Part shown: in pieces, positions 1 through 64,000 of the stretch
Position numbering within the stretch: position 1 is the first letter of the stretch
How the letters are laid out: every line of letters begins with the position of its first letter
Assembly (NCBI GenBank): GCA_016219015.1
Contig: JACRCL010000017.1
Coordinates: 1 to 64,000, forward strand
Source: Deltaproteobacteria bacterium
GTDB lineage: Bacteria > Desulfobacterota > GWC2-55-46
DNA: 64,000 bases
Reading direction: 5' to 3'
Position numbers and translations under genes: made by a program
Notes under the pieces: model-generated
Databases searched by the model: none
What the model was told of the DNA's origin: nothing
The model's input: only the letters and a program-made list of their open reading frames with translations

Positions 1-427
<427 letters not shown>

Positions 428-483
428 AAACTTACATTCTGGGTTTTAAAAGGTTGACAGGTTTGACTTGACTTGCTATTTAG

Positions 484-496
484 TTTTCAAAGAGCA
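484..496 (-). promoter_or_regulatory. boxA antitermination element of the rRNA leader
   Basis: On the minus strand the leader contains TGCTCTTTGAAAA, a close match to the bacterial boxA (TGCTCTTTAACA), about 60 nt before the 16S 5' end. boxA in the nascent transcript recruits NusB/NusE and prevents premature Rho-dependent termination of rRNA. Confidence 0.7.
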
Positions 497-532
497 GAGA
501 TAATTAATCTTAACGCAGACTTATCTATTTTA

Positions 533-561
533 ATAATAACACCCTATTAAAACAGTGTCAA
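533..561 (-). promoter_or_regulatory. rRNA promoter P2 (sigma-70)
   Basis: On the minus strand TTGACA (complement of 556-561) is separated by 17 bp from TATTAT (complement of 533-538). This is a near-consensus promoter directly upstream of boxA and the 16S gene. Confidence 0.75.
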
Positions 562-603
562 GCTGATTCGTGAGTAGCCTGACAATCCGCAGCAAGATTT
601 GCT

Positions 604-631
604 ATTATATCTATTTAAAAGAGCGTGTCAA
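604..631 (-). promoter_or_regulatory. rRNA promoter P1 (sigma-70)
   Basis: On the minus strand a perfect TTGACA (complement of 626-631) lies 16 bp from a perfect TATAAT (complement of 604-609). An A/T-rich stretch upstream (632-660) could act as an UP element. With P2 it makes the tandem promoter arrangement typical of rRNA operons. It lies about 105 bp after the tyrS stop codon. Confidence 0.8.
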
Positions 632-735
632 GAAAAAATTACCGGGAGGCCAAAAAAAACTTACACAGCCCGGACAGGCCGCATTCTCAGAAATCCCTCG
701 GCAAGACAGTTATTATATAAGTTCCACAGATTATG

Positions 736-1935
736 TCAAGCGAAATTAACGCGCTTGAAAAACCTTTTTCCGACCTGGAGGAGGAAGGCCCTTCCGGCGT
801 CCATTTCTTCCTTGCTGTTCGTGACCTTTTTGCCGTCTACCTTTACCCCGCCCTGCTCGATAAGCCTTATCGCCTCAGAGGTTGATTTGGCAAGGCCAGC
901 GCCCACTATGACCCTGGCTATCCAGACGCTGCCGCCTTCGGCCTTGATCGTGACCTCTTCGACGTCTTCCGGCACCTCGCGCTTCGCGAAGACGTTTTTG
1001 AACTCGTCCCTGGCCTTCTCCGCCTTCTCCCTCCCGCAGAAGCGTTCGGTGAGCTCGAAGGCAAGGGCCTCCTTCGCGTCCCTCGGGTGTGTCTTGCCGG
1101 AGGCTATCGCCTCCACCGTGTCTTTGGGGGCGTCGCTAAGGAGCTCGTAGTAGCGCAGCATAAGGGTATCGGAAATGCTCATCACCTTGCCGAATATCTG
1201 GCCCGGCGGCTCGGTTATGCCTATGTAGTTGCCGTAGGACTTGCTCATCTTCTGCACGCCGTCCGTGCCTTCGAGGAGCGGCATGGTTATGACCACCTGC
1301 GGCTCCTGTCCCATCTCCCTCTGAAGCTCCCTTCCCACAAGGAGGTTGAAGAGCTGGTCCGTGCCGCCGAGCTCCACGTCGGATTTCAGCACCACGGAGT
1401 CATAACCCTGTATAAGGGGGTAGAGGAACTCGTGTATGGCTATGGGCCTTCCTTCCTGGTACCTTTTATGGAAGTCGTCCCGCTCGAGCATCCGAGCCAC
1501 GGTATACTTCGAGGCGAGGCTTATCATGTCCGTGGAGGTAAGACGCTCCATCCACTCGCTGTTGAAGACGACCTCGGTCTTTTTCTCGTCGAGTATCTTG
1601 AAGACCTGAGAGGTGTACGTCCTCGCGTTGGCGAGCACATCGTCCTTGGTGAGGGGCTTGCGGGTCTCGGACTTGCCCGTAGGGTCGCCTATCATGCCCG
1701 TGAAGTCCCCTATAAGGAGGAGTATGTGGTGGCCGAGGTCCTGGAAGTGCTTGAGCTTCTGTATGAGGACGGAGTGGCCGAGGTGCAGGTCGGGGGCCGT
1801 CGGGTCGAACCCGGCCTTTACGCGGAGCGGTTTGCCCTTGGCGGCCGCGGTCATGAGCTTCCTTGAAAGCTCGCTCTCGGTTATTAACCCGGCCGTCCCG
1901 CGCTTTATTATATCGAGCTGTTTTTTCGGGTCCAT
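736..1935 (-). CDS. tyrS: Tyrosine--tRNA ligase
   Basis: Class I aminoacyl-tRNA synthetase that activates tyrosine with ATP and charges tRNA-Tyr in the cytoplasm. The 399-residue protein has the HIGH-type signature as HLGH at residues 51-54 within a Rossmann-fold catalytic domain, the second signature KMSKS at 229-233, and an RNA-binding S4-like domain from about residue 335 to the end. Length and motif spacing fit the TyrRZ-type bacterial enzymes. It is on the same strand as, and just upstream of, the rRNA promoters, with the next gene (ymdB) ending 135 bp upstream behind a terminator, so it is probably its own transcription unit. Nothing appears truncated or unusual. Confidence 0.97.
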
Positions 1936-1989
1936 TCTAAGATGCTTCCCTTGCGTGTTGAAAAAGACTTTTCCTGGGCTTTTTCAGCT

Positions 1990-2016
1990 AAAAAAATAAG
2001 GCCTCTATCAAGGCCC
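1990..2016 (-). terminator. Rho-independent terminator after ymdB
   Basis: On the minus strand a GGCCT/AGGCC stem with a 6-nt loop is followed by TTATTTTTTT. It lies 55-80 bp beyond the ymdB stop codon and separates that gene from tyrS. Confidence 0.6.
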
Positions 2017-2070
2017 AAAAATTACCATAAGAGCAGTCCGAGTTAAAGAGAAAACTGGCGAGGGAAAGGC

Positions 2071-2874
2071 TCAGTCCTTGTCCTTGCCAAGGGGCGTCTT
2101 TATCCTTTCGATATGCGCGGCCCTGCCGTCGGACGAGACGGTCATGAAGACCCCCTGCAGTTCCACGCCCTTCGCGGCCACCTCAAACCTCACCGGCATC
2201 TGCGTCAGGAACCGCTCTATGATTATCTCTTTCCTCATGCCTATGACCGAATCCGTCGGCCCTGTCATGCCGGCGTCGGATATGAAGGCCGTCCCGTTCG
2301 GCAGCACCCTCTCGTCCGAGGTCTGGATGTGGGTATGTGTGCCTATGACGGCGCTTACCTTCCCGTCAAGGTAATACCCCATGGCGGCCTTCTCCGAGGT
2401 AGTCTCGGCGTGCATGTCCACGAATATTATCGGGGTCTCCCCGCTTATCCTCCTTACGGCCTCGGAGGCCGCGCGGAAGGGGCAGTCCAGTCCGTCCATG
2501 AAGACCCTGCCCATGAGGTTCACTACCCCCACCTTGGCCCCTGAAGGGCACTGGTAGACCGCTGAGCCGCTGCCCGGAGCGCCCTCCGGGTAGTTGGCGG
2601 GCCGGAGGAGCCTTTTCTCGGAGTTCAAATAATCGTATATCTCTTTTTTGTCCCAGATGTGGTTGCCGGAGGTGATAACGTCCACCTGGAGGGCCTTCAA
2701 TTCCTCGGCTATTTCGGGGGTGATGCCGAAGCCGCCGGCGGAGTTCTCGCCGTTGGCTATTATGAGGTCGGGTGAGTATCTGCCGACGAGGCCCGGAAGG
2801 AGTTCCCTTACGGCAATCCTGCCGGGCCTGCCGACTATATCGCCTATAAAAAGTATCTTTGTGAGTCCGCCCAT
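2071..2874 (-). CDS. ymdB: TIGR00282/YmdB-family metallophosphoesterase
   Basis: Calcineurin-like dinuclear-metal phosphoesterase of the YmdB family, which in Bacillus hydrolyses 2',3'-cyclic nucleotides and affects biofilm and sporulation decisions. Visible family motifs are the N-terminal ILFIGDIVGRPGR, IANGENSAGGFG, TSGNHIWDKKE and IGTHTHIQTSDER near the C-terminus, which supply the metal ligands (D, N, H). I set the start at the ATG ending at 2874, immediately before the GLTKILFIGD core. The frame is open for 28 further codons upstream, but that extension is Arg-rich and unlike the family. It lies 100 bp downstream of rny, a pairing also seen in Firmicutes, so a link to RNA turnover is plausible but inferred. 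Confidence 0.9.
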   Translation of the reverse strand: MGGLTKILFIGDIVGRPGRIAVRELLPGLVGRYSPDLIIANGENSAGGFGITPEIAEELKALQVDVITSGNHIWDKKEIYDYLNSEKRLLRPANYPEGAPGSGSAVYQCPSGAKVGVVNLMGRVFMDGLDCPFRAASEAVRRISGETPIIFVDMHAETTSEKAAMGYYLDGKVSAVIGTHTHIQTSDERVLPNGTAFISDAGMTGPTDSVIGMRKEIIIERFLTQMPVRFEVAAKGVELQGVFMTVSSDGRAAHIERIKTPLGKDKD

Positions 2875-2974
2875 GTACCCGTGACCGTAGTTGTTTTTCC
2901 GTGGCCGTATAAAGAAGATGAATATTAACGCAATCCGGCGGCCGCGGCGCGCAGTCACGGCTTTGCGGCTACGG

Positions 2975-4543
2975 CTATTTCGCGTAATCTATCGCCCTGG
3001 ACTCCCTTATTACCGTCACCTTTATCTGCCCCGGGTAGCTGAGCTCCTTCTCAATCTTGCGGGCTATGTCCTTTGAGAGCGCCACGGCCGCGTCGTCCGA
3101 TATGGCCTGGTTCTCGACTATGACCCTCACTTCCCTGCCCGCCTGAAGGGCGTAGGTCTTCTCGACGCCGGGGAAGCTCTTGGCTATCTTTTCGAGGTCG
3201 TCGAGCCTCTTCACATAGCTCTCGAGCATCTCCTTCCTCGCGCCCGGACGCGCCGCCGAGAGGGTATCGGCCGCCTGTACGAGTATGCCGAGGACTGAAT
3301 CCGGGCTGTCGTCGTGGTGCTGGCCTATCGCGGCCACTATCTTCGGGGACTCCCCGTATTTCTTCGCTATATCCGCGCCTATCGTGGCGTGCGGCCCTTC
3401 CACCTCGTGGTCCACGGCCTTGCCGATATCGTGGAGGAGCCCGGCCCTCCTCGCTATCTTCGTGGGCAGGCCCAGCTCAGAGGCCATTATGCCGCAGATG
3501 AAGGCCACTTCCATCGAATGCGAGTATACGTTCTGCGCGTAGCTCGTCCTGAACTTCAATCTCCCGATGAGCTTCTGTATCTCCTTGTGTATGCCGTGGA
3601 GGCCGGTGTCGAATATCGCCCTCTCTCCGGCCTCGTTTATGGCCTGCGCTATCTCGGTCTCGACCTTGGACACCACCTCTTCTATCCTCGATGGGTGTAT
3701 CCTGCCGTCGGTTATGAGCCTTTCAAGGGATATCTTGGCTATCTCGCGCCTGACGGGGTTATGGCCCGAAAGTATTACGGCCTCCGGGGTGTCGTCTATT
3801 ATTATGTCTATGCCGGTGGCGGCCTCTATCGCCCGTATGTTCCTGCCTTCCCTGCCTATGATCCTGCCCTTCATCTCGTCGTTGGGCAGGTTCACGACCG
3901 AGACGGTCCTTTCCGCGACGTACTCGCCCGAGTACCTCTGGATGGCGAGCGAGATTATCTCCTTGGCCTTCTTGTCCGCCTCGGCCTTGGTCTCCTCCTC
4001 TATCCTCTTAAGGAGTTTCCCGGACTCTAACTTCGCCTCGGCCTCCATGTTCTCAAGGAGCATCCTTTTCGCCTCTTCGCCCGAGAGGCCCGCGAGCGCT
4101 TCGAGCTTTGATTTCTGCTCGGTTATGACGGAGGCGGCCTCGGCCTCCATGTCCTTCACTTTTTTCTCCTGGGCGGCTACGGTCTTCTCCCTTTTCTGGA
4201 AATCGGCCTCTTTCCTGTCGATGGATTCGTACTTCTTGTCGAGGTTCTCCTCTTTCTGCTGGACCCTCTTCTCCAGCGCGCTCAGTTCCTTCCTTCTTTC
4301 GCGCGTTTCGCTCTCGAACTCGGTCCTGCCCTGCAGTATCATGTCCTTTGCCTGCAGGTCAGCGCTCTTCCTTGTATTTTCAGCCTCTTTTTTAGCCTCG
4401 GTTACGATGGATTCCGCGGTAACCCTGCCCGCCTCCATGTTCGCCTGGTCCACCCTTTTCCTGCTCACATAACCGATTACGACGCCTGCGAGGATTGAGA
4501 TGACCGCTATAAGAGCGATGATTAAGATAATCGATATTCCCAT
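2975..4543 (-). CDS. rny: Ribonuclease Y
   Basis: Membrane-anchored endoribonuclease that starts mRNA decay. The 522-residue protein shows the full family architecture: an N-terminal transmembrane helix (about residues 4-25), a long charged coiled coil (about 30-200), a KH RNA-binding domain with [15 protein letters not shown], and an HD hydrolase domain with [12 protein letters not shown] as metal-binding signature. Length matches the usual 510-520. RNase Y is found in Firmicutes, Desulfobacterota, Nitrospirota and others but not in Enterobacteria, which helps place the organism. It precedes ymdB on the same strand and follows the folate gene by about 60 bp, so the three could be cotranscribed. 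Confidence 0.97.
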
Positions 4544-4601
4544 GTCAACAACCCCTTTCTGCCTTTATTTAAATGGGCTGCGCAGCTGTGCACCCCGAAT
4601 T

Positions 4602-5192
4602 TTAATCCCCGCGGCCCTGTATCCTCAGGGTCCTTCTCTCAGTGACAATCGCCGAGACCTGCATGTCATGAGGCTCAGCGGGGATGTCCTCGCTTAAGAC
4701 CTGAAAACCGTAAGCGAGCGCGACAATGACGGACCTTACATTTTTGAGGAACTTGTCGTAGTAGCCTTTGCCGTAGCCTATCCTGCTGCCTTTCAGGTCA
4801 AACGCGACACCCGGCACGACAACGAGGTCGAAGGAGTCCGGCCCCACCTTCGCCTCCGCGCCCTCGCCAGGCTCCGGGACCTCGTACGAGCCCGGGGACA
4901 GGTCGCTCAGGCGGTTGACCCTGAAAAAGGCCAGCCGTCCCGCCCCCCTTACAACGCGGGGGTAGAAGACCTCCTTGCCGAGCCCGATCGCCGTCTGGAA
5001 TATCTCGTCCGTAAGCACCTCGTTCTGAAAACTCGAATAGAGGGCCAGCCTCCTGGACGGCCTGAAGAAGTCCGAGCCGAGGAACCTCTTCTGGACAAGG
5101 GAGCTCAAGCGGAAAACCTCCTCGAACGCCATCTTACGGCGCGCTTCGAGGAACTCGCCACGGAGGCGCTCCTTTTTCATAGACCTGTTCAT
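4602..5192 (-). CDS. 5-formyltetrahydrofolate cyclo-ligase
   Basis: Converts 5-formyl-THF to 5,10-methenyl-THF using ATP, returning the storage form of folate to one-carbon metabolism. The 196-residue protein carries the family signature GSRIGYGKGYYDKFL near residue 140 and an N-terminal basic segment (KKERLRGEFLEARRKM) that contacts the nucleotide. In Proteobacteria this gene (ygfA) lies next to zapA with the 6S RNA gene between them, and the same order is seen here on the same strand. The start at 5192 has only a weak ribosome-binding site; an in-frame ATG four codons later is an alternative. Confidence 0.93.
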   Translation of the reverse strand: MNRSMKKERLRGEFLEARRKMAFEEVFRLSSLVQKRFLGSDFFRPSRRLALYSSFQNEVLTDEIFQTAIGLGKEVFYPRVVRGAGRLAFFRVNRLSDLSPGSYEVPEPGEGAEAKVGPDSFDLVVVPGVAFDLKGSRIGYGKGYYDKFLKNVRSVIVALAYGFQVLSEDIPAEPHDMQVSAIVTERRTLRIQGRGD

Positions 5193-5339
5193 TAACCAAT
5201 TTTGGCTTGGAAGGAACCGCGGAAAAGCTATGGAAGACAGGGTAAAGCGGACTGGGTTTACGCCGGCAGAGCGCCGGTCATTAAGGCTCTATAATCCCTC
5301 TTTTGTTTTCTCATAAACTGAAAATTCTGCTAAAAGCTT

Positions 5340-5528
5340 ATATATCCAGCCTGTTACAGCCGCTCTTGTCGTCCCTTCCCCCGCCATGCCGTGTCTACGG
5401 TATGTTTGAACCTGTCGTAACAGGTGGGTGCCTTAATGTCTTACTTTCGGCTTTCCCGGCTATGGGGACATGCCGGCCGCAAGTCAGGGAAGGCTCCCTG
5501 GATTTAGAATGTTGGTTCTAAATATACC
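5340..5528 (-). ncRNA. ssrS: 6S RNA (probable)
   Basis: A gap of about 370 bp between zapA and the 5-formyl-THF cyclo-ligase gene, all on the minus strand, is the classic position of ssrS. The minus-strand sequence has no supported reading frame but has RNA-like structure: a 7-bp 5' hairpin (TTTAGAA/TTCTAAA), AATCCAG near the 5' end able to pair with CTGGATA near the 3' end, CTTCCC facing GGGAAG, and internal hairpins CCTGT/ACAGG and ACCGT/ACGG. The implied length of about 185 nt matches 6S RNA, which binds sigma-70 RNA polymerase in stationary phase. The call rests mainly on synteny, length and foldability; the ends are approximate. Confidence 0.6.
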
Positions 5529-5560
5529 CGCCGATCACAAACAAGGCAGGGGAAAGTTCT

Positions 5561-5833
5561 TTAAAACTCCAGTCTCCTGTCAATCAACTCGGTTAGCTCT
5601 TCGGATTTCCTTCCTAACCTTTCGAGTATCTCCTTTGTCTTGATTACTTCTCCGGTTATGTTTAAAGCGGCTAAAAGCGCCAGGTCCAGGGTAGAAACGG
5701 CCTTTGTCGTCTCCTTTACCTCCTCTATCTTAGTGTTTAGGTAGTTTTCAACAGCGCGTATGTACTCTTCGCCTTCTTCGCTTTTGACGACCAGCTTGTG
5801 GCCGTATATCTTAAGCTCCGCCACTTTTTTCAA
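5561..5833 (-). CDS. zapA: Cell division protein ZapA
   Basis: Small cytoplasmic protein that cross-links FtsZ protofilaments at the division ring. The product has the ZapA head (VAELKIYGHKLVVKSEEGEE) followed by a C-terminal helix expected to form the tetrameric coiled coil. I place the start at the TTG ending at 5833 (MKKVAELKIYG), because a Shine-Dalgarno TGAGG lies 5 nt upstream and overlaps the stop codon of the preceding gene. The frame is open a further 18 codons, which would overlap that gene. It is probably translationally coupled to the coiled-coil gene 7 bp upstream and precedes the 6S RNA gene. Confidence 0.88.
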   Translation of the reverse strand: MKKVAELKIYGHKLVVKSEEGEEYIRAVENYLNTKIEEVKETTKAVSTLDLALLAALNITGEVIKTKEILERLGRKSEELTELIDRRLEF

Positions 5834-5840
5834 CGCCGCC

Positions 5841-6071
5841 TCACTGGTCCTGCATAAGGCTGTCAAGCCTGGCAAGAAGGGTGTCAACCTTTTCTTTTAC
5901 CTGATGCCGCTCCCGGTCGACCTTTTTAACCTTTTCTTTAAGCTCCTCGATCTCCTGGTTCTTTGCCCGGACGGCGTTCAACAGGCCGTTGTTCTCGGCC
6001 TTTACCGCCTCATAGCTCCGGAGGAGCCGGCCAAGCCCTTTTTCGAGCTTGTCGAATTTATCAAGAGCCAT
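5841..6071 (-). CDS. ZapB-like coiled-coil protein
   Basis: A 76-residue protein that is almost entirely heptad-like and charged (KFDKLEKGLGRLLRSYEAV onward), predicted as one continuous coiled coil without membrane segments. Position directly before zapA suggests a ZapB-type division-ring partner that stacks between ZapA and the chromosome. Sequence resemblance alone cannot separate ZapB from other short coiled coils. The start at 6071 (MALDKFDKLEK) is supported by GGAGG 9 nt upstream; the frame extends 18 codons further without a better ribosome-binding site. Confidence 0.65.
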   Translation of the reverse strand: MALDKFDKLEKGLGRLLRSYEAVKAENNGLLNAVRAKNQEIEELKEKVKKVDRERHQVKEKVDTLLARLDSLMQDQ

Positions 6072-6238
6072 CAAAAAACGCCTCCGGTTCATATTTATAT
6101 TACTTTTTTCACGGTAAGAAGTCAAGGGTTAATAGCCTGAGGAGGATAGGGTTATTTACGGGAGTTGCGGCGGATATCACGACGCCGGACAAGGTCGGGT
6201 CCTTTATCGCCAACAGGTCGGAAAAAGTCCCCGAAACA

Positions 6239-6322
6239 GTCATTCTGAGGGAGCCGAAGGCGACGAAGAATCCCGTAACGCGCCGTTTCTTAGCCCCGAG
6301 ATCCTTCTTGCTCAGACTATGA
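6239..6322. repeat. Family-3 palindromic repeat, copy 1 (degenerate)
   Basis: Starts GTCATTCTGAGGGAGCCGAA and ends with a decayed form of the opposite arm (CTTGCTCAGACTATGA). It is the most diverged of the five copies, lying between the division genes and the glutamate synthase terminator. Confidence 0.7.
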
Positions 6323-6344
6323 AGCGCTCTGCAACCGGCTCAAT

Positions 6345-6374
6345 AAAAAAAGCCCCGCTCTTTGCGGGGCTTTT
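6345..6374 (-). terminator. Rho-independent terminator of the glutamate synthase operon
   Basis: On the minus strand a GC-rich AGCCCCGC/GCGGGGCT stem is followed by TTTTTTT, 70-100 bp after the gltB3 stop codon. A short T run on the other strand could allow bidirectional use. Confidence 0.85.
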
Positions 6375-6443
6375 CGGCATCTGGATATATTTTTCTCATC
6401 CTGCTTTAGCAGGGAGTCTTTTCAAAACCTCGTTTAAAGGCCT

Positions 6444-7181
6444 TTAATATGCGTACAGGTTCCCGTAAGGGCGGAGCGACACGGGCACGAGCTTCCTGAA
6501 CTTCTCCTTCATGATGTCTTCGAGCTTAAGATCGAGGTCCTTGCAGAACTCCGTGAGGGATTCCTTAAGCACCTTCTCGTCCTCGGCGTCAGGGTCCATT
6601 ATGCCGACCTCGGCGCCGCAGATATTTTTATCCACGTCTCCCCTTATGTATATGGCCCCGCCGTGCATGCCCGTGCCGAGGTAGTCACCGACAATGGGGA
6701 TGCCCGGCTTCCTGTTCAACCCCAAAAGTATCAGCACCCCTCCGGCCATGTACTCGCCGAAGAAGTCCCCGGCCGTGCCGCCGACGACTATGGTCGGGGC
6801 CTGCCTTTTCATGCCCTTCATGTGGATGCCGACCCTGTAGCCCACGTCCCCGAGTATGTGGAGCTTGCCGCCCCTCATCCCGTAGCCGAGCACGTCTCCG
6901 GCGTTGCCGTGGATGACGACCTTGCCGCTGTTCATCGTGTTGCTGATATTGTCCTGGGCGTTGGCCTTTACGATGAGGGTCGTGCCGTCCATGAAGGCGG
7001 CCATGTCGTTCCCGGGCACGCCCTCTATTATTATGGTGGCGTTGCCGCGGAGACCATCTCCTATGTAATACTGGCCGTTTACGTTCCTGACCCGTATCTC
7101 TTTCTGCCCGGCCGCTATCGCGTCCCGTATCTGGCGGTTCAAGTCCCTGTAGTAAACCCCCGCCGCGTTTATCTCGAACAT
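6444..7181 (-). CDS. Glutamate synthase GXGXG-domain subunit (archaeal-type, GltB3)
   Basis: A 245-residue stand-alone version of the C-terminal beta-helix (GXGXG) domain that in ordinary GltB braces the ammonia tunnel between the glutaminase and synthase domains. Repeated Gly-rich turns (GDGLRGNATIII, GYGMRGGKLHILGDVGYRVG, GGTAGDFFGEYMAGGVLILLG) are the family hallmark. It is the last gene of a five-gene operon, 35 bp after the FMN subunit. Splitting of glutamate synthase into three polypeptides (COG0067, COG0069, COG0070) is typical of archaea and some anaerobic bacteria. A ribosome-binding site (GAGGT) precedes the ATG at 7181. Confidence 0.9.
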   Translation of the reverse strand: MFEINAAGVYYRDLNRQIRDAIAAGQKEIRVRNVNGQYYIGDGLRGNATIIIEGVPGNDMAAFMDGTTLIVKANAQDNISNTMNSGKVVIHGNAGDVLGYGMRGGKLHILGDVGYRVGIHMKGMKRQAPTIVVGGTAGDFFGEYMAGGVLILLGLNRKPGIPIVGDYLGTGMHGGAIYIRGDVDKNICGAEVGIMDPDAEDEKVLKESLTEFCKDLDLKLEDIMKEKFRKLVPVSLRPYGNLYAY

Positions 7182-7216
7182 TTACCTCTCTCCTTTAACC
7201 GTTGCCTCCGGGTGGA

Positions 7217-8725
7217 CTACCTGCCCGCGGGCTTTACTCCGAGTATATCGAGGGTCTGGGCGTCGAGCCCGACCCCGCGGAGCCTTTCCCTGTTGCCCCT
7301 TAACGATTCTATGGCGTTTATCCCGAGCGCGCCGAGTATCTCCTTCAATTCGTGCTCCCACGCGTGTATGAGGTTTATGAGCCTCTCCGCGTAGACCTCC
7401 GGGTCGAGCCTTGCAGTAAGCTCGGGCCTCTGGGTCGTTATGCCCCAGGAGCAGTTGCCCGTATAGCACTTGCCGCACGTGGTGCAGCCCATGGTTATGA
7501 GGGCGGCCGTGGCTATCGCAACGGAGTCCGCGCCGAGCGCTATGGCCTTGGCCGCGTCCGCGCTCGACCTTATGCCGCCGGCGGCAACGATGGAGGCCTC
7601 GTTCCTTATGCCTTCCTGCCTGAGCCTGTCGTCCACGGCCGCTATGGCGTACTCTATCGGTATGCCGAGGTGGTCCCTTATGATCGACGGCGCGGCGCCG
7701 GTGCCGCCCCTGAAGCCGTCGAGGTAGACTATGTCCGCGCCCGCGCGCACTATGCCCGAGGCTATGGCCGCGACGTTATGGACGGCCGCTATCTTGACCG
7801 ACACGGGCTTGTAGTTCGTCGCCTCTTTTATCGCGTATATGAGCTGCCTTAAGTCCTCAATGGAGTAGATATCGTGCTGGGGGGCCGGCGAGAGCGCGTC
7901 CGTGCCCACCGGTATCATGCGCGCCCTGGCGACCTCGAGCGGTATCTTTTCACCCGGCAGGTGCCCGCCTATGCCGGGCTTCGCCCCCTGCCCTATCTTT
8001 ATCTCCACGGCCACGCCCGCGTTCAGGTAATCGGGGTTAACGCCGAACCTGCCGGAGGCGACCTGCACGATGATATTGTCCTTGTAAGGCAGAAGGTCCT
8101 CGTGTAGCCCGCCCTCGCCGGTGTTCATGAGGATGCCGCATTCCTTCGCGGCCATCGCGAGCACCTTCTGGGCATTGAGGCTTATCGAGCCGTAGGACAT
8201 GGGTGAGAATATGACCGGCAGGTCTATCTTTATCTGCGGCGGCATTTTGGTCTTTAATTTGAGCTTGCCGTCCTTGCCTTTTTCGACGTCGACGCTCGAC
8301 GGCTTCTTCCCGAGATAGGTCCGCAGCTCCATCGGCTCGCGGAGCGGGTCTATGGAGGGGTTGGTCACCTGGCACGCGTCTATGAGGAGGTTGTCGAAAA
8401 GGATGGTATAGGGCAGGTCGCTCCCCATGCCCGTAAGCGGGATGCCGCCCGTCTCGGCCTGCCTCTTTATGTTCCTTATGTTATTGTAGCCCCAGTAGGC
8501 GTTCTGCTTGAACCTCGTGGGGTTATCGACTATCTGTATCGCCTCTTCCGGGCAGTAGTGATAGCACCTCAGGCATTTTACGCACTTGGAGGTGTTTATG
8601 AGGACCTTATCACCGCCCCATGAGTATACGCCCCAGCCGCAGTTCTGTATGCAGCGCTTGCAGCGGATGCATTTGACCTGATCGATTGTCGCCAGATACT
8701 CAGGCGGCGCCAGATTCTTGAACAT
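7217..8725 (-). CDS. Glutamate synthase FMN/iron-sulfur central subunit (archaeal-type, GltB2)
   Basis: Synthase subunit that reductively aminates 2-oxoglutarate on FMN. The N-terminal 70 residues carry two 4Fe-4S ferredoxin motifs (CIRCKRCIQNC and CVKCLRCYHYC), absent from classical bacterial GltB. The rest is the FMN-binding TIM barrel with GEGGLHEDLL, VSVKIAAVHNV, DGFRGGTGAAP and a Cys cluster MGCTTCGKCYTGNC. Length about 500 fits archaeal-type GltB. The start is the ATG ending at 8725 with AGGAGG 5 nt upstream; the TTG one codon earlier is less likely. Built-in ferredoxin clusters mean electrons probably arrive from a ferredoxin or from the HdrBC-like partners encoded upstream rather than from a GltD subunit, which is not seen here. 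Confidence 0.93.
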   Translation of the reverse strand: MFKNLAPPEYLATIDQVKCIRCKRCIQNCGWGVYSWGGDKVLINTSKCVKCLRCYHYCPEEAIQIVDNPTRFKQNAYWGYNNIRNIKRQAETGGIPLTGMGSDLPYTILFDNLLIDACQVTNPSIDPLREPMELRTYLGKKPSSVDVEKGKDGKLKLKTKMPPQIKIDLPVIFSPMSYGSISLNAQKVLAMAAKECGILMNTGEGGLHEDLLPYKDNIIVQVASGRFGVNPDYLNAGVAVEIKIGQGAKPGIGGHLPGEKIPLEVARARMIPVGTDALSPAPQHDIYSIEDLRQLIYAIKEATNYKPVSVKIAAVHNVAAIASGIVRAGADIVYLDGFRGGTGAAPSIIRDHLGIPIEYAIAAVDDRLRQEGIRNEASIVAAGGIRSSADAAKAIALGADSVAIATAALITMGCTTCGKCYTGNCSWGITTQRPELTARLDPEVYAERLINLIHAWEHELKEILGALGINAIESLRGNRERLRGVGLDAQTLDILGVKPAGR

Positions 8726-8781
8726 CAATTCCTCCTACGTCGTATATAAATGCCGTGTCTACCGTTTGACGGACGGCAATT

Positions 8782-9855
8782 TCAATCCAGGTCGACTATC
8801 ACCGGCTCACCGGCCCTCGGGGCCCAGACCGTGTCCGGGTTCGGGCATATCGCCCTTATGGCCGACTCCTCGGACGCCATGTATGTGATGTCGTCCTTGA
8901 TGGCGGCCACGAGCGGGCGGAGCTTTATCCTGTCGTTTATGCCGACGAGCCCCTTGCTGTGCCCGAAGAGTATCGAGAACGGGCCGTTCAGCAGGGCGCT
9001 GCCGTACGTCTGCCTCAGGGCCGTAAGCGCCTCCCGCTCGTCCTTGTCCCTGTCGTCTATCTTCTTCCAGAAAGGAGCGGCCAGCGCGAGGCAGGCCGTG
9101 GGTATCGAGAGCCCGTGCCTCCTTATGAGCAGGTCCAGCATGTAAGCGGCGACCTCGGTATCCGTAAGGAGCGTGAGCTTGTACCCGTACATCTCGAGGT
9201 ACCTCTTGTTTATGCCGTAGGACGATATCTCGCCGTTATGGACTATCGACCAGTCGAGGAGCGTGAACGGGTGCGCACCTCCCCACCAGCCGGGCGTGTT
9301 CGTCGGGAACCTCGTGTGCGCCGTCCAGATGTAGCCCTCGTAATCCTCGATCCTGAAGAACTCGGCTATGTCGCAGGGGTTGCCCACGCCCTTGAACGCC
9401 CCCATGTTCTTGCCTGAGCTGAATATGTACGCGCCTTCAATCTCGGAGTTGACCTTCATTACGGAATTGACGACAAAGTCCGCCTCCTGGACCTCGCCCA
9501 CGAGCCTTTCCTTCAGGGGCTTTACGAAGTACCGCACAAGGAGCGGGCTTATGGAGATGGCCTTCACGGGGAAGGTCGGTATCTCCTCGATCTTCTCGAT
9601 ATGGTAGTTGGCCTTAAGGTACTCCTCGACCGTCCACCTTACCGAGGGCTCGTCGAACATGATGTGGAACGCGTAGAAGTCCTTGAAATCGGGGTATATG
9701 CCGTAGGCCGCGTACCCGGCGCCCAGGCCGTTGCCCCTGTCGTTCATGAGGCAGAGCGACTTTACTATCTCGGCGCCGCTGAGCCTCCTCTTTTTTTTGC
9801 TTATGAGGCCCGTAAGCCCGCAGCCGGATATGTCTTTCTGATAGTTATGGTCCAC
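8782..9855 (-). CDS. Glutamate synthase class II glutaminase subunit (archaeal-type, GltB1)
   Basis: Class II (Ntn-type) glutamine amidotransferase that releases ammonia from glutamine for the synthase subunit. The nucleophile Cys is likely Cys12 in ISGCGLTGLISKKK, so a short propeptide would be removed. Other family features are TRFPTNTPGWWGGAHPF, VHNGEISSYGINKRYLE and LTDTEVAAYMLDLL. Length 357 suits the stand-alone subunit. Translation probably begins at the GTG ending at 9855, which has GAGG 6 nt upstream. It lies between the HdrC-like gene (21 bp) and gltB2 (56 bp). Confidence 0.9.
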   Translation of the reverse strand: MDHNYQKDISGCGLTGLISKKKRRLSGAEIVKSLCLMNDRGNGLGAGYAAYGIYPDFKDFYAFHIMFDEPSVRWTVEEYLKANYHIEKIEEIPTFPVKAISISPLLVRYFVKPLKERLVGEVQEADFVVNSVMKVNSEIEGAYIFSSGKNMGAFKGVGNPCDIAEFFRIEDYEGYIWTAHTRFPTNTPGWWGGAHPFTLLDWSIVHNGEISSYGINKRYLEMYGYKLTLLTDTEVAAYMLDLLIRRHGLSIPTACLALAAPFWKKIDDRDKDEREALTALRQTYGSALLNGPFSILFGHSKGLVGINDRIKLRPLVAAIKDDITYMASEESAIRAICPNPDTVWAPRAGEPVIVDLD

Positions 9856-9876
9856 GTCTAACCTCTTTAATAAATA

Positions 9877-10326
9877 TTATTCGCCCTTATGCCCACGCCT
9901 CTCCTTCAGGAGGGCCATGAGCTTCTTGAACTCCTCCGCCCCGGACGCCTTAGGCTCGGGCAGGCCGAACTTCTTACGGGCCGGGAGGGCGGGCTCGCCG
10001 AGCCGGGAGGTCTTGACGAACATCTCCCAGCCCCTCTTGACCTGGGCCGGGTGTACGCCCTTCCTGGCCGCTATCGTCCGTAGCGCCGTCATCGCGTTCT
10101 CGAAGCCGTAGTGCTGGTAGCATATCTCGAGGCAGTGGTGGCACTCGAGGCACTGCCAGATGTGCTTCGAGGTGAGCCACTTCTCGTGGTTCCCGTCGAG
10201 GATGTCCTTTATGACTTCCCTCGGGTCATAGCCGGGGATGTGCATGCACGACGGGCAGATCGAAAAGCACGCCCCGCACTTCGAGCACATCTCCAGCAGC
10301 TTCATGTTCAACGTGGCTTCAAGCAT
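9877..10326 (-). CDS. HdrC-like 4Fe-4S protein
   Basis: A 149-residue cytoplasmic protein with two classical 4Fe-4S motifs, CSKCGACFSICPSC near residue 15 and CLECHHCLEICYQHYG near residue 60, as in heterodisulfide reductase subunit C and the electron-transfer domain of GlpC/GlcF proteins. It passes electrons between iron-sulfur partners. The HdrB-like gene lies 15 bp upstream and glutamate synthase genes lie downstream on the same strand, so it probably feeds or is fed by the glutamate synthase. A link to true methanogen heterodisulfide is not implied. Confidence 0.85.
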   Translation of the reverse strand: MLEATLNMKLLEMCSKCGACFSICPSCMHIPGYDPREVIKDILDGNHEKWLTSKHIWQCLECHHCLEICYQHYGFENAMTALRTIAARKGVHPAQVKRGWEMFVKTSRLGEPALPARKKFGLPEPKASGAEEFKKLMALLKERRGHKGE

Positions 10327-10341
10327 CTCTTTATCCGGTCT

Positions 10342-11289
10342 TCAGCTCAGGAGGTTGGGGCCGCTTAGGCCCTCCTCGATGGCCGCTTCGCGCGACGGCT
10401 TATTTGCAAGCGACTCCCACTTCTTTATGAAAGGCTCGCAATCGACCCTGTGGGAGGTCATGCCGAGTTCCTCGGCGGTATATCCCATCGACAGTCCGAG
10501 AAGCTCCGTGAAATATATAACGGGTATGCCGAAACGCTCGCCCTCTTTCTCCATCAGGAACTGGTTGTTGTCGAACTGGAGGAAACAAGAGGGGCAGCAG
10601 AGCACCAGCGCGTCGGCCCCGATGGATTTCAATTCTCTCAATTTTATCCTCGCGAAATGCAGGGCCCTGTCGTGCTCGTCGATCCTATCGAGCCCCTGCC
10701 CGCAGCACATGAGCTTTGTCAAGAACTGCAGCGACTCCGCGCCCATGGCCCTTATGAGGTTGTCGAACTTCTGGGGGTTCAGCGGGTCGTCGTTACGGAG
10801 CGCGTGCGACGGCCTTATCATGTGGCAGCCGTAGTGGAGCGCTATCTTCATGCCGGAGAAGTCCCTCTTCATCTTCTGCTTTATGGCGAGGAGGCCGACC
10901 GTGTCGTGGAAGAACGGGACGAGGTGATGGAGCTTCGCCTTTCCCGTGAACTCCCTGCCGACCTCTTTGAGCATGCCGTTGACGGAATCCTTCTCCTTCG
11001 GGTTGGCCTTGAGCTCGCAGCTTACGGTGGCGAGGTTGGAGACGCACCCCGTGCACGGGCTTACAAGGTCGTACCCGAGCTCGTCCACGAGCGCGACGTT
11101 CCTGGCCGCCGTGAGGACGAAGGCGGCGTGGTCTATGTTGTTTACAAGGGATTTTTCGGGGCAGCAGGTGAATCCGTCTATGTCCCTGTAGGGCAGGCCG
11201 AACGCCTCCAGCACGGTGCGCGTTGACTTTTCAATAAAAGGGAAGCGGGTCTGTATGGTGCAGCCCCAGAATACGGCAAACTCTTTCAT
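10342..11289 (-). CDS. HdrB-like CCG-domain protein
   Basis: A 315-residue protein with two cysteine-rich CCG domains: FTCCPEKS followed by SPCTGCVSNL, then HYGCHM, LMCCGQGLDR and VLCCPSCFLQFD. In heterodisulfide reductase subunit B such motifs hold non-cubane 4Fe-4S clusters that carry out disulfide or related two-electron chemistry. It is the first gene of the hdrB-hdrC-gltB1-gltB2-gltB3 operon. Ribosome-binding site GAAGGAA precedes the ATG. The substrate is unknown; a thiol/disulfide or quinone-linked donor for glutamate synthase is an inference from context. Confidence 0.85.
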   Translation of the reverse strand: MKEFAVFWGCTIQTRFPFIEKSTRTVLEAFGLPYRDIDGFTCCPEKSLVNNIDHAAFVLTAARNVALVDELGYDLVSPCTGCVSNLATVSCELKANPKEKDSVNGMLKEVGREFTGKAKLHHLVPFFHDTVGLLAIKQKMKRDFSGMKIALHYGCHMIRPSHALRNDDPLNPQKFDNLIRAMGAESLQFLTKLMCCGQGLDRIDEHDRALHFARIKLRELKSIGADALVLCCPSCFLQFDNNQFLMEKEGERFGIPVIYFTELLGLSMGYTAEELGMTSHRVDCEPFIKKWESLANKPSREAAIEEGLSGPNLLS

Positions 11290-11394
11290 CTCGTAAGGTT
11301 CCTTCTCTCAACAGCCAAAAGAAAAAATAATCTCAAAAAGCAACGCGTCCCGGCGAGGCCGGGGAAGGACTGCACATCAGGATGTCTTTATTTG

Positions 11395-11432
11395 ATGATT
11401 CCAGCCCGCCTTCAGGGCTGGGCCGGAATCAT
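11395..11432. other. Inverted repeat downstream of the ferredoxin gene
   Basis: ATGATTCC and AGCCC pair with GGGCT and GGAATCAT around a 7-nt loop, giving a 13-bp stem with a 5-nt bulge. It lies 44-80 bp beyond the ferredoxin stop. No T run follows on either strand, so an intrinsic terminator is possible but weak. Confidence 0.4.
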
Positions 11433-11475
11433 AACGGATATGCGGACAGCAAAACCTCAAGGCTTAAACGCCGCT

Positions 11476-11667
<192 letters not shown>

Positions 11668-11690
11668 TCACCACCTTCCGTTTGTTATTG

Positions 11691-11836
11691 CAGGCTATCT
11701 CTAAAAATTGTTCTTTTCCCTGACCTCTGCGTCAGGCGCGAAAATAAAAATACTCACATATTAACATATATGCTCCGCTTTTTATTTCCGCCCTTCCTTG
11801 ACTTCAGAAAAAATTCCTAATTTTTAGAGGCACCCT
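11691..11836. repeat. Family-1 palindromic element, copy A (inverted orientation)
   Basis: About 145 bp with ends GGCTATCTCTAAAAATT and AATTTTTAGAGGCACCC. The two halves are near reverse complements over the full length, so the transcript would fold into one long imperfect hairpin. Internal landmarks are TTCCGCCCTTCCTTGACTT and a T/A-rich centre (ACATATATG). It lies in the upstream region of the ferredoxin gene. No coding potential. Confidence 0.85.
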
Positions 11837-11978
11837 GTATTGTTAGCCGGTACTCAGTTCCTATTGTATACAGTATACTAACGCAGGTTTCAAAAAAAGA
11901 CAAGATTTTTTTGGAAGCACTTTTGTATTTCATTAAATACATAATACAATCAAATATTTGCAGACAAAATAAAAATCT
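11837..11978. other. A/T-rich intergenic stretch
   Basis: Between copy A of the family-1 repeat and the end of the methyltransferase gene. It is markedly A/T-richer than its surroundings. I see no gene, terminator or clear promoter in it. Confidence 0.4.
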
Positions 11979-12662
11979 TTATCCCCTGCCTGTCTTTTTA
12001 AGGACGCAGAACAGGGCCTTTGGAAATGGGGTTAAAGTCCCGTGGAATACCGTATCCTCTATCGACAGGAGATCGAACTTGCCCTCAAAAAGTCTCCTTA
12101 TATCTTCTTTCTTAAAACGATAAGGCCCGCCTTTCATCCGCTCAAGGTGGCTGAAGGCCTTCAGGAAGAGAAAGCCGCCCTCCCTTAAAAGCCCGCTTAC
12201 GGCCGATACATAGTCCTTGCGCCTCTTTGGCGGAAGCGTATGGAAGCAGCCCCTGTCGAATATGAGATCGAACCTCTCCGTAAGCCGCGTATGGAGTATG
12301 TCGTCCTCGATAAAGGCGATCTCGAGGCCCCTCTTCTTCGCCTCTTTTGCCGCGTTCCCTACGGCAGTGGCCGAAAGGTCCGTGGCCGTCACCCGGAAGC
12401 CCAGGAGGGCCAGCGCGCTGGCCTGGGTGCCGGGGCCTGTGCCGATATCGAGCGCGGCGCCTTTTTTTCCGAGCTCTTGCAGGGCGCTTTCAAGGTCAGG
12501 GTCGAGCGGCGGGTAATACCACGGCATCGTTTCCGTCCGCTCATTTCTATAAAGACTCTCCCAGTCGGGGAAGTCGATAGGGTCTTTGGTCTTACGCATC
12601 TCATCGGATATTTTATCATAAACAAGACATTTTCCATAGAAATCGAGTCCGCAAGTCGTCAT
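11979..12662 (-). CDS. Class I SAM-dependent methyltransferase
   Basis: The Rossmann-fold SAM site is clear: motif I LDIGTGPGTQASALAL, the acidic ATDLSATAV, and FIEDDIL, followed by FDLIFDRGCFHTLPPKRR, reminiscent of thiopurine/tellurite methyltransferase-like (TehB/TPMT) proteins. The substrate cannot be read from the sequence. The ATG at 12662 lies inside the end of a family-3 repeat (GAATGAC), so the first 21 codons may be repeat-derived; an in-frame ATG at 12599 (MRKTKDPIDFPDWESLY) is a good alternative start. No neighbour on the same strand is close enough to suggest an operon. Confidence 0.8.
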   Translation of the reverse strand: MTTCGLDFYGKCLVYDKISDEMRKTKDPIDFPDWESLYRNERTETMPWYYPPLDPDLESALQELGKKGAALDIGTGPGTQASALALLGFRVTATDLSATAVGNAAKEAKKRGLEIAFIEDDILHTRLTERFDLIFDRGCFHTLPPKRRKDYVSAVSGLLREGGFLFLKAFSHLERMKGGPYRFKKEDIRRLFEGKFDLLSIEDTVFHGTLTPFPKALFCVLKKTGRG

Positions 12663-12742
12663 TCTGAGGAGCCGAAGGCGACGAAGAATCCGTACTTGTT
12701 GGTCCCTTTTGCTCCGGGGTTCTTCGCTTTGCTCAGAATGAC
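12658..12742. repeat. Family-3 palindromic repeat, copy 2
   Basis: GTCATTCTGAGGAGCCGAAGG at the left and CTTTGCTCAGAATGAC at the right form an inverted repeat of the GTCATTCTGAG/CTCAGAATGAC type with GAAGAATC and GTTCTTCG inside. It overlaps the 5' end of the methyltransferase reading frame. Confidence 0.85.
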
Positions 12743-12781
12743 AGGCTAAAATGCCCTGGCTATTTTTTTCCGCAGCCCCCG

Positions 12782-14203
12782 CTAAAATTTAAGCGCGAGG
12801 AGCTTCATCTCCGTCATCTCCTCTATCGCGTACCTTATCCCCTCCCTCCCGAACCCGCTCATCTTTACGCCGCCGTAAGGCATGCTGTCTACCCTGTACG
12901 TCGGTATGTCGTTCACTATCACCCCGCCCACGACAAGCCTCTCGTAAGCCGAGAATATCCGCGCCGCGTCTTTTGTGAATACTCCGGCCTGCAGGCCGTA
13001 CATGGACCTGTTGACCTCGTCTATCGCGGCTTCGAAGGAATCATACGGCTCAAGCGTCACTACCGGGGCGAACGCCTCCTCGCCGCAGACCTTCATGTGG
13101 GGGGCCGTGTTGGTAAGGACCGTCGGCTCCATGAAGCCCCCCTTTCTCTTGCCGCCGAGCAGGACCTTCGCGCCCCCGCTAACCGCCTCTTTTACCCATT
13201 CCTCGGTCCTTATCGCGGCGGCCTCCTCTATCATCGGCCCGATATCAGTAAGCTCATCTAACGGGTCGCCTGACTTAAGCTTCCGGCAATTTTCGAGGTA
13301 GGCGTCCCTGAACCTGTCGAATACGCCCCTGTGGACGTAGATCCTCTGTATCGATATGCATATCTGCCCGGCGTAGGAGAACGCGCCCACGGCGCACCTC
13401 TTCGCGGCGAAGTCGAGGTCGGCGTCCTCGTGTATTATAACCCCGGCGTTGCCGCCGAGCTCTAACGTTATCTTTTTTGTGGCGGCCTTCGCCTTCAACG
13501 CCCAGCCCACTGCCGCCGAGCCTGTGAAGGTTATCTTCTTTATCCGCTCATCAACGATTATCCTTTCGGCGTCCGCGGCCGCGCACGGGACGATGTTCAC
13601 TCCTCCGGCGGGCCATCCGGCCTCGGTTATTATCTCGCCGAGTATAATTGCCGACAGCGGGGTCTTTGACGCGGGCTTTATGATGATGGGGTTCCCGCAC
13701 GCCATGGCGGGCGCCACCTTATGTGCCACGAGGTTAAGGGGGAAATTAAAGGGCGTGATGCCGAAGACAACGCCCACCGGGAACCTCCTCACAATGCCGA
13801 CCCTGCCCTCGGAGCCTGCCGCCAGGTCGAGGGGTATGACCTCGCCCCCGAGGCGTTTGGCCTCTTCGGCGGCTATCCGGAACGTGTTCTGCGCCCTCCT
13901 CGCCTCCGCCCTCGCGTCTTTTATCGGTTTGCCCGCTTCAAGGGCTATTACTCTGGCAAGCTCCTCCTCCCTTTTTTTAAGCCCCTCCACAACCTTCTCG
14001 ATAAGCTCGGCCTTCTTATATGAAGGGAGGGCCTTCAAGGCCCCGAACGAGGATTCTGCCGCGGCCAAAGCTTCTTCGAGCTCCTTTTCCCCGGCGAGGT
14101 AAGTAGTCCCGGCGGCGCTGCCGTCATACGGGCTTACGACCTTAAGCTCCCTTGCCGTTTGCCGCCGCTTCCCGCCTATGAGGATATTATATTCTTTAGC
14201 CAT
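12782..14203 (-). CDS. Aldehyde dehydrogenase (NAD(P)-dependent)
   Basis: A 473-residue member of the ALDH superfamily that oxidises an aldehyde to the acid. Seen are the Asn of FGITPFNFPLNL, the nucleotide-binding FTGSAAVGW, the general base Glu in LELGGNAGVI, the catalytic Cys in AGQICISIQRI, and the C-terminal PYGGVKMSGFGREG. The pattern is closest to lactaldehyde/glyceraldehyde-3-phosphate-type (phosphorylating-independent) ALDHs, but substrate is not predictable. GGAGG 6 nt upstream of the ATG at 14203 fixes the start; the frame runs 7 codons further upstream. Stand-alone gene. Confidence 0.9.
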   Translation of the reverse strand: MAKEYNILIGGKRRQTARELKVVSPYDGSAAGTTYLAGEKELEEALAAAESSFGALKALPSYKKAELIEKVVEGLKKREEELARVIALEAGKPIKDARAEARRAQNTFRIAAEEAKRLGGEVIPLDLAAGSEGRVGIVRRFPVGVVFGITPFNFPLNLVAHKVAPAMACGNPIIIKPASKTPLSAIILGEIITEAGWPAGGVNIVPCAAADAERIIVDERIKKITFTGSAAVGWALKAKAATKKITLELGGNAGVIIHEDADLDFAAKRCAVGAFSYAGQICISIQRIYVHRGVFDRFRDAYLENCRKLKSGDPLDELTDIGPMIEEAAAIRTEEWVKEAVSGGAKVLLGGKRKGGFMEPTVLTNTAPHMKVCGEEAFAPVVTLEPYDSFEAAIDEVNRSMYGLQAGVFTKDAARIFSAYERLVVGGVIVNDIPTYRVDSMPYGGVKMSGFGREGIRYAIEEMTEMKLLALKF

Positions 14204-14333
14204 GAAAGGCCTCCGTTTTCTCATAAATTATAACCAAGGCTAAAAAGATAATAACCGGAAAAACCCCCTTCCGTCAAATGATTACGGGTTGTTTTTAAAT
14301 GCGGCTATGATATAATTTTTTTAAGAAAATTTT

Positions 14334-14460
14334 AGGGTGCCTCTAAAAATTAGGTATTTTTTCTGAGGTCAAGGAAGGGCGGAAATGAAAAGCGGAGCAT
14401 ATGTCCATTTTTATTTTCGCCCTGACACAGAGATCAGGAAAAAGAACAATTTTTAAGCCT
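14334..14460. repeat. Family-1 palindromic element, copy B
   Basis: Left end GGGTGCCTCTAAAAATTAGG, right end AACAATTTTTAAGCC. The central loop region is shorter than in copies C and G (about 127 bp in all). It abuts the 5' end of hflX, whose frame remains open back into the element. Confidence 0.85.
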
Positions 14461-14509
14461 ATATTTAAACAGGGGGTTTTTACTTATCGCACAGGCCTAC
14501 GGAAACCTA

Positions 14510-16144
14510 TTGGGGCTCAAGCCGAGCCAGATCAAACACATCGAACGGATATACAACCGCCGTATCCCGCCGGACCGTATCGTAACGCCCGAGCTCGGAA
14601 GATACATGACCGAGTTGTCGAGGGAAATAAAGAGACAGATAGGGATAATCGTAAACAGGAAGGGGACTATCGTCGCCACCATCGTCGGCGACGAGAAGGA
14701 GATAGTAATCCCCGTGCTCTCCGATTACCCGCTCGGCAGGAGGCACCTGAGGGGCGTAAGGTGCGTCCATACCCACCTGAAGGACGAGCCCCTTACGCAG
14801 GACGACCTTACGGACCTCGCTCTCCTGCGCCTCGACATGATGGCCGCCGTCGGCGTGCTCGAAGACGGTCTTCCGGGTAATATCTATACGGCCCACCTCC
14901 TGCCTTTCAACCCTGAAGGCGTCACATACGAGACAGACCCACCCATACCGTTCCACGGCTATGAGGTTGAAATGGACTCCTTCGTCCGTTCGCTCGAAGA
15001 GGAGATGGGCAGGGCGATATTAAGGGACGTTAAGGACAAACGGGAGCGGGCCATCCTCGTAAGCGTTTCCACGAGGCCCAAAGACGAGCAGATGGAGTCC
15101 CTCGAAGAATTGAAGGAGCTTGCCCGCACGAGCGACGTGGTGGTGCTCGACGCTGTCTGCCAGAGGCCCGAGAAATTAAACCCGAAGTACCTCATGGGCA
15201 CGGGAAAAATAAAGGAGCTTATCATAAAGGCCCTCCAGAAGGAGGCGACCCTCATCATATTCGACCAGGAGCTTACGCCCACGCAGGTGCGCGAGCTCGG
15301 GGCCATAACCGAGCTCAAGGTCATCGACAGGACACAGCTCATACTCGACATATTCGCGAGGAGGGCGCACTCAAGGGACGGCAAGGTGCAGGTGGAGCTC
15401 GCGCAGCTGAAGTACCTGCTCCCGAAGCTGACCGGCAAGGGCACGAGTCTATCGAGGCTCATGGGCGGCATAGGCGGAAGGGGGCCCGGAGAGACGAAGC
15501 TCGAGGTCGATAGAAGAAGGGTGGCGGACAGGATATCCCACCTTGAAAAGGAATTGAAGTCATTGAGCAAGGGGAGATACGAAAGAAGGAGGCAGAGGGC
15601 CGAGAGCGGAATCCCGATCATCTCGATCGTCGGCTACACGAACGCCGGGAAATCGACCCTCCTTAACGCGCTTACAAAGAGCTCTACGCTCGTCGAGGAC
15701 AAGCTCTTCGCAACGCTGGACACGGCCTCGCGGAGGCTCCGTTTCCCGAAGGAGCGGGACGCGGTCATAACCGATACCGTCGGCTTCATAAAGGACCTGC
15801 CCGAGGACCTCTTGAAGGCCTTCAAGGCGACCCTTGAGGAGATGGAAGACGCGGACCTCCTCGTGCACCTTATAGATGTGAGCAACCCGCAGTACGAGAA
15901 GCGCATCTCTACGGTGGAAACGCTCCTCGACGAGATAGGGCTTAAGAGCATACCGAGGCTCCTTGTCTTCAACAAGGCCGACCTCATCGACCCGGTCATC
16001 GCCAGGAACCTCGCCAGGAGGGCCGGGGCCGTTCTCATATCGGCAACGGACCAGTCCACGCTCGCGGGGTTATTGAAAGAGCTTGAGGCGCGCCTGTGGC
16101 CGGGAGAGGCTATAGAGATGGAGGCAACGGGGGAGCAAAGATAA
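14510..16144 (+). CDS. hflX: GTPase HflX
   Basis: Ribosome-associated GTPase that rescues or splits stalled ribosomes. The N-terminal HflX domain contains LGLKPSQIKHIERIYNRR, the middle has the Gly-rich linker GGIGGRGPGETKLEVDRRR, and the G domain shows G1 GYTNAGKS, G3 DTVGF, and G4 NKAD. At over 540 residues it is longer than E. coli HflX (426) because of an extended N-terminal domain, as in several other phyla. The start is unclear: the first usable codon is TTG at 14510 with no good ribosome-binding site, yet homologous-looking sequence (AYGNLLGLKPSQ) begins earlier and the frame is open back to 14426 inside repeat copy B. The repeat may have replaced the original start. Confidence 0.93.
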   Translation: MGLKPSQIKHIERIYNRRIPPDRIVTPELGRYMTELSREIKRQIGIIVNRKGTIVATIVGDEKEIVIPVLSDYPLGRRHLRGVRCVHTHLKDEPLTQDDLTDLALLRLDMMAAVGVLEDGLPGNIYTAHLLPFNPEGVTYETDPPIPFHGYEVEMDSFVRSLEEEMGRAILRDVKDKRERAILVSVSTRPKDEQMESLEELKELARTSDVVVLDAVCQRPEKLNPKYLMGTGKIKELIIKALQKEATLIIFDQELTPTQVRELGAITELKVIDRTQLILDIFARRAHSRDGKVQVELAQLKYLLPKLTGKGTSLSRLMGGIGGRGPGETKLEVDRRRVADRISHLEKELKSLSKGRYERRRQRAESGIPIISIVGYTNAGKSTLLNALTKSSTLVEDKLFATLDTASRRLRFPKERDAVITDTVGFIKDLPEDLLKAFKATLEEMEDADLLVHLIDVSNPQYEKRISTVETLLDEIGLKSIPRLLVFNKADLIDPVIARNLARRAGAVLISATDQSTLAGLLKELEARLWPGEAIEMEATGEQR

Positions 16145-16194
16145 AGAAGTCATCGCGGGCGGGCGGAGCAATTATAAAAGAATCAAAAAAAATG

Positions 16195-17250
16195 TCATTT
16201 TCTCCCCTTCAACTCCCCCACCTTCACCCCGACGAGCCTTACTGACCTCAAAAGATCGACTGATTCGAGGAGTTTCAGCGCCGCCGCCCATAAGTCGTTG
16301 AGCGAATCGGTCACGGCCTCGGAGGTAACCTCCCTTGTGACGGTCCTGAAGTCGCTGAAGCGCACCTTTATGGCCACTGTCCTGCCCTTGTACCCCTCGG
16401 CCCTTAGTCTTGAGGCCACGTCTTCCGTAAGCGCGTATAGGGTCTCTTTTATCAAGTAGAGGTCGCTCGTGTCCTCCTCGAAGGTCACTTCCCTGCTCAT
16501 GGACTGCGGCTCCTGGAAGGGGACTACAGGGCTGTTGTCTACGCCTCTGGCGTGCTCGTGGAGCGTCCTTCCGTAGTTCGGGCCGAAGTTCCTCACCAGG
16601 TATGACACCTGCGTTTTCGCGAGCCCGCCTATGGTCCTTATGCCGAGGTCCTTGAGCCTCTTTTCGACCCTCGGCCCCACTCCCCAGAGCTTCCTTACGG
16701 GCATATCCCTGAAAAGGGCCTCTGCCTCGCCCTCTTTTATTATAAAAAAGCCGTCGGGCTTGCCCATGTCGCAGGCCATCTTCGCGAGGAGCTTGTTCGT
16801 GCCTACGCCGACTGAGACAATAAGCCCGGTCTCTCGCTTTACCCTCTTTTTTATCTCGGCGGCCATCTTGGGCGCGTATGAGAAGGGGTCTTTCTCCCCC
16901 TCCCCCTGCCCCATCACCTCGATGAAGGCCTCGTCAAGGCCGAAGGACTCGACAAGCGGGCTATAGTCCCGCAGTATCGTCATGAACCTCTCCGATTCCT
17001 TCTCGTATGAAGCGAAATCGACCGGGAGGAAGACGGCCTCCGGGCATTTCCTGAGGGCGGTCTTCAGAGCCATGCCTGAGGTGACGCCGTATGCGCGGGC
17101 CTCGTAAGAGGCGGCCGAGACGACGCCCCTTTTCGAAGGGTCGCCGGAGCCGCCGACGATAACGGGCCTGCCTTTCAGCTCTGGCTTCCTCTTCAACTCG
17201 ACCGAGGCGAAGAACGCGTCTATGTCGGCATGGATGACTGCGCGGGGCAT
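16195..17250 (-). CDS. dinB: DNA polymerase IV (Y family)
   Basis: Error-prone translesion polymerase. The 351-residue protein has the palm motif HADIDAFFASVE (metal ligand Asp9), the second acidic motif SFGLDEAFIEV, GVGTNKLLAKMACDMGKPDG, a helix-hairpin-helix thumb segment (VGPRVEKRLKDLGIRTIGGL), and a little-finger domain ending GVKVGELKGRK. A clear C-terminal clamp-binding motif of the QLxLF type is not evident. It converges with hflX, 50 bp apart. No LexA box was recognised upstream, where a family-2 repeat lies within 35 bp of the start. Confidence 0.95.
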   Translation of the reverse strand: MPRAVIHADIDAFFASVELKRKPELKGRPVIVGGSGDPSKRGVVSAASYEARAYGVTSGMALKTALRKCPEAVFLPVDFASYEKESERFMTILRDYSPLVESFGLDEAFIEVMGQGEGEKDPFSYAPKMAAEIKKRVKRETGLIVSVGVGTNKLLAKMACDMGKPDGFFIIKEGEAEALFRDMPVRKLWGVGPRVEKRLKDLGIRTIGGLAKTQVSYLVRNFGPNYGRTLHEHARGVDNSPVVPFQEPQSMSREVTFEEDTSDLYLIKETLYALTEDVASRLRAEGYKGRTVAIKVRFSDFRTVTREVTSEAVTDSLNDLWAAALKLLESVDLLRSVRLVGVKVGELKGRK

Positions 17251-17280
17251 CTATTGGACCTTTCAGGGAGATATAAACAT

Positions 17281-17430
17281 GTTGCTGAAAAACTCAAAAT
17301 CACATCAGGCTGCTCAAAAAGTTCAAGATGCAAGGAGTCGAAAAATGAGGAATGAGACGTACTCATCTTGTACGCCGCAATGACGAATTTTGAAGACGAC
17401 GCCGCAGATTGGGCTTTTTCAGCAGCCTGA
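17281..17430. repeat. Family-2 palindromic element, locus a
   Basis: Contains CAGGCTGCTCAAAAAGTTC at 17310 and CTTTTTCAGCAGCCTG at the right end, forming an imperfect inverted repeat, preceded by a partial tandem terminus (TTGCTGAAAAACTCAAAATC). The same layout is seen at 41720. It lies just upstream of dinB. Confidence 0.75.
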
Positions 17431-17519
17431 TAAGGAAAGGAGTATAGCACAGCTCCTGTGGGGTTGGATAGGAAGTGTTTCAATAGTGCGGGTCTGCGGC
17501 AGGCGAAAAGACGGCCCTC

Positions 17520-17906
17520 TCAGGCCGTAAGGTGCTTTCTGGCGGATTTTACTATCTCGTCGGCGAAGTAAGGCTTCCTTATGAACTCGTCTATCATCCC
17601 CTCCCTTATACCCTGGAGGATGACGTCCTCGGCGTCCCTGAAGTAACCGGTAAAGAGTATGACCTTCGTGTCGGGCCTTACCTTCTTTATCTCCCTGAAG
17701 GTCTCGAGGCCGTTCATGCCGGGCATGACGATATCCATGAAGACCAGCCCGTAGGGGACGTCCTTGACCGCGTTTACGGCCTGCTTGCCGTCCACCACGT
17801 AGGCGGCCTCGAAACCCTCGTCCTTGAGGATCTCGCTCATGCCTATGCCGATGGTCTCCTCGTCGTCGACCACGAGGACCTTGCCCCTAAGCCTGCTGTT
17901 AAGCAT
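17520..17906 (-). CDS. Single-domain response regulator
   Basis: A 128-residue CheY-like receiver with no output domain: acidic pocket VLVVDDEE, phosphoacceptor Asp in LVFMDIVMPGMNG, the Thr of ILFTGYF and the Lys of FIRKPYF. It would act by protein-protein contact. The start at 17906 has GGAG 5 nt upstream; the frame continues upstream through repetitive, hairpin-rich DNA that does not look like protein sequence. No histidine kinase is adjacent, so its partner is unknown. Confidence 0.9.
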   Translation of the reverse strand: MLNSRLRGKVLVVDDEETIGIGMSEILKDEGFEAAYVVDGKQAVNAVKDVPYGLVFMDIVMPGMNGLETFREIKKVRPDTKVILFTGYFRDAEDVILQGIREGMIDEFIRKPYFADEIVKSARKHLTA

Positions 17907-17985
17907 CTTCGCTCCTTTTCCCAAGCCCGCCCATGCGGGAGCCCTCGTCTGCCGGACGGTCTCCTGAAGGCATAGGTCTTTGAAT

Positions 17986-18085
17986 CTCCCCGCAGCAAGC
18001 TGCGGGGAATCTTCGACACATAAGGAAAATTTCGATTCCGATTCGCTCGCTAAACCCCGCTGCAAGCAGCGGGGAATGCGCTCGC
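17986..18085. other. Paired REP-like hairpins upstream of the response regulator
   Basis: Two related stem-loops, CCCCGCAGCAAGCTGCGGGG (near 17990-18010) and CCCCGCTGCAAGCAGCGGGG (near 18056-18076), sit about 65 bp apart. Both lie in the 400-bp gene-free stretch 17907-18309. They resemble short REP-type palindromes; the rest of that stretch shows no gene. Confidence 0.55.
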
Positions 18086-18309
18086 TATGCGTGTTCAAGT
18101 TCTCTTGCTTCAGCATAATTGAACAATATTCAGTTAAAACTTTAAACCCATTCGATGGAGTACGACGGAGATGAAAGGCAAATCATGAAGTGTTTGCTGA
18201 AGAGGCTTGGGTTTTAAGAGGATTTTTAACTGATGTAATTATAGGCTTCAAAGCCGGGGATGTCAAGCTGTCCCGAAGTGCAGGTACAAATCCGAAAACA
18301 GGCGGATGG

Positions 18310-18762
18310 TCAGCCCTCTCCTCCTTCCTTTTCCTGGAAGATGAACGCGGCCACGGCCGCTACCACGATGGCGATGGAGATAGCGAGCGCGAGCGGGTCC
18401 TGCCCGCTCTGCCAGTCGACGAAGTGCTTGAGAAAGCCGATCGCGATAACGAGTATCACCAGCGGCAGGTCGCGGATAAGCGGCAGGTCTGTAAGGTCGG
18501 CCTCCTCAAGCGAAAACTCGTAAAGCATGCTAAGAGCGACTATGAAGAGCGCTGTGGGGATGAAATACGTGTAGAGGACCGAAAAAAGGGCCGTAAGGGC
18601 GATGCTGAAGCCGTCCGCGGCTATGGAGGAGTCGAAGCGGTAGAAGATCTCCGTAGTCCTGAACGTCCCCCAGATAAAGGCTGAAACCGACGCCGCAAGC
18701 GCCATCAGTATCGGCACTATGGCGATATAACGGCTTTTAGGGAAGACCTCGTTCAGGCTCAT
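18310..18762 (-). CDS. Hypothetical inner-membrane protein, four predicted helices
   Basis: A 150-residue protein with hydrophobic segments near residues 12-32, 52-80, 98-112 and 122-143. The topology and the charged EFSLEEADLTDLPLIRDLP loop recall the UPF0114/YqhA membrane family, whose role is unknown, but I see no decisive signature. The gene stands alone between the response regulator and the MFS transporter, 110 bp from the latter and on the same strand. The function is not assigned. Confidence 0.6.
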   Translation of the reverse strand: MSLNEVFPKSRYIAIVPILMALAASVSAFIWGTFRTTEIFYRFDSSIAADGFSIALTALFSVLYTYFIPTALFIVALSMLYEFSLEEADLTDLPLIRDLPLVILVIAIGFLKHFVDWQSGQDPLALAISIAIVVAAVAAFIFQEKEGGEG

Positions 18763-18872
18763 GCGGCTACCCCGAAAAATTGGTCTTTTGGCATCATTCT
18801 ATAAGGAAAGCGGCCTTTTGTCAACCCGTAAACCGCGTGCCGTTTTAATTAAAAAAACGCTGAATAAAAGAG

Positions 18873-20090
18873 TCAGGCACCGAAAGAAAGTCCCTTTAAC
18901 GACCTCATGGCGAAAAAAAACGCGCTCAGCCCCAGGAGGATGGACAGTAAAAAAACCGGCGCCGCTCCCGAGGCCGCGTAGAGCCCCGTGCCGATAAACG
19001 GCGCTATCGCCCCGCGCACCCCGCCGAGGGCGATGTTCGCCGCCATGTAGCGCGGCACCTCCTCCGGGGTGGCTATCTTCGTTATGACTATGTACCCGGC
19101 AAGCTCCACGGCCGCGGTCATGAAGCCCGCTACGCCCTGGGCCGCCCCAAGGACCAATATGTCCCTGCTCGACAGGTAGACCAGCGGCACGAGGCAGAAG
19201 GTGGCGAATATGCCGGCAAGCGTCAGCCCAATAGGCTTTTTATCTATAATATTCCCCCATAGGAAGAAACCTACGAGCCACATCCCGGAAAATACCGCCC
19301 CGTAGATGCCCGTGGCGAGGTTGGAGATATGAACCTCATCGACAAGCACCAGCGGATAGACCGGCAACGAGAGGAGAAGGCCCGTTTCAAAGAGCGAGTA
19401 GGCCAGGAGGAACCTTATAAATGCCCTGTCCTTGAAGGGGCTCGCGATGCGGGCGGCGATATTGAACGGCTCCCTGCGCCTTTTCTCCCCTCTTACCCTT
19501 ATGGAGCCGAACTGGAGCGCGGAGAGCACCCCGAAGACCGCCGCGAGCGGGAATATGTACCTGTAGTTCGAGGTGCCCTTCTCGAGCACCCAGCCCGCGA
19601 AGGCCGACGAGCCTATCCAGAAAAGCGCTATGCCCACCCGCACGTAGGACATGAGCCTGCCGCGGCACTCGTCCGGGTAGTTCGTCTTCATGATGGAGGC
19701 GTACGACGGGAACGGGATGGCGGTTATTATCATGTAGGCGAAGATGATTGCCGTGTACCACCCGGGGCTCGTGACGAAGAACATGCCTAAAAGGAGCGCC
19801 CTCCCGGCGACGCACGGCCAGACCACGTACCAGACCCTCCCCTTGCCGAAGACGTCCTCGGTCCAGAGGAGCGAAAAGGCGTTGGCCAGGTACGGGGCCG
19901 CGGCCAGGAGCGCTATCTGGAGGTCGGATGCGCCTATCTTCCTCCCGATTATCGCTATAAAGGGTATCAGCAGGCCCCCGAAAAGGCCGATGAGCGCCCC
20001 GGAGCGCAAGTCGTAGTGGAACGTGTGCCTGGCGCGGAGCGGAAGCTCTTTTATCCTCATACCGGGATTATAAGATAAGAAAGGCGCCAT
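18873..20090 (-). CDS. Major facilitator superfamily transporter
   Basis: A 405-residue polytopic membrane protein with about 12 hydrophobic segments in two halves and a central basic loop (GEKRRREPFNIAARI). Loop motifs such as YPDECRGRLMSYVR between helices 4 and 5 and NIIDKKPIGLTLAGI after helix 7 match MFS A-motif positions. Substrate is not predictable; it could be an efflux pump. It converges with nothing and is followed by the hypothetical membrane gene on the same strand. Confidence 0.85.
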   Translation of the reverse strand: MAPFLSYNPGMRIKELPLRARHTFHYDLRSGALIGLFGGLLIPFIAIIGRKIGASDLQIALLAAAPYLANAFSLLWTEDVFGKGRVWYVVWPCVAGRALLLGMFFVTSPGWYTAIIFAYMIITAIPFPSYASIMKTNYPDECRGRLMSYVRVGIALFWIGSSAFAGWVLEKGTSNYRYIFPLAAVFGVLSALQFGSIRVRGEKRRREPFNIAARIASPFKDRAFIRFLLAYSLFETGLLLSLPVYPLVLVDEVHISNLATGIYGAVFSGMWLVGFFLWGNIIDKKPIGLTLAGIFATFCLVPLVYLSSRDILVLGAAQGVAGFMTAAVELAGYIVITKIATPEEVPRYMAANIALGGVRGAIAPFIGTGLYAASGAAPVFLLSILLGLSAFFFAMRSLKGLSFGA

Positions 20091-20176
20091 TTAAAGGCCT
20101 AAGAGCCCGGCCACGGCGCTTTCCCCCGTAAACGGCTGATTTCAGGGCCGTTTGCGGGCGGGGATGGTTCCATCTC

Positions 20177-20204
20177 TTGACAACAATCCCATATGGGATA
20201 TAAT
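20177..20204 (+). promoter_or_regulatory. Consensus sigma-70 promoter with palindromic spacer
   Basis: TTGACA (20177-20182), 16-bp spacer, TATAAT (20199-20204): both hexamers are perfect. The spacer holds a 10-bp perfect palindrome CCCATATGGG (20188-20197), placed where a repressor could block RNA polymerase. It drives the thioredoxin-like gene at 20258. Confidence 0.8.
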
Positions 20205-20257
20205 GAAAACGAAATTCAATATCGACAAAAAGCGCCTTTTCAAACCGGAGGTGGGTT

Positions 20258-20878
20258 ATGGAATGGAAAAGGGACATCAAAGAGGCAATGAGGGAAGTGG
20301 CGGGCGGCACCAGGCTGGTGCTCGTCAATTTCTACGGGCAGGACGAAGGGTCTGTGAAGATGATAAACGAGACATTGAACGACGAAAAAGTAACAAGGCT
20401 GATAGAGCGCGAGACGGCGCCCGTGGCCTGCGATATCACCGAGAACGCCGACCTGGCGAAGGAATGGCGCGTGGACTGGACGCCGACATTCGTGCTGGCC
20501 GACGAGAACGGGCGTGAGCTTGAAAGGATGGTCGGGTACCTGCCCACGAGGGAGTTCATGGAGCAGCTTATCCTCTCCAAGGGGCTTGCCGCGTTCCACC
20601 TCGAAAGGTGCGAGGAGGCCGTCCAGGAGTTCGAAGAGCTGATCGAGAAATTCCCCGACTCCGAATTGAAGCCGGAGGCTGAGTACTACCTCGGAGCGGC
20701 GAAGTTCAAACTGACCGGCAACGCGGAGGATCTGGGCGACATCTGCCACACGCTCATGACCGAACACCCGGACAGCATCTGGACAAAGAGATGCTCGGTC
20801 TGGTCGCATGTCACCAGGCAGATGAAGCCGTTCTATAACTATTCGGGCGGCGGCTCTGCCGGGAGCGGTTTCTATTAA
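20258..20878 (+). CDS. Thioredoxin-fold protein with TPR-like tail, lacking CXXC
   Basis: A 206-residue protein. Residues about 1-110 follow the thioredoxin fold (LVLVNFYGQDEGSVKM, then WRVDWTPTFVLADENG with the cis-Pro of DWTPTF), but the active-site CXXC position reads DEGS, so it cannot be a dithiol oxidoreductase. Residues about 115-185 form TPR-like helices (AAFHLERCEEAVQEFEELI, DSELKPEAEYYLGAAKFKL). No signal peptide is seen. GGAGGTG 5 nt before the ATG is a strong ribosome-binding site, and with the consensus promoter suggests high expression. Possibly a chaperone-like or adaptor thioredoxin; the function is inferred only. Confidence 0.75.
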   Translation: MEWKRDIKEAMREVAGGTRLVLVNFYGQDEGSVKMINETLNDEKVTRLIERETAPVACDITENADLAKEWRVDWTPTFVLADENGRELERMVGYLPTREFMEQLILSKGLAAFHLERCEEAVQEFEELIEKFPDSELKPEAEYYLGAAKFKLTGNAEDLGDICHTLMTEHPDSIWTKRCSVWSHVTRQMKPFYNYSGGGSAGSGFY

Positions 20879-20895
20879 TCATGAACCTGCTTCAC

Positions 20896-20930
20896 AAAAA
20901 GCGGGCGCGTACCAGGCGCCCGCTTTTTGT
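20896..20930 (+). terminator. Rho-independent terminator after the thioredoxin-like gene
   Basis: AAAAAGCGGGCGC pairs with GCGCCCGCTTTTT around a 7-nt loop, starting 18 bp beyond the stop codon. Symmetric A and T runs would allow use in both directions. Confidence 0.9.
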
Positions 20931-21002
20931 CTTTGAGGCTCCCGGCGGCAAAGAGCAAGGGTCTTTCAATCCATCCTGTATTTTTCAGACCCAAAGTTGA
21001 TG

Positions 21003-21031
21003 TTGATTTCCGCGAGCCTTTGGAATAAAAT
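21003..21031 (+). promoter_or_regulatory. Putative promoter of the psiE-like gene
   Basis: TTGATT (21003-21008), 17-bp spacer, TAAAAT (21026-21031), 34 bp before the ATG. Only moderate matches to consensus. Confidence 0.45.
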
Positions 21032-21064
21032 CAGTCCTGCCGCAGCCCTGAATGAAAGGACCGT

Positions 21065-21532
21065 ATGGACAAACCCGGTCAAACAGAGCCCACCAGAAAA
21101 AGCGTAGTAATACCGTTCGTAAACAAGCTCCTCATCGTCGTAGACGACGTGATACTCGTCTGGGTCGCTCTCGGCATCATAGGAGTAGCCTTCCTCCTTA
21201 TGATGGAGGCGATAACCGACTTCATCTTCTACACCCAGCACTCCATCTCGCACATCATAAGCGACCTCATGTTCGTCCTTATCATCATGGAGCTCTTCAG
21301 GCAGGTCATGCGCCAGATAAACAGGCAGTCGTTCTCGCTCAACCCCTTCATATTCATAGGGGTGATAGCGAGCATAAGGGGCATGCTGTTGACGCAGATG
21401 CAGCTCGGCATGGGCGAGACGGACTGGGAGAGCGGGGTCGTAAAACTCGGCGTGCACGCGGGGATAGTCCTGGTGCTCGTGGCAAGCTACTTCATCTACT
21501 CCAAAGGCAGGCCCAAAGAGGACCAGGGCTGA
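21065..21532 (+). CDS. PsiE-family phosphate-starvation-inducible membrane protein
   Basis: A 155-residue protein with four predicted transmembrane helices (about residues 20-50, 62-80, 93-112 and 128-147). It has the PsiE-type core FYTQHSISHIISDLMFVLIIMEL followed by IASIRGMLL. In E. coli psiE is induced by phosphate starvation, but the biochemical role is unknown. No Pho box was recognised here. The gene stands alone, followed 14 bp later by a family-1 repeat. Confidence 0.8.
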   Translation: MDKPGQTEPTRKSVVIPFVNKLLIVVDDVILVWVALGIIGVAFLLMMEAITDFIFYTQHSISHIISDLMFVLIIMELFRQVMRQINRQSFSLNPFIFIGVIASIRGMLLTQMQLGMGETDWESGVVKLGVHAGIVLVLVASYFIYSKGRPKEDQG

Positions 21533-21545
21533 CCGGGACTGATTT

Positions 21546-21691
21546 AAGGCTGCCTCTAAAAATTAGGTATTTTTTCTGAGGTCAAGGAAGGGCGGAAATA
21601 AAAAGCGGAGCATATATGGTAATATGTGAGCATTTTTATTTTCGCCCTGACACAGAGATCAGGAAAAAGAACAATTTTTAGAGGTAGCCTT
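21546..21691. repeat. Family-1 palindromic element, copy C (best-preserved)
   Basis: About 146 bp, ends AAGGCTGCCTCTAAAAATT and AATTTTTAGAGGTAGCCTT. The left half (CTGAGGTCAAGGAAGGGCGG, AATAAAAAGCGGAGCATAT) aligns with the reverse complement of the right half throughout, giving a near-complete fold-back. It sits between the convergent psiE-like gene and the hypothetical gene, and its right end touches that gene's stop codon. Confidence 0.9.
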
Positions 21692-22037
21692 AACCCTTAA
21701 GCTCGTAGAATGCCCACTTGGCGCACTCGTAGTCGTCCTTGTAGCGGTAGAGTATATGGCATATCTCGCGCAGCAGCGTGTGCTTGAGGAAGGTCCAGTC
21801 GTCCTTTAGAAGCCCGGTCTGGTCCTCCTCGAACTGATAGAGCCACGCGAGTATCCACCCCCGCTCTTCTTCGGTTATAACCTTCTTAAGACATATCTTC
21901 TTCTGGATCTTGAAGCACTTCGTCACCCGGGCCTCCCCCCCGAAGTCATCGACCAGTTCGAGGCTGGCGGCAGGCAGACCGTGTTTCTGGAGCACCTCAT
22001 CGAGCCGGCCCCTGTAGGCCTCAACGTTCAGTTCCAT
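21690..22037 (-). CDS. Hypothetical protein (115 aa)
   Basis: A mainly helical, charged cytoplasmic protein with conserved-looking aromatic residues (GWILAWLYQFEEDQTGLL, ILYRYKDDYECAKWAFYEL). I do not recognise the family. The TAA stop (21690-21692) straddles the right boundary of repeat copy C, so insertion of the repeat may have trimmed or redefined the C-terminus. A terminator upstream separates it from the PilZ gene, so it should have its own promoter in the 70-bp interval. Confidence 0.6.
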   Translation of the reverse strand: MELNVEAYRGRLDEVLQKHGLPAASLELVDDFGGEARVTKCFKIQKKICLKKVITEEERGWILAWLYQFEEDQTGLLKDDWTFLKHTLLREICHILYRYKDDYECAKWAFYELKG

Positions 22038-22066
22038 TCTCCGTCCCCTGTTCTTTCGCCGTAATA

Positions 22067-22097
22067 AAAAAAGGGCCGGCGCGGCCGGCCCTTCCGG
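22067..22097 (-). terminator. Rho-independent terminator after the PilZ gene
   Basis: On the minus strand AAGGGCCGGC and GCCGGCCCTT form a perfect 10-bp stem followed by a run of T, 10 bp after the PilZ gene stop. Confidence 0.92.
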
Positions 22098-22106
22098 ACA
22101 ATCCGC

Positions 22107-22784
22107 CTAACCTTTCCTGCCTATGCTCAGGATGAGAGAGATGAACTTATCGAGCTTTGCCTTGACCTCTTCCGGCATCTTCTCGAACATCACTCCCACG
22201 ACTATTTTGTCGGGGTCCTTGCTTATGTTCCTTATCGTGCCCACGAGCGCTATCTTTTCCGCGGAGCCCGGGAACTGCGCCTTTATCTCCATCTTCTTGT
22301 TGACCTGTATGAGGTTGAAGAGGTACTCGTCTTTCGGCGGCGGCTTTATGGCGCACCTGCACCCTTCCTTGCTTATGTCGAGTATGACCATCTCTACGAG
22401 CTCGTTGCCGAACATGGTCACGGCGGGCAGTATGCACTCATGGCGCGAGGTGGTGACGACCTTCTGCTCAAGTATCGTTTTGGGGTAGGATATGAAGATC
22501 AGCTTCGACGGGGTCGATACTATATTAAGTATCTCCGCCTTGAAGCCGTAGACGACGCCCTTGTGCATGTAATTTACGTTCACGGCGCTTTCCCGCACGG
22601 TCTCGCTGCGGAAAGTGCCCATGAGGTCGTTCGGGGAAAGCTTGACGAGTATGAACCGCCCCTCGTCCATGCCCACGAGCAGGCTTTTTATCCTCAAGTT
22701 GAGCGACACTATCTCGACCAGAAGCTCGGAGCCGATGTTTATCGGGAAGTGCGCGGCCGGGGTGACCTCTCTTAAGTTCTCCAT
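22107..22784 (-). CDS. PilZ-domain protein (YcgR-like architecture)
   Basis: A 225-residue protein with an N-terminal YcgR-N-like beta domain (about 15-105; GSELLVEIVSLNLRIKSLLVG) and a C-terminal PilZ domain (about 110-215). In PilZ, c-di-GMP binds RxxxR and (D/N)xSxxG; here the second motif is intact (DISKEG) but the first reads RHECI, with the second Arg replaced. Binding may therefore be weakened or lost. Such proteins link c-di-GMP to flagella or exopolysaccharide; a GGDEF-EAL protein is encoded at 49894-51690. Monocistronic between a terminator and the MEDS gene. Confidence 0.82.
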   Translation of the reverse strand: MENLREVTPAAHFPINIGSELLVEIVSLNLRIKSLLVGMDEGRFILVKLSPNDLMGTFRSETVRESAVNVNYMHKGVVYGFKAEILNIVSTPSKLIFISYPKTILEQKVVTTSRHECILPAVTMFGNELVEMVILDISKEGCRCAIKPPPKDEYLFNLIQVNKKMEIKAQFPGSAEKIALVGTIRNISKDPDKIVVGVMFEKMPEEVKAKLDKFISLILSIGRKG

Positions 22785-22881
22785 CTGCCTTCCAGTTGCG
22801 TTTATTTCAGGCTAAAATACAATAAATGAACGTAAAAGTAAACCGGAAAGGTTAGGCGCAACCACGCCGGGCTTTAGACAG

Positions 22882-24111
22882 TTACGCGAAGTCCGGGTAG
22901 AGCTTCTTGGCGCACTCGTCGCAGAGGCTGTGCGAGAACCCGGCCTCGGAGTGCTGCTCGATATACTTTTCCATCTGCTTCCATGCCCCCTCTTTGTCCC
23001 GGATCCTCTTGCACGAGGCGCAGATGGGGAGTATCCCGCTCAATATCCTCACCTTTCTCAGGGCCTCCTGCAGCTCCATGTTCAGCTTTTTAAGCTCCTC
23101 CTCGGCCTCTTTCCTCTTTGTTATGTCCCGCCACACTGCGACGCCAGCCGTTATCTCCCCGTTCCTGTCCCTTATGGGCCCCGCGTTGCAAAGCACGGTC
23201 AGCCTCGTGCCGTCGGGGCGCTGGAGAACCCATTCCTCGTCGTTCACCGTCACTCCCTTCAGGATCGCCCTGCTTAACGGGAAGTCCTCGTTCCGCGGCT
23301 GCGTGCCGTCGGGAAGGGATATGGCCCACCTCTCTGCATGTTCTTCGAAAGTGATATTCTCAAGGGACTCGCCGGGCCTTCCGGCAAGCTCCCGCCCGAA
23401 CCTGCTTACCATCCTGATATTAATGTCCGGCGCCTCGGCTATCGTTATGCCTATGGGTATGTGCTCCATCAGGGCCTCTATGGTGCTGGCGCTCCTGTGG
23501 AGGGCCTGCAAGAGCCTCTTTCTTTCGGAGCTTTCGATTATCGCCCACCTTCCCTCCTTCCTCGCGATGGAGAATTGATGGTTGGAGATGACGTCTATCA
23601 TCTCGTTCGGGGTGCACTTTTCAAGCGAATACGAGCATAGGACTATCATGCGCATCTTTAGTATCAACGACTCGACGTCTTTTTCGTAGTTCTCGAAGGC
23701 GCCCCAATCCTTTCTCTCGAGCCAGAAGGTATTGCCGGTGGCTCTCATCCCCTCATACCCTTTCTTGAGCGCTCCGTCGAGCTTGGAGGCCCAGCCTTCA
23801 AGTACCGCCTTCGGGTCGAAGGAGCCTCCTTTTGTATACCAGTCGGAGTAGCTGAAGACCTCTATCTGCCCCCTGGCAAGATATTTATCGAATTCCGGAT
23901 AAGCGGCCCTGAACGCACTTTTTGCCTCCTCCACGCCAAGCGGGTCGGAGGTGACCCATACGCAAAACTCGTTTCCTTCGAGCCCGGCCTTGAAAAAGGG
24001 TATGAGGATATCGGTCAGATCTTCCCTGGTCCTATAGAAATGGCAGAAATGCGTCCCCCAGGGCACGTCGCCTATCAAGTCTATCCCTGTCCTCCTGAGC
24101 CTTGTTCCCAT
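22882..24111 (-). CDS. MEDS-PAS sensor protein with C-terminal Cys motif
   Basis: A roughly 410-residue protein. Residues about 10-200 form a MEDS (DcmR-type sensory) domain (GTHFCHFYRTREDLTDIL, FCVWVTSDPLGVEEAKSAF, MRATGNTFWL). A PAS domain with PAC-like end (AGVAVWRDITKRKEAEEEL) follows, then a coiled coil, and a short C-terminal module GILPICASCKRIRD and SLCDECAKKLYP with two CxxC pairs. That last module is common at the end of PAS sensors in Desulfobacterota and may bind metal. No kinase, GGDEF or DNA-binding output is present. The ATG at 24111 follows a G-rich ribosome-binding site; GTG two codons upstream is an alternative. Confidence 0.82.
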   Translation of the reverse strand: MGTRLRRTGIDLIGDVPWGTHFCHFYRTREDLTDILIPFFKAGLEGNEFCVWVTSDPLGVEEAKSAFRAAYPEFDKYLARGQIEVFSYSDWYTKGGSFDPKAVLEGWASKLDGALKKGYEGMRATGNTFWLERKDWGAFENYEKDVESLILKMRMIVLCSYSLEKCTPNEMIDVISNHQFSIARKEGRWAIIESSERKRLLQALHRSASTIEALMEHIPIGITIAEAPDINIRMVSRFGRELAGRPGESLENITFEEHAERWAISLPDGTQPRNEDFPLSRAILKGVTVNDEEWVLQRPDGTRLTVLCNAGPIRDRNGEITAGVAVWRDITKRKEAEEELKKLNMELQEALRKVRILSGILPICASCKRIRDKEGAWKQMEKYIEQHSEAGFSHSLCDECAKKLYPDFA

Positions 24112-24288
24112 AACCACCCCCCGTTGTCTTGGTACTGGAAAACCATGAAAATCAATCAGTTATATATTTATTATATAATCGGAAACCCGGGACTTCAAGG
24201 GGAGATGGGAGGTGTTTTTGAAATTTCTTCACACAATACACATGAGCCGGCCGGCGGCAAAACAAACCGGCAGCAGGAGAGGACCGTT

Positions 24289-25719
24289 TCAGGGCTGATC
24301 GAGCGAGCCGCTGTAAAAGACCTCGCACCTGCCGCCTTCTAACATCTCGAAAGGTTTTTTTGCGAGCGAGATTATCGGGCCCATGAGCGAACGCATGACG
24401 ATGTTCGGCTTGTCTATCCGGGGCTTTTTGAAGGGGCCTTCTATCTTCTGGCTGTACACGGCGCAGGAGTTCGCGTTCAGCACGGCGACGGTCACTCCCT
24501 CGAACCTGTCGCCGACGAAATCGAGCTTGCCCTTGAGGGCGATGCGGTTTTTATTTGTGGTGAAGGCCACGTCCTTTGCCCCGGCCACGCCCTTTTCGAC
24601 CTTCCAGTCGGAGACGAGCCTCCGTATCGCGCTCTTCCCTCCGAGGGATTCCTTGTAGATGCTCCCGAAGTCGTAGCCCTTCGCAAACAGCGCCCCCAGT
24701 GGGCCGGCCACGAAGAACGCGCCCACGTCGGCCAAGTTTATCTGCTGGCTCTTTTCGTACTTCTCCAGGACACGGTCGAGGTCGAACCCTTCGAAAACGA
24801 GGTCATGCCCCCGGAGCGAGACCTCCCCCTGCGACGTCCTCGTCATCTCTTCCGCGTTTCCGCCTTTCACCGCGAGGCGCAAACTCAGGTCCAGTTCGCC
24901 GCGCATCGTCTTTTTCTGCTTGAACGCCCCGAGCATCTCCTCGACGCGGAATTTCGATATTGTAAGACCGGCCGAGAACTCGGGGCCTTTACCAGTGACC
25001 GCGCCCTTGATGCTCCCCCTGCCGTCGCCGCCGAAGACCTTCATCGTCAAGGGGTCTGCCTCGAACTTCCCTCCAGCGGCTTTCATGACGACGCGGATAT
25101 CCGACACCCTCAACCCTTTCGCATTAACCTCATCGCACGACAGAACGCCGTCGAAGGAGAGGGAGCTTAAAAAATCCACCCCTCCGCCGGAAAGGTCCTT
25201 GACCGCAAGGCCGCACCCGTCCGCCTCGGCCTTCCCGCCCGACCTTTCGTCGAGGTATTGGACATGCCCGCCTTTTACGGCGATACTCTCCATCTTGAAT
25301 CTCGCGGGGCGTTCCCTGGGGGCAGGTTTCTTCTCAGGCGTCTCGAAGTTGAAGCGGCCTTTACGGTCCCTGGTTATAAAGAGACTGGGGTTTACGACCA
25401 CGACCCGGTCTATCATCACCTCTCGCCTCAGAAGGGGCAGCAGCATTATTTCCACGGCAGCCTTTTTTACCGATACGATATCCGCGCCCCTGTTCCGTAT
25501 CAGCATATCCTCAAGGGAAACGCCCGCGCGTGGAGACAGCGTGAGCCTCATCTTGCCGTTGATGCGCACGTCCATCCCCGTTGCGCGGGAGGCGGCGGCT
25601 TCGATGCGGGGCTTGTACGGGTTTATGTCGAAGGTGAGGACGAAAACGGCCAGCGCAAGGACAAGGGCCGTGACCCCGGCCAGGAGGATAAGAAGGGCTT
25701 TTTTCATCTTCGAGTTCAT
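24289..25719 (-). CDS. AsmA-family protein
   Basis: A 476-residue protein with an N-terminal membrane anchor (LLILLAGVTALVLALAVFVL) and a long beta-rich periplasmic part. It carries the AsmA opening FDINPYKPRIEAAASRATG and the AsmA-2 C-terminal domain (LSLRLAVKGGNAEEMTRTSQGEVSLRGHDLVFEGFDLD in two adjoining pieces). AsmA-like proteins bridge inner and outer membranes and are linked to phospholipid transport. This indicates a diderm cell. It stands alone, 290 bp after the tRNA terminator. Confidence 0.88.
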   Translation of the reverse strand: MNSKMKKALLILLAGVTALVLALAVFVLTFDINPYKPRIEAAASRATGMDVRINGKMRLTLSPRAGVSLEDMLIRNRGADIVSVKKAAVEIMLLPLLRREVMIDRVVVVNPSLFITRDRKGRFNFETPEKKPAPRERPARFKMESIAVKGGHVQYLDERSGGKAEADGCGLAVKDLSGGGVDFLSSLSFDGVLSCDEVNAKGLRVSDIRVVMKAAGGKFEADPLTMKVFGGDGRGSIKGAVTGKGPEFSAGLTISKFRVEEMLGAFKQKKTMRGELDLSLRLAVKGGNAEEMTRTSQGEVSLRGHDLVFEGFDLDRVLEKYEKSQQINLADVGAFFVAGPLGALFAKGYDFGSIYKESLGGKSAIRRLVSDWKVEKGVAGAKDVAFTTNKNRIALKGKLDFVGDRFEGVTVAVLNANSCAVYSQKIEGPFKKPRIDKPNIVMRSLMGPIISLAKKPFEMLEGGRCEVFYSGSLDQP

Positions 25720-25852
25720 TCGTGCGGGTCACCCGGGGCGAGATGCCGCCTGCGTCCGGACAGGCTCAAGCCCTGATAATGGAGGATGGGTCGATCAAAA
25801 TAAAAATTATACCAGAATTCTGACCGGCTGACCGGACGGCGGCATGAAAATG

Positions 25853-25886
25853 AAAAATTCTCCGTCATAAATGACGGTGAATTTTG
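25853..25886. other. Stem-loop with A and T flanks
   Basis: AAAATTC and CCGTCA pair with TGACGG and GAATTTT around a short loop. It could be a bidirectional terminator, but it lies upstream of asmA and downstream of the tRNA terminator, so its role is unclear. Confidence 0.4.
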
Positions 25887-25963
25887 ATGGTACGGACGGT
25901 CATTTTTATTTGCCAGCCTTGACCCGCCGCTGAAGCGACGGGATTGCGGCTGTCATACCCATA

Positions 25964-25998
25964 CAAAAAGGACTGCGGCAAAAGCCGCAGCCCTTTTT
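25964..25998 (-). terminator. Rho-independent terminator after tRNA-Ala
   Basis: On the minus strand GGGCTGCGGC and GCCGCAGTCC form a stem with one mismatch, followed by TTTTT, immediately after the tRNA 3' end. Confidence 0.85.
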
Positions 25999-26005
25999 CA
26001 TTTAC

Positions 26006-26081
26006 TGGTGGAGGGTACCGGGATCGAACCGGTGGCCTGCTGATTGCGAACCAGCCGCTCTCCCATCTGAGCTAACCCCCC
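26006..26081 (-). tRNA. tRNA-Ala (anticodon CGC)
   Basis: Minus-strand 76-nt cloverleaf: acceptor GGGGGGT pairing with ACCCTCC, including the G3-U70 wobble that identifies alanine tRNAs. D arm AGCTCAGATGGGAGAGC, anticodon arm GCTGG-TTCGCAA-TCAGC with anticodon CGC (reads GCG), T arm ACCGG-TTCGATC-CCGGT, and encoded 3' CCA. It is a solitary tRNA gene with its own terminator. Confidence 0.95.
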
Positions 26082-26213
26082 GAATGCAATGACCTAACCA
26101 GTGATTATTATCAAAAAATCCGGCAAACCGCAAGCGATTAATTTGGGGAAAGGCGGATATGAAGAAAGTGGAGGGGTCTGCGGCGGCGGGGGCTGCACGC
26201 GCATTCCGCGCGC

Positions 26214-27089
26214 TCAGTGCAGGTACGTCCTCATCCCTTCCATGAAGCCCGTGGGCTTTATGCCGAAGACGTTTATCAGCGCGTTATCCGCGGTGACATT
26301 GTCCTCCTCCAGCATAAGCAGAGCGTCCCTTGTTATCGGCGGCCTCGGCAGCACGGTCTCAAGGAGCGCGGCGTTAAGCCGCATGAGGCTCATGGGCACG
26401 TGGAGCTTGAACGGGGATTTGTTGAGCACGGCGGCGATACTATCGATTATCTCATCGAAGGTATAAATCTCCGGGCCCGCCGCCTCGAAGGTGGCCTTCC
26501 CCGCCGCGGCCATATCGATGGAGTCCGACATGGCCCTTGCGAGGTCCTTTACGAAGACCGGCTGCATTTTGTTCCTGCCGTCGCCGGGTATCATTATGAC
26601 CGGGGAGAGCCTCATGGCCCGCGCGAAGAGGTTGGTGAATTTGTCCTCTTTCCCGAAAATTACAGAGGGCCTGAATATCGTGTAATCGAGGGAGGAAGCC
26701 CGGACGGCCTCCTCGGCCTCCCACTTCGTCCTGTGGTATTCGCTCCTCGCAAACGGCCTCGTGCCCAGGGCGCTAACGTGGATGTACCTCGCCACCCCGC
26801 TCTCCCCGCAGGCCTCTACGACGTTCCTCGTCCCCTCGACGTGGACGGCCCTGAAGGCCGAGCCTTTTGATTCCATGAGGATGCCAACGAGGTGGACCAC
26901 CGCGTCCACGCCGCCCATGGCCCCGAGCACGGAGCGCTTGTCAGTGACGTCCCCGCGGACAAGCTCGACCCCGGACAGGGGAAAGCCCCTCTCCGGGTGT
27001 CTTACGAGGCAACGGACCCCCCGGCCTTTGAGCAGCTCCTCTATGAGGTTCCTGCCGACAAAGCCAGTCCCGCCTGTCACGAGTATCAT
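26214..27089 (-). CDS. NAD(P)-dependent epimerase/reductase, NDUFA9-like (SDR family)
   Basis: An atypical short-chain dehydrogenase of about 291 residues. It has the N-terminal nucleotide motif MILVTGGTGFVGRNLIEEL, LVRGDVTD, VVHLVGILME and a YHRTKWEAE active-site-like YxxxK. The pattern matches complex-I NDUFA9-like/YwnB-type reductases, often involved in quinone, sugar or carotenoid chemistry; substrate unknown. The ATG at 27089 overlaps the stop of the upstream response regulator (ATGA), so the two are translationally coupled and belong to the galT-kinase-regulator operon. Confidence 0.82.
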   Translation of the reverse strand: MILVTGGTGFVGRNLIEELLKGRGVRCLVRHPERGFPLSGVELVRGDVTDKRSVLGAMGGVDAVVHLVGILMESKGSAFRAVHVEGTRNVVEACGESGVARYIHVSALGTRPFARSEYHRTKWEAEEAVRASSLDYTIFRPSVIFGKEDKFTNLFARAMRLSPVIMIPGDGRNKMQPVFVKDLARAMSDSIDMAAAGKATFEAAGPEIYTFDEIIDSIAAVLNKSPFKLHVPMSLMRLNAALLETVLPRPPITRDALLMLEEDNVTADNALINVFGIKPTGFMEGMRTYLH

Positions 27090-27448
27090 TGTTTTTTTCC
27101 GAGGATGTCCCTTACGGTCTGTTTGAGTTCTGTGAGGTCTGAGGATTTGATGACATAGGCGTCGGACGCCCATGTGCCGAAGTCGTGTTTATAGTGCGGG
27201 TACGCCGTGCAGAGTATCACGGGAAGGTCTTTCCATTTCTCCTTTACCCTCCTCAGTACCTCGACCCCGTCCATGCCGGGCATCTTGATGTCAAGGAGGA
27301 CAAGGTCTATGGGCTCCTGTTCGAGCTTTTCGAGGGATTCCTCTCCGGAGGCGGCAAGCTCGACGTCCCACCCTTCGTCCTCGAACTCCTCTTTATAGAG
27401 AAGCCTCAGGCCCTCCTCGTCATCGACCACAAGAATCCTTTTCTTCAT
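27086..27448 (-). CDS. Single-domain response regulator
   Basis: A 120-residue CheY-like receiver: VDDEEGLRLLYKEEF, phosphoacceptor Asp in LVLLDIKMPGMDG, Thr/Ser position in ILCTAYP, Lys in YVIKSSD. No output domain. It lies 46 bp downstream of a histidine kinase gene on the same strand and is very probably its partner, and overlaps the next gene by 4 bp. Confidence 0.9.
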   Translation of the reverse strand: MKKRILVVDDEEGLRLLYKEEFEDEGWDVELAASGEESLEKLEQEPIDLVLLDIKMPGMDGVEVLRRVKEKWKDLPVILCTAYPHYKHDFGTWASDAYVIKSSDLTELKQTVRDILGKKQ

Positions 27449-27494
27449 AAAAAAACCCCTGATAAAAAGATACAGGCCGCAGACCCCCCAAACC

Positions 27495-28706
27495 CTATTG
27501 ACGCTGCGCCTGCCCTTCCGCTGCGGCGTGGGGCAGCATTATGATAAACGCCGCACCAGCCCCGGCCCTGCTCTCCACCTTGATGCTCCCCTTGTGCCTC
27601 GCGACTATCGTCCTTGTTATCGTAAGGCCGAGCCCGGTGCCGTTCCTTTTTGTCGTGAAAAAGGGGTTGAATATCTTGTCGATCGCGTCCGGCTCTATCC
27701 CGGCGCCGGTATCGGCTACGGTCGCGAGCACGTATTGCCCGGACAAAGCGGTTGTCATGGTGAGGACGCCGCCCTTTTCCATGGACTGTATCGCATTGGC
27801 TATTAAATTGTCAAAAGCTATCTTGAGCTGTTCCCTGTCGGCCAGGACCGGCAGCCTCCCCTGATGGAGGTCCTTCCTGAGCTCTATGCCCCCTGAGGCC
27901 AGGTCCTCTTCGAAAGGCCTTATTGCCTCCTCCGCTATCGCGTTCATGTCCTCGGGCTTCAGGTCAAGGGAGCTGTCCTTAATGAACCTGAAAGCCCCGT
28001 CCATCACTTTTTCGAGCCGGGCCACCTCAACGAATATCCGTTCGAGGTACTGCGCCCCGGGGACATCAGGCCCGAGGTGTTTCCCAAGCCTTGCCGCGAA
28101 CCCGCCTATGCTTATGAGCGGGTTTTTGATCTCGTGCGCCAGCGCCGCGGCCATGTCCCCGAGGGTTATGAGCCTCTCGGAGTCCTTAAGCGCCGCGCGG
28201 GCCTCCTTTAATTCCTCTTTCGCGGATTCGAGCTCTTTTTCGATCTCCGCGTATTTTATGACGAGCGTGAGCTGGAGGGCCGCCTTCCTGAGCCTTCGCC
28301 TGTCTTCGGCGCCGGGCCTTTTCCTCTCGATGGATTTAAGGTATATGACGCCGTGGAACTCGCCGCCCGCTTCAAGGGGCTGGACAAGCGCGTATCTGAA
28401 ACCCTTTAGCCCCCTGTCCTCGACGCCGCGCCAGGAACCTTCCCCGGCCTCCAGCTTGTATAGCTCCAGCGCGGCCCTTTTCCCGCGTCCAAGCCCCGGA
28501 GCGCCTTCGGACGGGCCGTAAGAAACCGCCCTTGCGCCTTTTCCGCTGTGCCCTTTAAGCGCGAACCCGCTTTTGCCGTAGACGTAAATGCAGCACTGGT
28601 CGAAACCAAAAGCCTTCAGCAGCAGCCCTGCGGCCCTGGCCAGCTTCACCCCGGATTTACCAGGGGCCGCGAGACCGGCCATTTCTCCAATTATATCATA
28701 TTCCAT
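27495..28706 (-). CDS. GAF-domain sensor histidine kinase
   Basis: A soluble kinase of about 403 residues: an N-terminal GAF-like sensory domain (about 20-150), a coiled coil (YAEIEKELESAKEELKEA), HisKA with the phosphorylated His in ALAHEIKNPLISIGG, and a HATPase domain with N box (LIANAIQSM), G1 DTGAGIEPD and G2 NGTGLGLTI. No transmembrane segment is visible, so it senses something in the cytoplasm. GGAG 7 nt before the ATG at 28706 supports this start over the longer open frame. It follows galT by 53 bp and precedes its receiver. Confidence 0.9.
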   Translation of the reverse strand: MEYDIIGEMAGLAAPGKSGVKLARAAGLLLKAFGFDQCCIYVYGKSGFALKGHSGKGARAVSYGPSEGAPGLGRGKRAALELYKLEAGEGSWRGVEDRGLKGFRYALVQPLEAGGEFHGVIYLKSIERKRPGAEDRRRLRKAALQLTLVIKYAEIEKELESAKEELKEARAALKDSERLITLGDMAAALAHEIKNPLISIGGFAARLGKHLGPDVPGAQYLERIFVEVARLEKVMDGAFRFIKDSSLDLKPEDMNAIAEEAIRPFEEDLASGGIELRKDLHQGRLPVLADREQLKIAFDNLIANAIQSMEKGGVLTMTTALSGQYVLATVADTGAGIEPDAIDKIFNPFFTTKRNGTGLGLTITRTIVARHKGSIKVESRAGAGAAFIIMLPHAAAEGQAQRQ

Positions 28707-28759
28707 AAAGAAGCTCCGGTTCAGGCGAAGCGGAGTCCTCAGAAAAGGAAAAGCGTTCC

Positions 28760-29758
28760 TTAGACCTTGGCGTCCCTCAGGAATTTCGCCGCCTCCTCCG
28801 GAGGCGTGGGGTTGATGTAAAAGCCCGAGCCCCATTCAAAGCCCGCGACCTTGGTCAGCTTGGGTATAAGCTCGAAGTGCCAGTGGTAGAATTGTGAAGC
28901 CCCGTCCTTGACCGGGGCCGCGTGCAGGATGAAGTTGTACGGGGGGTAATTGAGCACCTTGTCTATCCTCTTCAGCACGTCGGAGAATATGATCGAGAGG
29001 TTCTCATAATGGTGCTTCTGGCAGTTCTCGAAATTGGACTCGTGCACCTTCGGCAGTATCCATATCTCGAACGGCGCCTTCGGCGCGTAAGGCGTCACGG
29101 CTATGAAGTCCCTGTTCTCTGACACCACCCTGACGCCCTGCATTATCTCCTGCCGGATGATATCGCAGAAGACGCACCGCTCCTTGAAGTTGTAGTACTC
29201 GAGCGAGCCGTCGAGCTCTTCGGCGACCCTCTTCGGGATGATCGGCAGCGCTATAAGCTGGGAGTGCGTGTGCTCAAGGGTGGCGCCGGCGGCCTCGCCG
29301 TGGTTCTTGAATATCAGTATGTATTTGAGGCGGGAGTCCTTCTTCAAGTCTATTATCCTGTCCCTGAACGCCCAGAGGACCTCCTCGAACTGCCTTACGG
29401 GGATGCTCGCGAGCGTGTCGGAGTGGTTCGGGGACTCTATCACGACCTCGTGCGCCCCGACGCCGTTCATCTTGTCGTAGACGCCGTCGCCCTCGCGGTT
29501 CAGTTCGCCCTCGACCTTCAACGCCGGGTACTTGTTCGGCACCGCCCTTATGTGCCAGCCCGCGGAGTTGGGGCCGCCGCTGTTTTTCCTGTAGGCGAGC
29601 ACCTCGGGCGGGGTCTTCGACTCGTTGCCGGGGCAGAAGGGGCAAAAACCCACCTTGGGGGAGGGCTGGGTAAACTCGAACTCCGAGGGGCGCTTGCCCC
29701 GTTCAGTCGATATGATAATCCATCTTCCTACTATGGGGTCTTTCCTAAGTTCAGGCAT
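28760..29758 (-). CDS. galT: Galactose-1-phosphate uridylyltransferase
   Basis: HIT-superfamily nucleotidyltransferase that exchanges UMP between UDP-glucose and galactose-1-phosphate (Leloir pathway), or a related sugar-1-phosphate. The 332-residue protein begins with PELRKDPIVGRWIIISTERGKRP, has zinc-binding Cys (FCPFCPGNE, CVFCDI) and the active-site His motif LEHTHSQLIALP (HxHxQ). It is the first gene of a likely operon with a histidine kinase, receiver and epimerase-like reductase; with the trehalose and nucleotide-sugar genes elsewhere it points to active sugar-nucleotide metabolism. Confidence 0.95.
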   Translation of the reverse strand: MPELRKDPIVGRWIIISTERGKRPSEFEFTQPSPKVGFCPFCPGNESKTPPEVLAYRKNSGGPNSAGWHIRAVPNKYPALKVEGELNREGDGVYDKMNGVGAHEVVIESPNHSDTLASIPVRQFEEVLWAFRDRIIDLKKDSRLKYILIFKNHGEAAGATLEHTHSQLIALPIIPKRVAEELDGSLEYYNFKERCVFCDIIRQEIMQGVRVVSENRDFIAVTPYAPKAPFEIWILPKVHESNFENCQKHHYENLSIIFSDVLKRIDKVLNYPPYNFILHAAPVKDGASQFYHWHFELIPKLTKVAGFEWGSGFYINPTPPEEAAKFLRDAKV

Positions 29759-29779
29759 CAGTCACCTTCTTGGTATTAA

Positions 29780-29907
29780 CAGGCTGCTGAAAAAGTCCAC
29801 CCGCTGCGTTATCTTCGCCGCGCAACGGCGTAGGCCAAAACTACGCCTCATTCCTAAGCTCCCCTATTCCAACGGGGACCTTGCGTCCGGAGCTTTTTGA
29901 GCAGCCT
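29780..29907. repeat. Family-2 palindromic element, locus b
   Basis: Left end CAGGCTGCTGAAAAAGTCCA, right end GGAGCTTTTTGAGCAGCC; about 128 bp, with CTCATTCCTAAGCTCCCC inside. It lies in the upstream region of galT, 20 bp from the ATG. Confidence 0.85.
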
Positions 29908-30033
29908 CTTCGAATGTCGAGTTTTTCAGCACCATGATTAAAAAGATAAACCGGCTGGCAAGGCTGGAAGGGAAAGGGGTCAGCTACGGGAGGAGACCTT
30001 CGCGGCCTATGGGATAAAAGAAAGGCTCCGCGG

Positions 30034-30396
30034 TCAACTCCTTGCCCTCTCCTGCTCTTCCTCTTCCTTTTTGCATTCTATGCAGCAGGTCGTAACCGGC
30101 CTTACCTCAAGCCTCTTCTCGGAGATGGCCTCTCCGCACAGCTCGCAGACGCCGTAAGTACCGTCGTCTATCCTCTTTATGGCCTCGTTGACCTTGGTTA
30201 TGAGCTTGCGCTCCCTGTCCTTGACCCTCAAGAGGAAGTTCCTGTCGGTCTCGTGCGCCGCCCTGTCCGTCGGGTCCGGGAAGTTTTCCTCCTTCCCTTC
30301 GCTCATCCCGCTGACAGCCTTCTCAGCGCCGCTTAAAAGTTCTTCCAGCTTTCCGTTGAGGAGGGTCCTGAAATACTCGAGCCGCTCTTTATCCAT
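30034..30396 (-). CDS. dksA: DksA/TraR-family RNA polymerase-binding regulator
   Basis: A 120-residue protein that enters the RNA polymerase secondary channel and, with ppGpp, adjusts rRNA and stress promoters. It shows the N-terminal coiled-coil hairpin (residues about 5-75, with the tip DPTDRAAHETDRN) and a C4 zinc finger CELCGEAI and CCIECKKEE. Length is shorter than E. coli DksA (151). It is monocistronic or cotranscribed with moaC located 65 bp upstream on the same strand. Confidence 0.9.
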   Translation of the reverse strand: MDKERLEYFRTLLNGKLEELLSGAEKAVSGMSEGKEENFPDPTDRAAHETDRNFLLRVKDRERKLITKVNEAIKRIDDGTYGVCELCGEAISEKRLEVRPVTTCCIECKKEEEEQERARS

Positions 30397-30460
30397 AATC
30401 TGAAAGTATAACCGAAAAAGCCCGTGGATGTAAATAATAAATTTAAACCCCGCCCCCGCC

Positions 30461-30934
30461 TCAGCTCCTCGTAAAGGTCCCGCTTTTGCCCCCGGTCTTC
30501 CTTATGAGCCTTATGTCCGTAAGGGTCATCTCCTTGTCCACCGCCTTGCACATATCGTAGATGGTAAGGGCGGCCGCGGCCACCGCCGTAAGGGCCTCCA
30601 TCTCCACGCCGGTCTTTGACGTCACCTTCGCAGTAGCGGTTATGTCTATGCCGGGGACGTCCTTCAACGGCGTGAACTCGACCTCAACGCTCGTAATGTT
30701 AAGCGGGTGGCAGAGCGGTATGAGCTCCCCGGTCTTTTTTGCCGCCATTATCCCGGCCACCCGAGCCACGCCGAGCACGTCGCCCTTTTTGACCTCGTTG
30801 GCGAGTATCAGCTCAAGGGTATCTTTTTTCATGAGCACCCTGCCCATGGCCACTGCCTCGCGCTCCGTTACGTCCTTGGCCGTCACGTCGACCATCCTTG
30901 CCTTGCCGCGCTCGTCTATGTGCGTTAGTCCCAT
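30461..30934 (-). CDS. moaC: Cyclic pyranopterin monophosphate synthase MoaC
   Basis: Second enzyme of molybdenum cofactor synthesis, turning the MoaA product into cyclic pyranopterin monophosphate. The 157-residue protein has the family motifs AARVAG-type [36 protein letters not shown]-like [15 protein letters not shown] and [18 protein letters not shown] 5 nt before the ATG at 30934 fixes the start. The open frame continues upstream into a family-2 repeat, which would add spurious residues. Confidence 0.95.
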
Positions 30935-30951
30935 ACAAACTCCTTTTCTGG

Positions 30952-31077
30952 CAGGCTGCTGAAAAAAATCCATCTGCTTCGTTGTCTTCGTCTTGTCACA
31001 ACGTAAGGTGAGTACGCCTCATTCCTAAGCTCCCCCATTTCAATGGGGGTCTCGCATACTGGATTTTGAGCAACCTG
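30952..31077. repeat. Family-2 palindromic element, locus c
   Basis: Left end CAGGCTGCTGAAAAAAATCC, right end GGATTTTGAGCAACCTG. It fills the whole space between moaC and the LpoA-like gene and provides the 5' leader region of moaC. Confidence 0.85.
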
Positions 31078-31099
31078 AATCAGAGTTTTCGCTAACCAA

Positions 31100-32659
31100 T
31101 CAGTTTGCCTGCGCCTCTACCACGCGCCTGTCCTTTATCGTCAGGAAGAAGAGCCTTTTTACCGGCTCGTTGCGGCTGTCGAAATAAAGGCCGCCCGTTG
31201 CGCCCCTGAAGCCCTTCATCGACTTAAGCCTCTCCTTCAGGGCCTCCCTGTCGAGCGAGCCGTTATTCTCCCTTACGGCGGCCATGAGCATCATGGCCGC
31301 GTCATAGGCCTGGGCCTCTATTACCCCGGGGGCCGCGCCAAAGGCCTCCCTGAACCTCTTCGTGAAATCATTCGCGCCGGGCTTGGCGCTGTCCGCGAAG
31401 AACCCGTCCACGAAGACCGCCCCTTCGAGGCTCTTGCCGCCGAGGTCGGCAAGCCTCGGGGAGTTCCAACTGCTCGGCCCGAGGAGCTGTACGTCCGTTA
31501 TATTATAATACTCGAAGTAAGGCGCGATCAACGCCACGGCCTCGTAGGAGTCCGGGATGAAGACGGCGTCAATCTTGACCGTAGGGGTGTATTCCTTTAT
31601 GACGCGCCTGCCTTCCTTCCGCTCCTTGACCTGGACGCCGAATATCCTTTTTATCTCGGAGCTGAAATCAGCCTGCCCCTGCGGGTACGAGGCCGACCTT
31701 GCGACGGTACAGCCCCGCGTCTCGGCCTCTTTCGTAAAGAGCTTCGCGAGCTCGGCCCCGTAGTTGTTCTGCGGGCTCAAGACCGCGAACCTTTTCTTGC
31801 CGGACGGCCCGCAGGCGTACTCGGCCAGCGCCGAGGCCTGCATCGACGGAGTAAGGAAGTTCCTGAAGACATAGTCCCCGGCCTCCGTGACGCCGTCCTT
31901 CTGCGACAACGTGATGACCGGTATCTTTTTCGACTGGGCGTACTTGGCGGCCTCGGTCGCCGTGGCGCTCAGGAGCGGCCCTATGAGCCCAACGACGCGG
32001 CCGTTGGAGGCCAGCTCGCTTACGGCGGCCTCGACCGAGGCCGGGTCCGTGCCGACGTTCCTCGCTAACACCTCCACCGGGCCCTCGCCGCTCCCGAAGA
32101 CCTCAGCCGCGAGCAGGACGCCGTTTAAGGCCTGCTCGCCGAACTGGGTATAATTGCCATGCAGCGGGAGGAGCACCCCGATGGCCGGGCCCTCGGCCAT
32201 TTTTTCAGCGCCGATGGAAGCGGAGTCGATCTCCTTTATGAGCCGCGCGGCTTTTGTCCGAAGCCCTATGCCGGCCTCCCTGCTCGTGGCCACGGCCTCC
32301 AGCGCGGACTTCGCGTCCCTCAACTGGCCGGATTTGTACCTGACGGCCCCGAGCTCGTAGGATGCCTCGAAGCGGAGGCGGCTTGCCGGGAACCCCTCTA
32401 TCACCTTCTGGTAGAGCGAGGCCGCGCGGGCGAAGTCCTTCCTGCCGGCGTAGACCCCCGCGAGCCTCATCAACGCCTCGTCGATATAGTCCGCGGACGG
32501 ATTTCTGGAGATATAGGCCTCAAGCTCCCCCACCGCCTCGGTAGAAGCGCCCTTTGAGTCGAGCTCGTCGAATATCGATGACAGGTCGCGCGCGGGCGCG
32601 CACCGGACTGATGATAACAGGATAAGAAAGGAGAGAAAGACGGCGCGGCTGAACCTCAT
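31100..32659 (-). CDS. LpoA/LppC-like protein: TPR plus periplasmic binding fold
   Basis: A 519-residue exported protein. After an N-terminal signal peptide ([16 protein letters not shown]) come TPR repeats (about 30-150; [19 protein letters not shown]) and then a type 1 periplasmic-binding domain related to branched-chain amino-acid binding proteins ([42 protein letters not shown]). This layout is that of LpoA, the activator of penicillin-binding protein 1A. The Cys is preceded by Arg, a poor lipobox, so lipidation is uncertain. Its start overlaps the dnaJ stop by 4 bp, tying it to the heat-shock operon. Confidence 0.78.
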
Positions 32660-33756
32660 TCGAAGATTTCCTTGACCTTGGAGAAGAAGTTCTTCCGCAA
32701 AGGGGTCGTCTCCTCCCCGCTTATGCTGGCGAACTCCTCCAGTAATTCCTTCTGCTTTTTATCGAGCTTCGTCGGCGTCTCCACCTTGATTATTACCTGC
32801 TCGTCGCCGCGCCTGCCGGTGTGCAGTGACGCTATGCCCTTGTTTTTAAGCCGCAGGACCTTGCCGGACTGCGTGCCCGCCGGTATCTTTAGCTTTACCG
32901 GCCCTTCGAGCGTGGGCACCTCGATCTCGGCCCCGAGCGCGGCCTGCGGGAAACTGATGGGGACCTCGCATATTATATCGTCGCTCTCGCGCTTGAAGAT
33001 AGGGTGCGGCAGGACGCTTATCATTATATACAGGTCCCCCGGATGCCCGCCCCTCTCCCCGTACTCGCCCTCCCCGGAAAGCCGGAGCCTCGAGCCCGTG
33101 TCTATGCCGCCGGGGACCTTTACGCTTATGGTGTTTACGGTCCTCGCCTGTCCGCTGCCCCTGCACTCCGGGCACGGGTCCTTTATGACCTTTCCCGCGC
33201 CCCGGCAGCCCGAGCACGGCCGGGAGATGCTGAAAAACCCCTGCTGGAACCTGACCTGCCCGGTGCCCCCGCATCCGGGGCAGGTGACGGGCTGGGTGCC
33301 CTGCTTCGCCCCGCTGCCGCCGCAGGCGCCGCAAAGGACGGTCTTCGGGATTTTTATCGTCTTTTCGGTGCCGAAGGCGGCCTCCTCGAAGCTTATCTCG
33401 AGGTCGTACCGGAGGTCGGCGCCCCGTTCAGGCGCGGGCCTCCTCCTTGCGCCGCCGAAAAAGTCCGAGAAGACCTCGCTGAAGATGTCCTGGAAGTCCG
33501 AGCCGAAGCCCGCCTCCGTATACTGCGAGCCGCCTGCCCCGACATAGCCGAACCTGTCGTACTGGGCCCTCTTGTTAGTGTCCTTCAAGGTCTCGTACGC
33601 CTCGTTTATGAGCTTGAACTTCTCCTCTTTTTCCTTGTCCCCGGCGTGTTTGTCGGGGTGGAGCTCGTGGGCGAGCCTCCTATATGCCTTCTTTATCTCC
33701 TCGTCGCTCGCAGTCCTTTCGACGCCGAGTATGCCGTAGTAGTCTTTTTCAGCCAT
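32656..33756 (-). CDS. dnaJ: Chaperone protein DnaJ
   Basis: Hsp40 co-chaperone that delivers substrates to DnaK and stimulates its ATPase. The 366-residue type A protein has the J domain (HPD in [12 protein letters not shown]), a Gly/Phe-rich linker, four CxxCxGxG zinc repeats ([32 protein letters not shown]) and two C-terminal substrate-binding domains. It lies 4 bp after grpE. Unusually, dnaK is not between grpE and dnaJ nor elsewhere in the window; the Hsp70-like protein at 42000-44660 is not a canonical DnaK. Confidence 0.97.
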
Positions 33757-33760
33757 ATTA

Positions 33761-34333
33761 TTAAGCGTCCCCTCCGCGCCCCGGGCCCGCGGCCTTCGAC
33801 ACCGCCACCATCGCCGGGCGCAAGAGCCTGCCCTTTAGCAGGTACCCCTTCTGGAATTCCTTTACGACCGTTCCGGGCGCGGCCCCTTCCGTCTCCTCCT
33901 CGGTTATGGCGTGGTGGAGCGAAGGGTCGAACTTCTCGCCCACGGACTTTATCTCCTGAAGGCCGAACTTCTTCAGGACCGAGTACATCTGGTCCGCCGT
34001 CAGATGGACGCCCTTGCGGAGCGAATCGACGTTCTCGCCGTTGGCGTGGGAAAGCGCCCTCTCGAAGTTGTCTATCACCGGGAGGACCTCTTCGATGAGG
34101 GCCTCGTTGGCGAAATTCACGGCGTCCGCCCGCTCCCTCTCGGCCCTCTTCTTATAGTTCTCCAGGTCGGCGCAGGCGCGGAGGTACATGTTGTGGTTGC
34201 GGTCCGCCTCCTTTACCTTGTCATCGAGCTCGCTGCGAAGGCGCGCTATCTCCTCGCCCGGCAGCTCCTGGAGCTGCCCCTCAAGGGCCTCCTCGCCCAT
34301 GTCCTGCCTTTCGTCGTCTTTCATGTCGTCCAT
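33761..34333 (-). CDS. grpE: Nucleotide exchange factor GrpE
   Basis: A 190-residue homodimeric exchange factor for DnaK. A long N-terminal helix (about 25-85; [23 protein letters not shown]) is followed by the beta-wing domain with [21 protein letters not shown] and FDPSLHHAI. It sits between hrcA (100 bp upstream) and dnaJ (4 bp downstream), on the same strand and driven by the hrcA promoter. Confidence 0.96.
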
Positions 34334-34434
34334 GCCGCCGCCTATCGTAATGTCGTTAAGTAAAAAAAGGATACCGGGGGCAAAGGCGTGACCGCCCCCC
34401 CCCGGCTGAAAAGAGCTTCTTAAAAAGAGCTTCT

Positions 34435-35457
34435 TTAAAAGAACTTGCTTAAAAGCCCGGCGGTATAATCGACCAGGGGGATTATCTTCGAGTAGTCCAT
34501 CCTGACCGGCCCTATGACCCCTATGGTGCCGAGCACCTCCCCGTCCCTGCCGTAAGGCGCGGTAACGAAGCTCAGCCCCTCGAACTCCTTTATGGCGGAC
34601 TCCGAGCCGAGGTAGATGTGGATGCCGCTCTCGTCCATGCTCTTGTCGAGTATCTTCACGAGGAGGCTCTTTTCCTCGAACGCGGAGAAGAGCTTTTTCA
34701 TGCGCTCGAAGTCGTCCCTGAACTCGGGCTGCTCGAAGATATTGACCTTGCCCTCGACGTAGAGGCCGTCCTCTTCGTTGGGCCTCTGCTCAAGCCCCAT
34801 TGCGCCGAGCTTGAGCGCGTCGGTCAAAAGCTCGTCGTAGAGGCTTTTGACCTTTTCCATCTCCATTAAGATTTTCGCCCTCAATTCCCGGACAGTCAAG
34901 CCGCCGGCTATCGAATTAAGGTAGTTGGATATCCTCTCCAGGTCGAGCCCGCTGCAATCGAACCCCGTCCTTATGAGCCTCGTCGTCACGTGGCCGAGAC
35001 TTGAGACCAGCAGCATCATTATACCGGTCCTGTCGAGCGGGAGGAAACTTATGTGCCTTATCCTGAAGTTGTCCTTCCCGGGGATAAACATCACCCCGGC
35101 GCAGCTCGTGAGCATGGAAAGCGATTTGGCCGTGTCCATGAGGATGTTGTCAACGGGCTCCTCGCAGGTCCTCTTAAGTATGTCCTTCTCCCCTTCGGGC
35201 GGCTCCTTTAGCCCGCTAAGGCTGTCGATATAGAAGCGGAAGCTCATATCGGTCGGGACCCTCCCGGCGGATGTGTGCGGCTGGACGAGGAAGCCCTCGT
35301 CCTCGAGCTCGGCCATGATGTTACGGATGGTGGCCGGGCTGAGGCCAAGGCAATACTTTGCCGCTATGGCCTTTGAGCTTACCGGCTCGGCCGTAAGGAT
35401 ATAGTCCCTCACTATGGCGTTAAGTATCTTGCCGGACCTTTCTGAAAATACGCTCAT
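34435..35457 (-). CDS. hrcA: Heat-inducible transcription repressor HrcA
   Basis: Repressor of class I heat-shock genes that binds the CIRCE operator. The 340-residue protein has the winged-helix N-terminus (ILNAIVRDYILTAEPVSSKAI, LSPATIRNIMAELEDEGFL, HTSAGRVPTD) and a GAF-like core ending GVIGPVRMDYSKIIPLVDY. It heads the hrcA-grpE-dnaJ-lpoA-like operon. A sigma-70 promoter is visible upstream, but no CIRCE inverted repeat (TTAGCACTC-N9-GAGTGCTAA) could be found there, so either the operator is diverged or HrcA controls targets outside the window. Confidence 0.96.
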   Translation of the reverse strand: MSVFSERSGKILNAIVRDYILTAEPVSSKAIAAKYCLGLSPATIRNIMAELEDEGFLVQPHTSAGRVPTDMSFRFYIDSLSGLKEPPEGEKDILKRTCEEPVDNILMDTAKSLSMLTSCAGVMFIPGKDNFRIRHISFLPLDRTGIMMLLVSSLGHVTTRLIRTGFDCSGLDLERISNYLNSIAGGLTVRELRAKILMEMEKVKSLYDELLTDALKLGAMGLEQRPNEEDGLYVEGKVNIFEQPEFRDDFERMKKLFSAFEEKSLLVKILDKSMDESGIHIYLGSESAIKEFEGLSFVTAPYGRDGEVLGTIGVIGPVRMDYSKIIPLVDYTAGLLSKFF

Positions 35458-35514
35458 GCGTAACCCTTCGGGATTAAAAGGATTTTTTTAAAACCCCTTA
35501 AAAGTCCACATTAA

Positions 35515-35543
35515 AAGATACCAACGGTAAAAACCAATGTCAA
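35515..35543 (-). promoter_or_regulatory. Promoter of the hrcA-grpE-dnaJ operon
   Basis: On the minus strand TTGACA (complement of 35538-35543), 17-bp spacer, TATCTT (complement of 35515-35520), about 60 bp before the hrcA start. Confidence 0.65.
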
Positions 35544-35608
35544 GGATAGAAAGAATCAAAGGAGTTTCGGGAAATATGATGAAAAAGCCCCGCGTGTCTT
35601 TATAAAAA

Positions 35609-35740
35609 AAGGATGCCTCTGAAAATCAGGAATTTTTTCTGAAGTCAAGGAAGGGCGGAAATAAAAAGCGCAGCAATGTCCATTTTTATTTTCGCTCCTA
35701 GGCAGAGGTCAGGAAAAAGAACAATTTTTAGAGGCAGCCC
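35609..35740. repeat. Family-1 palindromic element, copy D
   Basis: Left end GGATGCCTCTGAAAATCAGG, right end AATTTTTAGAGGCAGCCC; the centre is shortened as in copy B. Its right end encodes the last three residues and the stop codon of hemW (Gly-Cys-Leu-stop), so it inserted into that gene's 3' end. Confidence 0.88.
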
Positions 35741-36903
35741 TCCGCCATCTTCAGGAATACCTCATTGGAAAGAAGCACCCCTTTCGGCGTAAGCACGATA
35801 TCATCGTTCGGGCCGTTCAACAGCCCGTCTTTATGGAGAGCCTCCCACCTTTTGAAAGATTCTTTCGGCAGGGAGCCGAAACGTTCCTTGAACGCCCTGC
35901 CCTCGATCCCCTTATCGAGCCTCCTCAGGCCGAGCATCATGGCTTCGGTCATGGCCTCTTCCCTGCGGAGCTTCTCTTCCCCAACTCTTGCCGTGCCGGC
36001 GTTTTCGATCGCCCGCATGTATTCCCGCGGGTCAGGCGCGTTCCACCACCTCCTGCCCCAGCCGGGGCGCGAGATGTAAGAGTGGGCGCTCGCGCCGAGC
36101 CCGAGGTAGTCCTTGTCGGCCCAGTACCTCGAGTTATGGACGCTCGTCTTTCCGGGCAGGGCGAAGTTCGATATCTCGTAATGGATATAGCCCGCTTCTT
36201 GCAAAAGGTATATAGCCCGCTCATACATCGCAGCCTCGGCCTCCTCTGAAGGCAGCCCGGCGCGGCCTTTGAACGCGCTGAAAAACGGCGTCCCTTCCTC
36301 TATAGTAAGCCCGTAGACGGAGATGTGCTCGGGCCTGAGCCCTATCGCCTTTCGCACAGAGCTCTCCCAGTCCTTTTCGCGCTGGCCCGGAAGCCCGAAT
36401 ATGAGGTCTACGCCGATATTACGGGACCCGGCCTCCCGAGCTTCATGGAACGCATCCAGCGCCCTTCGGGCCGAGTGCGTCCTGCCGATGGATTCAAGCT
36501 CAACGTCTGAAAACGACTGTGCCCCGATGCTGAGCCTCGTTACCCCGCCACGGGCGTAGGCCGCGAGTTTCTTTAAATCGACGGTATCGGGGTTTACCTC
36601 GAGGGTAACCTCGATATCATTTCCCAGAGGAATGAACCGGCCCTTTATCGAGCTTATGACCCTGCCGATCTCTTCGGGGGAGAATATGGACGGCGTGCCT
36701 CCGCCGATGTAGACGGTCTCAAGCCTCCTGCCGTTGAGGCCTTCGGTCTCCAGATAAAAGGAAAGCTCCTTTATAACGCAGTCCGAGTACCTCTTCTCAG
36801 GGGGGCTTGAAATCGCGGCTGAGCTGAAGTTGCAGTACGGGCACTTCGATATGCAATACGGTATATGGACGTATACCCCTATCGTGTCGTCGCGTATCTC
36901 CAT
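35728..36903 (-). CDS. hemW: Radical SAM heme chaperone/coproporphyrinogen-oxidase-like protein HemW
   Basis: A 391-residue radical SAM protein with the signature YVHIPYCISKCPYCNFSS (CxxxCxxC), GGGTPS, and the C-terminal HemN-like domain. HemW members bind heme and insert it into acceptor proteins; older annotation calls them oxygen-independent coproporphyrinogen oxidases. The last residues (GCL) and stop codon come from repeat copy D, so the native C-terminus was replaced by a few codons. The start overlaps the 3' end of the CBS gene by 25 bp, with GAGG upstream inside that gene, implying translational coupling. Confidence 0.93.
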   Translation of the reverse strand: MEIRDDTIGVYVHIPYCISKCPYCNFSSAAISSPPEKRYSDCVIKELSFYLETEGLNGRRLETVYIGGGTPSIFSPEEIGRVISSIKGRFIPLGNDIEVTLEVNPDTVDLKKLAAYARGGVTRLSIGAQSFSDVELESIGRTHSARRALDAFHEAREAGSRNIGVDLIFGLPGQREKDWESSVRKAIGLRPEHISVYGLTIEEGTPFFSAFKGRAGLPSEEAEAAMYERAIYLLQEAGYIHYEISNFALPGKTSVHNSRYWADKDYLGLGASAHSYISRPGWGRRWWNAPDPREYMRAIENAGTARVGEEKLRREEAMTEAMMLGLRRLDKGIEGRAFKERFGSLPKESFKRWEALHKDGLLNGPNDDIVLTPKGVLLSNEVFLKMAEGCL

Positions 36904-37292
36904 ATCCTCCTCAACACGTCCTCGGGGAATATTACCCCGAGGGGCCTGCCGCAGTCGTCAGTTACGACGACGAACCCGGCATCACGGGGGCGCGCGAAGG
37001 CCGCCCTCACCTCGTCCATCCCCGCGTGCGGGCGGACTGTGGCGAAGCCTTTCTCAGCCGATTCTTTGACAAGCGCCTTCGAAACGGAATCCGGCGCATT
37101 CGCGTTGTCGAACTTGCCGGAGGGGAACGCCTCCATGAGGGACCCCGGTGTGACCGCCCCCGTGACAACGCCCTTGCTATCGACGGATACGAGGACCTTA
37201 TGACCTTCGGTAAACAGCCTTAACGCCCCCGGCACGGTCTCATCCGTACCGATAGTCCTTACGCCCGCGCTCATCATGTTCGCCGCTACCAT
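36879..37292 (-). CDS. CBS-domain pair protein
   Basis: A 137-residue protein consisting of two CBS motifs, which form a Bateman module that binds adenosine nucleotides (ATP, AMP, SAM). Landmarks are GTDETVPGALRLFTEGHKVLVSV for the first and DDCGRPLGVIFPEDVLRRIW for the second. No fused enzyme domain, so it may act on a partner. GGAG 5 nt before the ATG. It is the upstream partner of hemW in a two-gene unit. Confidence 0.82.
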   Translation of the reverse strand: MVAANMMSAGVRTIGTDETVPGALRLFTEGHKVLVSVDSKGVVTGAVTPGSLMEAFPSGKFDNANAPDSVSKALVKESAEKGFATVRPHAGMDEVRAAFARPRDAGFVVVTDDCGRPLGVIFPEDVLRRIWRYATTR

Positions 37293-37307
37293 CGCCGCTC
37301 CTACAGG

Positions 37308-37339
37308 TTATTTTAACATAAGGGGGTATTATTTTAACA
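37308..37339. promoter_or_regulatory. Two TTATTTTAACA direct repeats 21 bp apart
   Basis: Identical 11-mers at 37308-37318 and 37329-37339 lie just upstream of the CBS-hemW unit and about 110 bp from the divergent antiporter promoter. The 21-bp period equals two helical turns, as for tandem binding of a regulator on one DNA face. Confidence 0.45.
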
Positions 37340-37444
37340 GATACCGGGGCCAAAAGTAACCACCTTCGAAAACCCGCCAGTTATAAGCCTTGCAGACCGG
37401 ACCAGCCCCGCGGCGGGGAGAGTTTTAGAAAAGCACAAAAATGC

Positions 37445-37472
37445 TTGACATTTAAGGATAATTAAATACAAT
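37445..37472 (+). promoter_or_regulatory. Promoter of the antiporter gene
   Basis: TTGACA (37445-37450), 16-bp spacer, TACAAT (37467-37472), 35 bp before the ATG at 37507. Confidence 0.75.
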
Positions 37473-37506
37473 CGAAGTCTCTTATCCCCTTACAAACGGA
37501 GCTATC

Positions 37507-38922
37507 ATGACCCCATGCCGCCCGGGACTTCAAAGGAGCCTCACCCTTAAATTCTTGATCCTCGGCCTCGCGTTCGCCGTCCTTCTTAACCCCTCCGGCA
37601 TCTTCGCGGGCGACAATACGGCGGGAGAGGCCGTAACCGGCGACATATTCCCTCTCACCTTCCTCTGGATAGCGGTCCTCCTCATAGCCGCGAAGATATC
37701 GAGCCTCATCGAGCGCGTGGGGCAGCCCGCGGTCCTGGGCGAGCTTATCATCGGGGTCGTGCTCGGCAGCCTTTACCTTACCGGCTTTACCATGTTCGAG
37801 CAGATAAAGACGAACGAGATAATACACTTCCTCGCGGAGCTCGGGGTCGTGGTGCTGCTCTTCCAGATAGGGATAGAGTCGAACATACAGACGATGATAA
37901 AGGTAGGGATACCCTCTTTCCTGGTGGCGTGCGTGGGCGTAATACTGCCGCTCGTGGCGATAACGTACTTCGTGGGGCCGTGGCTCATACCGGGGCTCCA
38001 GTACTCCGCCTACCTTTTCCTCGGGGCCACCATGACCGCGACGTCCGTCGGGATAACGGCGAGGGTCCTGCAGGACATCGGCAAATCGCAGACCCCGGAG
38101 GCGCGCACCATAATAGGCGCGGCCGTCATCGACGACGTGCTCGGCCTCATAATACTCGCGGTCGTATCGGCCATAGTCATCCAGGGCTCGATAGACTTAT
38201 ACTCCCTCTTTATAATAATACTAAAGGCTGCCGTATTCCTCGGCGGAGGCATACTGCTGGGCACATGGATCGCGCCGCGGCTTAGCTGGTTCTTCTCCAG
38301 GATACACACGGGAACGGGCATGAAGTTCGCCCTTGTGATATCATTCGGCCTCGTCTTCGCCTACGTAGCCTCGCTCGTGGGCCTCGCGCCCATCGTCGGG
38401 GCGTTCACGGCCGGGCTCATCCTTACGCCCGTGTACTTCGACCAGTTCAGCGACCCGCCGTTCGTGGAAGACTTAAGAAAAACGCTCAGGGAAGAGCGCG
38501 TCGACGGCGCTCTCGCCGGAAGGCTCGAAGAGATAATCGAGGTCCACTCGCACAGGCACATAATGGAGTTCACCGAGCACCTCGGGCATTTCCTCGTGCC
38601 GATATTCTTCGTCCTTACGGGCATGCAGGTTAAGGTCGCAACACTCATGGACACCCGCGTCATAGTGATGGCCGCGGGCATATTCATAGCCGCCGTTATC
38701 ACCAAGGTTGCCGCCGGGTGGGCCGCCGGCAAGGGCATGAACAAGCTCTCGGTGGGCGTCGGCATGATCCCGCGCGGGGAGGTCGGGCTCATATTCGCCA
38801 ACATGGGCAAGGGCATGGGTGTGATGGACGACACCGTCTTCTCGGCCATAGTCATCGTCATCATGGCCACGACCCTTGTCACCCCGCCGATGCTCGCGGC
38901 TGTATTCAAACGGACGGGTTAA
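37507..38922 (+). CDS. Cation:proton antiporter, CPA2 (Kef-type) family
   Basis: A 471-residue membrane protein with about 12-13 hydrophobic segments and an N-terminal signal-like segment (FLILGLAFAVLLNPSGIFAG). The Na+/H+ exchanger fold is seen in RVGQPAVLGELIIGVVLG, TMTATSVGITARVLQDIG, GAAVIDDVLGLIILAVVSA (the paired Asp of the ion site) and IPRGEVGLIFANMG. There is no C-terminal RCK/TrkA-N domain, so it is not a glutathione-gated KefB/C. It would exchange Na+ or K+ for protons. Monocistronic. Confidence 0.92.
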   Translation: MTPCRPGLQRSLTLKFLILGLAFAVLLNPSGIFAGDNTAGEAVTGDIFPLTFLWIAVLLIAAKISSLIERVGQPAVLGELIIGVVLGSLYLTGFTMFEQIKTNEIIHFLAELGVVVLLFQIGIESNIQTMIKVGIPSFLVACVGVILPLVAITYFVGPWLIPGLQYSAYLFLGATMTATSVGITARVLQDIGKSQTPEARTIIGAAVIDDVLGLIILAVVSAIVIQGSIDLYSLFIIILKAAVFLGGGILLGTWIAPRLSWFFSRIHTGTGMKFALVISFGLVFAYVASLVGLAPIVGAFTAGLILTPVYFDQFSDPPFVEDLRKTLREERVDGALAGRLEEIIEVHSHRHIMEFTEHLGHFLVPIFFVLTGMQVKVATLMDTRVIVMAAGIFIAAVITKVAAGWAAGKGMNKLSVGVGMIPRGEVGLIFANMGKGMGVMDDTVFSAIVIVIMATTLVTPPMLAAVFKRTG

Positions 38923-38997
38923 AAGCAAGGAACGAGGCTGCCGATACGCTCTGCTTAGACGCCAACCGGTTTTGCCTTTTCAGCCGGCTATCGGTTT

Positions 38998-39041
38998 CCG
39001 ATAACTGATAACTGATAACCGATTACCGATAACTGATACCA
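38998..39041. repeat. Short tandem CTGATAA-type repeats
   Basis: Several copies of GATAACTGATAACTGATAAC-like units (period 7-8, then a variant GATTACCGATAACTGATA) fill the gap between two convergent genes. No gene; possibly slippage-derived. Confidence 0.6.
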
Positions 39042-39046
39042 GCCTT

Positions 39047-39937
39047 CTATACCGAGACCTTATACTTCTTGACGAACCCCACCGGCCTGTAGCTCATCTT
39101 CGATTTCCTCAGGCCCTCCTGCCCGAGGTCCTGCTCCCTGTTTATGAACACGTACCTCTCAGGCAGACCGGCTGAGAAGCTCTGGTTCACGAACTGCAGC
39201 AGCCCCTTGAACTCCCCTGCCGCCTTTTCAAAGTGCACCACGAAGGTGTCTTTCTTAAGCTCCTCCCCGAGTATATAGGCCGCCGGGGTACCCTCGACAT
39301 AATAGACCGAGCCGCAGAGCTGAAGCTTACCGCACAGGCCAAGGGCCTCTTTCGCCGCGTCGTAATCGTCCGCCGAGCTTTCGTCTCTCCAGCCCTCAAG
39401 CACCCCGAGGGCGTCCGGGATGTATTCGTCGAGGAGCGGCCTTACCTCGTACCTGTAGGAGCCGGTAAAGAGGTTGACGAGGTTCTTTTTCCTGTGGAAC
39501 TTCCTGCCGGACAGGCCGGCCATCTCCTCTCTGCTGTAGAGGTAGTCGAAGTTGTCCCTGTCCTCCTTGACCCCGTACCCGGCCTCCCTTAAAAGGAGCG
39601 TCTGCCGCTCCGAGGCGTTCTTCATGCATGAGAACCTTTTAAAGAGGCCGTCGAGCAGGTCCCTCTTCGGCAGGCCGAACGGGAGCATGAAAAAGTCCTT
39701 GCCGTTGTCGCGGCCGGATATCATGACAGTCCCGTCCGGAAGGCGGGAGAGCATGTAGCCGTGGGTCTTCCGGAAAAGGAAAATGTTCGCGAAGGTGAAC
39801 TCCGATACCCCGCACTCCAGCCTTTTGAAGAGCGGGTGGAGGACCTGCCTGTGGCCTATCGACACCTCTGAAAGGTCCGGGTAATCCGGGATCAAGTCCT
39901 GCAAGCAAGCCCCTCCCTGTAACAAGTCTTTCCTCAA
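39047..39937 (-). CDS. DUF2156/LPG-synthase C-terminal-domain protein
   Basis: A 296-residue soluble protein matching the GNAT-like domain found at the C-terminus of phosphatidylglycerol lysyltransferase (MprF), but without the membrane part. Features are SEFTFANIFLFRKTHGYMLSRL near the N-terminus and YVFINREQDLGQEGLRKSKMSYRPVGFVKKY at the C-terminus (in two overlapping motifs). Such stand-alone proteins probably transfer aminoacyl groups or act as GNAT-like acyltransferases; the substrate is unknown. Confidence 0.8.
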   Translation of the reverse strand: MRKDLLQGGACLQDLIPDYPDLSEVSIGHRQVLHPLFKRLECGVSEFTFANIFLFRKTHGYMLSRLPDGTVMISGRDNGKDFFMLPFGLPKRDLLDGLFKRFSCMKNASERQTLLLREAGYGVKEDRDNFDYLYSREEMAGLSGRKFHRKKNLVNLFTGSYRYEVRPLLDEYIPDALGVLEGWRDESSADDYDAAKEALGLCGKLQLCGSVYYVEGTPAAYILGEELKKDTFVVHFEKAAGEFKGLLQFVNQSFSAGLPERYVFINREQDLGQEGLRKSKMSYRPVGFVKKYKVSV

Positions 39938-40028
39938 CCCAGATTATACCACCTGTTGATTTTATTCGGGCGCTCGGCGACATACCGCCCTTTTTAAGGG
40001 CGCATCAAAGAGCTATATAAAAAGCAAT

Positions 40029-40080
40029 ACCTTGCCGACAATCCCGCCATTTATGGCGGGATTGCATCCGGCGGCAAGGT
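40029..40080. other. Nested perfect palindrome (cruciform-prone)
   Basis: Outer arms ACCTTGCCG/CGGCAAGGT (9 bp) enclose inner arms AATCCCGCCAT/ATGGCGGGATT (11 bp, 2-nt loop), all perfect. It lies in the 400-bp gene-free stretch 39938-40334. No T run follows, so it is not a standard terminator. Confidence 0.7.
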
Positions 40081-40334
40081 AAAATCCAGACCCATGATAG
40101 AGGAGCCGGCGGCGGCCCGGCCGGTCACATAAGATACCGGGAGGCCCCTGGCAAGGTCATTTTCAGGCCATAAAACCATTCCCTTTGCCGGCCCAAAAAC
40201 CTCAGCCTTTTCAAGCACATCCTTAAATACCCCGTTAAAAAAACGCACCTCCCTTGTAACTTATGTCACTGTGAGTTTTTCCCGGCACTGGTATAACAGG
40301 GTGAGTTTAAAATACGTAAGGAGGAGCGTGGGCC

Positions 40335-40757
40335 ATGAAGAGATTCAAAGGTATAGCGGTTTTATCCTCTTTGCTGCTGCTTGGCGCGGTAAGCGTGGCA
40401 GAGGCCGAAATGGTCACGATTTACGGCCCGGTATACATCACAAAGGGCGAACACCACAATAAAGAGACGAAGCTCAACTTCACGGCCCCCATGCCCGGAG
40501 CAGGCGTCATAGTCGTCAAGAACGGCGGGGACTCGGGGAAGGAATCCAGGGTCAGCAGCGCCGAGATAGAGCTTAACGGCCAGGACGTGGCCAAGGAAAA
40601 GGACTTCAACAAGAACGCCGAGGTGCTTGAATACAACGTGACCCTGCAGGCCGAGAACGAACTTGAGGTAAAGGTCGAGTCCTGCAAGAAGTGCGAGATC
40701 GAGATATCCGTAAAGGGTGAGCCGGCGCCTCCGCCTATAAGGCCCCTTACCCGGTAA
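40335..40757 (+). CDS. Secreted hypothetical protein
   Basis: A 140-residue protein with a clear Sec signal peptide (KRFKGIAVLSSLLLLGAVSVAEAE, cleavage likely after AEA). The mature part is beta-rich and contains ELNGQDVAKEKDFNKNAEV and ENELEVKVESCKKCEIEI, a small module I associate with secreted proteins of Desulfobacterota and relatives. Two Cys in CKKC could form a disulfide or bind metal. AAGGAGGAG upstream is a strong ribosome-binding site. No function assigned. Confidence 0.75.
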   Translation: MKRFKGIAVLSSLLLLGAVSVAEAEMVTIYGPVYITKGEHHNKETKLNFTAPMPGAGVIVVKNGGDSGKESRVSSAEIELNGQDVAKEKDFNKNAEVLEYNVTLQAENELEVKVESCKKCEIEISVKGEPAPPPIRPLTR

Positions 40758-40843
40758 TCGAAGACAGCAACCCACTTCATATTCCCCCCACTTTGCCGGG
40801 GCTCAGGAAGGGCGCCGGTTGTCAAAGGATTCTGGCCCACCGA

Positions 40844-40887
40844 TCAGGTCTTGCATCAAGGAGCTCCTCTCCGGATGCAAGACCTGA
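40844..40887. other. Perfect 14-bp inverted repeat
   Basis: TCAGGTCTTGCATC and GATGCAAGACCTGA flank a 16-nt loop. The repeat lies 90-130 bp after the secreted-protein gene. A few T residues follow about 10 bp later (CCTTTTAAGG), so a terminator role is possible but not convincing. Confidence 0.6.
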
Positions 40888-41070
40888 CCTACCTTTTAAG
40901 GCCTTTGAAAATGCCTTACGAACCGGTCAGCGCCTCACGTAAATATAAAGGCGGTTTACCGGCTGCGCCGCTTCTTTTGAGGCCCGCAACCCGGCTGCTT
41001 AAAACGCGCCCGCGGCGCATCATAAAGCGCCCTTTTCCACTCAATCCGCCCCGTGATTTTAAGAGGGGGG

Positions 41071-41113
41071 GGTGACCGTGGTCACATAAAAAACAGGGGG
41101 GCTGTTGTATACT
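41071..41113 (+). promoter_or_regulatory. CRP/FNR-type operator and activator-dependent promoter
   Basis: GGTGACCGTGGTCACA (41071-41086) matches the CRP half-site pattern TGTGA-N6-TCACA at 9 of 10 positions. A good -10 TATACT lies at 41108-41113 but the -35 region is poor. Taking the start point near 41120, the palindrome is centred at about -41.5, the classic class II activator position. It would control the TPR gene at 41229. Confidence 0.5.
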
Positions 41114-41228
41114 GTTTCCACGATGCACTTCTATAAAACCTTCTTGGTTCTTCCTATATAACAACGGCAAAAAGCTCAATTACCGAAAACAAATCGGGCA
41201 AATCTCAAAACGGCAGGAGGTGCGGTTT

Positions 41229-41657
41229 ATGGAAATTGAGGTTGTGGAAAAGGGCATAGGGTTCGCCCGCGACGGCAGGTTCAGTGAAGCGTTGAGGATC
41301 TTCGACGAAGACCTGTGCTTTACTCAACACCCTACGGCGATGTCGCACTACGCCGTATGCCTCGCCAACGTGGAGGGGAATTACGACAAGGCCATATCGC
41401 TCTGCCTCATGGCGGCTGAAAAGGAATTCTATAACCCGGAGATATACCTGAACCTCGGAAGGATATTCCTCCTGAACGGGCAGAAGTCCGTAGCGGTCAG
41501 GGCCTTCAGGAAAGGGCTCAAGTTCGACAACTGCCACTTCGACATCTTGAAGGAGATGAAAAAGCTCGGCGTCAGGAGAAAGCCGATAGTCGGGTTCCTG
41601 CCCAGGCAGAACCCCGTCAACAGGCTGCTCGGCAGGCTCGCCGGAAGGATAGCTTAA
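41229..41657 (+). CDS. Small TPR protein
   Basis: A 142-residue cytoplasmic protein built of TPR-like helix pairs (GIGFARDGRFSEALRIFDED, NYDKAISLCLMAAEKEF, IYLNLGRIFLLNGQKSVAVR, AFRKGLKFDNCHFDILKEM) with a basic C-terminal tail. It is probably a protein-interaction adaptor. AGGAGGTG 6 nt before the ATG at 41229 decides the start over an upstream GTG. Followed by a strong terminator, so monocistronic and possibly under the CRP-like site described upstream. Confidence 0.8.
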   Translation: MEIEVVEKGIGFARDGRFSEALRIFDEDLCFTQHPTAMSHYAVCLANVEGNYDKAISLCLMAAEKEFYNPEIYLNLGRIFLLNGQKSVAVRAFRKGLKFDNCHFDILKEMKKLGVRRKPIVGFLPRQNPVNRLLGRLAGRIA

Positions 41658-41681
41658 GGCAGAAAAACCGGATGAAATGCG

Positions 41682-41712
41682 AAACCCCCGCCCGAATGGG
41701 CGGGGGTTTTTT
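41682..41712 (+). terminator. Rho-independent terminator after the TPR gene
   Basis: AACCCCCGCCC and GGGCGGGGGTT around a GAAT loop, followed by TTTT, 25 bp after the stop codon. Confidence 0.93.
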
Positions 41713-41719
41713 ATTTTAA

Positions 41720-41991
41720 CAGGCTGCTGAAAAACTCAAAATCAAATACAGGCTGCTCAAAAAGCTCCAGATGCGAGGCCCCGATTGAAATAGGGAAGCA
41801 AGGAATGAGGCGTACTTTGTCTGTCATTCTGAGCGAGTGAGCCGAAGCCCTGAGCGAAGCGAAGGGGAAGAATCTCGAATTGGGGAGCAACAGGTTCGGG
41901 ATTCTTCGTCGCCTTCGGCTCCTCAGAATGACAACCTTGTACGCTGTTGCGCTTTGATGAAACGAAGCAGATGGACTTTTTCAGCAGCCTG
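41720..41991. repeat. Family-2 palindromic element, locus d, carrying an internal family-3 repeat
   Basis: CAGGCTGCTGAAAAACTC and a tandem CAGGCTGCTCAAAAAGCTCC start the locus; ACTTTTTCAGCAGCCTG ends it, 9 bp before the hsp70-like stop codon. The centre is interrupted at about 41822 by a family-3 element, after which the family-2 right half resumes. Confidence 0.85.
41823..41932. repeat. Family-3 palindromic repeat, copy 3 (nested)
   Basis: GTCATTCTGAGCGAGTGAGC at the left, CTCCTCAGAATGAC at the right, with GAAGAATCTCG and CGGGATTCTTCG inside. It lies within a family-2 element, showing that family 3 was the later insertion here. Confidence 0.88.
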
Positions 41992-41999
41992 TTAAGGCC

Positions 42000-44660
42000 C
42001 TACTGGAGCCTCAGCCCTGTCTCGATGACGGTATTCTGCGGCCCGTATACGACGCTCAAGTGCCCGCCCCCGTCAACCGAAAGGGTTATATCCGTGTCCC
42101 CGTCGAGCGGCTCCCTGTAAGGCAGCGTTACCGTCTTCAGGCCCGTAAGGTTCAGGTCGTTGAACTGCCTCAACTCCTGCTTCAGGGACTCGACCCCGCC
42201 CTCTATCACCCACTTGCGCGTAATAAGGCTTTCGGGGACCTCGAAGAGCTCCACGTATATCTCGCTCTGGAAGCCGAGCTTCTTCGCGGGCCTGACCCTG
42301 AAGGTCTTCTCCACAGGCAGGGCCTCGCCCTTCTCAAGCACTATGGAGAACGAGTGGGTGGCGTCCTTGTCGGTCGCGGAATACCTTATCGCGTAAGCCA
42401 TCCCCAAGTGCCTGTCGGTTATCTCCCTTGTGCCGTAGAGAGCGGCCCCCTGCCCCACGGCCGTAAGCGGGCTGTGGTCGTAGATGAGGTTCTCCCTCCT
42501 CAGGTTCGGGAATATGTGGCCTATCTTCTCCTTGAAGGAGGGTATCTGCGAGGAGCCCCCGGTAAGGAGCACCGCCTCTATCTTGTCCTTCCTGAGCCCG
42601 ACCTTCTCGGCCCTCTTCAGGACATAGGAAAGGGTCCTGTCGACGTTTTTGTAGAAGTCGTGCCTGTCGAGTATCTCCTCGAACTCCGCCCTCGTCACCT
42701 TCGCCACCTCCCTGCCCTCCCAGACGAAGGCGGCCTCGTTTTTTCTGGAAAGCTCTATCTTTATCTCCTCCGCCCTGCTCGTGAGCCTGTATGGCACCTT
42801 TTCCGGAGACATGCCGGCCTTTTTCGCGCACTCTACGGCCAGCCAGAGGTCTATGTCCTTTCCGCCGAGGACCAGCGCCCTCTCGGGCTTGGCCACTATG
42901 TGCACCTCGTTCACGTTGAGGCGCACTATCATGGTATTCAGAGTGCTGCCGCCGAAGTCTATTATGAGGACGACCTTGTCCCTCTCCTCCACCACCTGGT
43001 AGCCTACCGCGGCCGCCAGGGGCTCCTCTATGAACTCGACCTTCGCCCCCTTCGCGTTCCTCTCCACTATCTCACGGAGCGTGTTCTTGTAGTCTGTGTA
43101 GCCTACCGGCACGGTAAGGTAGATGACGTCCGAGGGGTTCCTGGGCAATATCGAGAACCAGCCCGAGCTCGCGGTGGCCTTCTTCAGGTGCTGGTACAGG
43201 ATGCGGAAAAACCTGTCCATGTGCTCCTTCGCCTTCGGGTTGCCGTCCAGGAGCATCTGCTTCATGTTCGTTATCGGGAAGTCCTCGTTCACCTCGGCGC
43301 CTATGGAATTGGTCTCCGCGCTCAGCACCGTCGGTATTATGAGGGCTCCGTCGTACCTTTTCGCGGCGGGCAGCTGGATGAACTCCGGCTGGGAGCCGCC
43401 CTTCTTCCTCATTATGACGGTGTTCGTGGCGCCCAGGTCTATGGAGACGCAGTCGATGCTGGCGGGCTCTTTCCTGTGCACGACGTGAAAGCCCCCGGAG
43501 GCGGGGTTGTGCTCTTTCACGAACACCGGCCTTTCGATCTCCCTCCCGTGGTAGGTGGTGGCCAGGCCCTCGAGGCGGTCGACGACCTTCTTTACGGCGT
43601 CCCTCAGCGCCTTCGGCTGCACCCATACGTGGGTGTACGGCCTCAGGGTCTCTATGAAGCGAGTGTCGTTCAGCCTCGGGGCGAGCTTTTCAAGCTCGTT
43701 CGAGATTATCTGCGCGTATTTCTCCCTCGAGAACCTATTCTTCTTCGACTCCTTTATGCCGAGCTCCTCGGCCGAAAGGATGTAGTCCACGACGTCGAAG
43801 ACCTCGATATCCCCCATCCACTTCCTTACGGTGAAAAACGAGAGCGACTGCTCTATGACGTCCTGCAGGAGGGGGAAGAAGTCTAACTCCTTGGGGATCT
43901 CCTGCACCAGCTCAATAAGGGCGTGCTGCCTCGCGAACGGGTCGTTTATCTCAATCGTCGCCTTGTACGTCCCGGTTATGACCTCCCGGTAGAGGTCCGC
44001 GAACTCCCCGCCCTTCGGCAGGTCCTTCGCTATGTACATGAGGGCGTACTTCCTGTAGAAGGGCTCTTCGATGAGCGGCACGGCCTTGATGGCGCAGCCT
44101 ATGGCCTCCCTGTAAGCCGCGGCAAATACCCCCTCCTTCGGCATCTCCCTGGCTATGCCGAGGAGCGTGTAGCGCTTGAAGAACGACACGTCGCTCGTCT
44201 TGGGCAGCTCGCTCGCTATCTGTCCGAGCGGGACCTCCCTGCGCCTGGGCTCGTCCGGGAGGTTCATGGCGAGCCTCCAGGCCCGAAGACGAGTGGGGAT
44301 GAACTTATCGGCCTTCGGTATATCATTGGCGAGCCGCAGCAGCTCCGTAGTCCTCTGGTAGGCCTCGGTAAGCCCGTCGGCCGCGTCTACCGCGTCCTCT
44401 ATGGCCTTCGAGTAGAGAGGGAGGAAAGGCTCGGTATGGGGGATCTCCTTTACGAAGTCGAGGGTGGCGTGCCTGTTGTCCTCGGGGTCAGTTACCCTGT
44501 TAAGGAGCTCGTAGCCGAGCTTGAACAGCTCGAGGAATTCGGGGGACTTTGGGATGAGCCGGGCTGTGTCTATGAGAAGGCCCCTCGCCGAATGGCCGAC
44601 GCCGGCCTCTTTTATCGAATTAAGCGTCTTTTTAAGGCTGTCGAAGTCGATCGTCTTCAA
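42000..44660 (-). CDS. HEAT-like repeat protein fused to an Hsp70-type ATPase
   Basis: An 886-residue protein with an unusual layout. Residues about 30-300 hold helical repeats with a recurring (I/L/M)PK...F..LY..AI pattern; the PK/PH marks fall at 36, 73, 114, 152, 173, 214 and 255, mostly about 40 apart. From residue 400 there is an Hsp70/actin-fold ATPase: phosphate-1 SIDLGATNTVIM (406-417), connect motif FIEEPLAAAVGY (543-554), phosphate-2 IIDFGGSTLN (566-575) and adenosine motif LLTGGSSQIPSF (698-709). About 130 beta-rich residues follow, shorter than a DnaK substrate domain and with no EEVD-like tail. It overlaps the radical-SAM gene by 4 bp. Probably a chaperone or ATP-driven assembly factor with its own docking repeats; not a DnaK substitute. 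Confidence 0.88.
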   Translation of the reverse strand: MKTIDFDSLKKTLNSIKEAGVGHSARGLLIDTARLIPKSPEFLELFKLGYELLNRVTDPEDNRHATLDFVKEIPHTEPFLPLYSKAIEDAVDAADGLTEAYQRTTELLRLANDIPKADKFIPTRLRAWRLAMNLPDEPRRREVPLGQIASELPKTSDVSFFKRYTLLGIAREMPKEGVFAAAYREAIGCAIKAVPLIEEPFYRKYALMYIAKDLPKGGEFADLYREVITGTYKATIEINDPFARQHALIELVQEIPKELDFFPLLQDVIEQSLSFFTVRKWMGDIEVFDVVDYILSAEELGIKESKKNRFSREKYAQIISNELEKLAPRLNDTRFIETLRPYTHVWVQPKALRDAVKKVVDRLEGLATTYHGREIERPVFVKEHNPASGGFHVVHRKEPASIDCVSIDLGATNTVIMRKKGGSQPEFIQLPAAKRYDGALIIPTVLSAETNSIGAEVNEDFPITNMKQMLLDGNPKAKEHMDRFFRILYQHLKKATASSGWFSILPRNPSDVIYLTVPVGYTDYKNTLREIVERNAKGAKVEFIEEPLAAAVGYQVVEERDKVVLIIDFGGSTLNTMIVRLNVNEVHIVAKPERALVLGGKDIDLWLAVECAKKAGMSPEKVPYRLTSRAEEIKIELSRKNEAAFVWEGREVAKVTRAEFEEILDRHDFYKNVDRTLSYVLKRAEKVGLRKDKIEAVLLTGGSSQIPSFKEKIGHIFPNLRRENLIYDHSPLTAVGQGAALYGTREITDRHLGMAYAIRYSATDKDATHSFSIVLEKGEALPVEKTFRVRPAKKLGFQSEIYVELFEVPESLITRKWVIEGGVESLKQELRQFNDLNLTGLKTVTLPYREPLDGDTDITLSVDGGGHLSVVYGPQNTVIETGLRLQ

Positions 44661-45223
44661 TGGCCTGCCCCGAAGATGACCCTGCTGAAACCGGTCTCGG
44701 TCACGGCCCCGTCCCTGCCGATTATCACCTCGACCTTGCCGGGCATGAGGAAGTCGCTTTCGTTATAGCGGTCAGTGAGGAATATGAGTCGCTGGTTCTC
44801 CGAGCCCCTGGCAAGGAGCGTCTTTTCTTTCCTCTCCTCGATGTAAGGCCCGTCGATTAGAACGTCGATATATTCGAGGATTGAGGCGGCAAGCCTGTCA
44901 GACTTAAGCTCCTTGAGCGTAAAGCCGGTATACACGACCGTTGAAAGCCCGAGCCCCTTTGCCTGCTTCAGGAGCAGAAGGAGGCCGTCTTTCTGCATGA
45001 AAGGCTCCCCGCCGCTCACCGTTATGCCTTCGACCCCCCCGGCCCTTTTTTCAAGGACCTCCCAGGGCGTATGGAGCTTTCTTGCCTCGAATGTGTGCGT
45101 GTCCGGGTTAAAGCACCCTTCGCAGTCCCGCGCGCAGCCCTGAAAGAAGACGACCTCCCGGAGGCCGGGGCCGTTCACCCTCGAATAAGGCAGTATTGCG
45201 TGGATATTGATGAGTTCACCCAT
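44657..45223 (-). CDS. Radical-SAM activase-like protein (NrdG/PflA-type)
   Basis: A compact 188-residue radical SAM protein with the 4Fe-4S motif CARDCEGC (C-x3-C-x2-C, residues 30-37), the SAM-binding GGEPF and a short TIM-barrel half. The N-terminus (INIHAILPYSRVNGPGLREVVFFQGC) resembles the anaerobic ribonucleotide reductase activase NrdG and pyruvate formate-lyase activases. No glycyl-radical enzyme is encoded near it. Its stop overlaps the start of the HEAT-Hsp70 gene (ATGA), so the two are coupled and probably work together, for example to modify or activate a protein presented by the chaperone. The target is unknown. Confidence 0.85.
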   Translation of the reverse strand: MGELINIHAILPYSRVNGPGLREVVFFQGCARDCEGCFNPDTHTFEARKLHTPWEVLEKRAGGVEGITVSGGEPFMQKDGLLLLLKQAKGLGLSTVVYTGFTLKELKSDRLAASILEYIDVLIDGPYIEERKEKTLLARGSENQRLIFLTDRYNESDFLMPGKVEVIIGRDGAVTETGFSRVIFGAGH

Positions 45224-45295
45224 GATGGCGACCCGTTTAGTCGATTATTTGTTTTTATGGAATACCCCGGAAGGGGATCGGGAATTATTCTCTTT

Positions 45296-45441
45296 AAGGC
45301 TACCTCTAAAAATTGTTCTTTTTCCTGACCTCTGCGTCAGGACGAAAATAAAAATACTCACATATTCACATATATGCTGCGCTTTTTATTTCCGCCCTTC
45401 CTTGACTTCAGAAAAAATTCCTAATTTTTAGAGGCAGCCTT
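45296..45441. repeat. Family-1 palindromic element, copy E (inverted orientation)
   Basis: About 146 bp, ends AAGGCTACCTCTAAAAATT and AATTTTTAGAGGCAGCCTT. It lies between the DUF2997-like gene and the radical-SAM gene, splitting the cluster without breaking a gene. Confidence 0.9.
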
Positions 45442-45466
45442 GGCCGGAAAACCCTTGAAGCCCCGG

Positions 45467-45646
45467 TCACTCGGCCTCTATCTTTATCTTTATTTCCCTG
45501 TCGAGCTCGTCTTTCTCCACGAAGCTCTCCTGCTTGCCGAGGAGCTTCGTCAGGTGCTCGGCGACTTCCTTGCAGTCCGTGTAGATGCTCGAGTCTATCT
45601 CCACTTTTCCGTCAGGGGTTATTTTTATCCTTATCTGTCTGTCCAT
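45467..45646 (-). CDS. DUF2997-like small protein (59 aa)
   Basis: Short gene with ATG at 45646 and TGA at 45467-45469. The product begins MDRQIRIKITPDGKVEIDSS, with a lone Cys in IYTDCKEVAEHLTKLLGKQE and an acidic/basic end EIKIKIEAE. The I-x-P-D-G-x-V-E start followed by a Cys-containing helix is the DUF2997 pattern; in other bacteria that family neighbours DUF1257 (Ycf35) and Ycf46 ATPases, as here. Function unknown. The ribosome-binding site is AAAAGGTG about 6 nt before the ATG. The gene is easily missed because of its size. Confidence 0.75.
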   Translation of the reverse strand: MDRQIRIKITPDGKVEIDSSIYTDCKEVAEHLTKLLGKQESFVEKDELDREIKIKIEAE

Positions 45647-45661
45647 TCATTCACCTTTTGG

Positions 45662-45775
45662 CAGGCTGCTGAAAAAGTCCATCTGCTTCGTTGTCTTCGT
45701 CTTGTCACAACGTAAGGAGTACGTCTCATTCCTCGCTCCTCGACGCCTCGCATCTGGAGCTTTTTGAGCAGCCTG
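45662..45775. repeat. Family-2 palindromic element, locus e (canonical)
   Basis: CAGGCTGCTGAAAAAGTCCA at the left and CTGGAGCTTTTTGAGCAGCC at the right, about 114 bp, between the DUF1257 and DUF2997-like genes. Confidence 0.9.
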
Positions 45776-45818
45776 AATAATTCAGAGTTTCTGCAGGTGC
45801 AGAAAAAATACGCCAGGC

Positions 45819-46157
45819 CTATCCTTTAAGGAGTATCTGTATCTCCCCGGCCGTCTCGTTCTCCTTGGCTATCTCGAAGTCCAGCGGCAGGTTGTCCTTT
45901 ATCGATTCGTATGCGTATATCTGCTTCAGCCTGTTCGAGAACGTGTTGACGACTCTGTTGTCGCCGCCCATCTGGTAGTTGCCGGATTTTTCCTTGGAGA
46001 GGTTTATTATGTCGCCGTCCCTGTCCACCTCGATAGTCTCTTTCTTCTCGTTCTTTATGAAGTTCTTTATCTCGCCCCTCCTTTTAAGCTCCTCGAGGGC
46101 GCAGATTATGTACTTCTTGTTATTGAGCTCTGTCTTGATGACGGTATAGAAAGACAT
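45819..46157 (-). CDS. DUF1257 (Ycf35) family protein
   Basis: A 112-residue protein. The N-terminus SFYTVIKTELNNKKYIICAL parallels Ycf35 SHFSxIKT, and the C-terminal NRLKQIYAYESI followed by FEIAKENETAGEIQILL parallels the Ycf35 ending. Ycf35 is encoded in algal plastids and cyanobacteria, with scattered homologues elsewhere; its biochemical role is not known. It starts 13 bp after the Ycf46-M41 gene on the same strand, so they are certainly cotranscribed. Presence with a Ycf46 ATPase reproduces a plastid/cyanobacterial gene pair in a non-photosynthetic context. Confidence 0.85.
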   Translation of the reverse strand: MSFYTVIKTELNNKKYIICALEELKRRGEIKNFIKNEKKETIEVDRDGDIINLSKEKSGNYQMGGDNRVVNTFSNRLKQIYAYESIKDNLPLDFEIAKENETAGEIQILLKG

Positions 46158-46170
46158 GCGCGGTCCCTCC

Positions 46171-48306
46171 TCAGTTAAGGGGGGTCTCCCTGAAGAACCT
46201 GTTAAGGGCGTCCCCGTTCATCAGCACTTCCTTAAGGAGCCTCTCGGCGAGCGCGAGGAGGGCTTCCTTGTTCCTCCCTATCACCTCTGCCGTGGCCTCC
46301 TTGGCGGAGTCGAGTATCTTCTGGATGTCGTCAAGGACATCCCCCCCGGATGTGAGGGCGTAGTCCTGCAGGACGATGAGGCTTTTGTTCCTCATTATCT
46401 CGCCGAACCCGTACTCCACGACCATCTTCCTCGCTATCCCCGTTGCCTGTATGAGGTCGTGGGACGCGCCTACGGTCTTGGAGTCGTTCCCGATCATCTC
46501 GTCCTCGGCGACCATGCCGCCGAGTATGACCCCTATCTCCTTTTCGAGGTCCCTCTTCGTGAAGGTCGTCCTTATCGCCTCGTCTATCGGTATGAAGGCG
46601 CTGAAGTTCTTGTAGTTGTCGACGCTTACGAAGGCCGGGGTCTTGTTGAAGTGGAGCTTCATCATGACGGCGTGGCCCGCCTCGTGTATGGCGATATTCC
46701 TCTTCTCCGTGTCGGTAAGGGACTCCGCCCTCTGGAGGAAGAGCGAGCGGGAAGCCGGGCGCGCCCTCTGGTGGCTCCAGGTCCGTAGCTCCTCTATCTC
46801 CTCCTTCTTCAATACCGACAGCGGCGTAATGTGCCTTATCGAGGAAAGGAGCGTTTCCTGCGTGACGTCAAGGGCAAGGAGGCCCTCTATCATGTCCTCG
46901 ACCTCTTTCGTGCTCTCGCCGCCGTGGACGGTATTGAAGGTCGTTACAACGGCGTCCTTGACGGCCTGCTCTATCTCGGCCCCGGTGAACCCCTGGCTGT
47001 TCTGCGCCAGCTCCCTCATGTTCAACCTGCTCAGGTTCTGCACCCTTCTTTCGAGGTGTATCCTGAATATCTCCTCCCTCTCCTCCTGGCTGGGGAGATC
47101 CACGAAGAAGACCTCGTCGTACCTGCCTTTCCTCCATAGCTCCGGAGGGAGGTTCTTGGGCTCGTTGGCGGTGGAGATGACGAAGACCGGGTTCTCCTTT
47201 TCCTGCAGCCACGTGATGAACGTGCCGAAGACCCTCATCTGCGTGCCCGAGTCCCCCTGGTAGCCCGATATGCCGCCGAAGGCCTTGTCGATCTCGTCTA
47301 TCCAGAGTATGCAGGGGCTTACGGCCTCGGAGAGCTGTATGCACCTCCTGATGTTCTTTTCGGACTCTCCGACCGTGGAGCCGAAGAGCCTGCCGACGTC
47401 GAGCCGAAGCAGGGGCAGGTTCCATATCCCGGCAAGCGCCTTGCAGCAGAGGCTTTTCCCGGAGCCCGGCACGCCAATGAGCAAAAGCCCCTTCGGGACG
47501 TCGAGCCCGAGGGTCTCAATTTTGTCGCGGCTCAGGCGGAATACGTGCTCCCTCTCGACGAACCATTTCTTTATCTCGCTCAGGCCCCCGATGTTCTCTA
47601 TCGTCTCCCTGTGGGGGTAGTAGTCGAGTATCTTCTGCTTTTTTATTACCTGCTGCTTTTCGTCCTGGATGTAGGATATGCAGTCCTCGTTAAGGAAGCC
47701 GTTATTGAGGCTTATCGCCTTCCTTATGACCCTTTTTATGTTGTCCATGGAAAGCCCCTGCAGGGACTTGTACAGGATCGAACGCGTGGAGGCGTGCCAC
47801 TTCTCGGGGATGAGGTGGCCGTAGGTCTGTGAGACCATCTCGGCTATCTCGTCGTAGTCAGGCAAGGAGAGCTCAAGGACCACGATATCTTCTTCAAGCT
47901 CCGGAGGTATTTCGCTAAGCGTGGGGGAGAGTATGCAGATGGTGTTTATGGTGTGGCGCTCTTCTATTATCGCCGGGAGGTCCCTGAACCTGCGCAGGAA
48001 CTCATGGGAATTGAAGTACCCGGCTATGTCCTTCAGGAGGAAGATGTTGTTGGTGTTCTCGCCCTTGGATATCTTCTCATCTATCGTGGCGAGTATCTTC
48101 TCCTTGCCCATCGGCTCCCGTTTCTTCTTCTCCCCGCCGTACAGGCCGCGCGAGACCGACCAGGACCAGAAGTTGAACTTCATGGACTCGCTTAAACTCT
48201 CTACGATCCTCTCGACCCTCCGCTCCTCGAAAGACACCAGCCAGAGAATGGGGTAACGGGCCTCGACATGGATCTTTATTTCATTTTCGAAGTCACGGGT
48301 ATTCAT
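46171..48306 (-). CDS. Ycf46-type AAA+ ATPase fused to an M41 (FtsH-like) metalloprotease domain
   Basis: A 711-residue soluble protein. Residues about 1-215 match the Ycf46 N-terminal region (IKIHVEARYPILWLVSFEER). The AAA+ module follows: Walker A GVPGSGKS (278-285), Walker B ILWIDEID (333-340), sensor ISTANEP (377-383), arginine-finger region ELWRKGRYDEVFFVDLP (389-405), and a lid with GFTGAEIEQAVKDA. The C-terminal 190 residues are an M41 peptidase: zinc motif HEAGH (541-545), LGGMVAEDEMIG, and GASHDLIQATGIARKMV with the third ligand Asp617. Ycf46 proteins normally end after the AAA domain; FtsH normally carries transmembrane helices, absent here. It would unfold and degrade soluble substrates. 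First gene of the cluster, with a promoter at 48386-48413. Confidence 0.9.
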   Translation of the reverse strand: MNTRDFENEIKIHVEARYPILWLVSFEERRVERIVESLSESMKFNFWSWSVSRGLYGGEKKKREPMGKEKILATIDEKISKGENTNNIFLLKDIAGYFNSHEFLRRFRDLPAIIEERHTINTICILSPTLSEIPPELEEDIVVLELSLPDYDEIAEMVSQTYGHLIPEKWHASTRSILYKSLQGLSMDNIKRVIRKAISLNNGFLNEDCISYIQDEKQQVIKKQKILDYYPHRETIENIGGLSEIKKWFVEREHVFRLSRDKIETLGLDVPKGLLLIGVPGSGKSLCCKALAGIWNLPLLRLDVGRLFGSTVGESEKNIRRCIQLSEAVSPCILWIDEIDKAFGGISGYQGDSGTQMRVFGTFITWLQEKENPVFVISTANEPKNLPPELWRKGRYDEVFFVDLPSQEEREEIFRIHLERRVQNLSRLNMRELAQNSQGFTGAEIEQAVKDAVVTTFNTVHGGESTKEVEDMIEGLLALDVTQETLLSSIRHITPLSVLKKEEIEELRTWSHQRARPASRSLFLQRAESLTDTEKRNIAIHEAGHAVMMKLHFNKTPAFVSVDNYKNFSAFIPIDEAIRTTFTKRDLEKEIGVILGGMVAEDEMIGNDSKTVGASHDLIQATGIARKMVVEYGFGEIMRNKSLIVLQDYALTSGGDVLDDIQKILDSAKEATAEVIGRNKEALLALAERLLKEVLMNGDALNRFFRETPLN

Positions 48307-48318
48307 TGAACACCTTTT

Positions 48319-48365
48319 AGGCTACCTCTAAAAATTGTTCTTTTTCCTGATTTTTAGAGGCATCC
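48319..48365. repeat. Family-1 palindromic element, copy F (internally deleted)
   Basis: Only 47 bp: GGCTACCTCTAAAAATTGTT joined through TTTTTCCTGA to TTTTTAGAGGCATCC. The centre has been lost, leaving both ends. It lies in the 5' leader of the Ycf46-M41 gene, 12 bp before the ATG, so its hairpin would be present in the mRNA beside the ribosome-binding site. Confidence 0.85.
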
Positions 48366-48385
48366 TTTATTTTATATTTATAAAT

Positions 48386-48413
48386 ATCATATCATAAGAA
48401 CGAACATCTTCAA
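48386..48413 (-). promoter_or_regulatory. Putative promoter of the Ycf46-M41 cluster
   Basis: On the minus strand TTGAAG (complement of 48408-48413), 16-bp spacer, TATGAT (complement of 48386-48391), followed by an A/T-rich stretch. It is about 80 bp before the start codon, on the far side of the deleted repeat. Confidence 0.5.
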
Positions 48414-48530
48414 ACCTAAAAACCTTCGGCAGACTGCGCCCTTGAAGCAAGATTCCTTTAAAAATCCGCACCTTCCGGATTAAATCGGCGGGGGTAGGCG
48501 GATTTTAGCACAATTTCCCCAAAGTAAAAG

Positions 48531-48558
48531 AAAAAAAAGAGGCTACTGAAGTAGCCTC
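48531..48558 (-). terminator. Rho-independent terminator after the DUF1328 gene
   Basis: On the minus strand GAGGCTACT and AGTAGCCTC form a perfect 9-bp stem followed by TTTTTTTT. Confidence 0.92.
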
Positions 48559-48635
48559 CCTTACTGGAAGCTTTTTTTAAGGCCCCAAAGCCTTTCAGCC
48601 CCTTTTACACGGGTTTCATGGCAATTCCGGCAGGG

Positions 48636-48803
48636 CTATACAGTGGGCCTCCCTCGCCCGACCACGAGGGATACTATGAAGAGGATCACGAATATGACGA
48701 AAAGGAGCTTGGCTATCCAGGCAGCGGTCCCGGCGATGCCCGCAAAGCCCAGGACGGCCGCGATTATCGCTATTATCAAAAATGTTACTGCCCAGGAAAG
48801 CAT
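48636..48803 (-). CDS. DUF1328 (YtjA-family) small membrane protein (55 aa)
   Basis: A very short gene with ATG at 48803 and TAG at 48636-48638. The product begins [20 protein letters not shown] and continues [19 protein letters not shown], ending with GRGRPTV: two hydrophobic helices separated by GxAGIAG, the DUF1328 pattern. Members are envelope proteins of unknown role, often stress-induced. A GAGGTGAC ribosome-binding site, a strong sigma-70 promoter with a leader of about 70 nt, and a perfect terminator frame the gene, so it is a compact, probably well expressed transcription unit. Confidence 0.9.
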
Positions 48804-48881
48804 ACTGTCACCTCATTTTTGAGATCCCGGGGACCCGGAGTTGTTTTTTTATCGTAAGTACCTTGTTTTTCCTCTATTTTT

Positions 48882-48909
48882 AGTATACAGCCGCTTTCAT
48901 GGGTGTCAA
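48882..48909 (-). promoter_or_regulatory. Promoter of the DUF1328 gene
   Basis: On the minus strand TTGACA (complement of 48904-48909), 16-bp spacer, TATACT (complement of 48882-48887). It is divergent from, and about 20 bp away from, the dedA promoter. Confidence 0.8.
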
Positions 48910-48930
48910 TTAGCCGCCTCTCCCTTGTCA

Positions 48931-48959
48931 TTGACTCAGGCGGGGAGATATCTTATATT
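48931..48959 (+). promoter_or_regulatory. Promoter of the dedA-family gene
   Basis: TTGACT (48931-48936), 17-bp spacer, TATATT (48954-48959), 38 bp before the ATG at 48998. Confidence 0.7.
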
Positions 48960-48997
48960 GTTTATTCGGACTTGATGCTTAAAGGGACAATGACAAT

Positions 48998-49636
48998 ATG
49001 GAGTACATAAAGGAATTCATCCAGATATTCATGCACCTGGACGCGCACCTGAACGTCATCATCAACGACTTCGGCGTCTGGACATACCTCATACTCTTTC
49101 TCATCATCTTCTGCGAAACGGGCCTTGTCGTAACGCCGCTCCTTCCGGGGGACTCGCTCCTTTTCGCCGCCGGGAACTTCGCGGCCATGGGCTCGCTCAG
49201 GGCCGAATACCTCTTCATATCGCTCGCGATAGCCGCCGTCCTGGGTGATACGGTCAACTACGGGGTCGGGCGCTTCATGGGGCCTAAGGTCTTCCACAGG
49301 AAAGACAGCCGCATATTCAAGAAGGAGTACCTCGACAAGACCCACGGCTTCTACGAGAGATACGGCGGCAAGACCATAATCCTTGCGCGGTTCGTGCCGA
49401 TAGTGCGCACCTTCGCGCCGTTCGTGGCCGGCATCGGGGCCATGAGCTACGGGAGGTTCGTCGCCTATAATATTGTGGGAGGGGTGTCGTGGATAGGGCT
49501 TTTCGTGTTCGGGGGGTACTTCTTCGGCAACCTGGCTTTAGTCAAGAACAACTTCACGGCCGTGATATTGGCCATCATCGTAATCTCCGTCCTCCCCGGC
49601 CTCATAGAGGTGGCAAGGCACAGGAGAAGGGCGTAA
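48998..49636 (+). CDS. DedA-family membrane protein
   Basis: A 212-residue protein with about five hydrophobic segments and DedA motifs: ETGLVVTPLLPGDSLLFAAG, NYGVGRFMGPK, and RYGGKTIILARFVPIVRTFAPFVAG, which holds the conserved Arg residues of the proton-coupled site. DedA proteins flip or transport undecaprenyl phosphate or phospholipids and support envelope proton homeostasis. Monocistronic; a family-2 repeat begins directly after the stop codon. Confidence 0.92.
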   Translation: MEYIKEFIQIFMHLDAHLNVIINDFGVWTYLILFLIIFCETGLVVTPLLPGDSLLFAAGNFAAMGSLRAEYLFISLAIAAVLGDTVNYGVGRFMGPKVFHRKDSRIFKKEYLDKTHGFYERYGGKTIILARFVPIVRTFAPFVAGIGAMSYGRFVAYNIVGGVSWIGLFVFGGYFFGNLALVKNNFTAVILAIIVISVLPGLIEVARHRRRA

Positions 49637-49637
49637 G

Positions 49638-49760
49638 CAGGCTGCTGAAAAAGTCCATCTGCTTTGTTGTCATCAAAGCTCGTCACTGCGACGTACGAAA
49701 AGAGTACGTCTCATTCCTCGCTTCTCGACGCCTCGCATCTGGAGCTTTTTGAGCAGCCTG
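49638..49760. repeat. Family-2 palindromic element, locus f
   Basis: CAGGCTGCTGAAAAAGTCCA to GGAGCTTTTTGAGCAGCCTG, about 123 bp, beginning 2 bp after the dedA stop codon. Confidence 0.9.
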
Positions 49761-49864
49761 TAGTGATTTGTGTTTTTCAGAGTTCTGTTAGAGGCGAGGT
49801 TTCCAATACATAAGGAAGGTGTTACGGAGTTTACGACTTATTGCTCAGCGCAAATTGAAGCATG

Positions 49865-49889
49865 AAGCAGATGGACTTTTTCAGCAGCC
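49865..49889. repeat. Family-2 partial end
   Basis: AGCAGATGGACTTTTTCAGC at 49866 followed by AGCCG is the right terminus of a second family-2 element whose left part has decayed. Together with 49638-49760 it forms a composite, ending 5 bp from the GGDEF-EAL stop codon. Confidence 0.7.
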
Positions 49890-49893
49890 GTAT

Positions 49894-51690
49894 TCAGGGA
49901 TGAAATTCGAGCTTCGGGCTCGGCCTGCCCAGCAGATAACCCTGCGCGTAGTCGAGGCCGAGCTCCTTCAGGGTGTTCAAGGTCTCAGGGTTCTCGACGA
50001 ACTCCGCTATGGTCTTTATGCCCATGCCGCGGGCGACGTCCGTGATCGCTTTTACGAACAGCCTGTCGTTCAGGTTGTTCTCTATGTTCTTTATGAAAGG
50101 CCCGGCTATCTTCACGTAGTCAACGTGCATCTCCTTCAGGTACAGGAACGACGTGAAACCTATGCCGAAATCGTCGAGGGAAACGTGGCAGCCCAGGGCC
50201 TTCAACGACCTTATGAACTTTATCGCCCTGTCGAGGTCGCTTATGGAGGCGGTCTCGGTTATCTCGAACACGAGGCGCCCCGGGTCCACGCCGGTCTCGT
50301 GTATCTTCGATTGCAGGAAGTAGAGGAACTCCCTGTCCACCAGCTCCTTGCCCGAGATATTGACGCATAAGGTCAAGGGGTTGCCGCTCCGGCCCGTCTC
50401 CGCCTGCGTGCGCATCGCCTTTTCCATGATGACCCTGGCTATGGAGCCCACGAGCCCGAACCTCTCGGCTATGTCTATGAAGGGGCCGGGCAGTATTATC
50501 CCGCCGTCCTTGTCCCTCATGCGGGCGAGCACCTCGTAGTGCCTGACACGGCCGTCCTTCATGTCCATTATCGGCTGGTACCAGGCCTCGAACCGGTCCT
50601 CCTTGAGCGCCTTGAGTATGTTCTCCTTCCATGCGAGCCTGGAGTGCATCTGCTCGATGTCGCGCTCCTCGGGCGTGTAGAAATGGAACCTGTTCCTCCC
50701 GAGTTCCTTGGCGCGGTACATGGCCGCGTCAGCCCTGGTAAGTAGCTCCGAGGCGGTATTGCCGTGCTCCGGGTACATGGAAACCCCTATGCTCGCGGTC
50801 ATGTGGCAGGGGACATCGGCCTGGTAGAAGCCCTCGAGCCCTTTCCTTATCTGCTCGGAGACCGCTACGCTTTCGACCCTGCTTATCCCGGGTATGAAGA
50901 CCGCGAACTCGTCCCCGCTCAGCCTGCAAAGAAAGGCCTCCCTGCCCGTCTCGTTGAAGTAGCGCGTGCCTATGTAGCGGAGCGTCACCTGAAGGAGCTT
51001 CGCCACCCTTCTGAGGAACTCGTCCCCCATGCCGTGGCCGTAGGCGTCGCTTATGAACTTGAACTGGTCTATGTCTATGAGGAATAGCGTCCCCGCTGCC
51101 CCGGAGTCGCCCTCTATCCGCGCCTCTATTATCCAATCGCTCAGCGTCCCTATGAACCGCGCCCTGTTCATGAGCCCCGTAAGCCCGTCATAGTGCTCGA
51201 GGTACTGAATCTTCTCGGTGCTGGTCTTCTTCTCGGTTACGTCCTCGTAGATGGAAAGGAAGTGGGTCACGCGGCCGCCCTCGTCCTTTATGGGGGATAT
51301 CACGCCCTTGCACCAGAAATATTCCCCGTCTTTTTTCCTGTTCTTCAGCACCCCCTGCCAGTCGTCTTTTGAGGGGACGTCCTTCCACAAAAGCTCGTGG
51401 TCAGGGTATACGGCGTCATCCGGGATGAACATCCACGGGGTCTGCCCTATGGCCTCCTTGCCGGAGTAGCCCGTAGCCTGCTCGAACATCGGGTTCACGT
51501 ATTCAATGACCCCGTTGGCGTCCGTTATAAAGACGATATTCGCCGATTTCTCAATCGCCATCGAGAGCTTCTTAATCTCGAATTCAAGGCGCTTGCGCTC
51601 GGCGGACTCTTCTTTTAAAAGGTCCTGCGCCTCCCTAAGCTCGCGGATGCGCTCTTCCAGCAGGTCCTCTGTCGTCTTGATCGCCGTCAT
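49894..51690 (-). CDS. PAS-GGDEF-EAL c-di-GMP signalling protein
   Basis: A 598-residue soluble protein: N-terminal coiled coil (about 1-45), PAS/PAC domain (IEKSANIVFITDANGVIEYV, FLSIYEDVTEKK), a GGDEF diguanylate cyclase domain with active-site LSGDEFAVF, and an EAL phosphodiesterase domain. The EAL signature itself reads EVLAR, while downstream motifs are good (LCVNISGKELVD, FEITETASISDLD, LDDFGIGFTSFLYL with DDFG, KIAGPFIKNI, AEFVEN). Both activities are therefore plausible, with the EVL variant known from active enzymes. The PAS domain suggests redox or ligand control. Monocistronic; a PilZ protein at 22107 is a possible effector. Confidence 0.93.
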   Translation of the reverse strand: MTAIKTTEDLLEERIRELREAQDLLKEESAERKRLEFEIKKLSMAIEKSANIVFITDANGVIEYVNPMFEQATGYSGKEAIGQTPWMFIPDDAVYPDHELLWKDVPSKDDWQGVLKNRKKDGEYFWCKGVISPIKDEGGRVTHFLSIYEDVTEKKTSTEKIQYLEHYDGLTGLMNRARFIGTLSDWIIEARIEGDSGAAGTLFLIDIDQFKFISDAYGHGMGDEFLRRVAKLLQVTLRYIGTRYFNETGREAFLCRLSGDEFAVFIPGISRVESVAVSEQIRKGLEGFYQADVPCHMTASIGVSMYPEHGNTASELLTRADAAMYRAKELGRNRFHFYTPEERDIEQMHSRLAWKENILKALKEDRFEAWYQPIMDMKDGRVRHYEVLARMRDKDGGIILPGPFIDIAERFGLVGSIARVIMEKAMRTQAETGRSGNPLTLCVNISGKELVDREFLYFLQSKIHETGVDPGRLVFEITETASISDLDRAIKFIRSLKALGCHVSLDDFGIGFTSFLYLKEMHVDYVKIAGPFIKNIENNLNDRLFVKAITDVARGMGIKTIAEFVENPETLNTLKELGLDYAQGYLLGRPSPKLEFHP

Positions 51691-52029
51691 AAGTATCCGG
51701 GGAGAAAAGATTTTTTTTAATAACTTACATTTTTCAGATTTATTGAAAGGTATTATTTGCTTCTCACATACCTACTTCGTCGGAAATCAATCGTAACTTT
51801 AATAATTTAAATCAAATGGCTTGCAGGGCGCCTGTTTTTTATGCAGGGACTTGAAAGTGCAACGCCGCCGTGTCACGCCGGGGGGCTGAGAGGGGGCCAT
51901 TTGACTTACGCCGAAGCGAATGTAGAATTTGTATATACCGGGTTTCCTGACCGCTCTTTCCGAAAAAAAACCTGGAAATCACGCGAAAACCCGGACCTCC
52001 GTTCCGGCGGCATCCAGCAAGGTATCGAG
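51691..52029. other. Gene-free interval before treZ
   Basis: About 340 bp between divergent GGDEF-EAL and treZ genes. The first 130 bp are A/T-rich and should hold both promoters, but no pair of hexamers stands out. The plus-strand frame of treZ is open back to 51841; that part shows no TreZ-like sequence and I regard it as leader. Confidence 0.5.
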
Positions 52030-53847
52030 ATGAGGATAGGCCCGAATTACCTCGGCGACGGCATATGCGAGTTCACTGTCTGGGGGCCTCTTGTGAAAAG
52101 GATGAAGGTCCGCATAAAGGCCCCCGGCATGCAAAGGGACCTGCCCATGGAGATGGACGGGAGGGGCTACTGGAGGGTCTCTGTCCGGGGGCTTCCGCCC
52201 GGAACGCCCTATGTGCTCTGCCTCGATGGCAGAGAGCGCCCGGACCCGTCCTCCCACTCCCAGCCGGACGGCATAGAGTCTCCTTCCCGGATAACCGACC
52301 ATTCTTTCGGATGGGACGACCCCGGCTGGAAGGGGATAAAGCCTTCGGGGATGGTAATCTACGAGGTGCACACGGGCGCGTTCACCCCAGAAGGCACCTT
52401 CGAGGCAATTATCCCGAGGCTTGAGGCCATTAAAGACCTTGGGGTCAACGCCATAGAGCTGATGCCCGTGGCGCAGTTCCCCGGTGAAAGGAACTGGGGC
52501 TACGACGGGGTATTCCCCTTCGCCCCGCAGAACACTTACGGCGGCCCCGCGGGGCTTAAGAGGCTCGTCAACGCGTGCCACGGGCAGGGGATCTCCGTGA
52601 TACTCGACGTCGTCTACAACCACCTCGGCCCGCTGGGCAATTACCTCTCCGAGTTCGGGCCATACTTCACGGACAGGTACAAGACGCCCTGGGGCATGGC
52701 TGTGAACTTCGACGGCCCGTACAGCGACGAGGTCAGGAACTTCTTCATCGAGAACGCGCTCCACTGGTACAAAAACTACCACATCGACGGGCTCCGGCTC
52801 GACGCCATACACGCGATATACGACTTCAGCGCCAAACCTTTCCTCGCGCTATTGAAGGAGCGGGCCGAGGAGTTCTCCAGGGAGGAGGGGAGATTCTTTT
52901 ACCTGATGGCGGAAAGCGACCTGAACGACCCGCGCGCCATAGCGGACAGAGAGTCCCACGGGCTCGGGCTTGACGCGCTCTGGTGCGACGACTTCCATCA
53001 TTCCGTGCACGCGCTCCTTACCGGCGAGCGGGACGGGTATTACGTCGACTTCGGCGCGCCCGGACAGATGGCGCAGGCGTTGAAGGGAGGGTACGTCTAC
53101 ACGGGGCAGTATTCCGTATACCGGAAAAGGAGCTTCGGGGCGAAGCCTGCCGGCGCGGCAAGCCGCTTCATAGTGTTTTCGCAGAACCACGACCAGACGG
53201 GCAACCGGATGCTCGGGGAAAGGCTCTCTTCGCTCGTCACCTTCGAGGCGCTGAAGCTCGCGGCGGGCCTTGTGATGCTGTCTCCGCATGTACCGCTCAT
53301 TTTCATGGGCGAGGAGTACGCGGAAGTCTCCCCGTTCCTTTACTTCATGGACTTCCCCGACAGGGTCTTGTCCGAATCGATAAAAAACGGCCGCAAGGAA
53401 GAGTTCAGGGAATTTTCATGGAAGGGAGAGCCGCCCGACCCGCAGAGCCCGGATACGCTCCTTAAATCCAAAATAAACTGGGATAGAAGGTCTGAAGGGA
53501 TAAACAGGGCCATGCTCGGTTTCTATAAAAGGCTCATCAGCATGAGAAAGACCCTGCCCGCGCTCACGGCCTTGAATAAGCGCATCGAGGTATCGGTCGC
53601 GGACGGGGATATCCTGTTCCTTAGGAGATGGGGGGGCGGCGGCGAGGTCTTCGCGGCCTTCAACTGCGGCAAAGAAGACGGGGAGGCCTGCTTGCCCGAG
53701 GGCGTCTGGGAAAAAGCACTCGACTCATCCGACGGGGAATGGGCCGGGCCGGGGCCTTTGGCCGCACCCGCCCTGAACGGCCCCGGCCCCGTGAAATTGA
53801 GGGCCTTAAGCCTCGCGGTCTACGTAAAGGGTGCCTCTAAAAATTAG
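52030..53847 (+). CDS. treZ: Malto-oligosyltrehalose trehalohydrolase
   Basis: GH13 enzyme that releases trehalose from the reducing end of maltooligosyl-trehalose made by TreY. The start MRIGPNYLGDGICEFTVWGP matches the family N-terminus, so I place it at 52030. A beta-sandwich domain (about 1-100) is followed by the catalytic barrel with region I DVVYNHLGP, region II GLRLDAIHAI (nucleophile Asp), region III AESDLND (acid Glu) and region IV SQNHDQTGNR. Its last residues (GASKN) and stop codon are supplied by the left end of family-1 repeat G, replacing a few native C-terminal residues. First gene of the treZ-GH57-treY cluster. Confidence 0.95.
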   Translation: MRIGPNYLGDGICEFTVWGPLVKRMKVRIKAPGMQRDLPMEMDGRGYWRVSVRGLPPGTPYVLCLDGRERPDPSSHSQPDGIESPSRITDHSFGWDDPGWKGIKPSGMVIYEVHTGAFTPEGTFEAIIPRLEAIKDLGVNAIELMPVAQFPGERNWGYDGVFPFAPQNTYGGPAGLKRLVNACHGQGISVILDVVYNHLGPLGNYLSEFGPYFTDRYKTPWGMAVNFDGPYSDEVRNFFIENALHWYKNYHIDGLRLDAIHAIYDFSAKPFLALLKERAEEFSREEGRFFYLMAESDLNDPRAIADRESHGLGLDALWCDDFHHSVHALLTGERDGYYVDFGAPGQMAQALKGGYVYTGQYSVYRKRSFGAKPAGAASRFIVFSQNHDQTGNRMLGERLSSLVTFEALKLAAGLVMLSPHVPLIFMGEEYAEVSPFLYFMDFPDRVLSESIKNGRKEEFREFSWKGEPPDPQSPDTLLKSKINWDRRSEGINRAMLGFYKRLISMRKTLPALTALNKRIEVSVADGDILFLRRWGGGGEVFAAFNCGKEDGEACLPEGVWEKALDSSDGEWAGPGPLAAPALNGPGPVKLRALSLAVYVKGASKN

Positions 53848-53974
53848 GAATTTTTTCTGAGGTCAAGGAAGGACGGAAATAAAAAGCGGAGCATATATGC
53901 GTTAATATGTGAGCATTTTTATTTTCGACCTGACGCAGAGATCAGGAAAAAGAACAATTTTTAGAGGCAGCCTT
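53829..53974. repeat. Family-1 palindromic element, copy G
   Basis: About 146 bp, ends GGGTGCCTCTAAAAATTAGG and AATTTTTAGAGGCAGCCTT. Its left end encodes the treZ stop codon; its right end lies immediately before the AAAGGAG ribosome-binding site of the GH57 gene. A hairpin of this size in the mRNA could modulate expression between the two genes. Confidence 0.92.
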
Positions 53975-53987
53975 AAAGGAGAGATGA

Positions 53988-56438
53988 ATGGAAAGGTACA
54001 TCTGCATCCACGGCCATTTCTACCAGCCGCCGAGGGAGAACCCCTGGCTTGAGAGGATAGAGCTTCAGGACTCCGCCTACCCTTATCACGACTGGAACGA
54101 GAGGATCACGGCAGAGTGCTACGGCCCCAACGGCGCGGCTCGGATACTCGGCCCCGATTCGAAGATAATAGACATAATAAACAACTACTCGAAGATGAGC
54201 TTCAACTTCGGGCCGACGCTGCTCTACAGCATGGCGGCCGACAAGCCCGGCGTATACAGGTCGATACTGGAGGCCGACAGGCTCAGCATGGAGAACTTCT
54301 CGGGCCACGGCTCGGCCATGGCGCAGGTCTACAACCACATGATAATGCCCCTTGCCCACAGGAGGGACAAGTACACACAGGTACTCTGGGGCATAAAGGA
54401 CTTCCAGGCCAGGTTCAACAGGTACCCTGAGGGCATGTGGCTCCCCGAGACGGCCGTGGACACGGAATCTCTGGAGACCCTTGCGGGGCTCGGGATAAAG
54501 TTCACTGTGCTCGCGCCGAGGCAGGCGAAGAGGATAAGGAAGGACTCGAAGGGGAGCAAGTGGAAGGACCTCGCGGGTGAAAAAATCGACCCCACCATGC
54601 CCTATACATGCCGCCTGCCTTCCGGGAAGACGATCGCGATATTTTTCTATGACGGTGGGATAGCGCATGAACTCGCCTTCGGGGGGCTCCTCGCGAACGG
54701 GGAGTCGTTCGCCGAAAGGCTCGGCGCGGCGTTCCCCCAGCCCCAGCCGCAGTCCCAATCCCCATCCCCATCTGATGACCGTCCCTGCCTCGTCCACGTG
54801 GCCACCGACGGGGAGTCCTACGGCCACCATTTCAGGCACGGGGACATGGCGCTTTCCTACTGCCTTTACTCCATCGAATCCCGGAATATCGCGAGGCTTA
54901 CCAATTACTCCGAATACCTCTCCAAGCACCCGCCCGACCATGTTGTGGAGATACACGAGAACTCCTCCTGGAGCTGCGCGCACGGCGTGGAGCGCTGGAA
55001 GAGCGACTGCGGCTGCAACACCGGGAGGCCCGGCTGGAATCAGGCGTGGAGGGCGCCGCTCCGCGAGGCCTTCGACTGGCTGAGAGACCGGCTCGCCCCG
55101 TTGTTCGAGGGCGAGGGGTCGAAGTACCTGAGGGACCCCTGGGCCGCGCGGAACGACTACATAGACGTAATAAACGACAGGGGCGTGGAGAACGTCGAGG
55201 GGTTCCTGAGACGCCACGCGTCGAGGGAGCTTGCGAGGGAAGAGAAGGTGCGGGTCCTGAAGCTCCTCGGGATACAGAGGAACGCCCAGCTCATGTACAC
55301 GAGCTGCGGGTGGTTCTTCGACGAGGTCTCCGGCATAGAGACCGTGCAGGTGATGATGTACGCGGCCAGGGCCATGCAGCTCGCCTCCGAGGCCGCGGGG
55401 GCGGACCTCGAGCCGGAGTTCCTGTCGATGATCGAGAAGGCCCCGAGCAACGTCCACGGCAACGCCAGGCGGGCATACGAGATGTTCGTAAGCCCGGCGA
55501 AGGTAGACCTGCTGAGGGTCGGGGCGCATTACGCGCTTTCTTCCCTGTTCCAGGAGTACGATAAAAAGACCGGGATATTCTGCTTCGACGCGGAGAGCGC
55601 GGAGTACGAGAAGGCCGAGGCCGGGAAATTGAAGCTCGCCGTGGGGCTTGCGAAGATAAGCTCTCGGATAACGTGGGAGGAGGCATCCATCTGCTTCGCG
55701 GTGCTCCACCTCGGGGAGCAGAACTTAACCGGCGGGGTCAGTTTTTTCAAAGGCCCGGATATCTACGGGGAGATGAAGCAGGACCTCAAATCCGCGTTCG
55801 AGAAGAGCGACCTGACCGGCCTCATAAGGCAGATCGACGGACGATTCGGCCCGGACACGTATACGCCCTGGCACCTTTTCAGGGACGAGCAGAGGAAGGT
55901 CGTGGACCAGATACTGCGGCTCACGTACCAGGAGATAGAGTCGTTATACCGGCAGGTATTCGAGGAGAACTACAACATCATGGGTTTTATAAGGAGGCTT
56001 AACATGCCTCTGCCCAGGCCCCTTTCCGTGTCCGCCGAGTATGTCATAAATAACGACCTCAAGAAGACCTTCAACGGGGAGATAGACTTTGAGAAGCTCT
56101 CGGCCCTGATTAAAAAAGCGCAGGAGCTCTCCGCCTCAATTGACTCCGAGACGATAGGGTACGTGGCGGGCGAGTGGGTCAACTCCACGGTAAAGGGCCT
56201 CGAAGGCAGGCCCGAGGACCTGATTCTACTGGAAAAGATCAGGGACGTACTAAAGCTCCTTAGCCCGCTCCCCCTAAAGATGAACCTCTGGGAGGCGCAG
56301 AACGTCTACTTCTCGATAGGCAGGTCCCTCTACAACAGGCTGAACGAAAAGGCGAAGGCCGGCGACGAATGGGCCGGAAGATGGGCGGCGGCCTTCAGGG
56401 AGATCGGCGGCTTCGTGGCAGTGAAGGTCGAGCAATGA
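53988..56438 (+). CDS. Glycoside hydrolase family 57 protein with DUF3536
   Basis: An 816-residue GH57-type alpha-glucan enzyme. It opens with the GH57 substrate motif ICIHGHFYQPPRENPW, has GMWLPETAVDTESLETLAG (catalytic Glu), HVATDGESYGHHFRHGDMAL (catalytic-loop Asp and His), and a long C-terminal DUF3536 region. Related proteins are annotated as alpha-amylase/alpha-mannosidase; the exact activity is untested. Between treZ and treY it probably trims or debranches glycogen-like glucan to feed trehalose synthesis, a role taken by TreX (GH13) in other bacteria. AAAGGAG 8 nt before the ATG. Its stop overlaps treY (ATGA). Confidence 0.88.
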   Translation: MERYICIHGHFYQPPRENPWLERIELQDSAYPYHDWNERITAECYGPNGAARILGPDSKIIDIINNYSKMSFNFGPTLLYSMAADKPGVYRSILEADRLSMENFSGHGSAMAQVYNHMIMPLAHRRDKYTQVLWGIKDFQARFNRYPEGMWLPETAVDTESLETLAGLGIKFTVLAPRQAKRIRKDSKGSKWKDLAGEKIDPTMPYTCRLPSGKTIAIFFYDGGIAHELAFGGLLANGESFAERLGAAFPQPQPQSQSPSPSDDRPCLVHVATDGESYGHHFRHGDMALSYCLYSIESRNIARLTNYSEYLSKHPPDHVVEIHENSSWSCAHGVERWKSDCGCNTGRPGWNQAWRAPLREAFDWLRDRLAPLFEGEGSKYLRDPWAARNDYIDVINDRGVENVEGFLRRHASRELAREEKVRVLKLLGIQRNAQLMYTSCGWFFDEVSGIETVQVMMYAARAMQLASEAAGADLEPEFLSMIEKAPSNVHGNARRAYEMFVSPAKVDLLRVGAHYALSSLFQEYDKKTGIFCFDAESAEYEKAEAGKLKLAVGLAKISSRITWEEASICFAVLHLGEQNLTGGVSFFKGPDIYGEMKQDLKSAFEKSDLTGLIRQIDGRFGPDTYTPWHLFRDEQRKVVDQILRLTYQEIESLYRQVFEENYNIMGFIRRLNMPLPRPLSVSAEYVINNDLKKTFNGEIDFEKLSALIKKAQELSASIDSETIGYVAGEWVNSTVKGLEGRPEDLILLEKIRDVLKLLSPLPLKMNLWEAQNVYFSIGRSLYNRLNEKAKAGDEWAGRWAAAFREIGGFVAVKVEQ

Positions 56439-59209
56439 GGGTCCCCTGCTCCACATACAGGCTGCAGCTTAACTCTTCCTTCGGCTTCAAGGCCGCGCTC
56501 GATATCCTCGATTACCTCGGCTCCCTCGGCATAACGGAGGTCTACGCCTCGCCGATACTGAAGGCGCGGAAGGGCACCCTCCACGGCTACGATACCGTTG
56601 ACCACGATTCCCTCAATCCAGAAATAGGTACGGAGGACGAGTTCCAGGAGCTTATGGCCGGGCTCAAGCGGCGCAGGATGGGCCTGCTCCTTGACATAGT
56701 ATCCAACCACATGGCCTATGACGGCGCCAACAGGATGCTGACGGACGTCTTCGAGAAAGGCCGGTCCTCCAGGTACGCGGGCTTTTTCGATATCGAGTGG
56801 GACCACCGCTACGAGGGCATAAAGGGAAGGGTGCTGGCCCCTTTCCTGGGGAGGATATACGGCGAGGCGCTCGAGGCGGGCGAGATAAGGCTCGCATACG
56901 GCCCTTCCGGCCTTTCGGCCAATTATTACGGGTTTTCCTTCCCCTTAAGGATTGAGTCCTACGCGGACTTTTTCACCAGCGACATAAAGAGGCTCAAGAA
57001 AAAGACCGGCAGGGACCACCCTGATTTCATAAAGTTCCTCGGGAGCCTCTACGTCCTGAAAAACCTCCCATCCGAGGGAGACCCGGATGAGTTCCAGGAC
57101 CAGATAACCTTCCTAAAGAGGATGCTCTGGGAGCTCTATACCAAAAACCCCGACATAAGGGAGTTCATAGACGGGAACCTCGCCTCCTTTAACGGCAGGC
57201 CCGGAGAGCCCGAGAGCTTCAACCTCCTCGACAGGATATTGTCCGGGCAGTCCTTCAAGTTCTCTTTCTGGAAGGTCGCGGCGGAGGAGATAAACTACAG
57301 GAGGTTCTTCAACATCAACGAGCTGATAACGCTCAGGATGGAAGACGAGGACGTCTTCAAGGGGACGCATTCGCTCGTATTAAGGATAATAAAAGACTAT
57401 GACGCCGGCGTGAGGGTAGACCACATAGACGGCCTTTACGACCCCCTTAAATACCTGAAGAGACTTAAGGAGAAAGCCGGGGACGTCTACATGGCGGTAG
57501 AGAAGATACTCGCGAGGGATGAGGAGCTGCCGGAGGCGTGGCCCGTGGAAGGCACCACGGGCTACGATTTCCTGAACGCCCTTAACGGGGTCTTCTGCGA
57601 CTACAGGAACGAGGCGCGGTTCACCCGCGTCTATACCGCGTTCAGCGGGGTCAAGACCCTTTTCAGCGACCTCTTCTACCAGAAGAAAAAGCTCATAACC
57701 GAGATGGACATGACCGGGGATACGAGGAACCTCGCCTGGCTCCTCAAGGTCACCCTGAGCAAGGACAGGTTCGGGAGCGACATAACCCTGCTGGGCCTCA
57801 GGCGGGCGATAACCGAGGTCATGGCGAACCTCCGCGTCTACAGGACATACATAAGCCCCGAGTCTTTCACGGACGCGGACAGGGCCTGCGTAAAAGACGC
57901 CGTGGAAAAGGCCGTAAAGAGGACGCCCGCGCTCTTGAACGAGCTTAACTTCATCGGCAGGGTCCTCACTCTCGAGTTCAGGGACTACTTCACCGGGGAG
58001 CAGAAGAAGGAGTGGCTCGGGTTCGTGATGAGGTTCCAGCAGTTCACGGGCCCGCTCATGGCAAAGGGGTGCGAGGACACCCTGCTGTACGTCTACAACA
58101 GGTTGCTATCGCTTAACGAGGTCGGCGGTGACGCTGGCAGGTTCGGCCACTCGGCCCAATACTTCCATTCGTTCAACAAGAACAGGGCTGAAAAAAAGCC
58201 GCACTCCATGAACGCCACGTCTACGCACGATACCAAACGGGGCGAGGACGCGAGGGCGCGGATAAACGTCCTTTCGGAGATGCCTTCCGAGTGGGCGGAG
58301 AGGATAAAAAGGTGGAACTCGCTCAATAAATTCTGGAAGAGGCCGGTCAACGGCAGGCTCGCGCCGGATAAGAACGACGAATATTTCCTTTATCAGTCGC
58401 TCATAGGCTCATACCCCTTCCACGGGGAGGAGGACGGCGGGTTCCACGAGAGGCTTAAACAGTACATCATAAAGGCCGTGAGGGAGGCGAAGATACACAC
58501 CGCGTGGCTCAAGCCCGACATCGCCTACGAGGAGGCGTTCATCTCCTTCATGGAAGGGATGTTCGATGAAGGGCATGGTTTTCTTGCGGACTTCCTGTTG
58601 TTCCAGAGGAAGGTCGCGTGGTACGGGATACTTAACTCTTTATCCCAGACCCTCGTCAAGATCACCTCACCCGGCTTTCCGGACTTCTATCAGGGCACGG
58701 AGCTGTGGGATTTGAGCTTCGTAGACCCGGACAACCGCCGTCCGGTCGATTTCGTCAAAAGGAAAGAGATGCTCGAAGGCATGAAGGACTCCGCGGCAGG
58801 GGAGCTTATCCCGGCCCTCCTCGCCTCCCCCTTTGACGGGAGGGTAAAGCTCTTCCTCATCCATTCGGCGCTGAAGGCGCGCAGCAATATCTCGGACCTC
58901 TTCTACAGGGGCTCCTATCTGCCGCTCGAGGTGAAAGGGGCCCTCTCCAGGCATATCCTCGCCTTCGCCAGGGAAGGCAAGCAGGCCGGGGCCATAACCA
59001 TAGCCCCGCGCCTGCTCGCGTCAGTAATAAAGGAGGGCGAGTACCCCTTCGGCGAAGAGGTCTGGAAAGATACCGAGGTGCTTCTCCCGCAGGGCCTTTC
59101 AAGCCTCATGTGGAAGAACGTATTTACGGGGCAGACTTTGAGGGGCAAGGCCCTGCCCGCGGGATGGGCGTTGAGCGGCTTCCCCGTGGCACTTCTCGTA
59201 AGCGCGTAG
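56435..59209 (+). CDS. treY: Malto-oligosyltrehalose synthase
   Basis: GH13 isomerase that turns the reducing-end alpha-1,4 bond of a maltodextrin into the alpha,alpha-1,1 bond of trehalose. The 924-residue protein begins MRVPCSTYRLQLNSSFGFK and has YASPILKARKGTLHGYDTVD, region I LDIVSNHMAY, region II GVRVDHIDGLYDP (nucleophile Asp), region III AVEKILARDEELPEAWPVEG-type loop, and TGYDFLNALNGV. The long insertions and C-terminal domain (GTELWDLSFVDPDNRRPVDF) are typical. The ATG at 56435 overlaps the GH57 stop by 4 bp, showing translational coupling. With TreZ it completes the glycogen-to-trehalose pathway. Confidence 0.96.
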   Translation: MRVPCSTYRLQLNSSFGFKAALDILDYLGSLGITEVYASPILKARKGTLHGYDTVDHDSLNPEIGTEDEFQELMAGLKRRRMGLLLDIVSNHMAYDGANRMLTDVFEKGRSSRYAGFFDIEWDHRYEGIKGRVLAPFLGRIYGEALEAGEIRLAYGPSGLSANYYGFSFPLRIESYADFFTSDIKRLKKKTGRDHPDFIKFLGSLYVLKNLPSEGDPDEFQDQITFLKRMLWELYTKNPDIREFIDGNLASFNGRPGEPESFNLLDRILSGQSFKFSFWKVAAEEINYRRFFNINELITLRMEDEDVFKGTHSLVLRIIKDYDAGVRVDHIDGLYDPLKYLKRLKEKAGDVYMAVEKILARDEELPEAWPVEGTTGYDFLNALNGVFCDYRNEARFTRVYTAFSGVKTLFSDLFYQKKKLITEMDMTGDTRNLAWLLKVTLSKDRFGSDITLLGLRRAITEVMANLRVYRTYISPESFTDADRACVKDAVEKAVKRTPALLNELNFIGRVLTLEFRDYFTGEQKKEWLGFVMRFQQFTGPLMAKGCEDTLLYVYNRLLSLNEVGGDAGRFGHSAQYFHSFNKNRAEKKPHSMNATSTHDTKRGEDARARINVLSEMPSEWAERIKRWNSLNKFWKRPVNGRLAPDKNDEYFLYQSLIGSYPFHGEEDGGFHERLKQYIIKAVREAKIHTAWLKPDIAYEEAFISFMEGMFDEGHGFLADFLLFQRKVAWYGILNSLSQTLVKITSPGFPDFYQGTELWDLSFVDPDNRRPVDFVKRKEMLEGMKDSAAGELIPALLASPFDGRVKLFLIHSALKARSNISDLFYRGSYLPLEVKGALSRHILAFAREGKQAGAITIAPRLLASVIKEGEYPFGEEVWKDTEVLLPQGLSSLMWKNVFTGQTLRGKALPAGWALSGFPVALLVSA

Positions 59210-59227
59210 GCCCCCGGCGGAAGCGTT

Positions 59228-59399
59228 AGGGAAGCTCTGATTAATTATCCTTCTGTCATTCTGAGGGAGCATAGCGACCGAAGAATCTCGTAACTTGCTG
59301 ATTTGTAAACTACGAGATTCTTCCCCTTCGCTTTGCTCAGGGCTTCGGCTCACACGCTCAGAATGACATGCAGTTGCGAATTAAGCCGGAGGTTCCTTA
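59228..59399. repeat. Composite palindrome with internal family-3 repeat, copy 4
   Basis: Outer arms GGGAAGCTCTGATTAATT and GAATTAAGCCGGAGGTTCC enclose a family-3 element (GTCATTCTGAGGGAGC at 59255, CGCTCAGAATGAC ending at 59367) with paired GAATCTCGTA and TACGAGATTC inside. It lies 19 bp after the treY stop codon. A close relative is at 61573. Confidence 0.85.
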
Positions 59400-59403
59400 A
59401 ATA

Positions 59404-59433
59404 TTGACCCCCGTGCGGATAAAATAGTATGAT
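59404..59433 (+). promoter_or_regulatory. Putative promoter of the nucleotide-sugar dehydrogenase gene
   Basis: TTGACC (59404-59409), 18-bp spacer, TATGAT (59428-59433), 30 bp before the ATG. Confidence 0.5.
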
Positions 59434-59463
59434 TGCTCATTACCGTCACGGAGGTCGATTCTT

Positions 59464-60783
59464 ATGGCGCGTTTGAGCCGGCTCATCAGGCTTATTGAGG
59501 ATAAAAAAGCGAAGATAGGTGTCATAGGCCTCGGTTACGTGGGCCTGCCGATAGTGCTACGGTTCTGCGAAGAGGGCTTCTCTGTTACGGGCTTCGACGT
59601 GGACCAGGCGAAGATAGACTCCCTCAACAGGGGCAGGTCCTACATAAAGCATATCCCGGATAAGTCGATCGCCTCGCTGATAAAAAGGAAAGACCCGCTC
59701 TTTACGGCCACCTCCGATATGTCGAGGCTCAGGAAGGCCGACGCGATTATAATCTGCGTGCCCACCCCGCTCTCCGAGATGCGGGAGCCGGAGATGAAGT
59801 ACGTCGAGGAAACGGCCAAAGCGATAGCGAAGGCCCTGCGGCCCGGACAGCTCATCTCGCTTGAATCCACGACATACCCCGGCACGACCGAGGAAGTGCT
59901 GCTGCCGCTTTTCACGGCAAAGGGGCTGAAGGCCGGGGCGGATTTCTTCCTCGTCTTCTCGCCGGAACGCGAGGACCCCGGCAGGAAGGACTACAACACC
60001 AAGACAACGCCGAAGATAGTCGGCGGAGTCACGCCCGCCTGCCTGAATGCAGGCAAGGCGCTTTATTCAAGGATAGTGGACAGGGTCATACCGGTTTCTT
60101 CCACGCAGGCGGCGGAGATGTCGAAGCTCCTCGAGAACATCTACCGCTCGGTGAATATCGCCCTCGTCAACGAGCTTAAGATGCTATGCGACAGGATGGG
60201 GATAGACATATGGGAGGTCATCGAGGCGTCGAAGACGAAGCCATTCGGCTTCCAGGCGTTCTACCCCGGCCCCGGGCTCGGCGGCCACTGCATACCCATA
60301 GACCCCTTCTACCTCACATGGAAGGCGCGGGAGTACGATTTTTCCACCCGCTTCATAGAGCTCTCCGGCGAGATAAACACGAACATGCCGTACTATGTCG
60401 CCCAGAAGGTCATGGAGGCGCTTAACGAAAGGGGCAAGCCTCTAAAGGGATCGAGGATACTCGTCCTCGGGATAGCCTACAAGAAAAACGTCGACGACAT
60501 GAGGGAGTCGCCTTCGGTCGAGCTTATAAGGATTTTGAAAGAGAAGGGCGCGAAGGTCGATTACAACGACCCGTTCATCCCGGTCGCCGTAAGCAAGGGC
60601 AATGGCCTGAAGATGCGCTCCACCCCCCTGACCCAGAAGACCATAAAGAGATACGACTGCGCCCTCATAGCCACTGACCACAGCTCATATGATTACAGGA
60701 AGATAGTCGAGTGGAGCAAGCTCGTGGTCGACACAAGGAACGCAACCGCGGGGATAAGGAGCAGGAAGGTTGTAAAGGCGTGA
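59464..60783 (+). CDS. Nucleotide-sugar dehydrogenase (UDP-GlcNAc/ManNAc 6-dehydrogenase type)
   Basis: A 439-residue enzyme that oxidises a UDP-hexose at C6 to the uronic acid using two NAD+. NAD-binding GVIGLGYVGLP, the middle helix AEMSKLLENIYRSVNIALVNE, the active-site Cys in GPGLGGHCIPIDPFYLTWKA, and the C-terminal ILVLGIAYKKNVDDMRESPS are all present. The HCIPIDPFYL pattern is that of the UDP-GlcNAc/UDP-ManNAc dehydrogenases (WbpA/WecC/TviB group) rather than UDP-glucose dehydrogenase. Supplies precursors for O-antigen or capsule. GGAGGT 8 nt before the ATG; monocistronic here, without other polysaccharide genes. Confidence 0.92.
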   Translation: MARLSRLIRLIEDKKAKIGVIGLGYVGLPIVLRFCEEGFSVTGFDVDQAKIDSLNRGRSYIKHIPDKSIASLIKRKDPLFTATSDMSRLRKADAIIICVPTPLSEMREPEMKYVEETAKAIAKALRPGQLISLESTTYPGTTEEVLLPLFTAKGLKAGADFFLVFSPEREDPGRKDYNTKTTPKIVGGVTPACLNAGKALYSRIVDRVIPVSSTQAAEMSKLLENIYRSVNIALVNELKMLCDRMGIDIWEVIEASKTKPFGFQAFYPGPGLGGHCIPIDPFYLTWKAREYDFSTRFIELSGEINTNMPYYVAQKVMEALNERGKPLKGSRILVLGIAYKKNVDDMRESPSVELIRILKEKGAKVDYNDPFIPVAVSKGNGLKMRSTPLTQKTIKRYDCALIATDHSSYDYRKIVEWSKLVVDTRNATAGIRSRKVVKA

Positions 60784-60886
60784 AAAGACATTCTGAAGCG
60801 CGGTCTTTTAAAAAAAACGCTGTGAAAAATTTCTCTTTGCTCCTTGGGGACAAAGGGATTTACCCTTTCTCTTGGCGGATAATAAC

Positions 60887-61031
60887 AGGCTATCTCTAAA
60901 AATTAGGTATTTTTTCTGAGGTCAAGGAAGGGCGGAAATAAAAAGCGGAGCATATGTGTGTGAATATGTGAGCATTTTTATTTCCGTCCTGACGCAGAGA
61001 TCGGGAAAAAGAACAATTTTTAGAGGGTAGC
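60887..61031. repeat. Family-1 palindromic element, copy H
   Basis: About 145 bp, ends GGCTATCTCTAAAAATTAGG and AACAATTTTTAGAGGGTAGC. It separates the convergent nucleotide-sugar dehydrogenase and hydrogenase-like small subunit genes, ending 6 bp from the latter's stop codon. Confidence 0.9.
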
Positions 61032-61036
61032 AACAA

Positions 61037-61561
61037 CTACTTCTTTACCTCTATCCGCCCTATCGCCATAAGAATCCCGTTTATTATGTCCGAAGGCGTC
61101 GGCGGGCAGCCGTGTATATAGGCGTCGACCGGTATTATGTTCCCCACCCCGCCCAAAGATGCGTAGCTCCGTCCGAACATCCCCCCGTCATGGGCGCAGT
61201 CGCCCATCGCCACTACGAGCTTCGGGGTCGGCATAGCGTTGTGCGTCCTCTTCAACGCTATCTCCATGTTCCGAGACACCGGCCCTGTGACGAGCAGCAT
61301 GTCCGCGAACCTCGGCGAGGCCGTGAAGTGCATCCCGAAACGCTCGCAGTCGTAGACCGGGTTGGTGACGGCCTGCAGCTCCAGCTCGCAGGCGTTGCAC
61401 GACCCGGCGTCAACGAACCTTATGGTGATGGAGCGCCTGAAGCGCCTCATCACCTCTTCCTCCAATGCCGCGCCCTTCAGTGTGACCTTCGCCTCCTCGG
61501 CCGGGGGCAGCTTCTCGGTCACTATGCCGGTACGGAATATTTGATGTAAAATCCTCAGCAT
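61037..61561 (-). CDS. Hydrogenase-4/complex-I-like small subunit (HycG/HyfI/NuoB family)
   Basis: A 174-residue iron-sulfur subunit that holds the terminal 4Fe-4S cluster (N2 equivalent) next to the large subunit. All four ligands are visible: Cys55 and Cys58 in GSCNACELE, one Cys in AMGDCAHDGG and one in GCPPTPSDI. It lies 150 bp after the large-subunit gene on the same strand, separated by a composite palindrome, and is the last gene of the membrane complex operon entering from the right. Confidence 0.93.
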   Translation of the reverse strand: MLRILHQIFRTGIVTEKLPPAEEAKVTLKGAALEEEVMRRFRRSITIRFVDAGSCNACELELQAVTNPVYDCERFGMHFTASPRFADMLLVTGPVSRNMEIALKRTHNAMPTPKLVVAMGDCAHDGGMFGRSYASLGGVGNIIPVDAYIHGCPPTPSDIINGILMAIGRIEVKK

Positions 61562-61572
61562 TTCATCACCTT

Positions 61573-61715
61573 AGGAAGCTCTTATTAATTATCCTTCTGT
61601 CATTCTGAGGGAGCATAGCGACCGAAGAATCTCGTAATTTGCCGGGTTTATTTACCATAAGATTCTTCGCTTCGCTCAGAATGACATATGGCTGCGAATT
61701 AATCAGAGATTCCCT
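61573..61715. repeat. Composite palindrome with internal family-3 repeat, copy 5
   Basis: Outer arms GGAAGCTCTTATTAATT and AATTAATCAGAGATTCCC enclose a family-3 element (GTCATTCTGAGGGAGC ... CGCTCAGAATGAC) with GAATCTCGTA and TAAGATTC inside. It shares outer arms with 59228-59399. Its right end meets the stop codon of the large-subunit gene (61715-61717). Confidence 0.88.
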
Positions 61716-63283
61716 TACAAATCGTGCCCCGAGTAGGACTGGTTGAAGCTCTTGTTGCATAACGGAAAATCGGGGACGATGTTCCCCTTTATCGCCTGCT
61801 CAATGGATAACCAGTTCACGCTCGAAGGGTCCCTGACCATGACGCGGTTTATCCCGCCGTCCGGCCCGGCCTGCACCCAGTGGATTATCTCCCCCCTCCA
61901 TCCTTCGACAACCGAAAAACCCGATGTCCCCGGCAGGGGCGCCGGGCAGTCTACTCGTATGAAGCCTTCGGGCAGGGTATCGAGCATCCCCCTTATAAGC
62001 CTTATCGAGTCCCTCACCTCTTCTATCCTCACCCATGTGCGGGCGTGGACGTCGCCGGAAGTAAGGAACGGCGGGTTCGGGGGTATCTCGTCGTACGGAG
62101 GCCAGGGGGACTGGACGCGCGCGTCGCACCGCTGCCCGCTCGACCTGCCGACAAACCCTACGGCGCCTATCTCCTTTGCCGTCTCGGGGGTGAGCACGCC
62201 CGTGCCGTAGACCCTGTCTTCGAGCGAAGAGTTGTCCTCGTAAATCCTTATGAGCCTCTCGAACTCGTTGGCAAGCCCCTGAAGCTCGTCCTCCATTGTC
62301 TTTACGGCCTCTTTCGTTATATCAACGTTCACGCCGCCGGGCACGACCCTGTCCATCGTGAGCCTGTGGCCGAAAATTTTAAAGTTGTTCTTCAGCACCT
62401 TTTCCCTCAGGATAGCCATCTGGTAGAGCATGAAGGTAAAGGCCGTATCGTTGCATATCGCGCCGATGTCGCCCAGGTGGTTGGCGATCCGCTCCCTCTC
62501 AAGGAGTATCGCCCTTATCCACTGCGCCCTTTTGGGCGCCACGCACATTGAAGCCGCCTCCAGCGCCCTGCAAAAGGCGACAGCGTGGGCGACAGTCGTA
62601 TCGCCTGAGACCCTCCCGGCCAGTCGCGGGGCTTCGAACCACCCGAGTGATTCAAACCTCTTTTCGATCCCCTTATGGACGTATCCGAACCTTGTCTCAA
62701 GGTTAATGATGTCCTCGCCGACGGACTGGAACCTGAAGTGCCCCGGCTCGATCACCCCGGCGTGCACGGGGCCGACGGGGACCTCGAATATCCCCTCGCC
62801 CTCGGCCCTTATCCACTTATAACTCCCCTCGACCCTCCCGAGGTCTTTTTCCGGGTCGAACGTCTTCCTCAGAGGGTACGCGTCCTGCGGCCAGTCTTCG
62901 TGCTTTATCCACGGCCTCAAGTCCGGGTGTCCGGCCGGGACCAGCCCCATGAGGCTGTTTATCTGCCTCTCGAAGCGGTACGCGGCGGTGTATTTCCTGG
63001 TAAGCGTCGGGAAGGCCGCCTCGCCTTTGGGGAGCGCTATCTTTATTATGAGATAATCGGACTCTTTGTTGTAGGCGGCCATTACGCCGTAGCCCCTTCC
63101 GAAGGGGCTTTCGTCCACGGCCCATTCCGCGGCGAGCCTCCACCCCGCGCCCTTCAGGGCCTTTGCCGCGGGCGCGAAGAGGTCCGCCGGGATATTGAGC
63201 GCTAACGCGCCGCGCTGGGAGTTGTCGATGGATTTTTCGGCGTCGATGATATTGCCGAGCAGCTTTTTAAGGTCGTCCGTCAT
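61715..63283 (-). CDS. Hydrogenase-4-like large subunit (HycE/HyfG, NuoCD-like) lacking NiFe ligands
   Basis: A 522-residue fusion of a NuoC-like domain (about 1-150) and a NuoD/NiFe-hydrogenase large-subunit domain (about 160-522; GPVHAGVIEPGHFRF, ETRFGYVHKGIEKRFE). Catalytic group 4 hydrogenases bind nickel through two CxxC motifs. Here the N-terminal one reads GRVSGDTTVAH (223-233) and the C-terminal one FPLCNKSFNQSYSGHDL, so the required Cys pairs are missing. It therefore resembles energy-converting-hydrogenase-related (Ehr) complexes or Nuo rather than a true hydrogenase. The ATG at 63283 overlaps the upstream gene's stop (ATGA); the frame is open further upstream, but inside that gene. 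Confidence 0.9.
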   Translation of the reverse strand: MTDDLKKLLGNIIDAEKSIDNSQRGALALNIPADLFAPAAKALKGAGWRLAAEWAVDESPFGRGYGVMAAYNKESDYLIIKIALPKGEAAFPTLTRKYTAAYRFERQINSLMGLVPAGHPDLRPWIKHEDWPQDAYPLRKTFDPEKDLGRVEGSYKWIRAEGEGIFEVPVGPVHAGVIEPGHFRFQSVGEDIINLETRFGYVHKGIEKRFESLGWFEAPRLAGRVSGDTTVAHAVAFCRALEAASMCVAPKRAQWIRAILLERERIANHLGDIGAICNDTAFTFMLYQMAILREKVLKNNFKIFGHRLTMDRVVPGGVNVDITKEAVKTMEDELQGLANEFERLIRIYEDNSSLEDRVYGTGVLTPETAKEIGAVGFVGRSSGQRCDARVQSPWPPYDEIPPNPPFLTSGDVHARTWVRIEEVRDSIRLIRGMLDTLPEGFIRVDCPAPLPGTSGFSVVEGWRGEIIHWVQAGPDGGINRVMVRDPSSVNWLSIEQAIKGNIVPDFPLCNKSFNQSYSGHDL

Positions 63284-64000
63284 TTCAATAACCTCACGGC
63301 AGTGTGGAACCACTCGCTTAAAAATGACGGCAGATACAGGCCGAGTATGAGCATAACCGCCATGTGCACGAATACCGGGATGTGCGCGGCCTTGAGTCTC
63401 CTCTGATAATCGGGCGCCTTGCCGAAGACCATTGGCATCACCTTCCTGAAAAGCGCCGCGAAGGCGATGGCGAGGCCGAGGAGGAAGAACGGGGTGAAGT
63501 AAGGCGCGTCCTTCATCGCGGCGGTCAGGATGAGGAACTCGCTGGTGAAGACCCCGAAGGGCGGCATGCCCACTATGGCTATGACGCCGAGCATGAGGCC
63601 CCAGCCCACGAGCGGGTTGCCCCTTATGAGCCCCTGTATCTTCGACATCTCCTGGGTGGAGTGCATCTGCGAGGCGTGGCCCACGGTAAAGAAAATGGAG
63701 GACTTCGTAAGCGAATGGACGAGCATGTGGAGAAGCGCCCCGAACGTGGCAATGGGGCCTCCGAGCCCGAAAGCGAACGTGGCTATGCCCATGTGCTCTA
63801 TCGACGAGTAGGCGAACATCCTCTTTATGTCCTTCTGCCGGAGGAGCGAGAAGGCCGCTACCATTATAGATACCAGCCCGAATACCATCATTATGTAGCC
63901 GGCCTTGTGGCTGTGTGTCGCGCCGTCCACGAGGACCTTGCACCTCACCAGCGCGTAGAGCGCGACGTTAAGGAGCAGGCCCGAGAGCACGGCGGATATG
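63280..64000 (-). CDS. Proton-pumping membrane subunit, HyfF/NuoL-like (5' part beyond the window)
   Basis: C-terminal part (about 240 residues) of an antiporter-like membrane subunit, with about seven hydrophobic segments. Typical motifs are LLRQKDIKRMFAYSSIEHMG, HMLVHSLTKSSIFFTVGHAS (Lys and His of the proton path) and VGMPPFGVFTSEF. The K-S-S-I-F-F form and length fit HyfF/HycC-type subunits. The reading frame continues past position 64000, so the start is not seen. It is translationally coupled to the large subunit gene and implies a membrane complex that couples electron transfer to ion pumping. Confidence 0.92.
   Translation of the reverse strand, partial: ISAVLSGLLLNVALYALVRCKVLVDGATHSHKAGYIMMVFGLVSIMVAAFSLLRQKDIKRMFAYSSIEHMGIATFAFGLGGPIATFGALLHMLVHSLTKSSIFFTVGHASQMHSTQEMSKIQGLIRGNPLVGWGLMLGVIAIVGMPPFGVFTSEFLILTAAMKDAPYFTPFFLLGLAIAFAALFRKVMPMVFGKAPDYQRRLKAAHIPVFVHMAVMLILGLYLPSFLSEWFHTAVRLLK

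Follow-up and report, generated by a model that had tools for sequence, protein, structure and literature searches.

A conserved five-gene cluster joining a putative soluble Ycf46-type AAA-M41 protease to Ycf35-like, DUF2997-like, radical-SAM and Hsp70-like proteins

In a stretch of 64,000 nucleotides of a Deltaproteobacteria contig (hereafter the window), we describe a cluster of five genes whose products are a Ycf46-type AAA+ ATPase fused to an M41 protease domain (AAA-M41), a Ycf35-like protein, a DUF2997-like protein, a small radical-SAM enzyme and an Hsp70-like ATPase. That these five genes make up one system is strongly supported by the conservation of their order. The presence of an AAA ring, a protease and an Hsp70 together points to ATP-driven protein handling, and we give about an even chance to the proposal that the cluster encodes one dedicated machine for ATP-driven protein remodelling and proteolysis.

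All five open reading frames are intact (window 42000-48306; Table 1), and the layout described in an earlier note on this DNA, i.e. five genes on the minus strand with 13 bp between the end of the AAA-M41 gene and the Ycf35-like gene and a 4-bp overlap of the radical-SAM and Hsp70-like genes, was borne out by the open reading frames of the window. Two of the intergenic gaps are occupied by interspersed repeats, so that a single transcript of the five genes is only putative. One repeat, CAGGCTGCTGAAAAAGTCCATCTGCTTCGTT, lies at window positions 41725-41995, 45662-45778 and 49638-49668, and two of these copies flank or sit inside the cluster; genome-wide it is present in 103 copies at no more than 3 mismatches, with none for the reversed control, and in appearance it is a MITE or REP-like element. 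A second repeat, CTTTWAGGCTACCTCTAAAAATTGTTCTTTTTCCTGA, is found in the gap after the DUF2997-like gene (45292-45328) and just upstream of the AAA-M41 gene (48314-48350), and could be regulatory or mobile. Upstream of the cluster are encoded a small hydrophobic protein, YtjA-like by eye (48618-48854), and a VTT/DedA membrane protein (48998-49633).

Table 1. Genes of the five-gene cluster in the window
Gene	Position	Strand	Length	Remark
AAA-M41: Ycf46-type AAA+ ATPase fused to M41 zinc protease domain	46171-48306	minus	711 aa	
Ycf35-like (DUF1257-like), probable adaptor	45819-46157	minus	112 aa	
DUF2997-like	45467-45646	minus	59 aa	
Small radical-SAM, activase (NrdG/PflA) type	44657-45223	minus	188 aa	
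Hsp70-like ATPase	42000-44660	minus	886 aa	TTG start

The conservation of the unit was followed in 51 named loci that came out of scanning 84,980 species genomes; the genomes that hold these loci are all MAGs or uncultured, and most carry the depositor label Deltaproteobacteria or Nitrospirota. The order AAA-M41, Ycf35-like, DUF2997-like, radical-SAM and Hsp70-like, all on one strand, was complete in 45 of them, the remaining six being interrupted by contig ends, and the median intergenic gaps were only ~10-25 bp. An order kept in so many loci with such short gaps is not a matter of chance. Thus, the reading that the five genes are unrelated chance neighbours, for which the repeats in two of the gaps might be cited, is already refuted by this conservation and by the recurrence of the genes in plasmids and phages, and we leave it practically no probability. 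Among 20 larger loci, all of the same taxonomic family and order, this arrangement was seen as well, with contig-end truncations as the exceptions. The genes flanking the five vary between families and, since the flanks are not conserved, it is the five genes themselves that constitute the unit. The earlier note had read the cluster as one conserved unit and had looked to conserved order or co-occurrence in distant lineages for its support; both were found, the core recurring in sister lineages, in a cyanobacterial plasmid, in Rhodococcus and Bacillus, and in phages.

Each of these settings presents a different version of the arrangement. In other families of the phylum, genes for true DUF1257 (PF06868 ~1e-23) and DUF2997 (5e-14) adjoin a gene for a 470-515 aa Ycf46-type AAA protein without M41, and the sister-lineage loci often add separate Hsp70-like and HEAT-repeat genes (HEAT-Hsp70-Ycf46-DUF1257-DUF2997). 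The cyanobacterial plasmid locus reads GrpE-Hsp70-DUF1257-DUF2997-AAA, and the AAA partner in such loci has the same two-AAA layout as the window protein, but neither the M41 fusion nor a radical-SAM gene, both of which the window cluster has. On a Rhodococcus plasmid, AAA is found with a DUF1257-like gene, DUF2997 and radical-SAM, a Bacillus plasmid holds radical-SAM, AAA, DUF1257 and DUF2997, and in Treponema a radical-SAM gene adjoins AAA, while large phages carry the core with an NrdG-like radical-SAM. A four-gene core is shared with plasmids and large viruses. Because many Ycf46-type loci are without a radical-SAM or an Hsp70, these two are to be regarded as accessories and not as core.

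For the viruses, this association could be put into numbers. Within the fetched stretch, DUF1257, DUF2997 and radical-SAM were all present in 17 of 80 viral contigs that hold a Ycf46-type AAA, and a radical-SAM gene lay near the AAA gene in 18 of the 36 loci with a DUF versus none of the 44 without (Fisher 2.6e-8; still 1e-4 with the AAA proteins clustered at 70% identity, but weaker, 0.02, at 60%). Since the 44 AAA proteins without a DUF may belong to a subfamily of their own, the statistic is evidence of association and not proof of joint function. On the large phage contigs L150, L152, L158, L166, L205 and L210, the core lies beside ThiF/E1-like and RecA-like proteins and probably a ParB-like protein too; a JAB-like peptidase and a ubiquitin-like protein were noticed there by eye, with Pfam matches absent.

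The core is common on phages and on plasmids, in some cases next to a ThiF E1, and this invites a reading in terms of conflict, whether defence or counter-defence, with kinship to the FtsH-ternary systems that Kaur et al. 2020 describe. Those systems likewise combine a protein of two AAA halves, the N-terminal one inactive, with a radical-SAM and a small partner gene (PMC7159879). The FtsH-ternary conflict system is the closest described arrangement to the cluster. However, it requires MoxR and vWA, neither of which was found among the nearest neighbours of the window cluster or in the conserved unit, and its radical-SAM is of the Memo-Ammecr1 type whereas that of the cluster is of the activase type (PMC7159879). 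Moreover, a variable effector is missing, PADLOC gives just generic AAA (IetA), viperin and PDC-M61B similarity, and the Ycf35-like gene, held by 27 of the 31 close relatives with high-quality genomes, is near-universal among them, as it would be for a housekeeping function. A role in conflict is, on this evidence, distinctly unlikely.

The AAA-M41 protein itself matches the Pfam families AAA (1e-29) and Peptidase_M41 (8e-21). Its Walker motifs, HEAGH (541-545) and D617 are invariant, and HEAGH and D617 align with H414, H418 and D492 of FtsH, i.e. with the full zinc site. The N-terminal half is AAA-like (E 6e-5 in the family alignment; in a comparison with FtsH by itself the similarity was not seen), and the protein has the layout of Ycf46, in which a degenerate N-terminal AAA half is joined to an active AAA; phrog_8638 matches residues 3-545 at 2e-127. 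While the AAA+ and M41 domains and the zinc site are those of FtsH, the degenerate half is not, and the window protein has no segment of transmembrane strength (maximum hydropathy 1.27, against 2.32 in FtsH), the N-terminal membrane anchor of FtsH being absent by the same hydropathy analysis. The score against TIGR01241 (FtsH) is 175.7 bits, where the cut-off is 600. We infer that the AAA-M41 protein is a soluble unfoldase-protease.

Of the family labels proposed in the earlier note, AAA, Peptidase_M41, radical-SAM and HSP70 stood in Pfam, whereas Ycf35 and DUF2997 fell below the Pfam cut-offs, and yet these two proteins emerge from alignment as diverged homologues. The Ycf35-like protein of the window has no match to Pfam DUF1257 (PF06868) at the gathering score, and among its relatives the best value was 0.034, with matches in 3 of 15. 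It aligns, nonetheless, over its full length (residues 1-110) to true DUF1257 (E 3e-7), both match phrog_20456, and it has the MS start and the Q-x-YA motif of DUF1257, features by which we judge it to be a diverged DUF1257 homologue. A tblastn search of phage records with a diverged DUF1257 gave no match. The AF2 model (pLDDT 85) has the succession strand-helix-4 strands-helix-2 strands; Foldseek gave no match below 1e-3 in the PDB for this model, and the weak KA1/BamC/phosphoglucomutase-type matches (Z no higher than 8.5) are uninformative. Where a small conserved protein accompanies an AAA ring, it is as a rule an adaptor or cargo, and the Ycf35-like protein is a probable adaptor.

The DUF2997-like 59-mer scores 19.6 bits against PF11211, for which the gathering cut-off is 24.1, and has the G...C...LG pattern in common with DUF2997; judged by that pattern, it too is a diverged homologue. 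The plastid names Ycf46 and Ycf35, when given to the proteins of the cluster, stand for remote homology. The small-protein families are the same as those of the cyanobacterial and plastid Ycf46, Ycf35 (DUF1257) and DUF2997 genes. In DUF2997, one Cys (C25) and one Gly (G13) are invariant in 112 of 112 sequences, and C25 lies at a predicted helix start in a low-confidence model (pLDDT 64). The cysteine is equally conserved in loci with and without a radical-SAM, which implies that it is important to the core function and that it is not a radical-SAM-specific site. No residue of DUF2997 or DUF1257 stands out as tracking the presence of the radical-SAM. In two other loci, a protein of 61-63 aa encoded between Hsp70 and Ycf46 (L093:3578-3760 and L094:10831-11019) ends in ...NLCG and has a DUF2997-like DG-turn hairpin; it may be a second small partner.

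The Hsp70-like protein matches Pfam HSP70 (3e-19) and contains an actin-like ATPase with the phosphate and adenosine motifs. The alignment to the DnaK profile extends weakly into SBD-beta, with no helical lid seen; a far better match than DnaK, over both the ATPase and the C-terminus, is given by the Hsp70-like proteins of the sister loci (E 1.5e-30), and the protein falls far below all DnaK/HscA cut-offs. The likeness to DnaK and other Hsp70 proteins lies in the ATPase domain and, more weakly, in an SBD-beta-like C-terminus, while the difference lies in ~390 additional N-terminal residues. This N-terminal region (~1-390) is presumed to be alpha-helical, but the HEAT repeats that the earlier note had ascribed to the protein were not recovered, as no HEAT family of Pfam was matched in the first ~390 residues. 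Neither is there demonstrable homology between the N-terminus and the HEAT genes of the sister loci, and on that ground the idea that the sister HEAT gene had been joined to Hsp70 in a Rosetta-stone fusion was rejected.

The radical-SAM protein (Pfam Fer4_12/Radical_SAM, 2.5e-32) resembles NrdG and PflA, its closest families, in its small size and in the CX3CX2C and GPGxR (VNGPG) motifs that it keeps. Its chemistry is presumably activase-like, and the activase type implies a protein substrate. It scores 116.5 bits against TIGR02491 (NrdG), just below the cut-off of 126.1, and one could take it for an ordinary NrdG that activates an anaerobic ribonucleotide reductase. However, NrdD is absent in 19 of the 19 cluster-bearing genomes of the class, a one-contig genome included, all of which hold class I/II reductases (PF02867), and it is absent as well in 17 of 18 core-bearing records from plasmids or phages, some of which may be fragments. 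Nor does the genome of the window contain any Gly_radical domain, and its only other Fer4_12-like match resembles MoaA (family judged from sequence). The enzyme differs from NrdG also in its C-terminal extension (VxIxxDGxVxxTGF-like), which is present in the cluster enzymes and many mobile relatives and absent from E. coli and T4-like NrdG; in the tree, a radical-SAM clade separate from NrdG is not firmly resolved. The identification as NrdG was accordingly rejected, leaving an anaerobic reductase as the substrate very improbable, and the activase claim of the earlier note loses its NrdD or glycyl-radical partner. With NrdD and Gly_radical absent, the substrate must be something else. The C-terminal extension VEVIIGRDGAVTETGF (window 44657-44760) resembles the N-terminal hairpin of DUF2997, IRIKITPDGKVEID, over a very short stretch.

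A weak similarity to viperins and QueE raises the alternative that the radical-SAM makes a small molecule, such as a nucleotide or cofactor, that is sensed by the AAA/DUF complex in a viperin-like manner. This is quite unlikely, considering that NrdG and PflA, to which the enzyme comes closest and with which it has GPGxR in common, are activases that act on proteins.

In the remodelling and proteolysis machine proposed here, the Ycf46-type AAA ring would, by analogy with its family, thread or unfold a putative client and, in this lineage, feed it into the M41 protease that is fused to the ring itself. The DUF1257 and DUF2997 proteins would be adaptors, choosing the client or presenting it, and the Hsp70-like protein would hold, deliver or refold it. 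The radical-SAM could use radical chemistry to alter either the client or one of the system's own proteins; its target would not be an anaerobic ribonucleotide reductase, and the leading candidate is the DUF2997 protein with its invariant Cys. The suggestions of the earlier note, that the set serves protein maturation or quality control and that the radical-SAM modifies the client, are plausible. A bolder version, which we consider rather unlikely, is that of a radical-SAM-controlled AAA+ protease, where a radical-derived change on DUF2997 (or DUF1257) turns on, or gives an address to, the unfolding and proteolytic work of the Ycf46 ring, chromosomes, plasmids and large phages all use it, and the plastid Ycf35 and Ycf46 are reduced descendants.

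Alternatively, the cluster might serve one radical, cobalamin or Fe-S enzyme whose gene lies elsewhere, as its dedicated reactivase or maturase, with the Hsp70-like protein and the AAA swapping a damaged cofactor or subunit, the protease clearing dead copies and the radical-SAM restoring the radical or cofactor. Actin/Hsp70-like reactivases exist for B12 diol dehydratases, and class I/II reductases are present in all the cluster genomes examined. In cyanobacteria, DUF2997 and ycf35 adjoin the ferredoxin gene fed7 in 'cluster g' (PMC4284462), and the ycf46 operon of Synechocystis reacts to oxidative stress and to a shortage of iron, sulfur or nitrogen (PMC7496141). Loss of ycf46 in Synechocystis also lowers external carbonic anhydrase activity (PMC7496141). 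Against such a maturase, no candidate client adjoins the cluster, and the reductases, the sole client family compared, are universal. We hold it to be rather improbable, and retain the dedicated remodelling and proteolysis machine as our preferred reading.

We found no published account of the five-gene system in a search from which subscription journals were largely absent, so that an earlier description is possible. Many algal plastids and cyanobacteria retain Ycf35 and Ycf46, which, to our knowledge, have no agreed biochemical role. By placing a protease, an Hsp70-like chaperone and a radical enzyme at their side, the cluster supplies testable partners for these 'unknown ycf' proteins; it also reveals what is predicted to be a soluble M41 protease on a Ycf46 body. 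A widespread radical-SAM of the activase type without its usual substrate must act on something new and, if the version with a radical-SAM-controlled AAA+ protease were true, it would be a new kind of post-translational control.
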